Source: Entrophospora sp. SA101 (Eukaryota; Glomeromycota; Glomeromycetes; Entrophosporales; Entrophosporaceae). Taken from it: DNA of 64,000 nt. The first letter of the stretch is position 1, and the number at the start of each line of letters is the position of its first letter. This document shows, one piece after another, positions 1-64,000 of the stretch. The stretch is from contig CAUDNR010001558.1 in NCBI GenBank assembly GCA_958430865.1, forward strand, positions 23,784 to 87,783, in the 5' to 3' direction. The translations under genes and the position numbers were made by a program. Below the pieces are notes generated by a model. That model saw only the letters and a list, made by a program, of their open reading frames with translations. It was not told the origin of the DNA and did not search any database.

Positions 1-152
1 AATTTCACTGAATTAATTGAAAATTTACATTTAATTCATAATGAAGAATTATTAATGTTATTGTAGTCTATATAAAATTTCATGAGATATAATTGAAGCT
101 TCGAACGGTCCGGTTTCAGTTTACTCTTTGAACAGAACCTTTAGGCTAGAAA

Positions 153-296
153 CTACTTGGCAGTCCCTGGTATTTTAATAAACTTATTATGACAACCAAT
201 GTATCGGTTGAACGATTTTTTTCTGGAGGCATAGACTTTATCATTCGAAGGCGTTGTAGTTTAGAACCTGAAGCAATAAAGTTTGCGTGTGGTTAA
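153..296 (+). pseudogene. hAT transposase C-terminal dimerisation remnant
   Basis: From 189 to 296 the frame reads on to a stop with SVERFFSGG followed by RRRCSLEPEAIKFACG. This is the end of the hAT dimerisation domain, where Ser-x-Glu-Arg-x-Phe-Ser is followed by a Leu-x-Pro-Glu helix. The same frame stays open upstream to about 153 but matches the family only loosely. No catalytic residues lie in the window, which cuts the element on the left. It is a decayed or partial element and not a working gene. Confidence 0.75.
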
Positions 297-360
297 AAAG
301 TTGGCGGAGACGATCAATTTTATATATGAATTGAAAAAAAAACAAAACATCATTAGGGTT

Positions 361-560
361 TTTGATCTGAATAAGTTTATTCGAATTATTTGTTTTATTC
401 GTTATGAATTTCGTATTCTAACTACATTGAAAGTTTAGTCGAGTAATTCGAATAAAATGAATAAAACGAGTAAAACTAATAATTCGAATAAAATAAATAA
501 TTCGAATAAAGCGAATAATTCGAATTAAATATTAAGATTGAGTTACATTACGAATAATTC
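361..560. repeat. degenerate ATTCGAATAA-type repeat
   Basis: Many imperfect repetitions of ATTCGAATAA and GAATAATTCG fill this stretch. A related block near 45990-46100 shares the phrases GTTATGAATTT and CTGAAAGTTT in the same order and with similar spacing. This suggests two diverged copies of a dispersed element and not a simple microsatellite. No coding potential is seen. Confidence 0.6.
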
Positions 561-2064
561 AAATTAGGATCTATATTACGAATAGAATGTTTGAAATTTT
601 TGGGCCAAATGTAAACCGAAAAACCGAATCGAATCGTTCGGACATACACGACTGCATTAATAATTAACCTCAATATTATTGTTATTTTGTTTGAAAACCA
701 AATGATTTTCATGAAAAAGATTTGATCTTGGAAGAATTGAAAGTATATAAATCACTGAAGAATTAGATATGGATATTTAAAACAATTGTGTTTTCACGTT
801 TTCAAAACGATGTATATGTTTAATTCAGAATTATATAACAAAACTTGGATTATATAATTCGAAACACGAATGTGCATTTTTATTATGCTATAATATGTAT
901 TAAATTAGGTAATTCTAATCATCGATTGATTTGACCTTTAAGGCTTGTAAATTGTTAAATATATAATAAAATTTTGGGTTTTATAATATTAACTTCTATT
1001 TATCTGTCAAATTGTTCTGAATAACGAGTTATTTGGAAGTTCTGTTGCTACCAAAATCACGTTCGAGTCTTTTGTGATTCCGATAATAAATCACCCGTAA
1101 ATAAGTTTCCTGAGCTTCAAGGTGATTTCTTGGGAGTCGATCAATAATCCAAAATGATTATTAACGTATGAAGAGGATAATAATAGTAATAGGCAAATTT
1201 CATATATAGACCAATTCGAAGATGAAATAATTTTTTTTTTTAAATCAAAACATTTTAATTTGATTATATTATATAATTTTCTCTGAGTTAAAATAAAAAC
1301 AAACTTCTCTAAAGTTTCCATGAAATATACTCCCTTTTTCACCCTTGTCATTGGCATTATCTGTGGCCTAATGGTTAGCGTAGCTACTGTGTAATTAAAT
1401 GAAACAAAAGTTTTCAAGAGAAAAATATGCAAACTATTGTATATTTTACAGTTTTTCGAATATAGCAGAAAGCTTGATAAGTTGTTAATCCCTCTTTCTA
1501 ATAAATTATGTGTAATAATGTGTATACAGATTCCAGAACTGATCAATATTTTGTTTTACTGTTGTTACTTTATATTTACATTTTTGCAATGTATTCACAA
1601 ACTTGTTGTTGAATTAACTTGGAATCTGTAATCTCTTTGAGTGGCATGGTATAATTGTAGTTCTTGTCGAAATTAGAGCCTTTTGACGATAAAAAGTAAG
1701 TTTATCTTGAATTTCAAATGATGTTTGTGTAGAGGGGAATTGATCTTGGAAAAATGGAATCAACCACTCTGATTCGAGGTAAAATAGATGTTAGGCCTCT
1801 GGAACTTTTTGGGAAAAGCGAAGAGCACTTGCACTAGTAAAATTAGGTCGAGACATTTCGATCAAGAAATAAATTGGGGAAAGAATGAAAGAGCAGTAAA
1901 TTTTTATTTTATAAAAAATAAACGATAAAATATACATTTCATAGCAAAATAATTTTTTGGATCACTCTCTCCATGGGATAAATAAGTTATTATACAGAGA
2001 ACGTGTATTTTCACGGCTACACCGTAAAAAATCATTGATATAAATGGTTCCCGTGGAATAATTA
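561..2064. other. gene-free spacer
   Basis: No convincing gene is seen. Overlapping open frames on both strands at about 1090-1630 lack family features and look like chance. Position 1370-1386 (TGGCCTAATGGTTAGCG) resembles a tRNA A-box, but no matching B-box or cloverleaf follows at tRNA distance. Confidence 0.5.
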
Positions 2065-3825
2065 TTACATATACCTCTTGATGAAGTTCTTTCTTCCATT
2101 ACAAAGTTCAGGTGTTAAAAAATAAGATGCACTCATCAATTCTATCATAATCCCAAATCTTTTATTACCCGAGTTCAATATAATTTTGTATGTTTTCCAG
2201 ACCATCTTTATAGTCAGGAATGAATTTACAGGATGTAAATTGGAATCCATAAGTTTCCTCGTTCAAACATAATAACCTTATAACCTTCATGTTTTATTAA
2301 GATGTGAGCCTTTCAACAATCAAAATTAAAGATTGTCATTATTTAATATTATTATTTATTTACGTAATGTGAGTGAATCTAACCAACCATGATTTCTTCC
2401 AAATTTGCATGGCTTTATCAAGCTCATTCAAATATCTGTATCTTAAAAGTTTACCATCACGATATTCTTGCATAATGATATGAATTATTATTTTCTTGAC
2501 GAGGAAATCTAACCAATCTAAATGCCCAAATTTATTGTCTTCAAAATTAAGATATCCTTTACCTCCAAGTCCAAGTGTTAATAACAGCCTAAATTAAGAA
2601 TGATAATATTAATTAAGAAATTCTTTGTCATCCTTTCAAAAAAAAAAAAAAAAAGGAATTGGGAAAGGTTACCTGATAATCATATGTAATTCCATTCCAT
2701 GATCAATAATTGGAGGGAGAAGAGCCAAATCGGACATATTAGTATACATTTCTTTATCAATTAGCCAGAAAGCAATTGTTTTATCACCTTTAGGTACTGG
2801 ACGGCATGAACCAAGCATACCAGATACACCTTACATCAAATTTATAATAAATAAGTTTTTTGATATGGAAATAAGAAAGATATAAAATCAACCTTCTGTC
2901 ATTGTAATAAGATATGTATAAATTTGGCGCAACATATCATTTTTCTAATTAAAACAGTACATACTTTTAATATTTTTAAGTTCATAATTACCAGCATCAA
3001 ATACACAACAACACCAAAGTATTCATGACAACCTCCAGAGAATCCGGTTCTAATACCATGATATATGTACATCATGTTGGTAATTATCAAATCTAAACCC
3101 ATCAAATTATACTATTCCATAAAAAACCCAAGATTTGATGGCAAAAGTCGAAGCACCCATAATTAAATAAGCAACTATTTATAATAAATAATATTTTTTT
3201 TAATGATGTTGACAGCAATATATATATTTATAAATATTTAGTAATTAATATTAATATTAATCATCATTACCCATCCCAAACCAATGACTTCCTTCTCTTC
3301 CTTCATGGAAGTAGCAATGATCCGAACCATCGAACATATTCAAGCCATCCAAAACATCTTAGCAGTATTTTAACTCTTTAGGGGCTCCTGTTAATTAAAA
3401 TGAAAATGAAAATTACTATATTTGTCTTTTTTGTAATAACGATGGTGATGATGATGATAATGATGATGAATAATGATAAGTACTATAATGACACATAAAA
3501 GCTAGAAACTTGATATCCAAAAGAAACATAATCAATTGAATAGCATTATAACCTAGATCTTTATACGAGGTAAATGCATTCATTATCTGCAAATTCTTTA
3601 TAGGCCTGGTGTTGATACACGAATTTTTTATAAATATCATAAATTGTTAATATGTTAAAAAACATTAAAAAAAAAAAGTCAACATACCATGCGTTTCACA
3701 AATTACATACATACTTATCGGGAGAATTCAAAAGACGCCGTCATATATACTCAACTCACAGATAAATCTTGAGTTATGCGTTTAATACAAACTGGTAATC
3801 GATAAAATCATTTTGCATTGCCAAA
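2065..3825 (-). pseudogene. GLC3: glycogen (1,4-alpha-glucan) branching enzyme pseudogene
   Basis: Reading down the minus strand, collinear fragments of the GH13 branching enzyme (makes alpha-1,6 branches in glycogen, cytosolic) appear in order. They are LPVCIKRITQDLSVS (about 3745-3815), DLGYNAIQL (about 3550), [18 protein letters not shown] (about 3320), MMYIYHGIRTGFSGG (about 3070), [19 protein letters not shown] (about 2760), LGGKGYLNF and KFGHLDWLDF (about 2550), LLRYRYLNELDKAM (about 2430), HEGYKVIMFERGNLWI (about 2270) and FLTPELCNGRKNF (about 2090). Frames change repeatedly and stops interrupt. Between GSCRPV and GDKTIAF about 60 family residues are missing, including part of the catalytic barrel. 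The fragment is therefore dead. An intact copy presumably lies elsewhere, since the enzyme is normally needed. Identification is firm because motif order and spacing match the family. Confidence 0.88.
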
Positions 3826-4391
3826 AGTACAATTAGCAAAGTTAGATGAACCCCTCTTTGCTGATGATGGTCGTTTTTTTTATCAATACTAAAATAAAAT
3901 ATAATTGGTTTACAAGTTAACTATTACAACAATAATAATAATTATTATTATATTTTTCAATAAAAAAATAAATTAATAAATTTCTTGATGGATTTAGTGT
4001 ACTATTTATTTTATAACCAAAATTGATCAAATGACAATAAAATGATCAGAATGATTGAATGCTTGAATGGTTACATTCTTCATTTTTCCCCAAGCCACCT
4101 CCTACCTTCATTACTGTTTATATTGTTGATCCATTGTTTTATCGAATAATAGAAACATTATTTATAATTTTTTACCTTCCATCTATGGCAAAAAGGTTTT
4201 AACCACGGATCAAGTATGATTTTCTTTGAATAATAGTTTTTTCAAAAGCCATATTTTTCACGATGGATTTTTTTATTTTGAAAAATAAATAATAAATTTT
4301 ATCGATTATTATAAAATTAAAAAGGGTTAGATTTATTGATTATGTATTTTTGGCGCCAAGATCCTTACATAAATAAAGTTACGTATTGGTA
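3826..4391. other. spacer
   Basis: AT-rich DNA between the branching-enzyme pseudogene and the 3' end of the LigT-like gene. Nothing recognisable was seen. Confidence 0.5.
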
Positions 4392-5142
4392 TTAGCATAA
4401 CAAAATTTTTTCATGGATTTCAAATGGGTCATGAAATCCTTTACGAATGATCCAATACAATTCCGTCACATCGAATTCAATTATAGGATCACTTGAAAAT
4501 TTAGAAGAAAAATTATTTATTGCGTTTTTCGCCGACACCTTTTTATAAATAAAAATTTAACAAAAAAATTTTTTCAAAAATATCATTTATATTTGACTGT
4601 TTGCTTACCTCGTCTCTAAATTGACCTAAAGATAAATGTGGTTTAAATCCTTCGTTCCCGATTTTTATTAAATCGTCAAATTCAGGGAAACCAATTTTTA
4701 TTTCTTCATCAAAACGTTCATCACCATTACCATTATCGCTTCTACCAATCAGCCTATCTTCCAATTCATTTAATATATTTTCAGGGTGTGTTTCAGGTTC
4801 AAGCCAAACTGTAGCACTTTTTTTCCCGTGCATAAAATAATTTAAATTTACAAGTTTTACTTTAAATGGTTTGATTGTCGATGATGCCAGTTGCAAATTA
4901 TTTAATATATCTTTTGTCAAATTTTTCCCATTATTGTCTGGGAAATTTTGTTTTGGTGATGATGATGATGATGACGACGGTGGCGGTAGTAATGGTAAAG
5001 TAAAAGGATAAATTAGATTAATGTGTGGCATCCATCTTTTGAAATGTTTATCATGTTTTTGTCTAATTTCTTGAATCTTTGGCCATAAATGTTCTGGAGG
5101 AATAACACAAATTGCAGACTTGTAAGATTTTTGCAAGTTCAT
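4392..5142 (-). CDS. 2H phosphoesterase / LigT-like (2'-5' RNA ligase superfamily) protein
   Basis: Two exons, 5142-4609 and 4538-4392, are joined by a 70-nt intron with donor GTAAGC and acceptor AAAAAG, giving 226 aa. The N-terminus reads SAICVIPPEHLWPKIQEIR, as in LigT-like proteins. The two His-x-Ser/Thr-like motifs that define the 2H phosphoesterase fold are PHINLIYPF (residues about 40-48, Asn replacing the usual Thr/Ser) and PHLSLGQF (about 168-175). Between them lies a low-complexity Pro/Ser run followed by a core strand region. Exon 2 adds FDVTELYWIIRKGFHDPFEI, closing the fold. Family members hydrolyse or ligate 2',5' or cyclic phosphate bonds; the substrate here is unknown. The start is the first ATG, preceded by AT-rich DNA. 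No disruption is seen. Confidence 0.82.
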
Positions 5143-8100
5143 TGCAAAAGAAATTCTAGGGAGAAAATTATAATGATATATTTATTGTAGTTTAACCTTG
5201 TTTCAAAAGAAACGGATTTCCACACAGCTTAACAAAACCACGTGATTTTCAGCCTATAAAATTGGGTAACGTTATCAATTAATTTAATATTAAAATGTAA
5301 AAATGTATTTTTAAAAATACCTCGCACTTGACCAATTTACACAATAATACTATTGTGGCGCTGGACGTTTCTTTAATACTAAGACTCAAACTACTTATGG
5401 CGTAATGCTCAGTACTTTTTTTTTAATTAATTAATTGTTATTATTATTATTCTATATTTCTATAACTGGTTCAACAACCATTAGCGCGCCTAAAAATAAT
5501 CTGAAAATTCGTTAATACTTATCATCCATCATCCGTCCATTTATCAACTCATTCATGTACACCTCACGTAAAAAGCAACAATCACAATTACCATAATTTC
5601 TGTCCCGGTCAATTATAATCCATTATTTTCCGTATACACGTGACACTTATATAATCACGCACGTGAAAGGAGGGAGGCCAAAAGTCAAAAAAGGAGAAAT
5701 AATTGAAAAAGAAAAAAGAATTTTCTTTTTTAATTTTATCACAGATTTGTTTATTACACAATAATAAATTTTAAATTTGTACAAAAATTAATACAAGTTT
5801 TTTTTTGATCTAATTGCAAATCTTGCAAAATGGCTTGGCTAAGCATACTGGGGTTAGATATGTTGTGGTTGTCAGTGATTTGTGATCCAAGAGTTGTTCC
5901 TGGTGCGTGTGAATGAGCCAAAAGAAGAATGAGTGAATGAATAAATGAAATGAATGATTGATGAATGAATTAGATAAAGCTTTATACTATTGAGATCTGA
6001 AATGTATGCAGTGTAACCATAATAAACAGTATACAATATTGGATAGGAGGAGTAATGGCCCAGACACTCACTTCTTTCCATTATGTATTATTATTATTTT
6101 ATATTATTATTATTACCTTAGTTGTAAAGTTTCAGGCGTGAGAATAATAAAAGACGATGACAAACTTCTTGATTTATTAAATGCTCAAAATAGGTAATTT
6201 TGTAATCAATGAATCAATGTTAATTCAACAAATTAAATTGTTGCTGTTATTCCACAGATAAATCAAATAAAACCATAATTTAAACTAATTGGTATAAATG
6301 ATTATTAAGCTTAATTAATAAATAATTTTTAATTTGGAATAAATAATCGCGATGATATGGTGGCAGCGAACGGCAGCGGCGACGGCCAACCAACCATCTA
6401 ATTGTCCATCTATATGTACATCTATCTATGCATCTATTTAACTAACGATTTAATTGACTTTTTTAACTATGTATCGACAATATTTTGTTATTTAATATTG
6501 CAGATTTTTTTTTTAATAAGTAATTACTATATTACTATTATGATTTATTTGGTTACCCGCGCACATTCTTTTTTCCTGATTGGGATTTGTCGCATAATCA
6601 ATAATTTTATCTGATATTGTTTCCGAAATTTGAATTTCATAACTATCCTAAATTTGGTTTTTTGCCTTTAAAGAATCTTCTTTTTTTGCTTTTGTACTAA
6701 AAAAAACTTATAAGGAAAAAAATAAAAAACTGGTTGTTTGGTTGGTTGGTTGGATGTGTGTGTATGTGTGTCTTAGATCACTCGATTTTTATTATTGGTT
6801 TTGATTGTAGCCTATTTACGAGTTTGAATGGGTTAGTTTGTGTGAGGAGAGAAAGTGATCAAACATTATGCACATACACACACACACCACGCATGATATT
6901 CTGCATATTGTTCGTTTGTCTTTTTTCCTTTATCAGGTTACACCAAGTCAGCTTGTGACACGGAAAAATGTCTATTTTGTAAAATTTGTTCCGAGTTTCC
7001 ACAAATAAAGTTTCGCTAACTTTAAATGGTATATATTCTTTCCAGTAAAAAAGTAAAGAATTTCTTAACTAAACATTTATTTACTTATAATTCCGAAACA
7101 AAGATGTTCTTTGTTCGGAGTTCTTTTATTGTAAACCATAATAATATCTCACTCTCTTTCTTTTTCTCACTCTCTCACATGCTATAATAATAATCATCTC
7201 ATACTAATACTATTATTGATAATAATGAAACGTAATCAAACGATTTAAAATTCATAAATAATAACAATAATAATTATAATTATATATTGGGAGAGGAGAG
7301 AATGTATCATTCCACATGGTCATCAACCAATCATTGAAGCAGTATATTTACTTGTAATCAGGCAACAAAAATAACAACAAAAATAACAACAACAACAACA
7401 ACAACAACAATAATAAGCCCTTAGCCACTGTCATCATAACTGCCATTAATAACATAATCACATCGTATTAAAATATTCCTATTTTTGCTTAAGTTTTTTT
7501 TACCTCTCAAAAAAGTATGATGATAATAATAATAAACAAATAACAATATATTAATTTGTATGTGAATGCACGTATCTGTATGTGTATTATTTATATATAT
7601 TTAAATTGTCACAATGAAAAGAAAAAAAAAAAGAATAGATTGATTATAACATTGATTGCATCGTTTCACGTAGATCAACAAATAAATATGTAATATGTCG
7701 TGTAACTTGCATTTTGTGAAACAATCTTATTTTCTTTTTTTTTTTTTTGATTGATTTGATTTTTTTGGATTTGATTGATTTTGTGATTTATTATTATTTA
7801 TAGGTAGTAAGTGTGTGAAAGATGATAAAAGATTTTTTTGCCTGTGCATATTATAATCATCATCATCATAATTTTTTTTTTTGTGTACGTACGTAATTAA
7901 GGTTTAACGAGGGGAAAAGAAAAACTAGTGTCTAGAAATAATGCACAAACACGTTTTCATATTTACATGTTAGTCAATCACAATTTATTATTAATTATAT
8001 CATAATAACATCATCAACTAAAAAGGTTTTTTTTGATTTTTTTTTTTTTTTGATATAAAAACTCTTTATTGCCACCACACCAAAATATTCAAATAAAAAT

Positions 8101-8149
8101 AAAAATTTTTTTTTTTAAATTTTTAAAGGTTAACTAAATTAATAAAAAA
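5143..8149. other. long spacer with weak exon-like islands
   Basis: Mostly low-complexity AT-rich DNA with microsatellites: GAATGA at about 5920-5970, AAC/CAA at about 7370-7410, and poly-T tracts. Two islands look coding but were not identified. About 5819-5872 (plus) reads GLAKHTGVRYVVVVSDL before a stop. 6136-6194 is bounded by TTTCAG and GTAATT and reads VRIIKDDDKLLDLLNAQNR. They might be exons of a small spliced gene. The last several hundred bases are probably the 5' UTR and promoter of the F-box gene. Confidence 0.4.
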
Positions 8150-10972
8150 ATGAGCAAATTAATAACAAATACGTCATCATCGCCAAGTAACAAAGCAGTA
8201 ACCAGTGTCAATACCAATATAGCTAATTCTTCTCCTATCCTCAACAACAATAATAATAACAATACCACCGAAAGTAATAATGGTGCCGTCACAACAACTA
8301 CTACGAACATTAGTACTAGAGGGTACGTATTATTATTTATTGATGATTTACATCAAATCACAATAATATATATAAATAGATCTTTCTTTTTTTTCCCTAA
8401 AAAAAAAAATTTCCCTTTCATCCGGATCAATTAAAAGTTTTTATAATAATAATAATAATAATCAAAAAAAACTTTTTTTCCTTCTAGGAGAAGAACTCGT
8501 AAAAATACTAGTAAAAATAACACTGTTAACACAACAACAACAACAACAAGTGTTAGTGGTGGTGGTATAACGAAAGGAAGAAGAAAATCAACAATGATTT
8601 CTCCAAAAATTTCTAAAATTGATATTTCTCCGAAAATTTCTAAAATTGATATTTCTCCAAAAATTTCTAAAATTGATATTTCTTCTTCATTATCTAAACA
8701 ACAACAACAATCACCTTTATTATTATCACAACCAATTAACGAATCATCATTAAAGAAAACGACATCAACCATAACTCCAACTGAATTAATAATAAATCAA
8801 TATCAGAATAATCTTCAAGATCAACAATATAGTAACGGCAGTGATTTATTAATGACTCCAATAACTACTCCAATAACTCCTGTTTCTCTTCCAAATAACA
8901 ACGGTCCAACATCAACGTCAACAACACCTTTACTAGCCAATGATTCCATTGTCAATAACAAAAGTATTGTTAGTAACAATCATAATAGTTCAACTTTTAC
9001 CAGTAATAGAAACAGCGAAAGTTTATTATTATCAATATCAGATGAAGTATTTTATAATATATGTAAAAGGTTACCGCCAAACGATCTGTTCGTGCTTGCT
9101 TCAGTTTGTAAAAAATTTAAACGACTATTGTCATTTGGTGATTCAAATAATAAAGTCGTCCAAGAGACTTGGATGATTTCACGACAAAGGTTTCTAAAAT
9201 ATCTTCAAATGCCACCACCTGTTGGAATGAATGAAGCCAGTTATATAATTTTAAGACAATTGGATAAAGGTTGTCAATTTTGCCATGAACGTGGATTTGT
9301 TAGAATTTATTGGGAGTTTCGCGTTAGGTGTTGTAGTTTTTGTTTAGATAAGAAAACATTGAGGTATATATATATATATAACCGGGAAAAATAATAATAA
9401 TTACATAAATTATGTTATATCTCATATTTTTACTAACTGGCTAATTGCTCACATGGTGATATTACTAAACATAGGCATGATCAGCTTTATATCAATTATC
9501 TAATTCCAAATGAAGTGTTGGACGTTTTACCATTTATAAATTACGGAGCATCACAAATTTATTGGACTGACGAGGTATTCTCAACATACGAAAGGTATAA
9601 AACTATTGTTTGTATTGACGAGCTACAAAAATGGTTGGAAGCAAGATTACAGCGAACTTTGGATATAATGGAAACTGTTCCTTATTATGAACACGAAGAA
9701 CTTTGTGAACAAATGGCTAGAATCGAACAACAATATCATTACGCTATGCTTAACAATAATAGTCATAAATTATCATTGGAGTGTGGTAATGGTGGCGGTG
9801 GTTTAATAAACGATCAGTCTATGCATCATCTTAATTATCCAAATTACATGAATATGGTTACAGGTAAATTTATTTTATTGGTTGTCAACTCTATTGTATA
9901 CAATAAATCAATCAATTAGTTGATTTTCTAGATATATATTTTTAACATTTATCTTTATAATTTTTGTAATTCGAAAACAGATCTTTCATCTGATAATAAT
10001 TCCTCAATTCCTACGCCAACAATAACACCTGTTTCAACTCCACTCACAACTCCATCACCCAATCCTATGATGATGCATTTTACCGCCAATAATATTACCA
10101 ACTTCACTATTAATCCACACCAAATTCATCATACTAATCCAACGCAAACACCTAATCCAAATCCTGCTGCTACTGCACCACAAAACTCAGTAATAGTTCC
10201 ATCACAATTAGAATCACATTGTTATAACCAACGTCAATCACAAAATAATGTATCTGCAACTACTACTCCTAATGCTATCCTTGAATCAAAAAAACAATTA
10301 ATATTTAATCAATATTATTCGTCAGCACCTTATCCATATTATAACAATAATCATCAACACAGGAACAATCAATTTATAACAAATCCTTCTCCGTCACTAC
10401 ATCGTCAACATCATTTGCATTTACAACACCAATTGCATTTACAAAATCAAAACCAACATCAATATAACAATAGTAATCAAAATCAAAATTCCATGCAAAA
10501 TCTAAATCGTTATCAACAACAATTACAACTTCAGCACCAATTACAACTTCAACAGTTACAACAACAACAACAAAATAATAATGATAATTTATTACAACAA
10601 CAACAATATCAACAACAACAACACCATCATCATCTAATACAATTACAACAACAACGAGAATATCAATTACAACAACAACAGCAGCAACAACGAGAATATC
10701 AATTACAACAATATCATTATCAAATACAACTACAATTACAAAAGCAACAACAATTATCAGAACAAACGGAAGAAGAGAGATCGTCATCTTCTTCATTATT
10801 AGCAGCAACAAGAGTAGTAAATAATGACCAACAACAACAAAGATACTTTTTACCGTCATCTTCCACAACAACAAACTCGACTTTACCATATAATATTGTA
10901 GATCAACAATTGGCTAGTTCTGCTGCTCATCATCATCGTCTTCACCATCATCAATTTCAACAGAAATTTTAA
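8150..10972 (+). CDS. F-box protein with Cys-pair motif and Gln-rich C-terminus
   Basis: Four exons (8150-8322, 8488-9363, 9475-9863, 9981-10972) join in frame to 809 aa. Residues about 235-272 form an F-box (SISDEVFYNICKRLPPNDL, then VCKKFKRLLS). This domain binds Skp1 in SCF ubiquitin ligases, so a substrate-adaptor role is likely. A downstream CQFC (about 320) and CCSFC (about 339) pair looks metal-binding, as in some fungal F-box proteins. Exon 3 (to residue 479) is helical and charged. The last 330 residues are Pro/Thr- and then Gln/His-rich with almost pure CAA runs. The N-terminal 230 residues are Ser/Asn/Thr-rich and contain three perfect copies of ISPKISKID (8598-8678). All introns have GT-AG ends. 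The substrate cannot be told. Confidence 0.88.
8598..8678 (+). repeat. three 27-bp coding tandem repeats
   Basis: Three consecutive 27-bp units, differing by a single base, encode ISPKISKID in the disordered N-terminus of the F-box protein. The near-identity at DNA level indicates recent slippage or unequal exchange. The Ser-Pro-Lys steps could be proline-directed phosphorylation sites (inference). Confidence 0.9.
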
Positions 10973-11392
10973 TTATAAAATTAAAAAAAGTGAATAATAG
11001 TAGTCAATATAGTAGTGCGTGTAACATAGCAGTGTAGCAAATTTTATTTTTTCGATTAATCAATCATAGGGGGGTTTTTTAATATATACATATATATACA
11101 TATATATATATATATTAATGAATTTGCATTTTTACTTTTAAAAAAAATATTTGTAAATAGCTTTTAAAATTATAAAACAAACAAAAAACATAAAAACAAA
11201 ACAAAAATAAAATGATAACTAAAATAAAAAATTTGAGGAGAGAAATTTTGTATATTTTTAATCGAGATTTTTTTTTTACTGTGACTGATCATGTGACCAA
11301 GTCTAAAAAATATGATAATTAATGCAAAACATTTACAATTAATTTATATACTTCCAATTCTTCCAACAAAAAAAACTTTCTTGTTCTTATCT
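10973..11392. other. 3' flank of F-box gene, AT repeats
   Basis: Contains a TA-rich microsatellite at about 11080-11117 and A-rich tracts. It separates the tail ends of the F-box gene (plus) and the BTB pseudogene (minus), so it probably holds two converging terminators. Confidence 0.5.
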
Positions 11393-12973
11393 TTAAAATC
11401 TAAATCTTTTTTTGTAACTATTAAAGTGTTCATGATCATAACAGCAATAGGTGTCATTATTAACACTGTTACGCATGTCTAAATCACAAAAATCTATTAG
11501 CCTTTCATGAAACTTTATATCATCTACGGTAAGATCCACAAATTGTCTATTATGACATATTGCCCTATTAGGATGTTTGACCCTGCTCAATACTGAATTA
11601 ATTATTTCATCTTGATCAATCTTAAAAATAAAACTTTTATCAGTTTTGATACAATAATCATCATCTAGAGATCGTTCCTCAAATTCCAGCAAATTGGATT
11701 GTATCCCCCAACTAACTCTACTGTCTCTTTAAGTTTCATAATAACAACTGTTTGTTTAATGTTGTAGCATTTCTCTTCAATAACTGTCCTTGAAGTTCCA
11801 TCTTCAGAACTGCTAAAAATCGATTCATATTTATTGTTACGTGGCAAGTTTCCTCCTATTTCGTAATCAGTGTCATTTTCATATTCTGCATCAACCCAGC
11901 TAGATATCAAACATTCCATTTCTGGATTTAATAATTTTCCTTTTCTTATTCCGTTTCCTATCCTTGGTCATTTTTGAGACAATAATTTTGGCTGCCAATC
12001 ATTACAAAGATGTTGCTGAAGAAACTCGTCATATAAATCTCTATCAAATATTTTCTTCTATGGATTGATTTTTTTATAAAAATCGTTCGAAGATATTAAG
12101 TTGAACCTTACTAATGGAATAACATCATTCAAAATTTTTTTCATTGAAATCACCTTTGATCCACTCCAAAACGGGGTTTTCAAATGCCTTACTTTGTCCA
12201 ACGTCCCATCGTAAAATATGATCCCAAATTTCAATTTCTTTCAATACCAACAAATCGCTTTCTAATATGGATTTTTTGATGGCTGCAAGGCTATCAGACT
12301 TTAAAACTAACTCGGGATTTTTATCAATTAATAATATTAATAATTCATTACAATGAACTTGCAGTATGCCGAATACTTCTTGACGCTTCGATGAAAATTT
12401 ATGAACATGAATTAGATCATTCTGAATCCATTCTTTGCTTTCCATAATTAAATGATTTTGCAAATCTTTAATCAACTCTTTAAAATTTAATTCGTCACAA
12501 GCTTCCAATAGTTCAAGAATTTCATCTGGATTGAAATTATCAATATTAAAAGTTCCATTGTAAATGTATCTTTAGAAAAAATAATTTTTTTAAACTTTTT
12601 AGATATATTTGGTTTTTTTTATATTAAGAGATAATTTTTTACGTTAAAAGACCTTCAAACACTTTTGGAGAACATTTTTCTTTTCAAGTAAAATGATCCC
12701 ATTTTCAGATTTTTTCATGTGATCATCTAACAATACAGTTTTAAAATACAAAGATCTTGCTTTCAAAATGTTGGAATGAGCTTTGAAAGTTTCAACATTC
12801 TCCTCATCCTCGACTTTGATTTCTACATCATTATCAAATTCATTCAACAAGTTTGTCAAATTGTTTAAAAGTTTGTTAAAATATTTTAATGTTAAAGCGT
12901 CCTTGTTGGATTTGATAAGATTGTTAAAAAAAATATTGATCTTTTCAAAAGATGGATAATTTTTATTAGACAT
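11393..12973 (-). pseudogene. BTB-BACK-TLDc protein, broken
   Basis: Order on the minus strand: a BTB/POZ domain (12973-12640; NLLNEFDNDVEIKVED then TFKAHSNILKARSLYFKTVL), a BACK-type linker (12570-12130; YIYNGTFNIDNFNPDEILEL), and a TLDc domain (11800-11400; EEKCYNIKQTVVIMKLKE, GGYNPICW, SFIFKI). This architecture is a large family in arbuscular mycorrhizal fungi, with BTB parts often recruiting Cul3. An intron at about 12637-12568 joins LLT to YIYNG in the correct phase. Breaks: a one-base shift near 12675 (KKN to SPKVFEGLL), a shift in an A-run near 12135, in-frame TAG and TGA stops at about 12060 and 11970, and another shift near 11695. Four or more lesions make a pseudogene more likely than sequencing error, though the domains are still well recognisable. 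Confidence 0.8.
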
Positions 12974-14460
12974 TTTGAAAAATCAAAAAACGTTAAAAAT
13001 CAAAATTCGCCGATCTTTAAAATGACAGTATCAGGATGGAAATGATTCTCAATGAAGGATTTACGTTATATTTCATTGAAATGCTTTTTAAGAAAAAAAA
13101 CTCGGCAAAAGCTTTAAATGGTCAGGTCACTATTTTACAAGTCTGTCGAACACGATTAATACAAATTATAAATAAAATAAAATAAAATATAAATTAATAA
13201 AATAATATCATCATAATTTTTTTTCTCATTCAAGTATAAATAAGGATATGTAATATATATAAATAAAATTTCTCACACGCTAAAAAAATAAATAGCAGGT
13301 TCTGACATTACTAAACAAAGTCGGACCATTGTGTGGTTCTTAAAGCAGAATGAATATGATTAGAGCAAAGCAGAAAATTCGGTTAGATGGAATAATTACA
13401 TAAAGATTCACTTGATAAATTTAATACTTGGCCAAATGTTTACTCTTTCAGCTGATATTCTCTCTTGACGCCATCGTCGTTTATCTTCTTTAACTTGATC
13501 TCGACAAGGTTTTCAAATAGGCTGTGTATACATTAGAAAAGAAGTTACGCCTATTCTATCAATGATGATAATAGAAATTTTAATATGCAGATCTCAGGAT
13601 ATTCAAAATGCTTTTAATAGTAGTTTTTTTATTTACAAGTCATAAAATTAAATATATATTAATATATATCAGTCAGACGACATTTATGCAACATGTCGAT
13701 TTTTACTATATATTAAAAATTGAAGGAACTTTTTCATTCGTCACCTAGTACACCCACATGGAGTTTTAACCAGAAATGCAATATTTTTGTACATGCATTC
13801 TTTGAAACTTATTTTATTTCCTTGCAAAAAAAAACAGAAAAGAATTCTTGTTGAAAGTTATGCCTTCAATTCTTAATCATGTCACAACAAATTATTTGAA
13901 TTTGTAATTTCAATAAAACATAAACAAGAAGCCACCATTTGGTTTTTAGAAATAGTATTACATCATTGTGTTGGTGAGGCATGGACAATGGAAACAAGGT
14001 CAACTTCTATGATCCACATCTCAAATGTATAATTCCTTAGTAAATAATACAATTCTTTACTAATAAGCTTTGTTTCTAAGGTTGGAATAGCTGATGGTAA
14101 ATTATTGGAAGAGTTCTTTATCAATAGAAAAATTCACATATTTTTTACTTGTAAAAGAAAATGCATGATTATGTATATATCTTTTAATTCAACTAGAATA
14201 GTGAATTTTAGAATAACTATTATTACCATATAAAAAATCAACCTTATGGATGGATATATTTATGTCTAAGAAAACTAAAAGGTAATTATAATGGTTTAAA
14301 ATGACTCTTACATTAATAAATGAATATATTTAATATTGTATTTAATACAATTCAGTAAATAATTATATCGTTTTTTATTATATGAGTCAAATATGAAGTA
14401 CAAGAATATACAACAATAATTCAGCAAACACACATAATCATAAATCAGAGCAGAATGTCA
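12974..14460. other. spacer with one possible terminal exon
   Basis: AT-rich. On the minus strand 13509-13408 reads CRDQVKEDKRRWRQERISAE and ends KFIK before TGA. The composition is unusually basic and coding-like, but no acceptor or upstream exon could be matched and the family is not recognised. Nothing else stands out. Confidence 0.35.
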
Positions 14461-14469
14461 TCCTAATAG

Positions 14470-14880
14470 TGGTATTTTCATTCCAATTGGTTCAGTATTT
14501 TATTAATTAATCAAAATTTAAAAAATCAAATTAACATGAGCAGTTGATGGTTTAAATTGTTGGTGATCTTTAAAGTCTACATAATAACAATATGTAATTT
14601 TTCAGTATAATGGATGATGGAACTTCAGCTTTCTAATGAATATAGGATTGTCAATTTATTCCAAAAATTGGAATTTTAACAGCAAATATTAATTTATCAA
14701 TTATAAGTGTAAATTGGTTGATATTTTTTTAAGTTATAAACAAACAACAATATGCAATTTTTTATTATGTTAAATGGTGAGTCTTTGGCTTCCTAGTGAG
14801 TGTAAGATCATTCATTCAATTTGGTCAAATATTTGGTTATAAAATTTTTAATTTTAATGATTAATGAAAAAAAAAATTTT
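14470..14880. repeat. diverged tandem repeat, about 170-bp unit
   Basis: Two to three degenerate units share the series AACAATATG-AATTTTT, then TATAATGGATGATGG or TATGTTAAATGGTGAG, then CTTC/CTTCCTA and TGTAAG/TATAGG, offset by about 160-170 bp. No coding frame is conserved between copies. Confidence 0.5.
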
Positions 14881-16543
14881 TTTTTCATTTATTGTTTAAA
14901 TATTTATATATGGAAAAATTAAGAGGACAGAAGCTACAAACTGATATAATTCAATTCAATTTACATCTATTAATAAAAATTTATTATATATAGAAAGATT
15001 ATCTAAAGATCTATTTAAATTACATGATTAATGAACATACAATAAAGTTAGAGATTACTGGTATGATAATATGAAAAGAAAAAAAAAATAAATTATAATG
15101 TTAACATAAGACTCAGTGAGATCACAAACTTTTTCTTCTTTTCTTTAGTGGTACATTGTTCAGCCATATAATCATTTAAAATAATTTATTCATATCTATG
15201 TAATTAATTTTTAACATGTAACAAATGATCAATTAAATATTGACAAAAAAAAAATCTAATATTGAATATATTAATTAAATTTATTTAATATAATTTTTGA
15301 TACCTAATAATAATATTTAATAGTTTTCTTTTTGTTATCTGTTCATTCAATTTTGAGATTATCTTGTTTTTCTTATTTTTGTCATTAATTCATACTATCT
15401 TAAAAATTCTTCACAGTAAAAACAAATAAACAAAAGTTCTAAATTTAAAGATTATTATCATCTATATTAATAATTAATAATTTATTAAATTGAGAATATT
15501 CATCAATATATTAAAATAATTTTTTTTTGTGACCTTTTGAGTAGAAACTCCAATTAAAAGATTGTGCCTTCATATATTGTCTAATCATTATTAATATACT
15601 GTAACAAAAGTTAGAAAACAATAATGCGAAAAAAAATTGTTGAAAGGTTCTTATAATAAATAACCTATAAAACCTTTTTTTGCTTTTAATCTCTTCTTTC
15701 TCCAATAAACCCGTATAAACCATATATTTTCTGAAAGCTCTCGATGTACTCTGTCTTATCATGCTAAAACGATCTCAATAGAGCTGATTTCCGAAAAGAA
15801 TTAAGCATCCGAAGTCAAAAGCCATAGGTTTCTTTGAGAGGCTGTTACTCCATAAATGGAAGAGCTACAGTCGTCCGACTAATAGGGAAAATTATTTTCA
15901 CTCGATGATGAAAAAAAAAATTCAATATTTTATTGTTGTTAGATGACTTTAAATCCTCTGTGAGGCACTTGCACGCTTGATGCTCTGTGAGCTCCCTTGC
16001 ACGCTTGTGGATTTCCTTTTAAATTAGAATTTCTTTGATTTTCTTGAATCCCTTTCTCTTTTGCTTTTTCGTTATTATTTTCAATTTTCTTTTTTACTTG
16101 TAAATCAGCATAATTGAATGATTGTCTATGTTAGATTTGGAATTTTTTCTGTTATACTTGATACACTTAAGGTTCTGTGTATTTCGTTATACTTGATAAG
16201 CTAATAACTTTTTTAATTTTTACCTTTATTCAAAATTCCAACGTGCATCAAATGACCTTTCGACTTTATGGGGAGGTATAATTAAAGACAAAAACGTGTT
16301 GCGTTTTGGGGTGTGGTGAAAAGATATATTGATGATTTAAATATTTATAAAATCCCAGGTACTTTTTAATCAAAGCCAGATGAAATATTAAAGTTCTTGA
16401 CAAGCATTTATTAAAATGTATTTTAGTTTCGGATTCTGTTCATGAGATGACTTCTCCTTCTTCACTCCTTTCTTCTGCTACTATAAGATATTCAACATCA
16501 ACAAATTCATCTAGATAAACAACTTCACCAAGATCAAGAAAGG
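14881..16543. other. spacer
   Basis: No gene is recognised. A short direct repeat lies at about 15957-16012, where CTCTGTGAG and CTTGCACGCTTG occur twice. The minus frame 15762-15511 (83 codons) has no family signature and looks like chance. Confidence 0.4.
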
Positions 16544-16555
16544 TGGTATCACCCA

Positions 16556-16706
16556 TGGTTGGCAAATTGACTGGTCCATTGAGAACAGATGGATTTTGGA
16601 CTGATCCATCGCCATTAATAAAATACTAAATATGGTTAAAGTATTACACTAATGGACCCAATGGACCACCAATAAACCATCAATGGACCCGCACATTTGT
16701 CAACCC
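16556..16706. mobile_element. 151-bp MITE with perfect 12-bp target duplication
   Basis: The element has imperfect 25-bp terminal inverted repeats (left 16557-16581 GGTTGGCAAATTGACTGGTC..., right 16681-16706; 20 of 25 pairs match). It is flanked on both sides by TGGTATCACCCA (16544-16555 and 16707-16718). A related copy with an internal deletion lies at 54942-55070. A target duplication of 9-12 bp would best suit a Mutator-like superfamily. No coding capacity, so it would depend on a transposase elsewhere. Confidence 0.85.
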
Positions 16707-16934
16707 TGGTATCACCCAAATGATGCAATTTTTCGTGGAATCTCGAATGTAGATGATGTTTTTGAGAAATATTGAATTGTACGTATATTTATTCGTCAAT
16801 TTATCATCTAATGTGTTGTTAATTTTATAATGATTAAATTCAGAATGAAAATGCTGAATTTGGACAATTGGGAAAGTTACTATTGGGATTGAAAAATCAA
16901 TATTAAGCATGTAAAGATTGAAAATTTTGAAAAG

Positions 16935-17160
16935 ATGTCTTTTGATAATCCTTTTCTTCCCTTCATCATTGACCTTGACTGTCCCTGTTCCTTTATTAAT
17001 GAGATTATCACAGAACCCCAGCTTGAACTTGCTGTTGAAGTTGAATTTGAATATTTCAGCGATGCAACCCCAGGGCTATAAGTTAATAATGATACAATTT
17101 GCGAAGATAAAGATTACATTGATAGGTTTATCAACACTTGTAAGTGTTTAGATAGTTTTT
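16935..17160 (+). pseudogene. acidic ORF fragment, unidentified
   Basis: From an ATG the frame reads MSFDNPFLPFIIDLDCPCSF, continues acidic (ELAVEVEFEYFSDATPG), meets TAA at 17079-17081, and resumes with DTICEDKDYIDRFINTCKCL. The composition is coding-like. It may be the N-terminus of a transposon-encoded protein, but no family is recognised. Confidence 0.4.
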
Positions 17161-17199
17161 TTTTTAAATTTTAAAAAAAATAATCATTCAAATTGCAGA

Positions 17200-17432
17200 C
17201 AAAATATCTGGAGACGTCAAAGATATGATCACAAAAGCTGGTCAATTGACATATTCCTTCAGGATGATAATGTACAGCAAATGATACAATTAAATGGAAA
17301 GGTGAACATTCAATTTCATATATTCAGTGGCCTGCACAAAGTCCCGACCTTAATCCCATTGAAAGGAGGGTGGTTCAATTAATGGAGCAACATTCTTATA
17401 TAATGTTATACACCGTATATTACACTTAACAG
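17200..17432 (+). pseudogene. Tc1/mariner (DDE_3) transposase fragment
   Basis: One frame reads FLQDDNVQ, matching the Tc1/mariner F-x-Q-D-N catalytic block. After a shift, another frame reads IQWPAQSPDLNPIERRVVQL, a diagnostic match to the W-P-A-Q-S-P-D-L-N-P-I-E block. The N-terminal HTH and first catalytic Asp were not found. A broken relic. Confidence 0.85.
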
Positions 17433-18110
17433 TTGAAGATGAAAAGCTCATGAAATTATACTGGTTTGTAATTTTGGGCTTTTGATTAAAAGTATTTGGC
17501 AAATCTACATTTTGTAGGATATGAGGCTGTTTGTTTTGCCAAAAATAATTCTTTTTTTTTGTAAAGCAGTTAATGATGTTCTTTTATTTAAAGACATTAT
17601 TGAATTTATTTTTAATTGATTTGTTAACTATAACGCAAAATTAAATAGATAACCAATGGCATGTGATATATGATCATCAGAAAAAATATTATTATTTACT
17701 GTATTTGAAAAGTGAAAAAAACCAAATAAATAGCTTTTCCCCTTTAATTATCATCATAATACCAAGAAAATTCTTCTGATGAAATCCATCTAATTTTATA
17801 TTTTAAATATCCAAATTTTGATATTTCTCTAATAAATTTCTTAATATTAATAGACTCACCAAAATTGAAAAATTTTCACCAAGGGTTTAGGTCCTTTCTA
17901 GTGTACAGTGCGGATCATCTATACTCAAAAATTTTCGAAATATTATTATGATGTCAAATTTTCTTTAATTCGAGAGTTGTGCTCAGAAATGCAACAATAA
18001 TTTCCCGTGTTACAATATTTTAATTCTTGCGACTTGTAGATCTCTGTACAACTGTAGCTGATAAAAGTTTTTTTGTCATTTGATTAAACAAACATTTATA
18101 TAAAGTAAAA
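17433..18110. other. spacer and SNRPG upstream region
   Basis: No gene seen. The last 100-200 bases upstream of 18111 should include the SNRPG promoter; no clear TATA element distinguishes itself in such AT-rich DNA. Confidence 0.4.
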
Positions 18111-18504
18111 ATGTCAAAAGCATCACAACCAGAACTTAAAAAGTATATAAATATATATAAATTATATATATGACGTATTTTTTTCCTCTTCATTAAAATT
18201 CAATTCAATTATTTTAGATATATGGAAAAACGCTTATTTATCCAGCTTAATGGAGGACGCAAAGTAACAGGTATTCTTCGTGGGTATGATCCTTTTATGA
18301 ATTTAGTATTGGATAATACAGTTGAAGAAGTATCAGCAACAGAAAAACATAATATTGGAATGGTGGTAAGTATTATATATGCATGTGTGATGTGCGTTTA
18401 AGGTGTGTGTATATATATATCACATATATTGAATAAATTATATGATTTAATAGGTCATTCGTGGTAATTCGGTAGTGATAATGGAGGCGCTGGAAAAGAT
18501 TTGA
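18111..18504 (+). CDS. SNRPG: small nuclear ribonucleoprotein G (SmG)
   Basis: Three exons (18111-18142, 18218-18365, 18454-18504) encode 76 aa, the usual length of SmG. It is one of seven Sm proteins that form the ring around U1, U2, U4 and U5 snRNA in the spliceosome. Sm1 motif: LFIQLNGGRKVTGILRGYDP with FMNLVLDNTVEE. Sm2 motif: IGMVVIRGNSVVIMEALEKI. SmG-specific features are the short N-terminus (SKASQPELKKYMEK) and the VVIRGNSV strand. All introns are GT-AG and the frame is clean. The gene converges with TIF34, whose stop lies only 97 bp beyond. Confidence 0.97.
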
Positions 18505-18601
18505 TTAATGTGATGATGATTAAACAAAAACCAAGGAATAAAACAGGGACAATAAATAAAATTTAAAGTTTTTAATTTTTAAATTATTTTATTTTTGATA
18601 T

Positions 18602-19955
18602 TTATAATTCTGGATATTTAAATTTGAAATATTCCTCGTCAAAATGATGTACACGAACATAACCATCTTCACCGCCTGATGAAAAACTTTTCCCATCTGG
18701 ATGTACAGCAATAGTATTAATAGGTCCAAAATGACCTTTCACCCTTCCAACTTCTTCTTCTAGAATTTTATGCCAAAATCTACACTCGAATTTTCCTTGC
18801 CTCAAGGTGGTTGTAGTAACTTGCATGGCATCTTGTCCACCACCAAGAATAACAAATTCTTGAACAGGTGTTATTGCTGCAGAGTTAAGCGGTACATCGG
18901 TGGAATATTTTTTTAAAGGACTTAGTGTATTTGATTCAAAAATTTGTGCTGATTTGTCTTTGGATGATGTGATGAAATAAGTGCGATCATTTGACATCTG
19001 AAGATCGGTTATTTCGGCTGTGTGTGGATGAACTGTTTTTAATTGTTCGCCAGTCTGATTAAATAAACATTTCCAATTTTATAAATCTAAATATAAAATC
19101 AAACCCCATAAAAAATAAAAAAATAGCAATACCACTCGCTACATTAACAACAACTAACCTTCCAATCATATTGAGAAACGGCACCATTTTCATGACCAGT
19201 TATTATATATCTATTAAGATATCCCCAAGTTGCCGCCATTGCCTTTGATCCTTCAGGATTTATGATTTTAATTGGTTCGTCAGATTCTATTATTATTGGA
19301 AAAAAGAAAAGTTAAACAATTAATTAATTTGATGAATTGTTAAATTTCTAAAATTTTTATCAAGCATTTAATTTACGTTTTGCTTCAACATCATTAACAA
19401 TTGGTAAAATTACAATCGATCCAGAATATCCCATTCTTTGTTCAGTTATAGCAAGTGCCATAGCATCATCTTCTGAAAACGCTACACATTTAACAGCTGT
19501 TTTAAATTCCCATGTATGTAAACATTTTCCAGTTTGAACGTCCCAAAGTTTTGCAGTGTTATCTGCTGATCCTGTTAAAAGAAGTGTATTGGTAGCTATT
19601 CGAAAAAAAATCAATGATATTAAGTCATAACATATAATTTTTATTTTTAAAAAATCATAGTTATTCTTCAAAAATTTCCCCGGAAAAAAAGATACAATTA
19701 ACGTCAACAGACCAAATTGCACCAACGTGACCGTTATAAGTTCCTAACCGTTCGCCATTATGAGAAAACCATGCATTAACAACATGATCTTTGGATACGC
19801 TGAACAATAAATCACCTTCTTTGTTATATTTTATTTGAGTAAGAGAACGAGTGTGTCCTTGTAGTAATATTGGTCTCTAAAAACAAAAAAAAAAATTTGA
19901 TTTTAATATAATAATATTTAGAATGAACTATATATATATATTGAATTTTTACCAT
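18602..19955 (-). CDS. TIF34: translation initiation factor eIF3 subunit i (TIF34)
   Basis: Five exons on the minus strand (19955-19953, 19876-19696, 19595-19377, 19286-19159, 19054-18602) encode 327 aa, normal for eIF3i. This is a seven-blade WD40 protein that binds eIF3b and eIF3g in the 43S pre-initiation complex. Landmarks: [18 protein letters not shown] and [19 protein letters not shown] (blade 1), [19 protein letters not shown] (blade 2), [19 protein letters not shown] (blade 4), [20 protein letters not shown] (blade 5), [19 protein letters not shown] (blade 6), [19 protein letters not shown] with [17 protein letters not shown] (blade 7). The sequence is closest in feel to yeast TIF34. 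Oddity: the first coding exon is only the ATG, with a donor directly after it. The gene is divergent from RPS11 across 133 bp. Confidence 0.96.
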
Positions 19956-20088
19956 TGTAATTTATTATTTTTGAAAAATCTAAAAAAATTTGCACGTACA
20001 ACCAACCAGTGATTGATTATGTTAATTTTGAAAAAAAAATTTTTTATTTATCTTTTTTTCAAGATTTATTATTTAAAACGTTTAAAAA
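19956..20088. promoter_or_regulatory. bidirectional promoter interval, TIF34/RPS11
   Basis: Only 133 bp separate the ATG codons of two divergent translation genes, so both promoters and both 5' UTRs must share or overlap here. The interval is almost pure A/T with T-runs, apart from GCACGTACAACC around 19990-20005. Co-regulation of the pair is an inference from geometry. Confidence 0.6.
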
Positions 20089-20938
20089 ATGTCTGCTGAA
20101 CAGGTTTAAAAAATAAAATTTATATTTATTCGCTTTTAAAAACCAGTCAATCTTTTAGGCGAAGCAATTAAAATCAATTTTTTATAACTGACAGGTTGAA
20201 AAAGCATATCAAAAACAAGGAATCTTTCAAAATTCAAAAATCACGACCAAAAAAGGCAAGAAAAAGAGCGGTAGATGGTATAAAGATGTTGGATTAGGCA
20301 TTAAAACTCCAAAAGAAGCCATCGAAGGAACTTATATAGATAAGAAATGTCCTTGGACAGGAATGGTTTCTATTCGTGGTAGAATCTTGTCAGGAGTTGT
20401 TGTGTCTGCAAAAATGAAGAGAACCATTATTGTTCGTAGGGAGTATCTTCATTACATTACAAAGTATAACCGTTATGAAAAACGGCATAAAAATGTGGCA
20501 GCTCATTTGTCACCTGCATTTATTGGTGTTCAAGTAAGTGGTTTTATTTGAATACCTGAATTTTGAAATTTTGAAATTTTGATCGTTGAGATTTATCATA
20601 ATTCCCCCCACTACTTTAAATTTAGTCTGGGGATACGGTCACTGTTGGTCAATGCCGGTATGTAATAATAATCCCTTTTGATTTATATATATGTGTTTCT
20701 TTGATGTTTAGACTCTTTATTAAATCAAACAAATCCCGATCTCAATCTCTTCAATTATTATTATTCAATATTAGTCCTCTTTCCAAGACTGTTCGCTTTA
20801 ATGTTCTCAAGGTTCAAAAGCAAGTACAGAAAGGTTCCAAGAAATTTTCAAAGTATGTGTATAAATATATTGATTAGTATTGATTTTTTTTTTTAAAAAA
20901 AACCACTTTTCTAATTCTTTTTTTTTAATAGGTTTTAA
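20089..20938 (+). CDS. RPS11: 40S ribosomal protein S11 (uS17)
   Basis: Five exons (20089-20103, 20195-20533, 20626-20657, 20775-20852, 20932-20938) encode 156 aa, the typical eukaryotic S11 length. S11 is a small-subunit rRNA-binding protein. Recognisable blocks are [101 protein letters not shown] and the C-terminal KKFSKF. The S17/OB-fold core lies at residues about 70-145. The first exon carries five codons. The last exon is seven nucleotides and carries only the final K-F-stop, easy to miss in automatic annotation. No disruption. Confidence 0.97.
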
Positions 20939-21610
20939 AATAAAGATATAAATTAATTATTTTCAATACAAATGTAATTTCTTTTCAATTAAATTAAAAA
21001 AAAACTTGATTATATAACTATATATTATTTTTAACAACTAGATGAATAGAACGATGTCAAATCATTCGAATTAGAATAGCTATCCGAATGATATTTATTT
21101 ATATAATAGATAGGTTGTTGCAACATGTCGATTGGTATCGATTTATGGCGTCATTCAGTAAAATAATTGACATCAATTTCAAAATCGGATACCTTTTGGT
21201 TTACTAATGATTAAAATATTCTCATTTAGCAATAAATCGATCCTTTTTTCGATCGATTTGCTATAGTGAATACCCGATTGAGCTCCATTTAATTAATCGG
21301 ATATCATTCAGATAATTAGTTATTTAAAATCAATCAGCATTCAGGCTAGTATTAAACCACAGAATTATATGTATATCCAATTGCTTTTATTTTAAATTAT
21401 AAATGTGAATCGATTTATTTTTCAAATAATAATAACCCAATGTAAAATGATTTTAAAAATTTAAAATAACCAAATTCTAGCTTTCAGAACGCTCTTCTTT
21501 TATCTCACACAGTTTCAAAATGATTGATTTCCTTTATCTCACTTTGACGGCTATTTGAGGACACCGCACAATTGTAAATGAAATGGTATTCCGCAGCAAA
21601 ACCCAATTAT
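20939..21610. other. spacer with short palindromes
   Basis: No gene. Around 21225-21265 CGATC/GATCG palindromes occur. The phrase GCAACATGTCGATT at about 21120 is also found near 13688 in the other gene-poor region, so this may be part of a dispersed repeat. Confidence 0.4.
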
Positions 21611-21640
21611 ATTTGTCCATTTTGAAAGCTATGGACAAAT
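21611..21640. repeat. perfect 10-bp hairpin
   Basis: ATTTGTCCAT (21611-21620) is the exact reverse complement of ATGGACAAAT (21631-21640), with a 10-base loop. It sits immediately outside the foldback MITE and may be the outer part of an older nested element. Confidence 0.7.
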
Positions 21641-21652
21641 TTTTAATGCATA

Positions 21653-21783
21653 CAGTTGGCGCTCGAAATAGTAAAGTTTTGGCTAGTACAAATTTGAAGA
21701 CTATCTTCAGAAAAATTGAATATTAACGCAGATAGTTTCCAAATTTGTACTAGCCAAAACTTCGCTATATCGAGCGCCGACTG
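21653..21783. mobile_element. foldback MITE, TA target (Tc1/mariner-pogo type)
   Basis: The element is almost entirely two long inverted repeats of about 54 bp. The left begins CAGTTGGCGCTCGAAATAG, the right ends CGAGCGCCGACTG, and TTTTGGCTAGTACAAATTTG is shared exactly. They enclose a spacer of about 23 bp. It is flanked by TA on both sides (21651-21652, 21784-21785), the target used by Tc1/mariner and pogo elements. Transcribed, it would form a strong hairpin. No ORF. Confidence 0.88.
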
Positions 21784-21963
21784 TATGCATTAAAAAAAAA
21801 GTTTGATAGTGTTATTATTTAATAATTGGTTCAGGCAATATGTACTCTAAGTGTCTAATAATTTTTTTATTGTTAAAGTCGAATAATAATAAATGAATTT
21901 TTTATTTTAATTAAAAAGAAAAATTCATTCCTTAAAGCTTAATTAATTCATAAATGTATTTAT

Positions 21964-24242
21964 TTAAAGAGCCAGTTCACCAAGTTTACCATCACTTATT
22001 ATCGGTTTATGACTTCCCAAAAATGAGGAAGAAATAAGTGTAACACCACCAAGTGGTACAATTGCGATAAAAGCTACATGTAATGCTCTGACATAAGCAC
22101 TTATTACCAGTCCTCGTATTGGATCAGGTAAATGTAAGATAAATTCAACAGATTGTTTTATTAAATCTACTGGAACATCTGGTGGCAAATTAAGTGCATC
22201 AACGTTTTCCTCCAATTTATTTTGAAATATTGTACCAATAACTGCTACACCAAATACAGCCCCAATAAATCTAAAGAATAACAATAAAGCAGTAGTGGGC
22301 GCTAAATCGTTTATAGATACAATCTGTTGACCAAGTAATATTGTAGTTTGCATAATTGATCCAACGCCAAAACCAGTAATTAACATATATCCAATTTGTG
22401 GTCCACGTTCAGTAGTTTCTGTCCATGTAGTAATTAATCCTGATCCTACAACAACCAAGACAGCTCCAAACATACAAATTGTTCTAAAAGAAAATACGTT
22501 TGTTCGTGATACTAATTGTCCTATTATTATAGATGAAAACACAACTCCTAATATATAAGGAAGTAATTCTAACCCTGATGCAGTAGCTATATATATAATT
22601 ATAAAAAATTTAATGGAGATTTTCCCATTAAAATAAATGATTAAAGAAAGTTATCGAAGAATAAATGAATTGACAATTTACCTGATTCACCCTTTACAAT
22701 TTGGAAATAAAGCGGAGCATAATATATAAAGCCAAAAAATACCATTCCATGAAAGAAATTTACTGCAAAGCTTGCAACAATATTTAAATTCTTAAATAAA
22801 TGGGCTATAATAAAATTTTTAATATTTTACTTGTAATTAAAAAAAAAATTTTTAAAATAAATAAAGACTTACGTGGTGCAACAGGTTCAAGTGCAATCTT
22901 CGATTCGATTAATCCAAAAGCAACAAAACATAAAGCCCCAACACATAGTAGCGATATTATTATAGCAGAATTCCAAGCATATTGACTACCACCCCAACTC
23001 AATGACAATAATAGTAAAATTGTAGCAACCATAATCATCACTGTGCCATAATAATCGACTCTTTTTAATTTGGCTAGTAATGATCCGGTTGGTCCTGGTA
23101 ACTTCAAAAATGCTACAACAGTTACAATTGTTACAACTCCAAGTGGTAAGTTAATATAAAATGCCCATCTAACAAATAGCATTTTATTATTATTGGTTAA
23201 GTGCATATTACGTAAATAGATGCAAACATACAACATACCTCCAAGTCACGTGGTCCGTAAAAGCACCTCCTAACAAAGGGCCAACAACGGAAGCGATACC
23301 AAAACATGCACCAATCAATCCTTGATATTTACCACGATCTTGTGTTGGAACAATTTCAGAAATAATTATTATGACAAGACTAAATATGCGAGAAAGAAAT
23401 TAGAAAAATTTAATTGATCATTGAAATTTATCAGTAAATAAACTTTCTAAACCTTATAATACCACCACCACCAATTCCACCAAGTGCACGAAATATTATC
23501 ATTGCTTCCTAATCAATTAGCAATGTTTATTAGCACATATGCAATTTTTTTTTATATAGTATAACTGAATCAACCAACCATATTTGGCGCCAATCCACAT
23601 AATAAACTGGCAATCTCAAATATTATTATTGAAAATAAAAACGTTGATTTACGACCAAAAATGTCTGAAAGTTTTCCATAAGTTGTTTGAAGAGCAGTCT
23701 AATAAGAGCACACAGATGTAATTATTAATTAACACTTTTATATTTAATAATGTGATAAAACCATTACCATTGTTAGTAGATAAGCTGTTGCAACCCAAGC
23801 GATTTGATCTAATGCTTTAAATTCTGAAGCTATTGCAGGTAATGCTGTCGAAACAATTGTTTGATCTAAAGCTGCTAAAAATACCGCAAACGCTAGACTA
23901 ATTTATTTTTTATAAATATGCAGAAAGTGCAAATGAATAATAATGATATTGACGTTAATCAATATTTTAAACATATGCGCAATGTGTGCGGATAATAAAG
24001 ATAATGATATGATAAGATAAATACCCAATCATAACTAATGCCAATTTTAAACCCGATAATCTTATTTCTTGGGCTTTGTTGGCTTCTGGATCGTCTTTTA
24101 TACTACGGATCGCTTCATTTAATTTATTATTATCGTCTATTATAACAATGTTATTTGTATCATTCATGGTGCTAGAAGTTGTATTATTACTTAATGGTTC
24201 ATTAACAAGTTCTTCCGAAAGATTTTTTTCGTTTGGTGACAT
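21964..24242 (-). CDS. MFS transporter, DHA2 (14-TMS drug:H+ antiporter) family
   Basis: Eight exons on the minus strand (24242-24025, 23897-23768, 23698-23579, 23508-23453, 23379-23239, 23168-22873, 22804-22682, 22586-21964) close in frame to 568 aa. A hydrophilic N-terminus of about 65 residues precedes the membrane part. Conserved MFS signatures are [20 protein letters not shown] (TM1), [13 protein letters not shown] (motif A), [48 protein letters not shown] and YINLPLG, the last typical of the 14-helix DHA2 group. Members export drugs, siderophores, amino acids or other small molecules by proton antiport at plasma or vacuolar membrane; the substrate is not predictable here. All splice sites are GT-AG and no disruption is seen. 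Confidence 0.93.
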
Positions 24243-25364
24243 TTTTTTTTAATTATATTAATATACTATTTTTATTTTTATTTTTCAATAATTTTTTTTC
24301 GAATAAAAAAAAATTTTTGCCATTAAATAACTTTTTTTTCATTGTGTAAAAAAAACAGACGAAATAAATTCGCGTGTCAAAGAAAATCGGTGAGATATTT
24401 TTCCGATGTGCTGAATAAATTAGTTTTAGTAATATTAGTAATACATTAATCGGGTATCGGGTAAATTATAAAAACTATCCTATTAAGGCTCATTTGCGAA
24501 ATACTAATTAAATTCATGATTATGTATTTATGTATTTAACCAAAAATATTGTACAATATTCAGAAAAAAAAAAGTAATAGCGTTACCAGACTCATAACCG
24601 GAATTTATCCACGTGATCGGTTTCACGGATACCGTGAATACAGGGCCCACACAGGGCGCAAAAGTATTAATATTAACATTAATAAATTTCAAATTGACAC
24701 GGACGAAAAGTCATGGAATGAGGTTTAACTTATTTGTAACTCTAAATTGGCGATAATTTTAATAATGACAATCAATAATGAAGAGACGATAAGAGTAGTG
24801 TAGCAGTTGAAGTTATAAAACCATTGATAAAGCTGTTGACAAGAAAATGGTGAATGATGAAATTTAGTGTGACTACAAGCGAAGATCCATGTGCATCTTT
24901 GTTTAGAATGAGAAAAATCAAATTTCGATTTTTTCCTTTTTTTAGAACTTGGTTTAAGGTTACGAAGGAGCAAGGTTGTGTTCTTAATAATCTAGTTAGG
25001 AATATTATAATTGTGAAATTATCAACAATAATATGCAAAGTATTATTTTTCCATGTTTAGCTGGCCTGGAAAGTATAGCAAAAGTGCTAATATTAGGCTA
25101 ATACATTAAAAACATCAAGCAACAAATTAACTGTTTGAGATGCGTCGGCTTAATTTATCTTCTTGATGTATATACCAATTAAATTTATTACAACTATGGG
25201 AAATTAAAATGTTGTGAACAAATTTCTGTAACAAGTTACATATAGAGTGTCATCTTTTTATTTTATCATCCAAACATTATTGATTATTATTATTATTACA
25301 TTATTAATTCGATTGTTATTTATAAATATTATATAAATCATCATTTTCGTCATCACCATAATTG
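24243..25364. other. spacer between MFS and OSH genes
   Basis: Holds the MFS promoter side and the 3' flank of the OSH gene. Open frames on both strands at about 24725-25060 overlap each other and have no family features. A locally GC-richer patch at 24590-24665 (CCACGTGATCGG, GGGCCCACACAGGGCGC) is unexplained. Confidence 0.4.
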
Positions 25365-25559
25365 TCATTTTTTATAAAACCAACTACCCTTTTCTTTATA
25401 TTTATCGTCCAATTGATATTTATTATCAATCAATTTGTCTAAACTAAAAAACAATTGGTCATTGTCATTCCATTCAAAATATTGAAGCTCGACTTTAACT
25501 CCATTTTTAACTTTATCACGTTGTCTTTGTTCAATCTCACTCTAACAGAATAATAAAAA

Positions 25560-25591
<32 letters not shown>

Positions 25592-27054
25592 GTATAACAA
25601 TATAAACGTAATTTTTCCCCTACTTACTTTTAATTTTGAAGCAGTAGCAAAATCACCTTCATTTATAGCTTTAGCTACATATCTCCATAACTTCCTACTT
25701 TCTAAATCACCTTGCTCGTCTATTGGAGCTACGATCGGAGTTGCTCTTTTAGAATTTTCAATATCGAGAAACGTTGATTTTTCTTTTGTGTCCACTTTCT
25801 CTAAACTAGATCGACCTGACCATGTGCCTGTTGTTACATATAATGGTTCTTTGGATTCATTACGACGCACTACTCCATTAAAGCTATGTTTTTCACCTGA
25901 TAGCCATCCCTTTCCGCTAAACTCAATAATGACCTTATAATTTTCTGATTGTATTACACTTGTTCCACTATACGCAAGTATACAGTAAAATGTATTAATG
26001 TGGTGAGCGTACAAGTATAATTAAGTGTGGTTAATAACCAAGTATATGATCTTTACTTGTTTTTTTTATCAATCATGCTTTGTAAATATAAGAAGAACGT
26101 ATAATTGTGATTAATTATAATACCTTAATTCTACATATGGAGCACCTCTCCATAATCCAAGAATTTGTAAAGATGGAAGAGTTATCAAATAATGTTCAGG
26201 GTGATCTCTTAGACGAATTAGTATATGTCCAACTTGTATTACATCAATACGTGCTGCAGTAGGTCTGAATTGACTTTTTTGTCCAGCTTTTTTATTTGAT
26301 AATCAAAAATATTGAATATTAGAAAACCAGAAAGAATGTTTTACTCATGTATATTTCATATATGAATTACATACTATGACCATTTGCTGACACTCCAGCC
26401 TTTTTATTTTCTAAATAAAAGGCTGAAACAGGTGGATGATGACTAACTTGTTCTGAAAACAAACTAGTTTCGCCACATCCATTTATATCATTCCATTTTG
26501 CAAAGAATTGTTCGCCTTGTTTGTTATTATTTATTATTATTAAATAGGTTCAGAATTAAAGTTAAAAACAAAAAGATTTCAATGGGAAAAAAATATAATA
26601 ATAAAAATATTACCTTACCAAGTATAGGATTAAATGGCTTCTTCTCAATTTTTTCTTTATCTTTACGTGAAGAAAATGATCCGTACAATGTGCTTACATA
26701 CCATCTGAAAACATTAATAGCCCTGTCAACTTCTATACTTGGTTTAGAAATATCGGCAAAAAGTTCTGGATAATCTGCCCAATATTGTCTATACATACAT
26801 GCATTATTAATTTGATGGAAGTTATTTTATATATTTTATTATTGTGATTTGTTGAATAATGATGATAAGCTATATAGTTCTTCCTACCCATATTCTAGAG
26901 TGGAAACACCAGATAATAAGAAACTTGGACATGTCAAACTATAAATATCTCCAGTAAATGTGGACAGAGTCTTTAAAAACCCGTTAAATTCAGTTTTTCT
27001 GCTCTCAGAGGTCACGATGTCTGTTTCAACGTCTCCACTATCAGAACTATTCAT
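25365..27054 (-). CDS. oxysterol-binding protein, short Osh4/Kes1-like
   Basis: Six exons on the minus strand (27054-26888, 26788-26619, 26515-26375, 26286-26124, 25967-25628, 25541-25365) give 385 aa. That is the size of the short OSH proteins that consist of the lipid-binding ORD alone (no PH domain or ankyrin repeats). The family signature EQVSHHPPVSAFY lies at about residue 135. Other landmarks are LLSGVSTLEYG, FNPILGEQFFAKW, GTSVIQSENYKVIIEFSGKG, TGTWSG and the LESRKLWRYVAKAINEGDF block near the C-terminus. Such proteins exchange sterol and PI4P between membranes and act at ER-Golgi contacts in yeast. The frame is intact through five GT-AG introns. Ligand preference is inferred from family only. 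Confidence 0.94.
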
Positions 27055-27339
27055 CTTTGATGATCTATTTCAAAATTGTCCAATTTTTTGTAGTACAGTA
27101 TAGTGTTGGCACGTAGGGTCTAACCAAATACGAAAATTAGTTTATTACAGCATGGTGGATATTCAATTTGTGTTACAAAGTAACATGTGCACTCGGACAA
27201 TCATATTTGAACTGGTATGTAAGAAAACATCTATAATATATACTAAAATTCTAATGTCTGTCACTTTTTAGCGATTTGATTGGTCGGTTCTATGCACTAT
27301 GATTTAATGCGCAGCGGTTATAGAGTCATATAAAATATA
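27055..27339. other. OSH upstream region
   Basis: Probable promoter and 5' UTR of the minus-strand OSH gene. No further feature recognised. Confidence 0.4.
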
Positions 27340-27665
27340 TAAACAATTAAATTTATTATTATTAATATTATTGATATTAAATAAAACAGCGGATTTCTAA
27401 ATTACAATCTTTTGCAAAAAAAAAAAAACATAGCGGATTTCTAAATAACAATTTAATTTATTATTATTAATATTATTGATATTAAATAAAACCAGAATTA
27501 AATTATTATTATTAATATATTATTGATATTAAATAAAACAGCGGATTTCTAAATAACAATCTTTTGCAAAAAAAAAAAACAACGGATTTCTAAATAACAA
27601 TCTTTTGCAAAAAAAAAAAAAAACATAGCAGATTTCTAAATAACAATCTTTCGCAAAAAAAAAAC
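27340..27665. repeat. compound tandem repeat, two alternating modules
   Basis: Module A (TTATTATTATTAATATTATT, then GATATTAAATAAAAC) and module B (AGCGGATTTCTAAATAACAA followed by TCTTTTGC and an A-run of variable length) alternate two to four times. Copies are nearly identical, pointing to recent expansion. Non-coding. Confidence 0.9.
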
Positions 27666-27914
27666 CCCCCATCATTTTTATTTATTACTTTCAAATCAAT
27701 AAATTTTTTTAATTATAATTGGTGATGAATAATTCAGCAAAAACATTAGTGTGAAAACTTTTGTTACTATATGATCAATGAAAAAATCATTGTTCAAATA
27801 ATTTAATTGTTTTTAAACTGATTTTATAAAAATTTGAAAAAAAAAAGAAAATATATATATAAATACATATAGCTTCTCTTTTAAAAATAATCTTATGTGC
27901 AATTTGATAAGGTT

Positions 27915-28243
27915 GAAATAGACAAATATGCAGACATGTATTCATCCCAAGAATTACCCTAATGTCAACTGAGAATGCTGGGTTACCCTTTGTATTAAAA
28001 AGAAACCAATTTCCTGTACGACCAGCATTTGCCTTGACAATAAACAAGTCCCAAGGCCAAACACTGTCTCATATTGGTCTATACCTACCACAACCTGTCT
28101 TTACTCATGGACAATTGTACGTAGCCATGTCGAGGGTACGTTAAGAAAGTAATCTCAAGGTATATGTGAAAAATGGGGCAGTGCAAGGCAAAGATGGGAC
28201 TTATACAAATAATATTGTATATAAAGAAGCTTTAGTACTATAG
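27915..28243 (+). pseudogene. PIF1-like helicase C-terminal fragment (Helitron-type)
   Basis: The frame reads [60 protein letters not shown] and VAMSRVR. It then meets TAA at about 28141-28143 and continues LKVYVKNGAVQGKDGTYTNN. These are helicase motifs V and VI and the end of PIF1-family helicases, which are widely carried by Helitrons. Everything upstream of motif V is missing here. An N-terminal PIF1-like piece at 48718-48850 is separate. A dead fragment. Confidence 0.88.
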
Positions 28244-28427
28244 ACATTATATATATTATAATAAAATATAAGAAAAAAATTTGTATTTTTTGTTGTTAAA
28301 TAAATATAATATAAATAAATAATATATTATAAAAAAAATCACTATAACAAATTCAATATAAATAAAATAAAGTAACTAACACAAAAAAGCTAATAATAGG
28401 CACAAACGTAAGGATGTGCTCAAAATT

Positions 28428-28883
28428 CTATGGTTGGCTCGGTCTAAAGACCTCCTATTTCTGCGCCACGTGTCCAAATTTCAAAACTAGCGATTTTGTA
28501 ATTTGTTCAAAAATGCAATAAAAATTTTCGAAAATAGGACTTCACGTGATTTTGGGTTTAAAAATTTTTTTCGTACTGCCAAATTTAGATATGATGGTCA
28601 TGTATTAGTCTAAATTTAGAAATGATTTTCGTAGTTTGGTCTAAATTTAGTAATGATCCTAGCGGCCAAATTTCTCATGAACATAGTAAAGTACATGTTC
28701 TAAAAAAGAATAGAACTCTACAACAAATGATTTTTTTGAGAATATCTCATTATTACATTAAAACTAAAGACCTATTCTATCAACTAATAACGTTATTTTT
28801 TTAAAAGATAGGACAGAAAGTGACTTCTATACTTTTAAAATTTATGCAAATCTTAGGAGGTCTTTAGACCGAGCCAACTATAG
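28428..28883. mobile_element. 456-bp TIR element
   Basis: Terminal inverted repeats of 30 bp (28428-28457 and 28854-28883) match at 29 of 30 positions; the core is GTTGGCTCGGTCTAAAGACC. The interior holds CTAAATTTAG-type subrepeats and no transposase. A related right end lies at about 57258-57342. Target duplication is not obvious, so the superfamily is left open. Confidence 0.85.
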
Positions 28884-29400
28884 TATATATAAAAAGTTGT
28901 GAAAAAATACTCAGAATATCTTAATAAAATGGCTAGTGAGTTTCCTTTTGGGCCTTTTTTTTTAAAACCCCAATTTTTATTATGTAAATGCTTGAAGATC
29001 TGACTGGTGTTTTAACAAGATTACTACCACTTTTCTCAATACCAGTTCAATTATAATTGTCCGAGGTCCTTGCGCATTTCTATATATCAATTTATTTGTT
29101 TATTGTGATACAGAAATTGAAAATTTTATTGGTTGATCAAATAATAAAATAACAATATAAATAAATAGTGAAAATTAATTTTCAGAAGTATTCATTAAAG
29201 GTTCTGGAACAGGCTCTAATTTATTTTTTAAAAAATTATCATTAGAAACTATAAAATAATAAAAAAATTTTATTATAAATTTTATTTACTTGTTGTAATG
29301 CAGCTCTAATATTTATATTGAGATTGTTTGATAGTAAGTTAGAACTGAATTCATCAAAATTATCATCATCATCATCATTTGGTGATGAATCTAATTCATC
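28884..29400. other. spacer
   Basis: AT-rich, including ATC repeats at about 29360. No gene recognised. Confidence 0.4.
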
Positions 29401-29407
29401 AGGATTT

Positions 29408-29589
29408 CTAATTCAATTTGAACAGTTTTTGTAACTTGACTTTCCAATCTAACATTGTAAGAGGATGATATACATTAATTCCATCTACAAGATAATCTAA
29501 ACAATAATGACATTTAAAACCCATCTTTTGAAAACACTCATTATGATATCCATGACCACATATTAGAACCTTTCCATAAAGCTGTAATT
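29408..29589 (-). pseudogene. RING-like zinc-binding C-terminal fragment
   Basis: The minus frame reads LQLYGKVLICGHGYHNECFQ, KMGFKCHYC and LDYLVDGINVYHPLTMLDWK before a stop. The C-G-H-x2-H-x2-C...C-x2-C spacing resembles a RING-like finger. Similar short Cys/His tails end several large repeat-encoded proteins in these fungi (recollection, not checked). The rest of the protein is not found upstream, so this is called a fragment. Confidence 0.5.
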
Positions 29590-30340
29590 GATCAATTTCT
29601 ATATTAATACCACTATTTTTTTACATCACAAAATATGGAGGACTTTTTGTGTGATATCCTGTAGGCAAGGTCCTTATTCATACTAATCCCAAGCATAATA
29701 AATTTTCTCTTATTTTGTATTTGTTTATTTTTTTTATTATTTTTTATTTCTTTTCTTTTCTTTTAGTGAGGTAATATTTAATGAATTTTATTTAGTAGTT
29801 TTTAGATATGTGCCTGGCTTGGTAGTAAAGAGGAAAATGGCTAGAAGGACACCCACCAAGAAACATGTTCAGGTATCTAAAGATATTATTTTAGTATTTC
29901 TTATTGTAAGGAATTGTTTGATGATAGTGAAAGATAATTTTGAGAGTAGAGCATAAATATGCATTCATGGAAATTGTTGTTATGATTTAGTATAAATAAA
30001 TTGTATTAACATTGTTGGCATATTATTATAAATAAAATATTGAGATTTACTGTGAGGCATGGATTTTTATCTCACAGTGATCATTTTTATTATTATTTAT
30101 AATGTTTATAGATGATAAAAATGTTAAAACAGTATATATAAATGTTGAATATAAAAATACTAATAAAATAATAAATAAATAATAGTAAATGATGATAAGA
30201 GGAGGCATGGTGATAGGGTTTGCTTTAATTTAAAATAGATAGCATATAATTATTAAAAAATTTTTTTTTGATAATAATAAGAGGTGCTTGTTCACCATAT
30301 AACACTTCCTTATAATAATAAGGAAACTAATGTGAAAATT
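29590..30340. other. spacer, 3' flank of kinase gene
   Basis: AT-rich. A short plus-strand frame at 29849 (MARRTPTKKHVQ then a donor-like GTATCT) was considered as an H3-like start and rejected for lack of any following histone exon. Confidence 0.4.
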
Positions 30341-33300
30341 TCAATAATCAGATGAATGAAATTTATTCATAAAATCATCTGGTATAGTTAATTCAATTTG
30401 TTTGGAATCTGGCATAGATAATTCAATTTGTTTAGATTCTATAGCATTGATTTATAATTTAGAATATATAATTTAAAATATCATAATTAAAATTAAATAT
30501 TTAAACAATGAATTAGATAATTACCATTATTATTACTAATAATTGTAACTTTATTGGAGTTTACAGGTTGAGGGAGATTTGTAAAATTCAATAATCTACT
30601 TGTATAAACAGCGTTTGGATGAACAGTTTCTGTAATTGTTGAAGGATTAAAGGATTTTTTATCTGCTTCCTCAAATATTTTTTTTATTTCTAATTCTTCA
30701 GAATAACTAGAAATATTAGATTTAATTGCATCATTCCAAAAAGTAATAATTTTTAAAATTTCATCTGCTGTTGGTCTTTTTTCAGGATCAGCATCCATGC
30801 ATCTGTATGCTAACTTAATATAACATTCTGGAGTATTATCTGAAAAACTAGGCCTTAAGCCAACACAGATCTTGATAGCAAGATCTATATCATATGGTTG
30901 ATCTTTGAATGGTTGTTGACATGTTGATGTTTCTGACATTAAGATCCCAAAGCTATAGATGTCAGATTTTTGTGTGTAAGGTTTCTTATTCAAAACCTCT
31001 GGTGCAACATATGGTAGTACTCCAAATATATCATTTTTACTTGATGATTCTTGATCAGCTGGGCCTGATAATCCTAAATCTGCAATTATTGCTTGGGATA
31101 AATGTTGAAAATATAAAATATTACCACTGTGAAGATCACAATGCATAAGCCTTTCTTGATGGAAGGTGTTTAAACTTGAGATAATATCATAAAGCATTTT
31201 AATTTTATCATTCCATCCTGTATAATTTGATTTTATATAATTTTTAAAGCTTCCACTGCTTGTATATCTTATTACTAAAACATATTCTTTTGTAATTGGA
31301 TCTTGTGAAATGCCATAAATATTAACAATACCCTTGTTATAAGGTCCTATAAATTTAATGTGGTTTTGAAGCTTTATAAAAATCAATAAAAAATTAATAT
31401 ATTATTTAAAAACCATTATTAATTAATTTTTAATTAATTATCAAATTATTTACCTCCTTTAAAAACTTATCAGAAAGATTTTGAGAGTTTTTAAACTTTT
31501 TTAATGCTACATTACCATTACGACGATAATATCTTTTATTATCATTAATATATCTAGGACCATTTGACCAATGACATATGTACACAGTTGCAAAACCACC
31601 TTCACCTATTCCTTCTTTAATTGAAAGTTGGTCATAAGGAATCCATTCAAGGTAATGATAGCTATCAAATCCTTTTGCTTCAAGCTGTGTATTTCTGATT
31701 ATTTCATCTAATTTGTCATTACCACTGCTAGTCCAACTTTGAGCTAACAATTTGGGATCACATGATTGACACCACTGGTAATTAGTATTATATCTTGCAC
31801 AAACAGAACAGGTTCCATATTCTCCTTTTCTTTCTTTAAACTCCTTAGTGTTATCTTATTATTTCATTATAAAAAATTCAAAATAAAATAGAATTATATA
31901 GGTATTCATTTAAAAGTTATAAAAAAGATAAATTAATAAATTATTTACCTTCAATTGTTATTATAATTGCAAAAAATAAATTTATTTAATTAGACAATGT
32001 GTTGTAAAAGTTATAATATAATATAATATAATATAATATAATATTTACCAGCTGTTATTATGAAGAAACAAGGAATATTTAATTAGATGATGTTATAAAA
32101 ATTTATTTTGTGTTGTAAAAGTTACTTACATGCTGGTTATTATGTTATTATAAAGAAAAATAAATTTATTAATTAATTGATGTTTTAATAAAAAATTATT
32201 TTGTGTTATGGAAGTTAATTTTATAATATGATACTTACTCCCTAGTTATATAAAAAAAATTTATTAAATGATGCTTTAATAAATTTATTTTTGTGTTAAT
32301 TTATAATATACTACTTACCAGCTAGTTATTATAAATAAATGAAAATAAACTTATTAATTAGATATAAAAATTATAAAAGTTGATTTATAATACAATATAA
32401 TACTTACCAGCTAGTTATTATAAAGAAATAAAAAATAAGTTTATTTAGTTGTTATAAAAGTTAAATCATAATATAATACTTACAATCTATGAAATAAAAA
32501 AAACAAATTAATTAATTATATGATGTTTATTTAGTTGTTATAAAAGTTAAATTATAATATAATACTCACAAACTGGTTATTATAAAGAAATAAAGAAACA
32601 AATTAATTAATTAGATAATGTTTATTTTGTGTTGTAAAAGTTAAATTATAATATAATACTTACAAACTGGTTATTATAAAGAAATAAAAAAACAAACTAA
32701 TTAATTAGATGATGTTTATTTTATGTTGTAAAAGTTAAATTATAACATAATACTTACAAACTGGTTATTATAAAGAAATAAAAAAAACAAATTAATTAAT
32801 TAGATGATGTTTATTTAGTTGTTATAAAAGTTAAATTATAATATAATACTTACTCCCTGGTTATTATAAAGAAATAAAAAAACAAATTAATTAATTAGAT
32901 GATGTTTATTTTGTGCTGTAAAAGTTAAATTATAATATAATACTTACAAACTGGTTATTATAAAGAAATAAAAAACAAATTAATTAATTAGGTGATGTTT
33001 ATTTTGTGCTGTAAAAGTTAAATTATAATATAATACTTACGAACTGGTTATTATAAAGAAATAAAAAACAAATTAATTAATTAGATGATGTTTATTTTGT
33101 GTTGTAAAAGTTAAATTATAATATAATACTTACGCTCTATGAAATAAAATAAAAATTATTTAATTAGATGATGTTTATTTTGTGTTGTAAAAGTTAAATC
33201 ATAATATAATACTTACCAACTGGTTATTAAAAAGAAATAAAAAAACAAATTATTTAATTAGATGATGTTTATTTTGTGTTGTAAAAGTTATAGTATAATA

Positions 33301-33597
33301 CTTACTTTCTATGAAATAAAAAAACCAAATTATTTAATTAGATGATGTTTATTTTGTGTTTTAAAAGTTAAATTATAATATAACACTTGCCCCCTGGTTA
33401 TTATAAAGAAATAAAAAAAGCAAATTATTTAATTAGATGATGTTTATTTTGCATTGTAAAGTATTTATTTACCTTTATAGAATTTAGCTAAGTATTATTT
33501 TATTATAAAGCAAAATATTAAATTATGATGTAAAAATACTATATACATATTTTTAAAATAGTTGTTTTCTGATTAAGAAAAAAATACCTTCATTCAT
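30341..33597 (-). CDS. TKL-like protein kinase with putative serial 3-nt microexons
   Basis: Minus-strand model: 33597-33588 (ATGAATGAAG), 33487-33473 (15 nt), sixteen 3-nt exons between 33393 and 32049, then 31854-31454, 31371-30525 and 30438-30341. It totals 472 aa if every microexon is used. The exon at 31854 opens NTKEFKERKGEYGTCSVC and has a second Cys pair (WCQSCDP), a zinc-ribbon-like module. Kinase motifs are the Gly loop GIGEGGFATVY, the lysine in NVALKKFK, catalytic MHCDLHSGNIL, IADLGLSG (DLG in place of DFG) and YVAPEVL. The tail contains KQIELSMPDSKQIELTIPDD. Such kinases form very large families in mycorrhizal fungi and presumably signal in the cytosol. The 3' exons are firm. The microexon part is inferred from splice signals and frame only; joining the 15-nt exon straight to 31854 is also in frame. 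Confidence 0.8.
31940..33480 (-). repeat. tandem array of AG-NNN-GT units (microexon array)
   Basis: Seventeen units spaced 76-109 bp apart (mostly 83-96). Minus-strand islands between acceptor and donor: 33391-33393 GGG, 33306-33308 AAA, 33217-33219 TTG, 33134-33136 AGC, 33041-33043 TTC, 32948-32950 TTT, 32854-32856 GGA, 32758-32760 TTT, 32664-32666 TTT, 32570-32572 TTT, 32484-32486 ATT, 32408-32410 CTG, 32319-32321 CTG, 32239-32241 GGA, 32130-32132 CAT, 32049-32051 CTG. A seventeenth unit near 31948 has AG directly against GT. Acceptors are mostly ATAACCAG, CTAG or TTTCATAG; donors mostly GTAAGTAT. Flanks are near-identical among neighbours, but the islands are not. Confidence 0.95.
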
Positions 33598-33989
33598 TTT
33601 AGGAGCAAGAGTTTCCCGGGACTGGTGTGTTTATTCCTATTTAAGAAATTGTATTGTATTTGTATGTGATTGACAAATAATAATTATTATTGTTTGATGC
33701 ATAAATTTTTTATTTATATATAGTGCAAGGCACCTAATCACGCAACTTACTACACCTCAACGACAGATTTGAGAAAAAATTTCCCAATCAAAAATGCAAA
33801 AATTTTCAATCACGTGATTTTCAGTAAGTTTTTAGGTCACGGGATTTATTGACGATCAATCCATAAATGGTATAAATCGGCAATAATACCAACTTTTTAT
33901 TTTCAGGATTCACAAATTCCCGTTCCAAAATTAAAAATAAAAATAAAATGCACGGAGCAAAAAAAAAAATAGTGTACGGAATCTGGTTA
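33598..33989. other. kinase upstream region
   Basis: Presumed promoter and 5' UTR of the minus-strand kinase gene. CACGTGATTTTC near 33811 and GGTCACGGGATT near 33834 are similar short phrases. No gene. Confidence 0.4.
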
Positions 33990-34400
33990 ATGGTGAAATA
34001 ATAATTTGGAAAAATATTTCACTGCCAAATATTGAATCTATGAGGTTATATCAACCATTTATATCAAGCTTGTCTGATTTTATTAATATCAATGGAAAAA
34101 TCGTAAGAATCTGGATGTTAATAACGATAATTCTCAATCAATTGCACAATCTTGAAAAATTTAGAAAATTTATCTACAGTGCATGAGGATGAATTAGACC
34201 AGGAATTAATGGAAGTATTCAATAATTGTATTATTCTGATAAATAGATGGAGATAGAATTTTATCAGTATTAAATGAAACATTACCAATAAATTTAGTCA
34301 ATAAATTTACTTGTGATGAAGGATTCAAACATTTAGCAATAATTTGTTAATGCGGTGAAATTTTCTAGAAAGCGGCGGAAGAAAAACATATCAAGATTTA
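33990..34400 (+). pseudogene. degenerate ORF fragments, unidentified
   Basis: Several short frames with coding-like composition follow each other with shifts: GEIIIWKNISLPNIESMRLY, LENLSTVHEDELDQELMEVF and ILSVLNETLPINLVNKFTCD. They look like one decayed gene or transposon ORF. No family recognised. Confidence 0.35.
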
Positions 34401-34857
34401 AGGTTTTAATAATTAAAATTATTTTATAAATTAAAATGTTATCAGTGAATAATGTGGTGTGGAAGGTTTAATTTTGTTTTGTCATAATATTAATATTTAT
34501 TACTTTATGGATTTATGATTTCTAGTATATTTTTTTTTTAATGCAAGAAATTGTTAGTTTTATTTATTTAAAAAATACAACGTTAAATAATTTCCTTATG
34601 TTATGAAAACTTTACCCACATGTATAAGCATCTTGACCAATCTTAGCCCCACCTTTAAGTTTGTTTATTATTAGTAAATAAAAATTGCACACATGTGCTT
34701 TTAACAGAATTATATTTTGAATTTCGAGGGTGGCACCTTGCTATTTCAGATGATGTATTGAATCCGCTAGATGTATCTTGTTCTGCGTTAAGATATTGAA
34801 ATTGGAAATTGGGTATTCTACTTCTTATATAGGTCCGTGACAAACAAACTTTCTGAA

Positions 34858-34959
34858 ATGTTAAAAGGAATCTGCAATATCACGGGTATTAGTATTGATT
34901 GTACAAACAGGAGAATTGTAAATCATTCATTACGAAAAATATGCTCAAAAACAAAATGA
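34858..34959 (+). pseudogene. tyrosine-recombinase (DUF3504/Crypton-like) fragment
   Basis: Reads MLKGICNITGI, then RIVNHSLRKIC before TGA. The I-C...N-H-S-x-R arrangement matches the catalytic His-x-x-Arg region of Crypton/DUF3504-type tyrosine recombinases, where a TNHS-R motif follows a K-x-I-C helix. Only about 34 residues remain, so the call is tentative. Confidence 0.4.
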
Positions 34960-37125
34960 CGAAGAATTGGATTCATAAGCTGTAATGTAACATTACATTG
35001 ATATTTAGAAGGATTAAAAAATAAGCAATTATGATCATATCGATCTTAATTGGCTTTATTATTATTTAATTATTTTATTTTATTTATATTAACTTTAATT
35101 TTGCATTTCAATATGATCCTCATTACTTCGGGGTGCAGAAACTCAAATACATGGTACGGTTTTTTGTGGATAAATGGGCAAGTTCCTGGCGAGCAATAAC
35201 AAGTTCACCACTACTGCGAATAACTGATCGGTAGCAATTTAATTTTTAGTTATCAGCATTACCAAGGATGATGTCAGGGCCTTTTATTATTGATAGTATC
35301 CATTGTTTCTAAGAATAGGAAACTGTCGATTGTTCATCATGCACCCAACTTCTTTTCAATGGTAAATGGTGCTTGTTTATTAATTTCAAAATGATACATT
35401 TAAAGCATTGGCAATAACAGTCACAAATGGTTTTTCTTAACTATGCTAATTGATGCAATTGTATGAATTTTATAGGAATGGGCGAACTTTTCAGGAAAAT
35501 TCTTATTCGGTAAGAAATCTCTGATAGTAAATTAAAATAAAAAACAATTAAAAAGTGAGATGACACAGATGAGAGTAACCAAAATGTTTGCATTTTACAA
35601 ATTGAGGTAACCAAATAGGAGAACAAAGGTTGGTAAACATTGCGTAAAGGGTATAACAAAACACAAGCATTTTAGTTATGACGATTTCATTAATTACCCT
35701 CCAAAGATGCATGCATTAAAATATGTCCAATTTACTTTGTTGATAGTTTAACAGATTTCAAACAATTCGCTTCTTGTTTCTGCAATTCCTTGAATCATTC
35801 TGTAAAATTAGTAATAATAAAATATTCAAATCAATTTTTTCTATTTACTTCAAGATTACTAATTTTCTTTTTGATTTTGGCACAAATCAAATCCGAATTT
35901 AACGCAGCTGCTCCGATTATTTTTTATAAAGAAACTCTGATTTTCTTTTTTTCAATATGTTGACTTGTAAATCACAAAAAGATAATGTTTGGATTGTGCA
36001 ATGCCATTTACTAGCCTTTTTAGGCCTAAACAAGGGGCTTAGTTAGCAACACTATTTTAAACTTGTGGCTTATAACTGTTAAAAAAATTTGACTGCACGA
36101 TTGATAAATAAATTGATTCTGTTTTCCTTTCTTTTTCTGAAAATTTCCATAAATTCATATATAATAAGTATAGGATGTGTAAAGGCTACTTTTTTTTTTG
36201 ATGAGGAATTAATTTGTTTATTCTTTTTTTAATATATATTTTTTTAACATTTATAAAAAAAAATAATTAATATCTACGATTTTCATTGGTTTTGTTCAAA
36301 TAATCTTCTCTCAAAGATGTTGTTGCTCTGTTCAGACCGATAATGGTATGGGTTTTGACAAAACGGTCTTCAAGAAATTCTATGGTAGAAAAGAATTTTC
36401 AGATTGGTGACGTTATCCAAGCAGTAGGGCGATTAAAACCCTCGAGGAAAATTCAAGCCATGAATAGATTCATTGACAATTAAAATTGTTGTTTTTACAT
36501 TATTAAATTTTTTCATGTACTTTCCAGTTAAAAATTATACAATCAACCAAGTTTTTCGCTGGTGATTATGACAATAGTGACGATGATGGTGATTACGATA
36601 ATGGCAATGATTATAATTATGATAATAACAATAATGATAACAATGGTACTCGTGATCAATAATGGCACCAGCTATCATGTGGTAACATGAATAACTGCCT
36701 CTCTATTCATATGCGCCCGCACCCGTTAATGACACCCATAGAAAGGATGAATCATTGGTTTCATGAGAAGACATATAACGGAGCTATTTGAACAAAAATG
36801 TTTGAAATAAATATATTGGCATCAACTCGAGATAAAAATAAATTAGAAAAATAGGAGCTTTTTTTCGAGGTGTGACGCATCACTAACAGGGTCAAATTTG
36901 GCCCCTGAAATTTTTCGCTCGACATTAATATATAATAATAACAAATAATAATAATAAGCAAAAAAATTTGTGACAAACAATAGTTAAAAATATATATATA
37001 TATATATATATAACAATAATAAGAAACAATTGTAGTAGTAATGTCTTTTTAATTATTTAATTTAAATATCTAATAATCTTATATAATAGAGTGTATTTGT
37101 AAATACTTTGTTTTACATTATAAAT
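34960..37125. other. gene-poor spacer upstream of the OPT gene
   Basis: Short frames without family support. At 36317-36483 (plus) an open frame ends FQIGDVIQAVGRLKP...RFIDN, faintly OB-fold-like, followed by TTTCCAG and an Asp/Asn-rich frame (36531-36660). It could be a decayed two-exon gene. TA dinucleotide repeat at 36992-37012. The last part is the OPT promoter region. Confidence 0.35.
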
Positions 37126-40100
37126 ATGAAAAAATATTCAAAAAATCCGATAATAGCAACAGAAGATGTTGAATTGCCAAATATATCACCAAAAAAAACG
37201 CATAAAAAGAAAATTAGCGATAGATTTGATGAGGTTGATGAAAATATACTATATAGTATTATAGGAAATCATAGTAATAGTAATGGATTTAGTATTGGCG
37301 AGGATGATACTGAAAATGATTTCGGTGATAATGAACTTCTTTTGGAAAGAAATAAATCTTATTTAGACATAAATGATTTTTATCCACATGAAAACTCCCC
37401 AATACCCATGGTTGCCGCGGTAATTATTTGATTGTTGATTTGGTGATTTTGTTATTTATTATTTTTTTTTATTGTCATTTATTTCATTGTGTAGTTATTT
37501 ATTTATTTCATTATTTATTTATAGGCTGTTAGTACAAAAGATGATCCATCCCTACAATCGATAACGTTTCGTTTTTGGGTACTTAGTACGGTAATTAATT
37601 AATCAATTAATAATCAATTGATTGATTTTCTTTGGTTGGAAATTTCAACTAATCAATAATAATGATGATAATAGTTTTTCACAGTGCTCGGTGCAGCAAT
37701 ATCCCAGTTCTACTACTTTCGTTCAAATGGTGGTGGATACTCTGTATTCTTTGTATTGTTAGTATCTCATGTTCTTGGTAAATGGATGTCTAATGTTTTG
37801 CCAACAAAACAAATTCAAATTTATAATTGGAAATTTTCATTAAATCCTGGTATGTTATGATAATAATTATTATTTTTTTTATCAAAATGAATATTATATT
37901 TATATATTTGAAATTATAGGTCCATTCAATATAAAAGAGCATGTTTGCATAGCAGTAGCTGCTGCCGCAGGTGGTGGCACGGCATATGCAACAGTTAGTT
38001 TCATTTTAATTAATCGTTTAGTTAAGATTAAGTTTGAATTCACCATCAATAATAATAAAGAAAATATATTTTTCACAATTTATTAGGATATTATTGCTAT
38101 ACGGCAATTATTTTATGGGGACAGTGCTAATTTTTTACTTGGAATTTTATTATTATTGAGTACTCAGATGATTGGATATGGATTAGCAGGATTTTTGAGA
38201 AAATGTAGGTAGATTGATTGACAGAAATGAAAATAAAAATATGCATTTTACTATATTCTTTAACAATTTTTTTCTCTACCTTTATAGATCTTGTTCGTCC
38301 AGCTAATATGTTGGTATGTCTTTTGTTTTGAGATCTACAAGATAGTAATGTAGCAATATACCAATTTAACAATAGTACTGATTGCTACTACAGATTAATT
38401 AATATTATCATCATTACACAATTAATGAACCATAATTAATCAATCAATCACATACTTTATATATAGTGGCCTTCAAATTTAGTATTCGCCAGTCTATTCA
38501 CAACATTACACGGAAACGTTAATGACACAAGAGATAAATTAAAGTTTTTTTATATAGCCTTCATCCTAGTATTCTTTTGGCAATTTTTTCCACAATACAT
38601 ATTCACATGGCTTACCTGTATATCCTTGTTGTGTTTAATGGTACCAATGAATGAAAGTATCGTTAGATTTGGTAGTGGGTATCAAGGATTGGGTTTTTTG
38701 ACTTTTTCGTTGGATTGGAATGCTATTGGACAAACCGGTCCTTTATATACTCCATGGTGTGTATTTAATTTAATGTACACCACACACTCACGTGTGTGGG
38801 TTTGTATATTTTCTTATGATTACGAATATATATGTCATATTAATAATACATTGATTTGTTTTGTTGTTTAGGTGGGCACAAGCTAATTTTTTTTTTGGTG
38901 TTATATTAAGTGCATGGGTTATTGCTCCAATATTATGGTACTCCAATGTTTGGTAAGAATATCTAAAAAAAAATTTTATTCTTTTTTTTTTTTTTTTTTT
39001 TTAATGAAATGATTAAATTAAATATTAAATTTTATTATTATTATTATTTAGGGATGCTCAAAAATTTCCATTATTGGCAACATACTCTTTAAATAAAAAT
39101 GGTGAAAGGTATATATATATATATATATATATGATAATAAATTTACCCTGATATGCATTCAACAACATTTAATCGATTAATTAATTAATTCAACATTAAA
39201 TTATTTTTTCTGATAAAAATCATACAAGATATAATCAATCGGCAATAATAGATCAAGAAACTGGTTTTTTAGATGAAGTAGCATATAGTAATTATGGGCC
39301 TGTATTTCTAAGTGTCACATTTGCGGTTGGATATTTCTACTCTTTTATAGGTTTCTCGTCAGCTATCAGTCATGTTATGTTATTTTACGGGAATGAGATT
39401 TGGAGTAGGTTTAAGGCTAGCAGACAGGAAGGTGAAGATATTCATTGTAGAATGATGAGAATTTATGAAGGTTGGTGATTAATATTGATCGGAAGAGAGA
39501 GAAGAGAGATAGAGATAAGAGAAAAGAGAGAGTAAAAATTGTGTTAATTTGTAATTTATGAAACTTTAGAGATACCAAACATATGGTATTTCAGTATATT
39601 TGTAACAATGTTGACAATTGCAATCACAATTTGTTATGTGTCTGAATCAAATTTACCATGGTGGGGACTATTATTGGCTGTAGCTCTTGCTTGTGTCATG
39701 GTGCTGCCAATAGGTGATTATTATTATTATAACAACAAAATCGTTGTTGATAACCAATAATTAATTATTTACTTTTAACACAATTGTAATGTTATTGTTC
39801 TTTTGTTATTTTTTTAGGTGTAATTCAAGCAATATCAAATAGCCAAGTTGGTCTTAATGTTATATCTGAAATGATTTGCGGGTGAGCAATTTTAAATCAT
39901 AAATTATTTTTATATTTATATAGTTACACAATATTAATTTATTACCACCATCACTATTAGGTATATATTTCCAGGCAGACCAATAGCCAATGTATATTTC
40001 AAATCATATAGTTATATGGCCATGTATCAATGTTTATCATTTGTTTCAGACTTGAAACTGGGTAAATAATAATAGCAACAATTGTCATCATAATTATCAT

Positions 40101-41217
40101 AATTTAAATGTATTTTTCCTGTATATTATTATCTATTTATAGGACTATATATGAAAATACCACCAAAAGCATTGTTTGTGGCGCAAGTATGGGGAACTTT
40201 TGTAGGAGCATTTATAAATTATTGGACACTACAACTTATTTTAGATTCAAAGCGTGATTTTTTGGATGGTACCAGACGTGATCCAACTGGTCAATGGACT
40301 GGTTATCGATCTCAAGTTTTTAATACTGCTTCAATTGTGTGGGGGTTAATTGGGCCTGCTAGAACTTTTGGAAGTGTAATTACCAATCAATCAATTAATC
40401 AATAATTTTTGTATCAGGATATTTTCTTTTTTCTTGTTTAAAATTAATTAATTGTTTGTTCTATTTATTTGTTAATTTTCTAAATTTTTTTTTAGGACTC
40501 AATGTATCATATTATGTTATGGGGTTTCTTAATAGGATTTCTATTACCATTCCCAATCTATTTACTGCATCGAAGATTCCCAAATGCAAAACTTCGTCTG
40601 ATCACTGTACCCTTGATTTGTCATGGTTTGAGTATAATACCTGGCACATATACCAACTTCATAATTATGGGATTTATGGCTAGCTTCTTGAGCCAATTTT
40701 GGGCATACAGGTATCATTATAAGGTAAATAAATGATTATGTGTGTTTGTGAGGGAACTGAAGTTTGTTTTTGTTATACAATATTTATATATTAATTAATG
40801 TTTACCTATTTATTTATATGAATTTTTTTTTAGTGGTGGTCAAAGTAAGCAATAATCCAATTATAAATAAAATGAATAAATATTACAATAATTTATATTT
40901 ATTAATCTTTTTATTTTTTTGTTTCAATATTGAAAATAGATATAATTATGTATTATCAGCTTCACTGGATAGTGCGTCACAAATTGTTACTATGTTTATT
41001 TTCTTTTTATTGAGTGGTTTAGTTGAGGTAAGTAGTCAATCGGTCATTACATAACTAATCTAACTTGAATTAATCAATCTAATCGTGCCAATTAATCTAA
41101 TTAATTAACAACTCTACGTTTTTTATGGTATAGATACCGTTTCCGGAATGGTGGGGAAACAATCGAGAATCACAAGGTGAAAGGTGTTTTTTGCCACCAG
41201 GTTCATCAAAAATTTGA
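37126..41217 (+). CDS. oligopeptide transporter, OPT family
   Basis: Eighteen exons close in frame to 791 aa: 37126-37419, 37525-37590, 37675-37849, 37920-37993, 38087-38204, 38288-38313, 38467-38756, 38872-38952, 39052-39108, 39229-39470, 39570-39713, 39818-39881, 39961-40061, 40143-40375, 40496-40723, 40834-40844, 40940-41027, 41134-41217. A cytosolic acidic N-terminus of about 100 residues precedes FRFWVLST. Family landmarks are LPTKQIQIYNWKFSLNPGPF, KEHVCIAVAAAAGGGTAYAT, GYGLAGFLRKYLVRPANMLW, QFFPQYIF, NEIWSRFKASRQ, EMICGYIFPGRPIANVYFKS, YMKIPPKALFVAQVWGTFVG, GLIGPARTF, PNAKLRLITVPLICHG and the C-terminal PFPEWWGNN. OPT proteins import tri- to pentapeptides, glutathione or metal chelates with protons across the plasma membrane. 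Exon 16 is an 11-nt microexon. Its last three exons are duplicated at 62740-63123. Confidence 0.94.
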
Positions 41218-42094
41218 TAGAAAACATACCCAACTTTTATTTATATATAATTATTTATACAATTGTAAAATTTTGACATGACTTAGAAGAATTTATTTTT
41301 GTTATCCAGTGCTAAATTAGCACAACTTTCTACACAAAAATGATTCATTAATATTTATTATAAAGACTAAAGAGTAATTTTAATATGAAAATAATTTTTA
41401 AAGACAACGATTTTAGGCTAAAAAGTCTACTTGACAGAATCTTCTTTTTGGGTTGATTAACAACATTCATATTAAGCCAATAATTTTTTTGGAATTTTAT
41501 TAAGAAATGGAGTAACGAATGCTGAAAAATCGTGCTGAATTAGTAATGTAAAATGATTCCACATATTGTTGTAATTGAACCAAAATTAACTTTGCAGCTA
41601 ATATTTAAAGAATTAATTTTCGTGACGTGCTATCACTATATTAATATATTTATATGGGGCACAATGCAACAAAGTAACTATCTCAGCGGAGTATTGTTAT
41701 TGTTATTATTATACTTATCCCAAAATAAAAATTTAATTAAGAAAAACGTTGTTTAAACAAACACAACAGTCATCAAATTCTAATGCACTCATGGTTAACT
41801 ATGAACGGAAATAAGTATTTATTCATTGTTAACACTTGTAAAAATAAGCTCGTGATAGTTATCATATGGCACTAGAGTGTAAACAATTCAAGTTCAAGTT
41901 CAAAGCTTCACACTGGAAAGGAAACATTTAAACATATATAACGTAATAGTAACAAATAATAATGATAGATCATATTTATAACAGCTCTCCAGTCTCTTCT
42001 GTGTATTCAAACTTTTTGTTATAAAAAGACTACTGATCATCGATGAAAAGTTATCATTGTTAGTAATGGAATTGTGATCAAAAAATTCAATCTC
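40795..42094. repeat. source copy of 1.3-kb duplication
   Basis: Corresponds base for base, by constant offset 21906, to 62701-64000. Contains the intron 15 end, exons 16-18 of the OPT gene and about 880 bp of 3' flank. A 67-codon frame at 41553-41756 in the flank has no family match and is probably chance. Confidence 0.93.
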
Positions 42095-42240
42095 ATAAAT
42101 TTTAATTATAAGAGAAAAGACGGTACATGGTATTGAGGATTCCCTTTCATTGACGGATTAGTTAGACAAGAGAACATTTCCTTAATTTGATATTGTGTTT
42201 TACATCATACTAACAATAAAATGTCACCTTTAACATAAAT
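41218..42240. other. OPT 3' flank (mostly inside the duplication)
   Basis: No gene. AT-rich with T/TA tracts. The duplicated block ends at or beyond 42094; the other copy runs off the window, so its true end is unknown. Confidence 0.5.
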
Positions 42241-42415
42241 TTGAGCATGGATGAAATAATATACAGAGCGAATCAGATCGCAGAAAATATGATTTACTAT
42301 ATAATAAATTACAAGAGGGAAGGCTATAAGTTTGGCAACCAAATGTCAAGTTATATTCCAAGTGTGATAAACTATAGCAACCCTTTAACTATGAATCCAA
42401 AAATCATTATTTTCT

Positions 42416-44003
42416 TTAGCCAAGGAAGATTCTTTCTTCCTCAGTTCCCTGATGTCGACTATTAATCATTTCATCATATTCACATTGGAGTTTATCATAT
42501 TTCAGATCCATTCTTCTCAAGTGCTGTTTAAAGGAAAAGTTAGATTTTTTCATAATGGCTACCAGATTGACTATACCATCATTAAAAAACTTGCCTCGAA
42601 TTGATAATTGTCAAGATAGTAATCCTGCAACATTGTTTCCAACATTTGAACGCGATTTTCCAATGTTGCATTGTTGCGCCGGTTTGATACTCTTTGTGCC
42701 AGAACGATTCCTGAAGATGTGACATATCGTTTTGCTAGTTTTGCTTTTAAGCTTTAGCATAAAAATGACAGATTAGACAAGCCAACAACTCATTTAATTA
42801 AAATGCTTAACAATTTAAATTACCTGCGTCTGCAAATTCTGCATCTTAGCACATATTTTTGAATAATACCCCTGTGAATGCACAAATATTAGGCTGGAAC
42901 TATTCGGTAATGCATCATTTAAAGTGCGATTAAACAATTCATACCATGGAGATAGTTTTGGCATTCCAAATAATAAAACATACATTGAATTCAAAGCAAC
43001 ATAGAAACCACCAAGATTGGCTATTGCATTCCCAACTTTGGTAATTTTTGTTAGGGTGATTTTGATGCAATATACAGACAAACATTAAAAATCTAAAAAA
43101 AACTTACATGTATATTCATTAATTTCTGTCTCGTAAGTAAGTTGATTGAATACATTTACGCTAAATTGGATGTTTCCTTCGTTGTTGAGTTTTGGAAGGC
43201 TTTTAATAGCATAATTTAAATAACAGGTCTCTTCATATGATCTAAAACCCCAATGATTTGATATATAATGTCTTTCAATCTTTGGAAAAATCATGATACT
43301 AGAAACATCTTTGGGTTTAAAAATAATAACTGAGTCAGAAATAATCTTATTCACGCAATTAGTGTATGGTTTAGAGAAATCAGAAATATTCACATTCTTA
43401 AATATGACATATAACTGTTGATCTGAAATGTAGTGAGTAGAGACATATGGATTAAAATCTTCTTCTCGGCGGAAAAAATCATCATAACTTTCAAAAGAAG
43501 TGTTGGTTGAAGATGACGTAGAATTTAAAGTAATGTCAAAAAATATACTCTTATGATAACCCAAAGAAAAGTTATACGCTTTGCAGTTTTGAGGGACTAT
43601 TCCACTGATATTTCCACAACTATGTCCATTACTCATAGTGCAGTTAATATTCGATTGCTTGTTAGAGGTGCAGATGTAGGCTTCTATTGGTTTATTAATA
43701 TTGGTTGTGAATATTCAAATATCAAATTTCTGTGCTATACATAAGAAGTCCGGCGTTCATACCTGCGTTGAAGTTTTTAATGTAACCTGTAGATACTTTA
43801 ATACTGGTCTCTCCATTATATGATGTTAGATAATAAATTTGCATATTCGCGTAATATAAAATTGAAACTGCCAAACCAGCTGCAATAAAAATACGGATAT
43901 TTTTAAACCAGCGAGGTTCGGTGTTCTTGCTGTTAAAAATTGCATCATAGAGAAACATTTTCGATGTATTGATATTAAACTTGTAATGATTATTTCTGGA
44001 CAA
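42416..44003 (-). CDS. single-family membrane protein with C-terminal coiled coil, unidentified
   Basis: Minus-strand exons: 44003-43763, 43683-43108, 43035-42824, about 42751-42595, 42523-42416. Residues about 36-58 form one hydrophobic helix. Then comes a large Cys- and Asn-rich region with many N-x-S/T sites (NFSLGYHKS, NSTSSSTNTS), likely luminal or extracellular. NAIANLGGFYVALNSMYVL forms a second hydrophobic segment. The end is a coiled coil (LENRVQMLETMLQDYYLD, LRRMDLKYDKLQCEYDEM). The architecture recalls fungal-specific surface proteins of unknown function. The intron after exon 4 uses a GC donor (GAG/GCAAGT). The exon 3 to exon 4 join needs a one-base shift to reach the coiled-coil frame, so either a lesion, a sequencing error or an unusual splice is present. 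The start lies 208 bp from a divergent membrane-protein gene. Confidence 0.6.
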
Positions 44004-44211
44004 CTTCGTCGTTTTTATTTATTATATAATTTAAATGTTAAAAATATTAAAAGGTTATCAATATGTTTGTAAAAAAAATTTCAAGTTTAGTAAATATGGA
44101 AAGTCAATGCAGCCTTATTAATAAATTGCACAACATAAATGTAAATAGTAATATTAACAATAAAGGAAACTTAGTTGCTACTTTCAAGCTTCATTTTGAC
44201 TTTTCTTCAAA
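44004..44211. promoter_or_regulatory. divergent promoter interval between two membrane-protein genes
   Basis: 208 bp separate the two start codons. AT-rich with no recognised element. The arrangement suggests shared regulation of the pair (inference). Confidence 0.45.
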
Positions 44212-45612
44212 ATGGTCTTTGCACGGCGTTTTTTCACGTTGACTTTTCTAATTTTGCTTATTGGTGAATTAGGCCTTTTAATATATCTAGCAGTAAGAGC
44301 TTTTGGGCCTACAGATAATCGAGAATTTTATGAGTGGGTTTCCATCATTGCGTCGGTGTCAATGGCGGGATTAATTGTTGTAGGTTATTTGTTTTCTTAA
44401 TAGCAAATAACAACTTTTCTAGACAAATAAATACAAATCTTTTCTTTTAAAGCTTTTTTCAAAAACTATATTGCATGCCCTCGCCTTCTGGCTCTCAAAC
44501 TTTATGCCTATTCTATTTTCAATTATGGTCTACGTTGGCAATGCAAGAAAAAAGGAATATCTTGTTTCAATTATAGTGTTTTCTATCCTTCAGTTTCTTT
44601 ATGTTCTTTGTATTGGCACATTGTGGCAAAAAGGGTAAATGAAACCAATTATATGAAAAATTTAATGGTTTGTTTTATCGATATAAGAGCTGAATTATTC
44701 AAATAGATACTGGAGATTTCAAAAAAAATCAGAATACGGCTTTGATATTAGTGCAGAATCAAGAAGTAAACACATCAGAAACTTATATTAAAAATGTTTA
44801 TTTTCATAAAATGCTTATTTATTTATCATGTAGGTTTATTCTCTATGTACCAACGTGAATTGATTCTGTGCCAATTTACAGTTGTCTTTGTGCTCACTAA
44901 AATAACAACTTTATTTTATTTTGGTACTTTACTGGATTTGGATATTACGAAGGTCCTGTATTTGATATCTCCCCTTATCTTCTTACTCATTATAGGGGTA
45001 TGAGCGTTTGCAATTTAATTCTTTTGAATAATTAAATCATCTTAATATTAACTCAGAATTTTCTTTTTTTTTGAAAAGATTCAACAAGAATCTCAGTGCA
45101 TTGTGTGCATCGCACAATGTTTTGTTGTTATTTTCGGTGCTACGTTTGTTTTGGATTTATTTTTTTCATTTTCGTATCATCCTGGTTTTACTGCTTACGG
45201 TATCCTTTTAGGCATGTTTACTAGCATATAAAGGTTATTAATAAATAATTTTCTTTCCGACCAAAGAGACTTACTAATCACTTTTTTTGTTTTAGATTCC
45301 ATCTGTGGAATTTTGCTTATTTCATTGTTCATACAAACAATCCAATGTCAACGCAACTTTAGGAAAGGCTTGAAATTAATTTGTATGTTTTTAAGGTTGT
45401 TCACCACTTCATATTTATTATAGTGATTGATTGATTCGTTTGTTTTAGTGAGTTATGAACCCAAGCCGAAAGAATATATTTATGATGAAGACGAAGAGCT
45501 ACTGGATAAGAAGAATGATGAGAAACTGCCAGAAAATTTCTGGGATAAGAAAGACTTTTCAATTCGTAAAAAATGCTTGGCATATTGGAATGTATTTTGG
45601 AAAGCATTGTGA
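44212..45612 (+). CDS. polytopic membrane protein, unidentified
   Basis: Seven exons (44212-44379, 44453-44634, 44707-44765, 44834-44997, 45079-45199, 45296-45382, 45449-45612) join in frame to 314 aa. About seven hydrophobic segments are visible: FLILLIGELGLLIYLAV, the segment around IIASVSMAGLIV, FWLSNFMPILFSIMVYV, IVFSILQFLYVLCIG, the pair in exon 4 (FTVVFVLTKITTLFYFG, ISPLIFLLII), QCFVVIFGATFVLDLFF and ICGILLISLFIQTI. The C-terminus is cytosolic-looking and acidic (YIYDEDEELLDKKNDEK). A seven-segment layout could suit a receptor- or sensor-like protein, but no motif identifies a family. All introns are GT-AG. Head-to-head with the 42416-44003 gene. Confidence 0.7.
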
Positions 45613-47269
45613 TTAAGTTTATCATAATAAATATCAGAGTTTATATATATCCTTTTTGATCAGATTTATATTTTATAATACATAATCGTTATATGGTCTT
45701 TAACCATTTATTATTTATATTAAGAAATGAATAAATGAACTAAAAAAATTAGCATGATTTAGAAATGGAATACAGTCTTTCAAATTTGTTGCTATTAGGT
45801 CAAAAATGCCGAAAATAAGCCTTGACTTAAAGTAAAAATTATGCTTAATATTAATATGAAAATAACTTCTCGGATAATGCTAAGCTTTCCAGTACTATTA
45901 CTACTATTATATTATCATTGTTTACTGTTATTATTATTATACTAATATCTCCTAATTCACTATCACTATTACTATTTAATGGTTCTTATTGCTAGGATTT
46001 CTATTCGAATATGATTATTTGTTATGAATTTGAGTATTTGAATTGCACTGAAAGTTTATTCAAATAAATGAATAAGAATTTCTATTATGAATAGAAACTC
46101 TAACTATTGCTATTGCTTTCTTTATTATTATTTTTTATCTTGCTACAAGCATGTATGTTTTTTTTGTCATTCTAAATAATGCAGATGGACTCATCTAAGT
46201 GTCTATAAACTGAATCTGCACTAAAATTCCAGACATAAAAATGAATGTTACGATAATTTTTTTTATCATATTAACCGACTAAGTCATTTAAAGATTCTTT
46301 ATCACTAGTGAGAAATTAAAATCATTTATTTAATTGGCACAAAACTAATTAATATTTTCATAATAGCTGCAAAAAGGAAATTTTTTGTTTTGTACAGAAT
46401 AAGTACACACTTTACACACTTGTAGTAGTAGTATTATAATGGTATCGCATAATAATATATTGGTGCCGTCCAAAAAGGTTCAATTTATTATATAATTTTT
46501 AAAAATTTCATTGTATATAACAAATTCATGTTTCTTTACTATGTTACAACTATTATTACAACAAAACTATATTCATAAAATCAAAACACGTTCGAATTGT
46601 CTTTAGCACATGAATGATATTTAATCATGCATAATAGTAAATGCACAATAAACCCCGCTCTTGAATTGCTTTAGTATCTGAGTTTGAAACATAGTACATT
46701 AGACAGGTTTTTGTGCAAGTTTTAAATTTGAGTAATAAAAATAGAAAACAAAGAAAAAGAATAATGTTAAAGTTCTTAATCTATCATTAGAGTTTAGCAA
46801 TGGGATGAATTTTTTTTTTTGATATTGAAGTTGTTCTTTAAATAATAATTTTTATTCAAAATAGCACAAATTTACACAATAATAGTAATAGACATTCTTG
46901 TTTAAAGAATAATTATTTTTTGAAATATATAGTAGGGTGCTGTATTTCTTTAAAAAAACCCAATTGTAAAGGAAATGTATTGTATACTTGCAGTTTTATA
47001 TCTTGATAGAATGTATTCTAACAATCCATGAAAGTCACTTATAGGCAAATCAAATCAAATGACTTTGAGATGAAATCCATTCCATGGCTCTTGATTATCA
47101 TGTAGCAAAACGATCACAAATATTTTTAATGCTTTAATTCGTGGATCATTTCATATCCGTGAACTAATTTTGCTGTCTATAATCTCTTGGATTCCTAGTA
47201 AAGATAGATACATGTTAATAACAAGATCAAGTAAATTTAACATCTATTAGTATTTATATTTCTTACGCT
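45613..47269. other. spacer with repeat copy
   Basis: Block 45990-46100 is a diverged copy of the 361-560 repeat. The rest is AT-rich without recognised genes. Confidence 0.4.
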
Positions 47270-47990
47270 TTTCCCTTCAGAGATGTCATTCAATTCTTCA
47301 ATAACCTCTAATGCATTCTCAACATCCTTTGAAAGAGTTTGTTCGGCTAAATCAACATGCATCTTACTCCAAGGTGTTAACCAAATATGACACTAAGTTA
47401 GCCTTGATGACTTAGCTGTTGCATGATGACCAGTATAATCATAAACTCCTTTGATATGTTTCCATTATCTTCAAACATAATTTCACACATATTTTTCATC
47501 ATCTTGTCTTGTATAACACTTTGATAAATTATTACAAAGCTTCTTGAAAACATGAGTTGGGTCACTAATGAAAAACCATGGATTTCCTTTAATTGGGATT
47601 CATTGCTTTATGCCATAGCCATAAATCATGCTCACTATTTTTCGGTCTTTATTAATTGAAAGATTACCTTCGATGACAGGTCTTAGAAAATTCCTATCAA
47701 CAATAATGCCTTCAGTAAATTCCTGGTAGAATTTTTGAACTGTAAATTTTCTACAAGCAATCAATGTTTGAATTTAAAATTTTAGCAGAATAAGAATTAC
47801 CTTCTTCCTGTAACAATTCCACAATACCACCAACAGATTAGGTTGAAGCAACCAATCAAAACTTTTTATATGATTCGATTCTTACTAGCACAATCACAAA
47901 CCGAACCACAGACAGGTATGGATTTCAATGCATTCCAGATTTACTGCAAGGCCAAATTGGCAATGTCAGCCGGTAGAAAACCCTAGTTGC
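47270..47990 (-). pseudogene. P-element/THAP9-like transposase relic
   Basis: Minus-strand fragments in shifting frames: near 47900 a degraded VCGSVCDCASKNR block; then GNPWFFISDPTHVFKKLCNN (D-P-x-H motif of THAP9/P-element transposases), WKHIKGVYDYTGHHATAKSS, and last WLTPWSKMHVDLAEQTLSKD with VENALEVIEELNDISEG. Order and motifs suit the THAP9/P superfamily RNase-H-like core and the region after it. Multiple stops and shifts; not functional. Confidence 0.65.
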
Positions 47991-48074
47991 TAACACTTAA
48001 GAAAATTTTTATCAAATGAATTATTTATTCTTACTGAAAAATTCAATTTAAAATATAAAAATTTAATTAAATAT

Positions 48075-48365
48075 ATAATTAACCAACTTATTGATCAAAC
48101 AGTTTACAATTTCCCTCAAAAATAATATATTATGAAGGTCGTATTGACTCAGTCTATTTCTTTTCTACGAATACATTTCCAGTTGAGGAAAACAACCTCT
48201 CAGACGGAACTGAGTTGCTGGTATAGCTAAGTAAATCCTAGCTTGAAGTAGAACCACCTTTTTCTGATTCCACCAAAGGAGTGGATTTTCTTCTAATGAT
48301 AATTTTTGTAATGTTAAAATCAAATTCAAGTTCAGGTTTATATTTTTAGAAATGCTATTATACAT
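48075..48365 (-). pseudogene. hAT transposase dimerisation-domain relic
   Basis: Reads LEENPLLWWNQKK, then ARIYLAIPATQF, and after a shift and stop NRLSQYDLHNILFLRE. N-P-L-x-W-W, Y-L-A-I-P-A-T and the final F-L-R/K-E are the hallmarks of the hAT C-terminal dimerisation domain. Distinct from the relic at the window start, which belongs to a different hAT subfamily. Confidence 0.8.
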
Positions 48366-48717
48366 AATTATAATAAATCTTTTATACCAGCACAGGAATG
48401 TATTGTAACACCACGGATTTTGTTTGTTGATATGCCTGTTGCTTTACAGGCACATAATCTTCTCCATAAATGATTTTTAAATCTTGGGTTGCTAAGATAT
48501 GTCTAACACAACAAATCAAAGGTCCTTCAAGAGAAACTTCAAACAAAAAAATTTGAATGTGATTATTTTATATTCATAAATCCAATGTAATTATTATTAT
48601 CAATATTTATTAACTTAAAAAAAAAAAACGTGTGAATCTTTAACAAAAGAAGGCTCTTTCTTATACCTGATAAAATAATGATGATGATGATGATAAATGA
48701 TAAAAATAATAACTTAC

Positions 48718-48850
48718 CTGTAGAATTCGTAAAGAATGTGTTTTCTTTTTTGTTGATTATTAGGTTGTAGATAAATTTCTGTTCATCAAATAATTCAATA
48801 TCTGAAGAGCTTGGTTGTTTGATATTTGAAGAAGTGGTTGAGTTGGTCAA
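48718..48850 (-). pseudogene. PIF1-like helicase N-terminal exon fragment
   Basis: ATG at 48850 leads to DEQKFIYNLIINKKENTFFT with NSTG, ending in a GTAAGT donor. This resembles helicase motif I of PIF1 (E-Q...F-x-T-G-x-x-G), with Asn-Ser-Thr-Gly where Gly-Ser-Ala-Gly is usual. No following Walker A exon (G-K-S/T) was found. Likely a Helitron piece. Confidence 0.5.
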
Positions 48851-49599
48851 ATTGATTTTTTAATGTAGTCTAAGAGGTTGATGCTGTTGAGAAGTAGGGG
48901 GAAAAGAAAATGCTCCAATAATATTAGATTTAAATAATGCACCATTATTTTTAATATTTATAACTAGAGTGACAACAAGTGACGATAACCACCATTCTTT
49001 TTGATAATAATACTTATAACACTTACCCTCTAACTACTCTATATTCTTATTCTATTATTACTTTTATTCTTTTTTTAAAAAATGCCAAATCAAAACATCA
49101 ATTATTCGCGCTGTGTCGTACAAAGATCGAATTTTATTTTTTTTTGGGAAACAATTTATTTTTGACAAGGTATAAGATGGCAAAACGTGAGCGATGTTTC
49201 TCGATTTAATTTTTCCAAAGATGTGCTGTTTATAAGTATTTTTTTTTTATTTGTATTGATTTATATTTTTTTAATGAATATTTTATAAATAAATATCAGT
49301 CTTATAAATATTATAATTGAAATTGAAATCAAAATGCAGAGCAGAATTTACTGGAAGATTCTTATCAAGATAATGAACAATTGGTATTTTTTTTTTGTAA
49401 TCAATATTATTATTATTATAAATATTTAATCATAAGAAAATGTCAAGGAAACACAACTGTTGAAAGCTGTTTCTAGACAATTTAGAAATATTTACATTTT
49501 AAATTAGTATTAAAATTGATTAACATATCCACCGATTTTTGCAACATTTTAGGGCACATTTATAAAAATTTCTAAGGGGTTACTATATAGAATTAGAAG
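48851..49599. other. spacer
   Basis: AT-rich. A sequence around 49522-49570 (CATATCCACCGATTTTTGCA, then TTTTAGGGCACATTT) recurs at 62325-62390 and is probably part of a dispersed element. Confidence 0.4.
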
Positions 49600-49609
49600 N
49601 NNNNNNNNN
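49600..49609. other. assembly gap (10 N)
   Basis: Ten N characters mark a scaffold join. Its true size is unknown. It interrupts the transposon ORF on the minus strand. Confidence 0.99.
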
Positions 49610-49611
49610 TA

Positions 49612-50290
49612 AACCATTTCGAAAATGTTGACAAGTATCACACAAGTCAGTCCTTGGACTCATAATTTGAATTTCTGGTGTCAATTTATGTCATAATTTT
49701 CTGAAAACATCATATTTTAAGGATTTCAATTTGTCCAGACCATCTAGAAAATATCTGTGGACTGATTTGTAACTCATTTCAGCTGGCAAGAATACAATTG
49801 ATTGAGTTATTATATTGTTACTTCTGCCTGGACTTGGTAAGCCATAAACTTCTGCATAATTTTCCAGAAAATTCTTTACTACTTCAGCAACATTTTTATC
49901 AATCACCATTTAGTTTTTCATTGAGGCATTCTTTTGATATTACCATGAATTCTTGGTAAATGACCATTATTTATTAGATGATTTCTGATATGTTCAAAAT
50001 AAGTTCTACCAATCCCTAGCATATTGAGATAAGTTTCTTGACAAAGGAGTGTATTGTGATCCCAGTGATAGAAAGTTTTTTTGTTAGATCTGGTTTTCTT
50101 TTTAAGGCGTCTACTAGTGCTATTAATCCACCATCCATGGCTTTAAGTTGGGCCATTAAAAATATGTCTTGTTCTAATTTAGTGAGAGCTTGAAAGGATT
50201 CACTTAATTCTGCAAATCCTTCTTTGGGGATTCTTGAAGAACAACCACATTTACAACCTTTTTCTAAAAAATCAATTGTTTATTGATATT
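49612..50290 (-). pseudogene. repeat-encoded protein (transposon), broken
   Basis: Minus-strand fragments in order: KGCKCGCSSRIPKEGFAELS, HWDHNTLLCQETYLNMLGIG with RTYFEHIRNHL, LPRIHGNIKRMP, then EVVKNFLENYAEVYGLPSPG, IVFLPAEMSYKSVHRYFLDG and LTPEIQIMSPRTDLCDTCQH up to the N gap. The H-G-N block followed by N-Y-A-x-x-x-G-L-P and a late C-D-T-C marks a high-copy transposon protein family of metazoans and mycorrhizal fungi whose superfamily I cannot name with certainty. Frameshifts and stops show it is dead, at least as assembled. Confidence 0.6.
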
Positions 50291-52620
50291 CATTAGAACC
50301 ATTATATTTATTATTATTTTTCATATACACCTATCCTATATATAATTTTATAATTTTATGTTCACTTTGTAGGTATTCATTTATTTTAAAATTGAAGAGA
50401 TTCTAAAATTGGTCCTGTGGTGATGAGCAAAAGAATTAAATTTGAATGGATCTGCAAATAAATATCAGAAATATAAAAATCCTCAACTGGTTCCATGAAA
50501 AATAATTAAGTTATTTATTATTACTAAAAATGGATAAGATAAATTATCTTGAGACCTGAAATTTATTCAACCAAAACAGATAAACAAATAAATGATGATC
50601 ATTTTATTTGTAGAGAATTATTGATATTTTTGAAAAAAAAAAATCATTGAAATTACTATTTGATTTACAAAATAATAATAATAATTGATCAGACTAAAAT
50701 TGACAAACAAATAAATAAAAGAGAATTATTGTTATTTCTAAAAAAACGATTAAAGAAAATCATTGTTTTGTGTTAATTATACTAAAACAGTAAAACAGGT
50801 TTTTTATTTTAAAATTAGTGTTGTATGTAGTAGTAGTTTCATGCAAATTTCAATTTCCTATATTTCTTATTATTATTTTTAATTGATAATCAATCAATCA
50901 ATCATCTTTATACAAGTTGATTGATATTTTTTTTGTAGATAAATCATGTGCATTTTTGCTGAACTTATTTAAATCTACTAAAATAAAAACAAAGCAAATT
51001 TTTAAATTTATTTTTTATCATAAAAGGAAATAAAGAAAATATGATTGATTTTGGACTGAAATTGATTATCAAAAACATTTTCACTAATATTTTTTAAAAA
51101 AAACATTAATTAAAAAAATCCTTTAACAAATTTAAAACAAATATCATTACAAAAAACTAATTTTTTATAAATTGACTACCACTTGTGTGATTGATTTCAA
51201 TCATTAACCTTCAGAATTATTGAAATTAATGGCATTACAAAAGTGGATTAAAATAATAAATTTTTAATATAAATAATTATATAGATAATACTTAGCTTTT
51301 TGTTGTCATCTAATCCTTTTCTCATATACAAATTCCTTTGTCCTCACATTCATCACAATGATGATTCAATACATTTGATATCATCATTGACATAACAAAC
51401 AATTGCATCACCCAAGTAGTAATAACACCAAGGTCATGCATAAATGAAACTTTTAATAATGTGTCTACCCAGATCTCTGGTGTTCACAAGAATAAATAAA
51501 TAGGAAGGATAATAAAAAATTATTTTCCCTTCCTGTTGTATGGTTTCTTATGAATAATAAATCTGATGTTGATTACAGGTGTCAGATTTAATAAATTTTT
51601 CCTATCACAAACATGCAGGACGGTGCAATGCACATTTCAGCACTACAGAAATTTTTCCATAAGTGAAAAAGTCCTGAACATGTTGGAAGGTTGTCAAAAA
51701 CTTTCCATATCTTCCACTCAGGCCAGACTTGGCTGTGTCATATGAACATTGATTGATGGGAATTGACACTTGTGACATCTGGGCTATTTGGGCAAAAACC
51801 CATGCCTCTATCCAAAATTATAATTTGGTTAAAACAGAGAATTTAAAAAATAATTAATTTATATAGAATGGACACTATTTTATAACTTTCCTCTTGATGT
51901 CAAAACATGTTTATCCGAGTATTGCCAGCTCAGGTGCTGTGAGGGAAGGTTCATGCAAGTGTCATTGATGTTGATGCAATCTCTATAAATTCCAGGGCCA
52001 TGCTCCCCCTCCCCGGAGTTTGGTTGCATCATCATATCATCAGGGGGCGCAGGTCAGATTAACCTTGTGAATATGAGGAACATGCGAGAATGACTGTATG
52101 TGTTTATGGTAGAGTGTGTACTTGGATATCTGTAAAATCGAATATTACATATCGAAATGTTTCGTTATCGAATTGTTTTTCAACAGTTATGTTGCTTTGA
52201 CATCATCTTATAATTGTTTATTATTATTTAATGTTAATGTTAAATAATCATTATATGAAAAGTAAAATGATACTAATCGTTTATTTGTTGTCATCAAGAA
52301 TAATAATTACCTAAAAGTCATGACAAGTTCTGCTTCACGATTTGATTTCAATAATACATTTATAGAATAAAAGGCATACACATTCGATATACAAATACAA
52401 AAAAGAAAACGTATGCTCGCTGTCAATAAATAACACTCCTTTAGCAGAACCAACCAAGATGGCAAATACGAATGTCGTTATTTTAATTGTTTTTCCAAAA
52501 AAAAAAAAAAAAAACCCAACTGCGCGTCCCAATAACAATAGGAATTTTTGTACAACAACACACGCGTAATAATCAACTAACCAAACCTTTTGCATAGTGA
52601 AAAATTAATCAATAACAAGA
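50291..52620. other. long gene-free spacer
   Basis: No recognised gene. About 51540-52130 is less AT-rich than its surroundings (for example CTCCCCCTCCCCGGAG at about 52003) with no clear frame. It may be an old insertion or a non-coding transcript, but nothing supports either. Confidence 0.4.
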
Positions 52621-52622
52621 AA

Positions 52623-52863
52623 ATGCCCAACACCAACAAAGATATCAGAATAAAGAGACAAAATGGAAATGGTATTGCCCGCGATCGTGAGTAAGTGTTA
52701 TTTATTATTAGCTATTAAAATTTATTATAAGAATGATAGTCATTCTAGTTATAATACTAATTTTCGCAAAATAATAATAATAAATCTAGGAATGATAAGA
52801 AAGCAAGCAACTCGTTTCTTTTGGATATTTTATTCTTGATCGTTTTTTCTTGAATTGGACTTG
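52623..52863 (+). CDS. possible 43-aa single-pass protein
   Basis: Two exons (52623-52690, 52800-52863; GTAAGT donor, TCTAG acceptor) read MPNTNKDIRIKRQ...RDREN followed by a hydrophobic end, FLLDILFLIVFS. A basic N-terminus plus one C-terminal helix is the layout of RAMP4/SERP1 (Ysy6), the small ER tail-anchored protein, but the membrane segment is shorter than usual and ends early. Alternatively exon 1 could belong to the H4-like gene just downstream. Weak call. Confidence 0.3.
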
Positions 52864-52892
52864 AATTTAATTTATAATTTACCTTTTTTTAG

Positions 52893-53208
52893 CAATTAAT
52901 AATAAACACAATTCACAATTATGGTGAATCAAGTAATGTGCCGAATGATGTAATTTTAAAGGTCCTTGAAAATGAAAAAGAAGCAGTAAATAAAGTCAAA
53001 GATTCTTTAGGAAAACTTGGACAAACTTTTTAACAAATACATCGATGAATCTGATAATATCTCTGAAACATACGAATATGAAGTAGAAGAGGTGAGAATT
53101 TAACAAGCTTTTTGATTATTGATATGTTTTTCAACTAATTTAATTCCTAAATATTACAACAAAAGAACAATAATGGTTTTGGAACAACTGATAACACAAC
53201 AACAACTG

Positions 53209-53245
<37 letters not shown>

Positions 53246-53731
53246 CTTCATTGATGATACTGATGATATACCTACCGTTCTTACCACTACAACCACAGAA
53301 AGAAAAGGAGGAGTGAAATACCGTCGTAAGACATTTAAAGAAAATATTCAGGGAATTACTAAGCCGGCAATTAGGAGGTTAACACGAAGAGGTGGTGTTA
53401 GGCGTATTTCTGAGCTTGTTTATGAGGAGACTCGAAGTGTATTAAAGATGTTTCTTGAAAACGTGATAAGAGTATGTAATGATAATAAATGTAAATAATA
53501 GTAATAGTAATAGTAATTTACTTTTCTACTATGAATATCATCCTTTAGGACACTGTGACGTACACAGAATATGCAAGATGCAAGACAGTCACGTCTTTAG
53601 ATGTCGGTTAGTTATCATTCAAATGCTATTTTTTAATGTTTTTTTGAAAAATTTTTTTTTTAATTTACTATCTATATATAGTATACGCGCTTAAGAGACA
53701 AGGAGTAACTCTCTATGGGTTTAATAGATAA
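52893..53731 (+). CDS. divergent histone H4 variant with long N-terminal extension
   Basis: Exons: 52893-53091 (one frame break inside), 53166-53471, 53549-53606, 53682-53731. The last three give a complete H4 fold: [72 protein letters not shown]. In place of the standard H4 tail there is an Asn/Thr-rich linker with a ten-residue Asn run. Upstream is a charged helical region ([20 protein letters not shown], then [18 protein letters not shown]). The phase between 53091 and 53166 matches, so the extension belongs to the same message. The upstream exon reaches TAA after QTF at a T-run (about 53028-53033); an alternative acceptor at 53010 avoids this. Several substitutions at sites normally invariant in H4 (for example Glu in RISELVYEE) suggest a specialised variant. 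The start codon was not fixed. Confidence 0.8.
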
Positions 53732-54930
53732 AATTAGATGCATTTGTGTTTTAAGTAAAGATATAATAATGAAACTATTGTTGTTGTGATATTGCAAATT
53801 AATTAAAATCTTAAAATAATAATAAAAATATGTGATTGGTAATAATTAATCATCGTGATAGGTTTTTGATTATACAAATCAACATTCATAATAAAGAATC
53901 TATATTTAGTCTTTTAGAAATCAATTGCATCTATGTAATTCTGTGTGACATAATATTCACTTTGTCTGATTTTGTTGCAGCATGCCCCATATTATGAAAT
54001 TTTGTACTTAGATTATGCAAAGTCACATGAAATCATGCAAAGATTTGTGGGTAGAACTTGGGTTTCAAAATGTAAAAATTTTCACTTTCTTATATTAAAA
54101 TAAATAGTTTACTCTTGGGCAGCTGTGGATTCCATGTAGAATACATGTATGAATTTTATGAAAAAAATTAATAGAATTGCAACATTACAAAAAAATGTAG
54201 CTAGCTTTAATGGTAATTCTCAACTATTTTTATGGTAATTTTATTATTTTAAATTCAGAAAAAAATCTTGTTAGAATTATTCATTGTTATAAATTCAGTT
54301 TAGCATGCTGCAGAATAATAAGTGATCCAACTTTGCATAGCATTCATTACCTGTATGAAAAAAAACTTTGCAAAATGATAATTATTTTTTAGAAAATTTT
54401 GTTCCACCTTCATCCTTTTTCAAATTGACTATAGAAATTATTTATTAGCAAAATTATTTCTTTGAAATAAATTTCTTTTATATCGGGCTAATAAGGAAAA
54501 ATAAATATAATATGTGGTATATCCATCTAATGGCTGACAGAAGGTCAATATGCTAGATCTTTACTTAACGTGGGTAAAAAAAATTACTCCGGTGCAAATT
54601 CTCAAAAGCAGAAGCAACTAAACCTCATTCACAAACTTCTATTTATGTAACCTTTTACAACATACAGTATATATTTTTTACTATTTAGGAAAAATTGCTT
54701 TCCGATGCAAAATGGTAAATATAATGTAAATCAAAAGTCTATAATGGTTATTATTGAACAATAATTTATTATTGTTATATTGCTAAAAATCTGAAAACGG
54801 GGGGGGGGGTAATTTAATACCAATATAAAAGAATCTTTAATTTGAAATATATATATATGAATTTTTATTTTTTTAAAAAAAAAATAACGGACAATTTTGG
54901 ATTCCGTGATCTCTCTTAAGTTTAATACCC
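53732..54930. other. spacer
   Basis: AT-rich DNA without a recognised gene. A G-run of ten lies at about 54801-54810. Confidence 0.4.
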
Positions 54931-54941
54931 TGGATCTGCAT

Positions 54942-55070
54942 AGAATTGGCAAATTGACTGGTCTATTGACATTAATAAAATACTAAATATGATTAAAAAG
55001 TGTTATGTTAATGGACCCGATGGACCACCAATGAACCATTAATGGACTGTACATTTGCCAAACCCTTGGA
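54942..55070. mobile_element. second copy of the 16556 MITE family
   Basis: Shares TTGGCAAATTGACTGGTC at the left, AATGGACC-GATGGACCACCAAT in the middle and ACATTTGCCAAACCC at the right. It lacks about 30 bp present in the 16556 copy. Flanks TGGATCTGCAT (54931-54941) and TGGTCTGCAT (55071-55080) look like a slightly eroded target duplication of about 11 bp. Confidence 0.78.
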
Positions 55071-55080
55071 TGGTCTGCAT

Positions 55081-55499
55081 ATTAAATTTCTACTTAATAA
55101 TGTAAAATAAACAGAATGTTATAATAATGATGCATGTAATTGTAATAGTCAGCAATACATTCACAATTTAATCCAACATACTGCTAGCTATGTCTTGGCG
55201 AATGCTAATGATTAAAGGTTATTTGTTAATGACTAATTCTGAAGTCATCATTCTTTAATCTTATAAATGACCTCATTCTTAATTATTTTCAAATAGGTAT
55301 AAAAGATCTTTGATTTGGAATTGAAAAACTATCAAATTTGATGAGTAATAATAATAATAAAAATCAAAATCAAAAATATTAACATGTCCAAAACGAAACA
55401 GATCAGAAGAGAATTCAAATGAGTTGCCTAAAATTATTTAATTAAAATTTAAATGTTAATAAATATTGACTAAAGCAGAGAAAAAAGTATAAAAAAAAA
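55081..55499. other. spacer upstream of pogo element
   Basis: AT-rich. Might hold the left end of the pogo element; no clear terminal repeat was identified. Confidence 0.35.
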
Positions 55500-56945
55500 G
55501 AACCAATCCAAATATTAAAGGAATTGATATTGCCCAAGAGTATGAAATATATACACAATCCGTTTTTAATATATATATTGGAGCAATCTTCTCAATGGTT
55601 AAATTATGATGCAAGTTCTTCAAGTGCTAGTCATCAATATAGAAATAAAACTTCTGATTATCCTGATATTGAAGAGGTAGCAAGAATATGGGTCGACCAA
55701 CTTTTGGCTAGAGATTTAACATTAATTGGTCCTAATTATTTCAAGAAAAAGCAAAAGAACTTGCTAATATTTTTGAAATTGATAATTTTAATGCTTCTAC
55801 AGGATGGTTAGCTAAAATTAAAAACAGAAATAATTTGCATAGCTATAAAAAAAGAGGCGGATCAATGAGTGCTCCTATTCATGAAATTGCTTCGACTTCA
55901 AGAAATCTTACAAGAATGATGTACGGAATTATGATGAGACTGCATTATTCTGGAGGTTAGAATCTAACAGGAAAATTGCTTATGCACCACTTCTAGGAAG
56001 AAAACGTCTTAATGATCGTATAATTGCTATGCTTACTTGCAGTTCAACTGGAGAAAAGCTTCCTTCCTTTTTATTCATAAACACGAAATCCAAGACCTTT
56101 GAGATGAATTAACTTCCAGTTGGTATTATTGGAATACTAAAACATGTATGCAAAGAAGCATCTTTAAACATTACCTAGAAAGGTTTAATAGTAAGATGGT
56201 TAGAAATATACTCTTGCTCTTAGATAATGCAAGCTCTCATAATGCCGAAACTACATCTATTTTATCAAATATTAAAGTTCATTTTCTTCCTCCTAATACT
56301 ACATCTATTCTACAACCTTTAGACCAAGGAATAATTTATAGTTTAAAGGTAATTAATTAATCGAATATATTTTTTTATTTTAATATAATATAAATTAATT
56401 TAATTAATTTTCAAATTTTTTATTTAAAATGAAAATTAGAACGTATCAAGAAGCAACAGTGAGTAATAATAACCAAATTTCTGAATTTTGTCTTGATGCT
56501 TGGAAACAAGTAACAATAAAACGATTGAAAATAGTTGGGAAAAAACTAATATAATTAATCAAAATACAACAACTAATTTGATGGTTAACGAAAATCAATC
56601 AGAAGTAAATGAAATAAACAAAACAGTTTGGTCACTCAACTTCCGTTTCAAGATCATTTATATGTCAATGGATATGCTACGATTGACAATCTTCTTGTTC
56701 GAAAAGAAATGACAACACAAGAAATCGTAAATATTGTAAAAGGTCAAAATGAAATTGATGATGACAATTATGAAACAGGTGAACCTGAACCAATGATCAC
56801 TGATATATAAACTATAAAAGCTCCGGAAATTGCATTTAAATATGCACAGCAAAAAATTTAGATATTGATTTTCAAGTAATTAAAAATGTCAAAAGATTAA
56901 AAAGTGAAATTTCCAAGAACAAGTGCAAACAAGAATGGGAGATTA
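55500..56945 (+). pseudogene. pogo/Tigger (CENP-B/DDE_1) transposase pseudogene
   Basis: Collinear fragments: a CENP-B-like N-terminal helix-turn-helix (KGIDIAQEYEIYTQ), the HTH_Tnp_Tc5 part (YPDIEEVARIWVDQLLARDL, then IFEIDNFNASTGWLAKIKNR), a decayed catalytic N-half (about 55950-56110), then RNILLLLDNASSHNAETTSI, KVHFLPPNTTSILQPLDQGI and IYSLK, the second DDE block with D-N-A-S-S-H. Finally comes an acidic tail (VTQLPFQDHLYVNGYATIDN). Frames change at about 55740, 55940, 56110 and 56360; an intron may explain the last. Cut-and-paste transposase; inactive as it stands. Confidence 0.88.
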
Positions 56946-57257
56946 TTTTATATAATGTCAACGATTTAAATGAATGAATTGTTTTTTTAAAAAATTTTAT
57001 CAACTGTATTTTATTATTATTATTTGTATTCATATTATTATTTAAATAAAATTTATTTTTTAACGTAACATGTATCACATAATAATAATAATAATTTAAT
57101 CGAAAGTTCGATTTTTACGGGATATTAATATTAGTTGGTTTAGCGAACAAATTTCCTGAAATAGAAACAAACATTCCATTATGCCGAGACAAAAAATTTT
57201 TTTGCCAATCATTCACGGTGGCGAGTACTAAAAATAATTTTGAGAAATTCTATCAAC
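56946..57257. other. spacer after pogo element
   Basis: AT-rich. AATCGAAAGTTCGATTTTTA at about 57098 is a small palindrome (TCGAAAGTTCGA) of unknown meaning. Confidence 0.35.
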
Positions 57258-57342
57258 CAATAATAACACACACTATTTTTTTAAAAGGTAGGACAAAAAG
57301 TGGCTTCTATATATTAAAATTTAGACCGAGCTAACTATAGAA
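57258..57342. mobile_element. right-end relic of the 28428 TIR family
   Basis: ACTATTTTTTTAAAAGGTAG and GACAAAAAGTGGCTTCTATA, then TTTAGACCGAGCTAACTATAG, match the right end of the 28428-28883 element with a roughly 25-bp internal loss. No left end was found nearby. Confidence 0.7.
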
Positions 57343-58524
57343 TAAAATATTATGACGCGTTATTTATAAAAGGAATTGATTGACAATAATCTGCTAATAA
57401 TACCATTTACGTTGTGAAATCCTTTTGGTTTTCGATATAAATATATAAAAAAAAAATTTATTATGTTTTACTAAGGGATTCACAAACTATTTTTAGCTTT
57501 ACAAGGTTTTTTTGAAATCTTCTAATAACAAAGAACTTTTTTTATTACCGTATGATTGGATACATGCTGATTATGACTTTATGTTAATTTCGCCTTATGA
57601 AAACTAGTTTTTGGTGTGTATGAGGCGAGTGACTTAAAAGAAGATATTGCTGATAATTATATAAAATCACACGGCCTAGACTCTCTACCCTTAAATAAGT
57701 AATAGATTTAAAACTTATCATGATATTTGGTAATATTTCATAATCTTAATAATATTATTACGTAAGAGTTTCAAAAAAAAAATATCAATGATCTAATATT
57801 AAATCGCTACTAACGTTACACGCCATTTTCAAAAAAATTAAAAATTTCGATACAAGATATAACACTGATTGTATATTATCGGCTACCGTTATCGCACTCC
57901 AATCTCTCGCTTGCGCAGAACTTTCATGTGATTGAATTAGATAGTTAAACTTAATTAATTCATAGATAATAAATAATTCTAAAAATATTCCTATATTTAC
58001 AGCTCATATTAATATAATGGCCCGCAAAGATCAAAATATGCAGCGATTGATCGCTAGCGGAAAAACACACACGTATACATATTAATATCAATGATAAATA
58101 TAGTAAATATGTTTCAAATCGTATAGTACAAGTAAAGAGATTAGATCCTACTAAAAAAATTTACGGCTATTTTAAGCAATCATAAAAAATACTCTACTCT
58201 CTAAACCTATTTTTTTTTTTCCTTCAAAAAAACCATTCTTATTAAATAATTTCCAAAGAAACATCACTTAAACTTTTAAAACGATAAAAAAACAAAGGCA
58301 GATCGCAAAGAATAAATAATTACCAAGAAAATCGTCAATGTATTAAAAATAGATATTAAAATACGACCCCTACAACTGTATAGAATATATGCGCCAGATG
58401 TATGATATAAATACACCATTACAATTTTTGTTTTATTTTTCCCTGAATTTTTTTTTTTTTTTTCAATAATTAATTCCTGTTTTTAAGAAATAATTATCAA
58501 TATTTAAAAATTTACATAGAACAT
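57343..58524. other. spacer upstream of HMG gene
   Basis: No gene recognised. T-runs at about 58209 and 58447. Probably holds the HMG-box gene promoter and 5' UTR near its right end. Confidence 0.4.
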
Positions 58525-59742
58525 ATGAATTCTGAAATATTCCTATATATTAATGAAGCACAACTTGATGATGATGAGACTCACCTTCTTTCCAACCCTC
58601 CTTGTGAACTCTATACACAAATCACGGAATTTATTTCGCCTAATCCTAATAATATCAATCATTTAGGTACCCCAAAACCTCAAAACCCTTATATATTATA
58701 CCGTAAAAACAATGTTGTAAAACATAAATCACTTGGGAGTAAAAAGGATTGGGAAACTCTTTCAAAGGAAACTGGTGGTTCCTGGAAAAATGAATCGAAC
58801 AAAGTAAGAAGTTACTTTAAAGTGTTGGCAAAACTAGCTTTTGAAAAACATAAATCAATCTATTACAGTAAATGCAACAATCCATTACCAAATGACTATA
58901 TTTTCATTACACAACAACCAGTACAACAACCACAAAAAAAAATTTCTTATAATAACGATTGTGCAGTCTCAGTTTCATCACATTCTCCATACACTCCTTT
59001 TCCTTACGCAAATAATAGTCCAAGCTCAACATCTTCTACGTTTTTTAATTCACAATCTACTTCGTCTCATTTTATGGATCAACATCTACAAAATCAAGAC
59101 AATAAGAATAACGATGATGTGGCCTTAAAATTACCTTATCCGCACCATTCTTCTTTTTCTTGTACAAATAATAATCCAAGCTCACCATCTTCTACGTTTT
59201 TTAATTCACATTCTACTTCGTCTCATTTTATGGGTCAACATCTACAAAATCAAGACAATAAGAATAACGATAGTGTGGCCTTAAAATTACCTTATCCGCA
59301 CCATTCTTCTTTTTCTTACACAAACAATAATCCAAGCTCGCTATCTTCTACGTTTTTTAATTCACATTCCACTTCGTCTCATTTTATGGTCCAACATCTA
59401 CAAAACCAAGATAATAAGAATAACGATTGTGTGGCCTTAAAATCACCTTATCCGCACCATTCTTGTACAAATGATAATCCAAGCTCACTATCTTCTACGT
59501 TTTCCCCCAAATGTTCTGCTTTCTCTGATTTTAATCCTCTCCCTGTCAATAATAACAACATTATAAATAAGACTGATGATGTCCAACCCACCCGATTTAA
59601 CGCTAGTGCAAATTTAAATAGTGAAAATATTCTAGAAAGGTTTCAACAATTTCTGCAAGATGAACAAACTGACAAACCATCAAGTGGCGTGGATTATTGG
59701 CATTTATTGGACGTTTTTTGTCGCAGGATGGATAATAAATAA
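58525..59742 (+). CDS. HMG-box (MATA_HMG type) protein with internal repeats
   Basis: A single exon of 405 codons plus stop. Residues about 48-115 form an HMG box: TPKPQNPYILYRKNNVVKH, then DWETLSKETGGSWKNES and VRSYFKVLAKLAFEKHKSIY. The minor-groove Asn-Pro-Tyr/Phe and the later Trp and Tyr match the MATA-type boxes that are greatly expanded in mycorrhizal fungi. It is therefore a nuclear DNA-binding protein, possibly but not necessarily a mating regulator. Residues about 150-335 hold over three copies of a 52-aa (156-bp) unit containing HFMxQHLQNQDNKNND and VALKLPYPHHSS. The C-terminus (ENILERFQQFLQDEQTD, DYWHLLDVFCRRMDNK) is helical and charged. The start is the first ATG after a T-rich 5' region. 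No disruption. Confidence 0.88.
   Translation: MNSEIFLYINEAQLDDDETHLLSNPPCELYTQITEFISPNPNNINHLGTPKPQNPYILYRKNNVVKHKSLGSKKDWETLSKETGGSWKNESNKVRSYFKVLAKLAFEKHKSIYYSKCNNPLPNDYIFITQQPVQQPQKKISYNNDCAVSVSSHSPYTPFPYANNSPSSTSSTFFNSQSTSSHFMDQHLQNQDNKNNDDVALKLPYPHHSSFSCTNNNPSSPSSTFFNSHSTSSHFMGQHLQNQDNKNNDSVALKLPYPHHSSFSYTNNNPSSLSSTFFNSHSTSSHFMVQHLQNQDNKNNDCVALKSPYPHHSCTNDNPSSLSSTFSPKCSAFSDFNPLPVNNNNIINKTDDVQPTRFNASANLNSENILERFQQFLQDEQTDKPSSGVDYWHLLDVFCRRMDNK
58990..59510 (+). repeat. 156-bp coding tandem repeat (52 aa unit)
   Basis: AACATCTACAAAA(T/C)CAAGA recurs at 59081, 59237 and 59393, a period of exactly 156 bp, in frame. Copies differ by few bases, mostly changing single residues (HFMD, HFMG, HFMV). 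A partial unit begins at about 58990 and a truncated one ends at about 59510. Confidence 0.93.
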
Positions 59743-61660
59743 GCACCCCTTTTTAATTTCAACATGTAGTAATTTTATGATGACAGCTTGTTGTAATGAC
59801 GACATTTTTTAAAAACAAGGTTTTATGAATATGACATCTCAAAACCCTTATAAGAAATTCAACGTAAATTGAAGTAACTAATTTCGCATTGAAGACTCTA
59901 TGTTAAAATTTGATGACTTTTATCATAAAATAAATAAATATTTATTTTATGACTAATGTTTTAAATTTGGATTTGATGGTGGTATTTATTGTGTTGGTAA
60001 TAGGCGCTAAATTTTGTCATTTGTGAATTGGAATGTAAAAATAAGTAAAGGAAAACCCGTTATAAAAGAACTCTGGCCGCTAACTTTATTAAGCTTTCGA
60101 AAAAAAAATATTTGCCACAATTATTAGAAATAATTTTAACTTTTTTAGAAACTATGATACAAATATTTCATTTATAGTATTGATAATCTTTAATTAAAGG
60201 CCGTGTGATTCATTAACTCACTCATTGGTTTATTGTTGATTGATCTACCGATTGATTGATTGGTCGATTGATTCATTTATTGGATTGATTCATTCATTCA
60301 TTCATAACAAAAGAGAAAGAGAGATGATATATATATATATATATCGCAATTTAAAATTCAACAGTGATAAAAAAACTCTTTTTCTTTCTACTTGCGTGTG
60401 GAAATTTTTTAACGCACGAGTAAAATATTGATGTTTTAACAGCATATAATAATCAATCATTTGTCAGCATTATTGTTAATAAATAAATAAAGTTAAAAAG
60501 TAATGAAAGAGGAATATTAAAAAGATTACGACAAAATAATTGGCGATTAGTGACATTATTAGTATTATTGTATTAACATATATATCTCACGAAATAAATA
60601 AATTATTTAACGTTAAAATTACATTCCGTATATTTTGTAATTCTGTCATTTCAATTATTATTACCATGAACAACAACAGATTAATGGAGTAATAAATGTA
60701 CCTTTTCTAGAAAAAACGACCATAAAAATAGATTTTCTGAATATTTAATTTATTACTTTTAAAAATTTACCAAATACCATTATTTTCATTTTAGTAGGAT
60801 TGTTGTGTAAATTCTGGTGGCTTGGAATTCCTTTCGAACTTCTTAAAGAATGGTAATTTTAATAAAATTGGCCAATTAAATATTCTTGTGGCTGTTCCAT
60901 TAAAGAAATTATTTGTCCATAACCTACCGCTCATTAATTTTAATCTGTTATTTATTATTATTTAATATATATATTTTTATAACATCTAATTTTTTTATTT
61001 TTAATTATTTTACGTTTTTTAATTGTCTAAAGATAGTTCTTTTTTTATTTAAATTATTGTGTGTAACAATGAAAATGGTATGTAGATCACGCGCAAATTA
61101 CTTTAAAAAAGTATCCGGGCCTAGCACTTCACCATTTTTTTTTATTAAGCAAACCGGGATCTAATATTTTTGCCAATTATGATCTTTATGCTATAGACTA
61201 ACTTTATGTAAAAAACACAAATTTGGTCAGATAAAGTCGAAGGGTGTTTTTACTAGAAAAGCTCCCAAATGGTGTTCTATTGATCATACAGGGAACCTTT
61301 AATAGAAAGGGACAATAATGTGAAAGAAGCAATTTTGAGTTAATGCTATATACAAATTTTTCATTTGGAATATTTGGATTAGAGATTTTTCATAATAAAT
61401 TTTCTATTGAAAGTCTATATTATTTATTGTTTTTGATTGTTAATTACTAATCATGATGATTATGATGGTTTATTGGATGTGCAACAAATCCAATTGTTAT
61501 TGAGTTACATTGGTATTAATATTGTGTATAATTAGTAGACATACTATACTGCTTTTTAAATTAGACACCAAATTGCGAAAAGATAGTAGATAATGTTTAT
61601 AGAAAGTTTCACGGTGAAGAAATGTTTTCAAAAAACATTTCAATATTAATATTCACAGTA
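59743..61660. other. spacer with microsatellites
   Basis: GATTGATT/ATTCATTC repeats at about 60231-60306 and AGAGA/TATATA at 60311-60343. No gene recognised. Confidence 0.4.
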
Positions 61661-62145
61661 AGTTTCGGTTAACGGATATTTTTTTCCCACGAAACTTGTC
61701 CATTAAAAACAAGAGATTCGTAAATTTTCAAGGTAAAAGCCAAATTTTCTATAATTATTTTTATCTCGATTTAACGGATTCAAGATATTTTAATATTATG
61801 GATAATAATGATCCTTGCCTTTTTTGGCCAGTCTAATTTTCTATGATAACATATCCTCTATTGATACGAATAAAACAGCGAATAATTTGAATAAACGAAA
61901 TTTTTTGTCGGTTATAGAAGTGCCCTAGAAGCAAATCAATGTCTAATTGACGAATTTATGAGTCAAAAATGATATTAATATTATCGTTATATTTTTTTTT
62001 TATATATTTATTTAATTTTTATTTAAATAAAAAAATTTTTTTTAATTTAATTTATATCACGTAATTTTATCATAAGTTTCGCTTTTGCAAATCTCTCGGT
62101 TTAATGGATAAATTTCGTGGAAAGTTTTATCCGTTAATCGAGACT
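61661..62145. mobile_element. about 485-bp TIR element, pogo-like ends
   Basis: The left end AGTTTCGGTTAACGGATATT and the right end (reverse complement AGTCTCGATTAACGGATAAA) form imperfect inverted repeats of about 60 bp. They also share CCACGAAA, TCCATTAAA and AAGAGATT/GAGAGATT blocks in order. The interior has no transposase. Ends of this type, with a GTTAACGGA core, resemble Tigger/pogo termini. Non-autonomous. Confidence 0.7.
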
Positions 62146-62700
62146 CAATGGCAACGATCATTTATTAAGAAGGTAATTATAGTGAACAACTATAACTATG
62201 TCATTTGATGTAAAGAGTTCAAATAATTTCGGCAAGATCGTTTAAGAGAAGTAGTTTCGGCAACTGATATACTTTTAATATATAGAGTAATTATTTTATG
62301 ATTTCCTATTAGGCAAACAATTCATATCCACCGATTTCTGCAATGTTACACGATTTCAGGCTGATTTTAGGGCACATTTTCGTTGTTTTTGTTTTGTTTT
62401 AAGGTACATTTTTGATATGTTACACCATTCTTTATCTAAAAAAAGTAATTTTTATATACTTTTGTTATTATTATGTTTGTTGAGATTCGACAGTGAATTG
62501 GATTCAATAGTGAGTGAATTGGATTTTTGTAACCCCTAGATTTATATATATTAATATTTAGTTTTTTAACTTGTAATAATATTTCTAAGATTTAAATATT
62601 TTTTTGAATCAATTCCACATTACCAACGCCTTAAATCTATTATTTATATAAAATATAGATGGCATTACAGTTTACAGAATGGTGACATTTTTATGTATTG
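62146..62700. other. spacer before the duplicated block
   Basis: Includes the second copy of the CATATCCACCGATTTCTGCA...TTTTAGGGCACATTTT phrase (62325-62390). No gene. The junction with the duplication is at 62700/62701. Confidence 0.45.
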
Positions 62701-64000
62701 TTAATGTTTACCTATTTATTTATATGAATTTTTTTTTAGTGGTGGTCAAAGTAAGCAATAATCCAATTATAAATAAAATGAATAAATATTACAATAATTT
62801 ATATTTATTAATCTTTTTATTTTTTTGTTTCAATATTGAAAATAGATATAATTATGTATTATCAGCTTCACTGGATAGTGCGTCACAAATTGTTACTATG
62901 TTTATTTTCTTTTTATTGAGTGGTTTAGTTGAGGTAAGTAGTCAATCGGTCATTACATAACTAATCTAACTTGAATTAATCAATCTAATCGTGCCAATTA
63001 ATCTAATTAATTAACAACTCTACGTTTTTTATGGTATAGATACCGTTTCCGGAATGGTGGGGAAACAATCGAGAATCACAAGGTGAAAGGTGTTTTTTGC
63101 CACCAGGTTCATCAAAAATTTGATAGAAAACATACCCAACTTTTATTTATATATAATTATTTATACAATTGTAAAATTTTGACATGACTTAGAAGAATTT
63201 ATTTTTGTTATCCAGTGCTAAATTAGCACAACTTTCTACACAAAAATGATTCATTAATATTTATTATAAAGACTAAAGAGTAATTTTAATATGAAAATAA
63301 TTTTTAAAGACAACGATTTTAGGCTAAAAAGTCTACTTGACAGAATCTTCTTTTTGGGTTGATTAACAACATTCATATTAAGCCAATAATTTTTTTGGAA
63401 TTTTATTAAGAAATGGAGTAACGAATGCTGAAAAATCGTGCTGAATTAGTAATGTAAAATGATTCCACATATTGTTGTAATTGAACCAAAATTAACTTTG
63501 CAGCTAATATTTAAAGAATTAATTTTCGTGACGTGCTATCACTATATTAATATATTTATATGGGGCACAATGCAACAAAGTAACTATCTCAGCGGAGTAT
63601 TGTTATTGTTATTATTATACTTATCCCAAAATAAAAATTTAATTAAGAAAAACGTTGTTTAAACAAACACAACAGTCATCAAATTCTAATGCACTCATGG
63701 TTAACTATGAACGGAAATAAGTATTTATTCATTGTTAACACTTGTAAAAATAAGCTCGTGATAGTTATCATATGGCACTAGAGTGTAAACAATTCAAGTT
63801 CAAGTTCAAAGCTTCACACTGGAAAGGAAACATTTAAACATATATAACGTAATAGTAACAAATAATAATGATAGATCATATTTATAACAGCTCTCCAGTC
63901 TCTTCTGTGTATTCAAACTTTTTGTTATAAAAAGACTACTGATCATCGATGAAAAGTTATCATTGTTAGTAATGGAATTGTGATCAAAAAATTCAATCTC
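62701..64000 (+). pseudogene. truncated duplicate of OPT gene 3' end
   Basis: Carries copies of OPT exons 16-18 (62740-62750, 62846-62933, 63040-63123) with intact splice sites and stop, plus the 3' flank, with no indels against 40795-42094. The remaining 15 upstream exons are absent: sequence left of 62701 is unrelated. It cannot encode a transporter. The copy continues past the window end, so its true length is unknown. Confidence 0.9.

Follow-up and report, generated by a model that had tools for sequence, protein, structure and literature searches.

Candidate one-codon exons in serial arrays within kinase genes of the fungus Entrophospora sp. SA101

Introduction

Schistosome micro-exon genes carry many small symmetric exons in a row, most of them longer than one codon, and encode secreted parasite proteins. 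In recursive splicing a long intervening stretch is removed stepwise, the donor being recreated at the junction, and the classical ratchet points leave no exon. Introner elements are near-identical introns, present in large numbers per genome and scattered between unrelated exons. Among fungi, the codon-sized microexons of the NACHT-ANK (nank) family of Tuber melanosporum were reportedly the subject of a study by Iotti et al. in 2012. Excerpts of the literature on this family describe codon-sized or 3-bp microexons that are alternatively spliced, in genes for a STAND/NLR receptor whose C-terminal recognition domain the splicing is said to diversify (PMC10197012, PMC9815663, PMC4986451, PMC3689799). 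A microexon also acts as a switch in the regulator gene Xlr2 of Trichoderma virens, in an abstract according to which functional microexons were previously undescribed in filamentous fungi (PMC11121469).

Here we analyse a 64-kb stretch of the Entrophospora sp. SA101 genome (the window), the minus strand of which carries sixteen AG-NNN-GT islands, flanked by two short exons on one side and a kinase exon on the other, with phase 1 throughout. The sequence patterns described below make it probable (about 0.86) that the islands are one-codon exons, sixteen in number and constitutive, lying towards the N-terminus of a kinase with a cysteine motif. As in the nank genes, to judge from the excerpts, the setting is a fungus and an expanded gene family in which a region with tens of 3-bp exons is believed to provide variable recognition; many tandem 3-bp candidates are found here, their exon status being judged by a stop-codon test. 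The first-pass annotation of this DNA took a series of one-codon exons to be undescribed in fungi, a claim that gives way to the Tuber reports. Unlike the nank genes as the excerpts present them, those described here are kinases from another phylum, the array of the window gene is N-terminal rather than C-terminal, its joined protein has no NACHT or ankyrin domain by Pfam, and the signature is one of full serial inclusion, whereas optional use is reported for Tuber. The likeness to Xlr2, as its abstract describes it, would be that of a functional microexon in a filamentous fungus, but Xlr2 has a single one and here there are tandem one-codon series. Small symmetric serial exons are shared with the schistosome genes, although here each is exactly one codon and the product is a kinase by Pfam. 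Stepwise recreation of the donor would be as in recursive splicing, except that each step would leave one codon; near-identical introns are shared with introner elements, except that intron and codon multiply here together as a tandem unit.

The array and its gene

All sixteen islands named in the first-pass annotation were found at a spacing of three, each with AG directly before it and GT or GC directly after, and the two short exons and the kinase exon lie where it had placed them, in the same phase. The order of the islands on the minus strand is given in Table 1, with the three donors that depart from the main type. The strict pattern YAGNNNGTRAGT occurs 16 times in the window against 0.73 by chance, a number that none of 100 shuffles reached, and 14 of these occurrences are inside the array. 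The array is preceded by 25 nt of coding sequence (two exons) and followed by the kinase exon. Reading in all sixteen islands gives the peptide GEIELLWIFFYSAGTSD before NTKEFKERK, as that annotation had proposed, and the predicted product with every island is MNEAKFYK-GEIELLWIFFYSAGTS-DNTKEFK. The joined protein matches Pfam protein kinase PF07714/PF00069 at 102-365, with a PF03109 match slightly under its cut-off. Rfam and tRNA scans of the window gave no match.

Counting the window, 20 loci carry an exact ATGAATGAAGGTATT preceded by 140 nt or more of sequence. The upstream region kept among paralogs is presumably the promoter; a TATA-like stretch lies about 125 nt before the ATG in the window, and a TATA-like match is found in only five of the 20 loci. 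Exon 2 with its splice sites recurs at 61 genome places at ≤3 mismatches, a few of which look unrelated, against two for a reversed-pattern control.

Table 1. Features of the window gene, in window coordinates
Feature	Position	Strand	Remark
Upstream region kept among paralogs (putative promoter)	33598..33737	-	57-81 % identity to window in 19 other loci
Exon 1, ATGAATGAAG, start codon, phase-1 end	33588..33597	-	found in many other array loci, ≤2 mismatches
Exon 2, 15 nt, CTAAATTCTATAAAG, phase 1 kept	33473..33487	-	exon and splice sites recur across genome
Island 1 GGG, donor GCAAGT	33391..33393	-	
Island 2 AAA	33306..33308	-	
Island 3 TTG	33217..33219	-	
Island 4 AGC	33134..33136	-	
Island 5 TTC	33041..33043	-	
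Island 6 TTT	32948..32950	-	
Island 7 GGA	32854..32856	-	
Island 8 TTT	32758..32760	-	
Island 9 TTT	32664..32666	-	
Island 10 TTT, donor GTGAGT	32570..32572	-	
Island 11 ATT	32484..32486	-	
Island 12 CTG, conserved 3′ series begins	32408..32410	-	
Island 13 CTG	32319..32321	-	
Island 14 GGA	32239..32241	-	GGA in 18/23 arrays ending NNN-CAT-NNN
Island 15 CAT, landmark of 3′ series	32130..32132	-	
Island 16 CTG, donor GTAAAT	32049..32051	-	CTG in 21/23 arrays ending NNN-CAT-NNN
Kinase exon: CxxC...WCxxC cysteine motif (by eye), then start of protein kinase domain	31454..31854	-	tblastn, Pfam
Last exon, remaining kinase domain to stop codon	30493..31371	-	open frame; no further intron assumed

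Distribution of arrays in the genome

Such islands are found genome-wide, with at least 535 sites of this type in the 101-Mb genome, most of those listed being clustered. They include 43 arrays of three or more units, with 552 islands and 3-46 per array (L019 and the doubtful L041 counted); these are the arrays among the places listed, the loci having been fetched from place lists, about the first 100 places of each, whose patterns fix the spacing and not the island letters. The counts leave out L010, L011, L017, L018, L027, the single unit of L028, and L001-L008, which overlap later loci. Searches of viral and prokaryote contigs with the unit pattern, and of viral contigs with the kinase exon, found none.

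For the arrays of the first 24 loci, AG lies exactly 3 nt upstream in 298 of 304 donor-anchored units, where AG at 3 was taken whenever present, even with another AG near; one donor-anchored unit, in L031, resembles a 2-nt island. Anchoring on the acceptor gives a donor-like motif at exactly 3 in 259 of 275 units; in the remaining 16 the donor at that spacing is degenerate or truncated. Some units have weak donors (ATAAGT or others), and these may be skipped.

The kinase exon finds 15 further loci by tblastn (E ≤ 1e-3). In 13 of them the match lies directly downstream of a same-strand array; ten of these show a single match of 129-132 residues at 75-86 % identity, and the remainder are fragmented or cut. 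In L022 and L029 the match is on the opposite strand. Of the 44 loci examined, 39 have a recognisable exon 1, exon 2 or kinase exon. The kinase arrays seen, some of them cut by contig ends, vary between 3 and 30 islands among paralogs. L019 is a different gene with 46 islands; the exon before its array seems to finish in phase 0, and it holds the only C-terminal-looking array.

Stop codons at island junctions

When adjacent islands are read in phase 1 there are two stops at 430 distinct junctions (all arrays, deduplicated) against 24.1 expected, and none of 4000 shuffles was as low; this and all other stop counts leave out pairs >135 nt apart, some of whose introns carry inserts. The depletion is seen for TAG (1 observed, 16.9 expected), TAA (0, 3.8) and TGA (1, 3.5), whereas TAT (31, 21.6) and TGG (23, 20.9) are not depleted; other codons far from expectation are TCA (2, 7.9), GCA (2, 9.3), CCT (2, 7.6) and ACA (22, 7.6). 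With island order reversed there are 34 stops against 26.0 expected. Islands two apart give 15 stops against about 17.6, which is chance level, and lags 3 and 4 are also about chance (16 against 15.1 and 18 against 12.9). Since stops are avoided between neighbours and skipped junctions are at chance, all islands of the related kinase genes are very probably translated, one after another, and those of the window would behave as the translated 3-nt exons that the first-pass annotation had proposed.

The first set (19 arrays, without the AGT unit of L035, L016.0, L015, L020, L025 and L019) has no stop at 260 junctions, compared with 15.9 (sd 2.9) in shuffles, none of 2000 being as low. The first set plus doubtful units has one at 272; the repeat test restored the L035 unit, L016.0, L015, L020 and L025. 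A held-out set of 19 of the 20 loci fetched later, L041 being dropped, has one stop at 178 junctions against 5.8 (15 of 2000 shuffles as low), with phase 1 assumed for L047, L052 and L053, whose flanking exon was unrecognised. The other phases were rejected for the kinase arrays: phase 2 gives 31 stops in 260, at chance level, and phase 0 gives five stop triplets in 284, against a mean of 9.0 with letters shuffled by position. In L019, phase 0 gives no stop in 46, and the other two phases are at chance levels.

The two stop-making junctions are in L035 and L056. In the broken copy L016.0 a stop would arise across a dead unit, and in L034 the omission of two units with degenerate splice sites would create one.

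The first-pass annotation had gone further and supposed that each island might be optional, so that splicing of subsets would produce a huge number of isoforms. An island length of three does keep the frame for any subset, the Tuber genes offer a precedent in the excerpts cited above, and at lag 2 the held-out set, taken by itself, likewise has few stops (2 of 155 against 5.2; 137 of 2000 shuffles as low). Over all arrays, however, lags 2 to 4 are about chance, and among the 41 arrays read in phase 1 there are 18 in which joining some pair of non-adjacent islands would produce a stop, so that the constraint appears only for full serial inclusion. The pattern argues against protected skipping; selection gives no protection to free subset choice, and huge isoform numbers are therefore unsupported. 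The lag test led us to reject optional subsets as a general rule, and we consider them improbable overall. The window array itself has no non-adjacent stop pair, and thus optional use could apply to this gene.

Introns and variation of the islands

The introns between islands are about 91 nt long, most with a branch-like motif; CTRAY is present in 381 of 495, with the last copy lying 35 nt (median) upstream of the 3′ site. Their lengths modulo 3 are distributed 148/187/160, with no bias to multiples of three. GT/GC-AG ends, a branch-like motif and frame-free lengths are all features of spliceosomal introns.

The view that islands vary while their surroundings stay nearly unchanged stands for the islands, which differ in 86 % of pairs with identical 20+20-nt flanks (622 pairs, 547 units), but needs amendment for the flanks. 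Two acceptor types, ..ATAACCAG and ..TTTCATAG, are intermixed within the window array, and the surroundings are therefore not one uniform unit. Most other three-base positions around the island differ in about 0-25 % of cases, and two non-island stretches are variable, around -28 to -26 (31-60 %) and at +19 to +21 (39-46 %). Of 14 aligned array pairs, 13 have islands that are more diverged than their flanks, and the remaining pair is identical. The 3′ islands GGA-CAT-CTG show 4.1 % divergence against 10.5 % in introns (20 arrays) when L014 and L015 are left out, and 10.3 % against 11.4 % when both are included. Splice dinucleotides in this 3′ tail show no difference in 1848 comparisons, partly by construction, because units were found via those dinucleotides; the spacing counts anchored on one splice site, given above, are the better measure. 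With islands hypervariable between paralogs and introns conserved, the diversity is therefore written mainly in the DNA, and shuffling of codon cassettes is perhaps its source.

The units might instead be introners that broke up a formerly continuous exon codon by codon, the islands being remnants of ordinary coding sequence. Near-identical introns with codons between them, and the fact that most arrays are stop-free in phase 1, would fit such an origin. The varying unit number between kinase paralogs points instead to tandem duplication of intron-plus-codon units, as does L033, where a four-unit block occurs twice with changed islands (AAT-ACC-CTG-CTG and AAT-ACT-CTG-ATG) and spacings of 95, 104 and 105 both times. 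Nor is an already joined exon 1/2 or tail/kinase junction found in the genome at ≤3 mismatches, and we regard this origin as very unlikely. Among the protein matches inspected, from the best 120 of 1593 (all scanned for the cysteine motif, inspected in part) and the best 120 of 198 (start of each), none has recognisable island residues; this result, like the lack of a joined junction, weighs against the reading as serial exons.

Least probable, and rejected, is an intronic satellite spliced out as one intron, in which case the islands would never reach the mRNA and the AG-NNN-GT spacing would merely follow from the repeat unit: the array units are tandem repeats, and AT-rich DNA easily yields splice-like motifs, but the directional, phase- and neighbour-specific avoidance of stops has no reason in non-coding DNA, and the islands are the most variable part, yet all 275 acceptor-anchored units hold the 3-nt spacing.

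Discussion

U1 and the machinery of the 3′ site should not fit on a 3-nt exon simultaneously, and reliable inclusion therefore needs a strict order. For constitutive one-codon exons, we suggest that the spliceosome would take out the introns successively, every step adding one codon and recreating the next donor in the manner of a ratchet. The near-identical introns could serve as recombination tracts through which arrays and genes acquire, lose or exchange single codons or blocks with the frame intact, the outcome being a variable peptide of its own for each kinase paralog, beside the cysteine motif. The peptide probably serves in variable recognition, of self or of a partner for instance, a guess from the variability pattern. 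More tentatively, the arrays may form a genome-wide library of single-codon cassettes, in which intron-plus-codon units recombine via their introns, so that dozens of kinases could change one amino acid at a time in an unbroken frame while ratchet-like splicing reads the codons in order.

The stop-codon lag test offers a cheap separation of serial from optional microexons in any genome, the truffle case included. If the arrays are confirmed by RNA, dozens of kinase genes in this fungus are likely to be overlooked or cut short by standard gene prediction, and the spliceosome would be seen to include 3-nt exons faithfully in long series, a behaviour not easily reconciled with exon definition. 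Such confirmation would also mean that hypervariable peptides evolve with introns as recombination tracts for single codons.

The array and its kinase gene

Sixteen units, each an AG, three bases and a GT (or GC) on the minus strand, lie between two short exons and the kinase exon as the first-pass annotation had described, and its phase also agrees: the exons on either side have phase 1, and inclusion of all sixteen islands (the three-base candidate exons) would give, in frame, the reading MNEAKFYK-GEIELLWIFFYSAGTS-DNTKEFKERK. Chance would give 0.73 copies of the strict motif YAGNNNGTRAGT in the 64-kb window; there are 16, and 14 of these fall inside the array, most of which is covered by 10.6 copies of a 94-base unit (32491-33460, Tandem Repeats Finder). 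Pfam identifies the joined product as a protein kinase (PF07714 and PF00069), and a CxxC...WCxxC motif, read by eye, lies N-terminal of the kinase domain. Among its best 120 protein matches, named proteins, mostly from Gigaspora, Diversispora and Rhizophagus, show 36-45 % identity, and other, unnamed reading frames reach 87 %. For a 199-aa protein encoded in the window, matches are at 91 % in Entrophospora sp. SA101, across 44 % of the protein, and at 56-58 % in Gigaspora margarita, Cetraspora pellucida and Dentiscutata heterogama; taxonomically, Entrophospora belongs to the Glomeromycotina. These matches point to an arbuscular mycorrhizal species, probably Entrophospora or something close to it.

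Features of the window and of other array loci in the same genome
Feature	Locus	Position	Strand	Basis
Exon 1 ATGAATGAAG, exon 2 CTAAATTCTATAAAG, sixteen units, then kinase exon at 31854	window	31940-33600	-	sequence
Single reading frame resembling an HMG-box mating-type-like protein; a 156-bp unit is repeated in tandem and in frame (59009-59503, 3.2 copies)	window	58474-59742		
Histone H4-like frame with poly-Asn/Thr stretch replacing the usual N-terminal tail; several core residues changed	window	53151-53498		
46-island array, different gene, apparently phase 0, C-terminal end	L019 (contig C262)	3243-7666	minus-strand orientation	
Two arrays in one locus	L016	2229-2841 and 5069-7624 (oriented)		sequence
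Longer introns between neighbouring islands, apparent inserted elements	L012; L034; L035	about 4690-4907; about 945-1204; about 2103-2363 (oriented)		

A family of arrays with constant spacing

The genome (101 Mb, 2123 contigs) contains the unit pattern at 411 places (at most 3 mismatches), a second unit variant at 379 and an acceptor-side pattern at 535 (both at most 2 mismatches); these sets overlap, and the reversed-pattern controls gave 0, 0 and 1 respectively. Exon 2 with its splice sites is found at 61 places, a few of which seem unrelated, against 2 in the control. A sample of 48 stretches taken by coordinates, together with the window, holds 43 arrays of at least 3 units (the doubtful L041 counted) and 552 islands, with 3 to 46 per array; the largest is that of L019, and kinase arrays have up to 30. 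At least one of exon 1, exon 2 and the kinase exon could be identified in 39 of the 44 loci checked (23/24 in the first set, 16/20 in the later set). By tblastn the kinase exon matches 15 further first-set loci, 13 times directly downstream of a same-strand array, and in L022 and L029 on the strand opposite to the array. The first array of L016 includes one dead unit (acceptor lost) and finishes in the usual CTG-GGA-CAT-CTG series, and the second places 30 units ahead of the kinase exon, with a run of N immediately before it. Contigs end inside or near arrays at L009, L012, L020, L044, L051 and L055; these are probably break points of the assembly, so the arrays counted are a minimum.

The constant three-base spacing holds in the arrays of the first 24 loci. 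With the donor and downstream intron as sole anchor, an AG lies exactly three bases upstream in 298/304 units, the six exceptions being one apparent 2-nt island (L031), one probable false anchor and units whose AG is lost or shifted; with the acceptor as sole anchor, a donor-like motif stands at three bases in 259/275, and at that distance the other 16 carry a degenerate donor (ATAAGT, GTAGGT, GTAACT and similar) or meet the end of a contig. From island to island the distance varies freely: introns have a median length of 91 nt (77-105 nt in the 5-95 % range), and their lengths split 148/187/160 modulo three. Of 495 introns, 381 contain a CTRAY branch-like motif, and the median distance from the last such motif to the 3′ site is 35 nt. 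Long apparent inserts in some introns leave the codon series undisturbed and in frame.

Avoidance of stop codons

With the islands joined serially in phase 1, the codon at an adjacent junction would consist of the third base of one island and the first two of the next. None of 260 such junctions in the first 19 arrays with phase-1 exons is a stop, against 15.9 (SD 2.9) in within-array shuffles, and no shuffle in 2000 reaches so low a count. In phase 2 stops occur at the chance rate (31/260 against 31.9). With doubtful units restored the count is 1/272 against 16.6, and loci fetched later replicate the result (1/178 against 5.8; 15 of 2000 shuffles as low). After removal of duplicate junctions there are 2 stops in 430 against 24.1 expected (observed/expected TAG 1/16.9, TAA 0/3.8, TGA 1/3.5), with no depletion of TAT (31/21.6) or TGG (23/20.9). 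Some further codons deviate too (TCA 2/7.9, GCA 2/9.3, CCT 2/7.6, ACA 22/7.6), which probably reflects the 3′ series GGA-CAT-CTG that many arrays have in common. The same neighbours in reversed order give 34 stops against 26.0.

On its apparent phase, the L019 array is an independent check on stop avoidance. Its upstream exon seems to end ..LDLAYNNNNK and its last exon would read GVRRLPIIHI-stop; in phase 0, the apparent phase of the upstream exon, its 46 islands contain no stop (3.05 expected by position shuffle, with 2 % of shuffles free of stops), whereas stops come at the chance level in phase 1 (4/44) and phase 2 (7/44). Read from sequence rather than RNA, the avoidance is a signature of past selection.

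The first-pass annotation had suggested that, were each island optional, one gene could yield very many N-terminal isoforms. Junctions between islands two, three and four apart show no avoidance (15/384, 16/340 and 18/303 stops against 17.6, 15.1 and 12.9), and at least one skipped junction would create a stop in 18 of 41 phase-1 arrays, although none would in the window array itself. The loci fetched later, taken alone, are somewhat low for islands two apart (2/155 against 5.2; 137 of 2000 shuffles as low), and this is the main result against serial reading. The lack of protection at skipped junctions argues against routine use of subsets, and inclusion of every island, in order, is the simplest reading.

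Distribution of variation

Variation is concentrated in the islands, as first noticed in the window: among 622 unit pairs with identical 20+20-nt flanks (547 units) the island differs in 86 %, and 41 of the 64 triplets are used. Of the surroundings, described at first as almost unchanged, two stretches (near positions -28 to -26 and near +19 to +21) vary too, and the remainder less. Related arrays were aligned in 14 pairs, which share arrays and so are not independent: in 13 of them the difference per site is 0.09-0.67 for islands and 0.04-0.11 for flanks, and the remaining pair is identical. Over 20 arrays, excluding L014 and L015, the 3′ islands GGA-CAT-CTG diverge by 4.1 % and the intervening introns by 10.5 %; with these two included the values are 10.3 % and 11.4 %. 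With islands varying above their flanks but this series conserved, the array appears diversified in its 5′ part and under constraint in its 3′ part. In L033 a block is duplicated with changed islands, which points to duplication and exchange of units.

Relation to known microexons and a possible mechanism

One-codon exons in fungi are not without precedent, contrary to the initial claim: passages in four papers (PMC10197012, PMC9815663, PMC4986451, PMC3689799), citing Iotti et al. 2012, describe alternatively spliced microexons of 3 bp or codon size in NACHT-ANK genes of Tuber melanosporum, and a passage on Trichoderma describes a single microexon switch (PMC11121469). Among the papers listed from open-licence PubMed Central full text, we found no report of codon-exon arrays in Glomeromycotina. 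The kinase arrays are distinct from the truffle case in gene family, protein position and phylum, and in their sequence evidence for serial inclusion.

Position, phase, spacing, serial stop avoidance and variability are shown at the level of sequence. In the mechanism that we propose, introns of about 91 nt would be removed in order, each step adding one codon and recreating the donor, and recombination between introns would shift codons in frame; the resulting array peptide may have a role in recognition.
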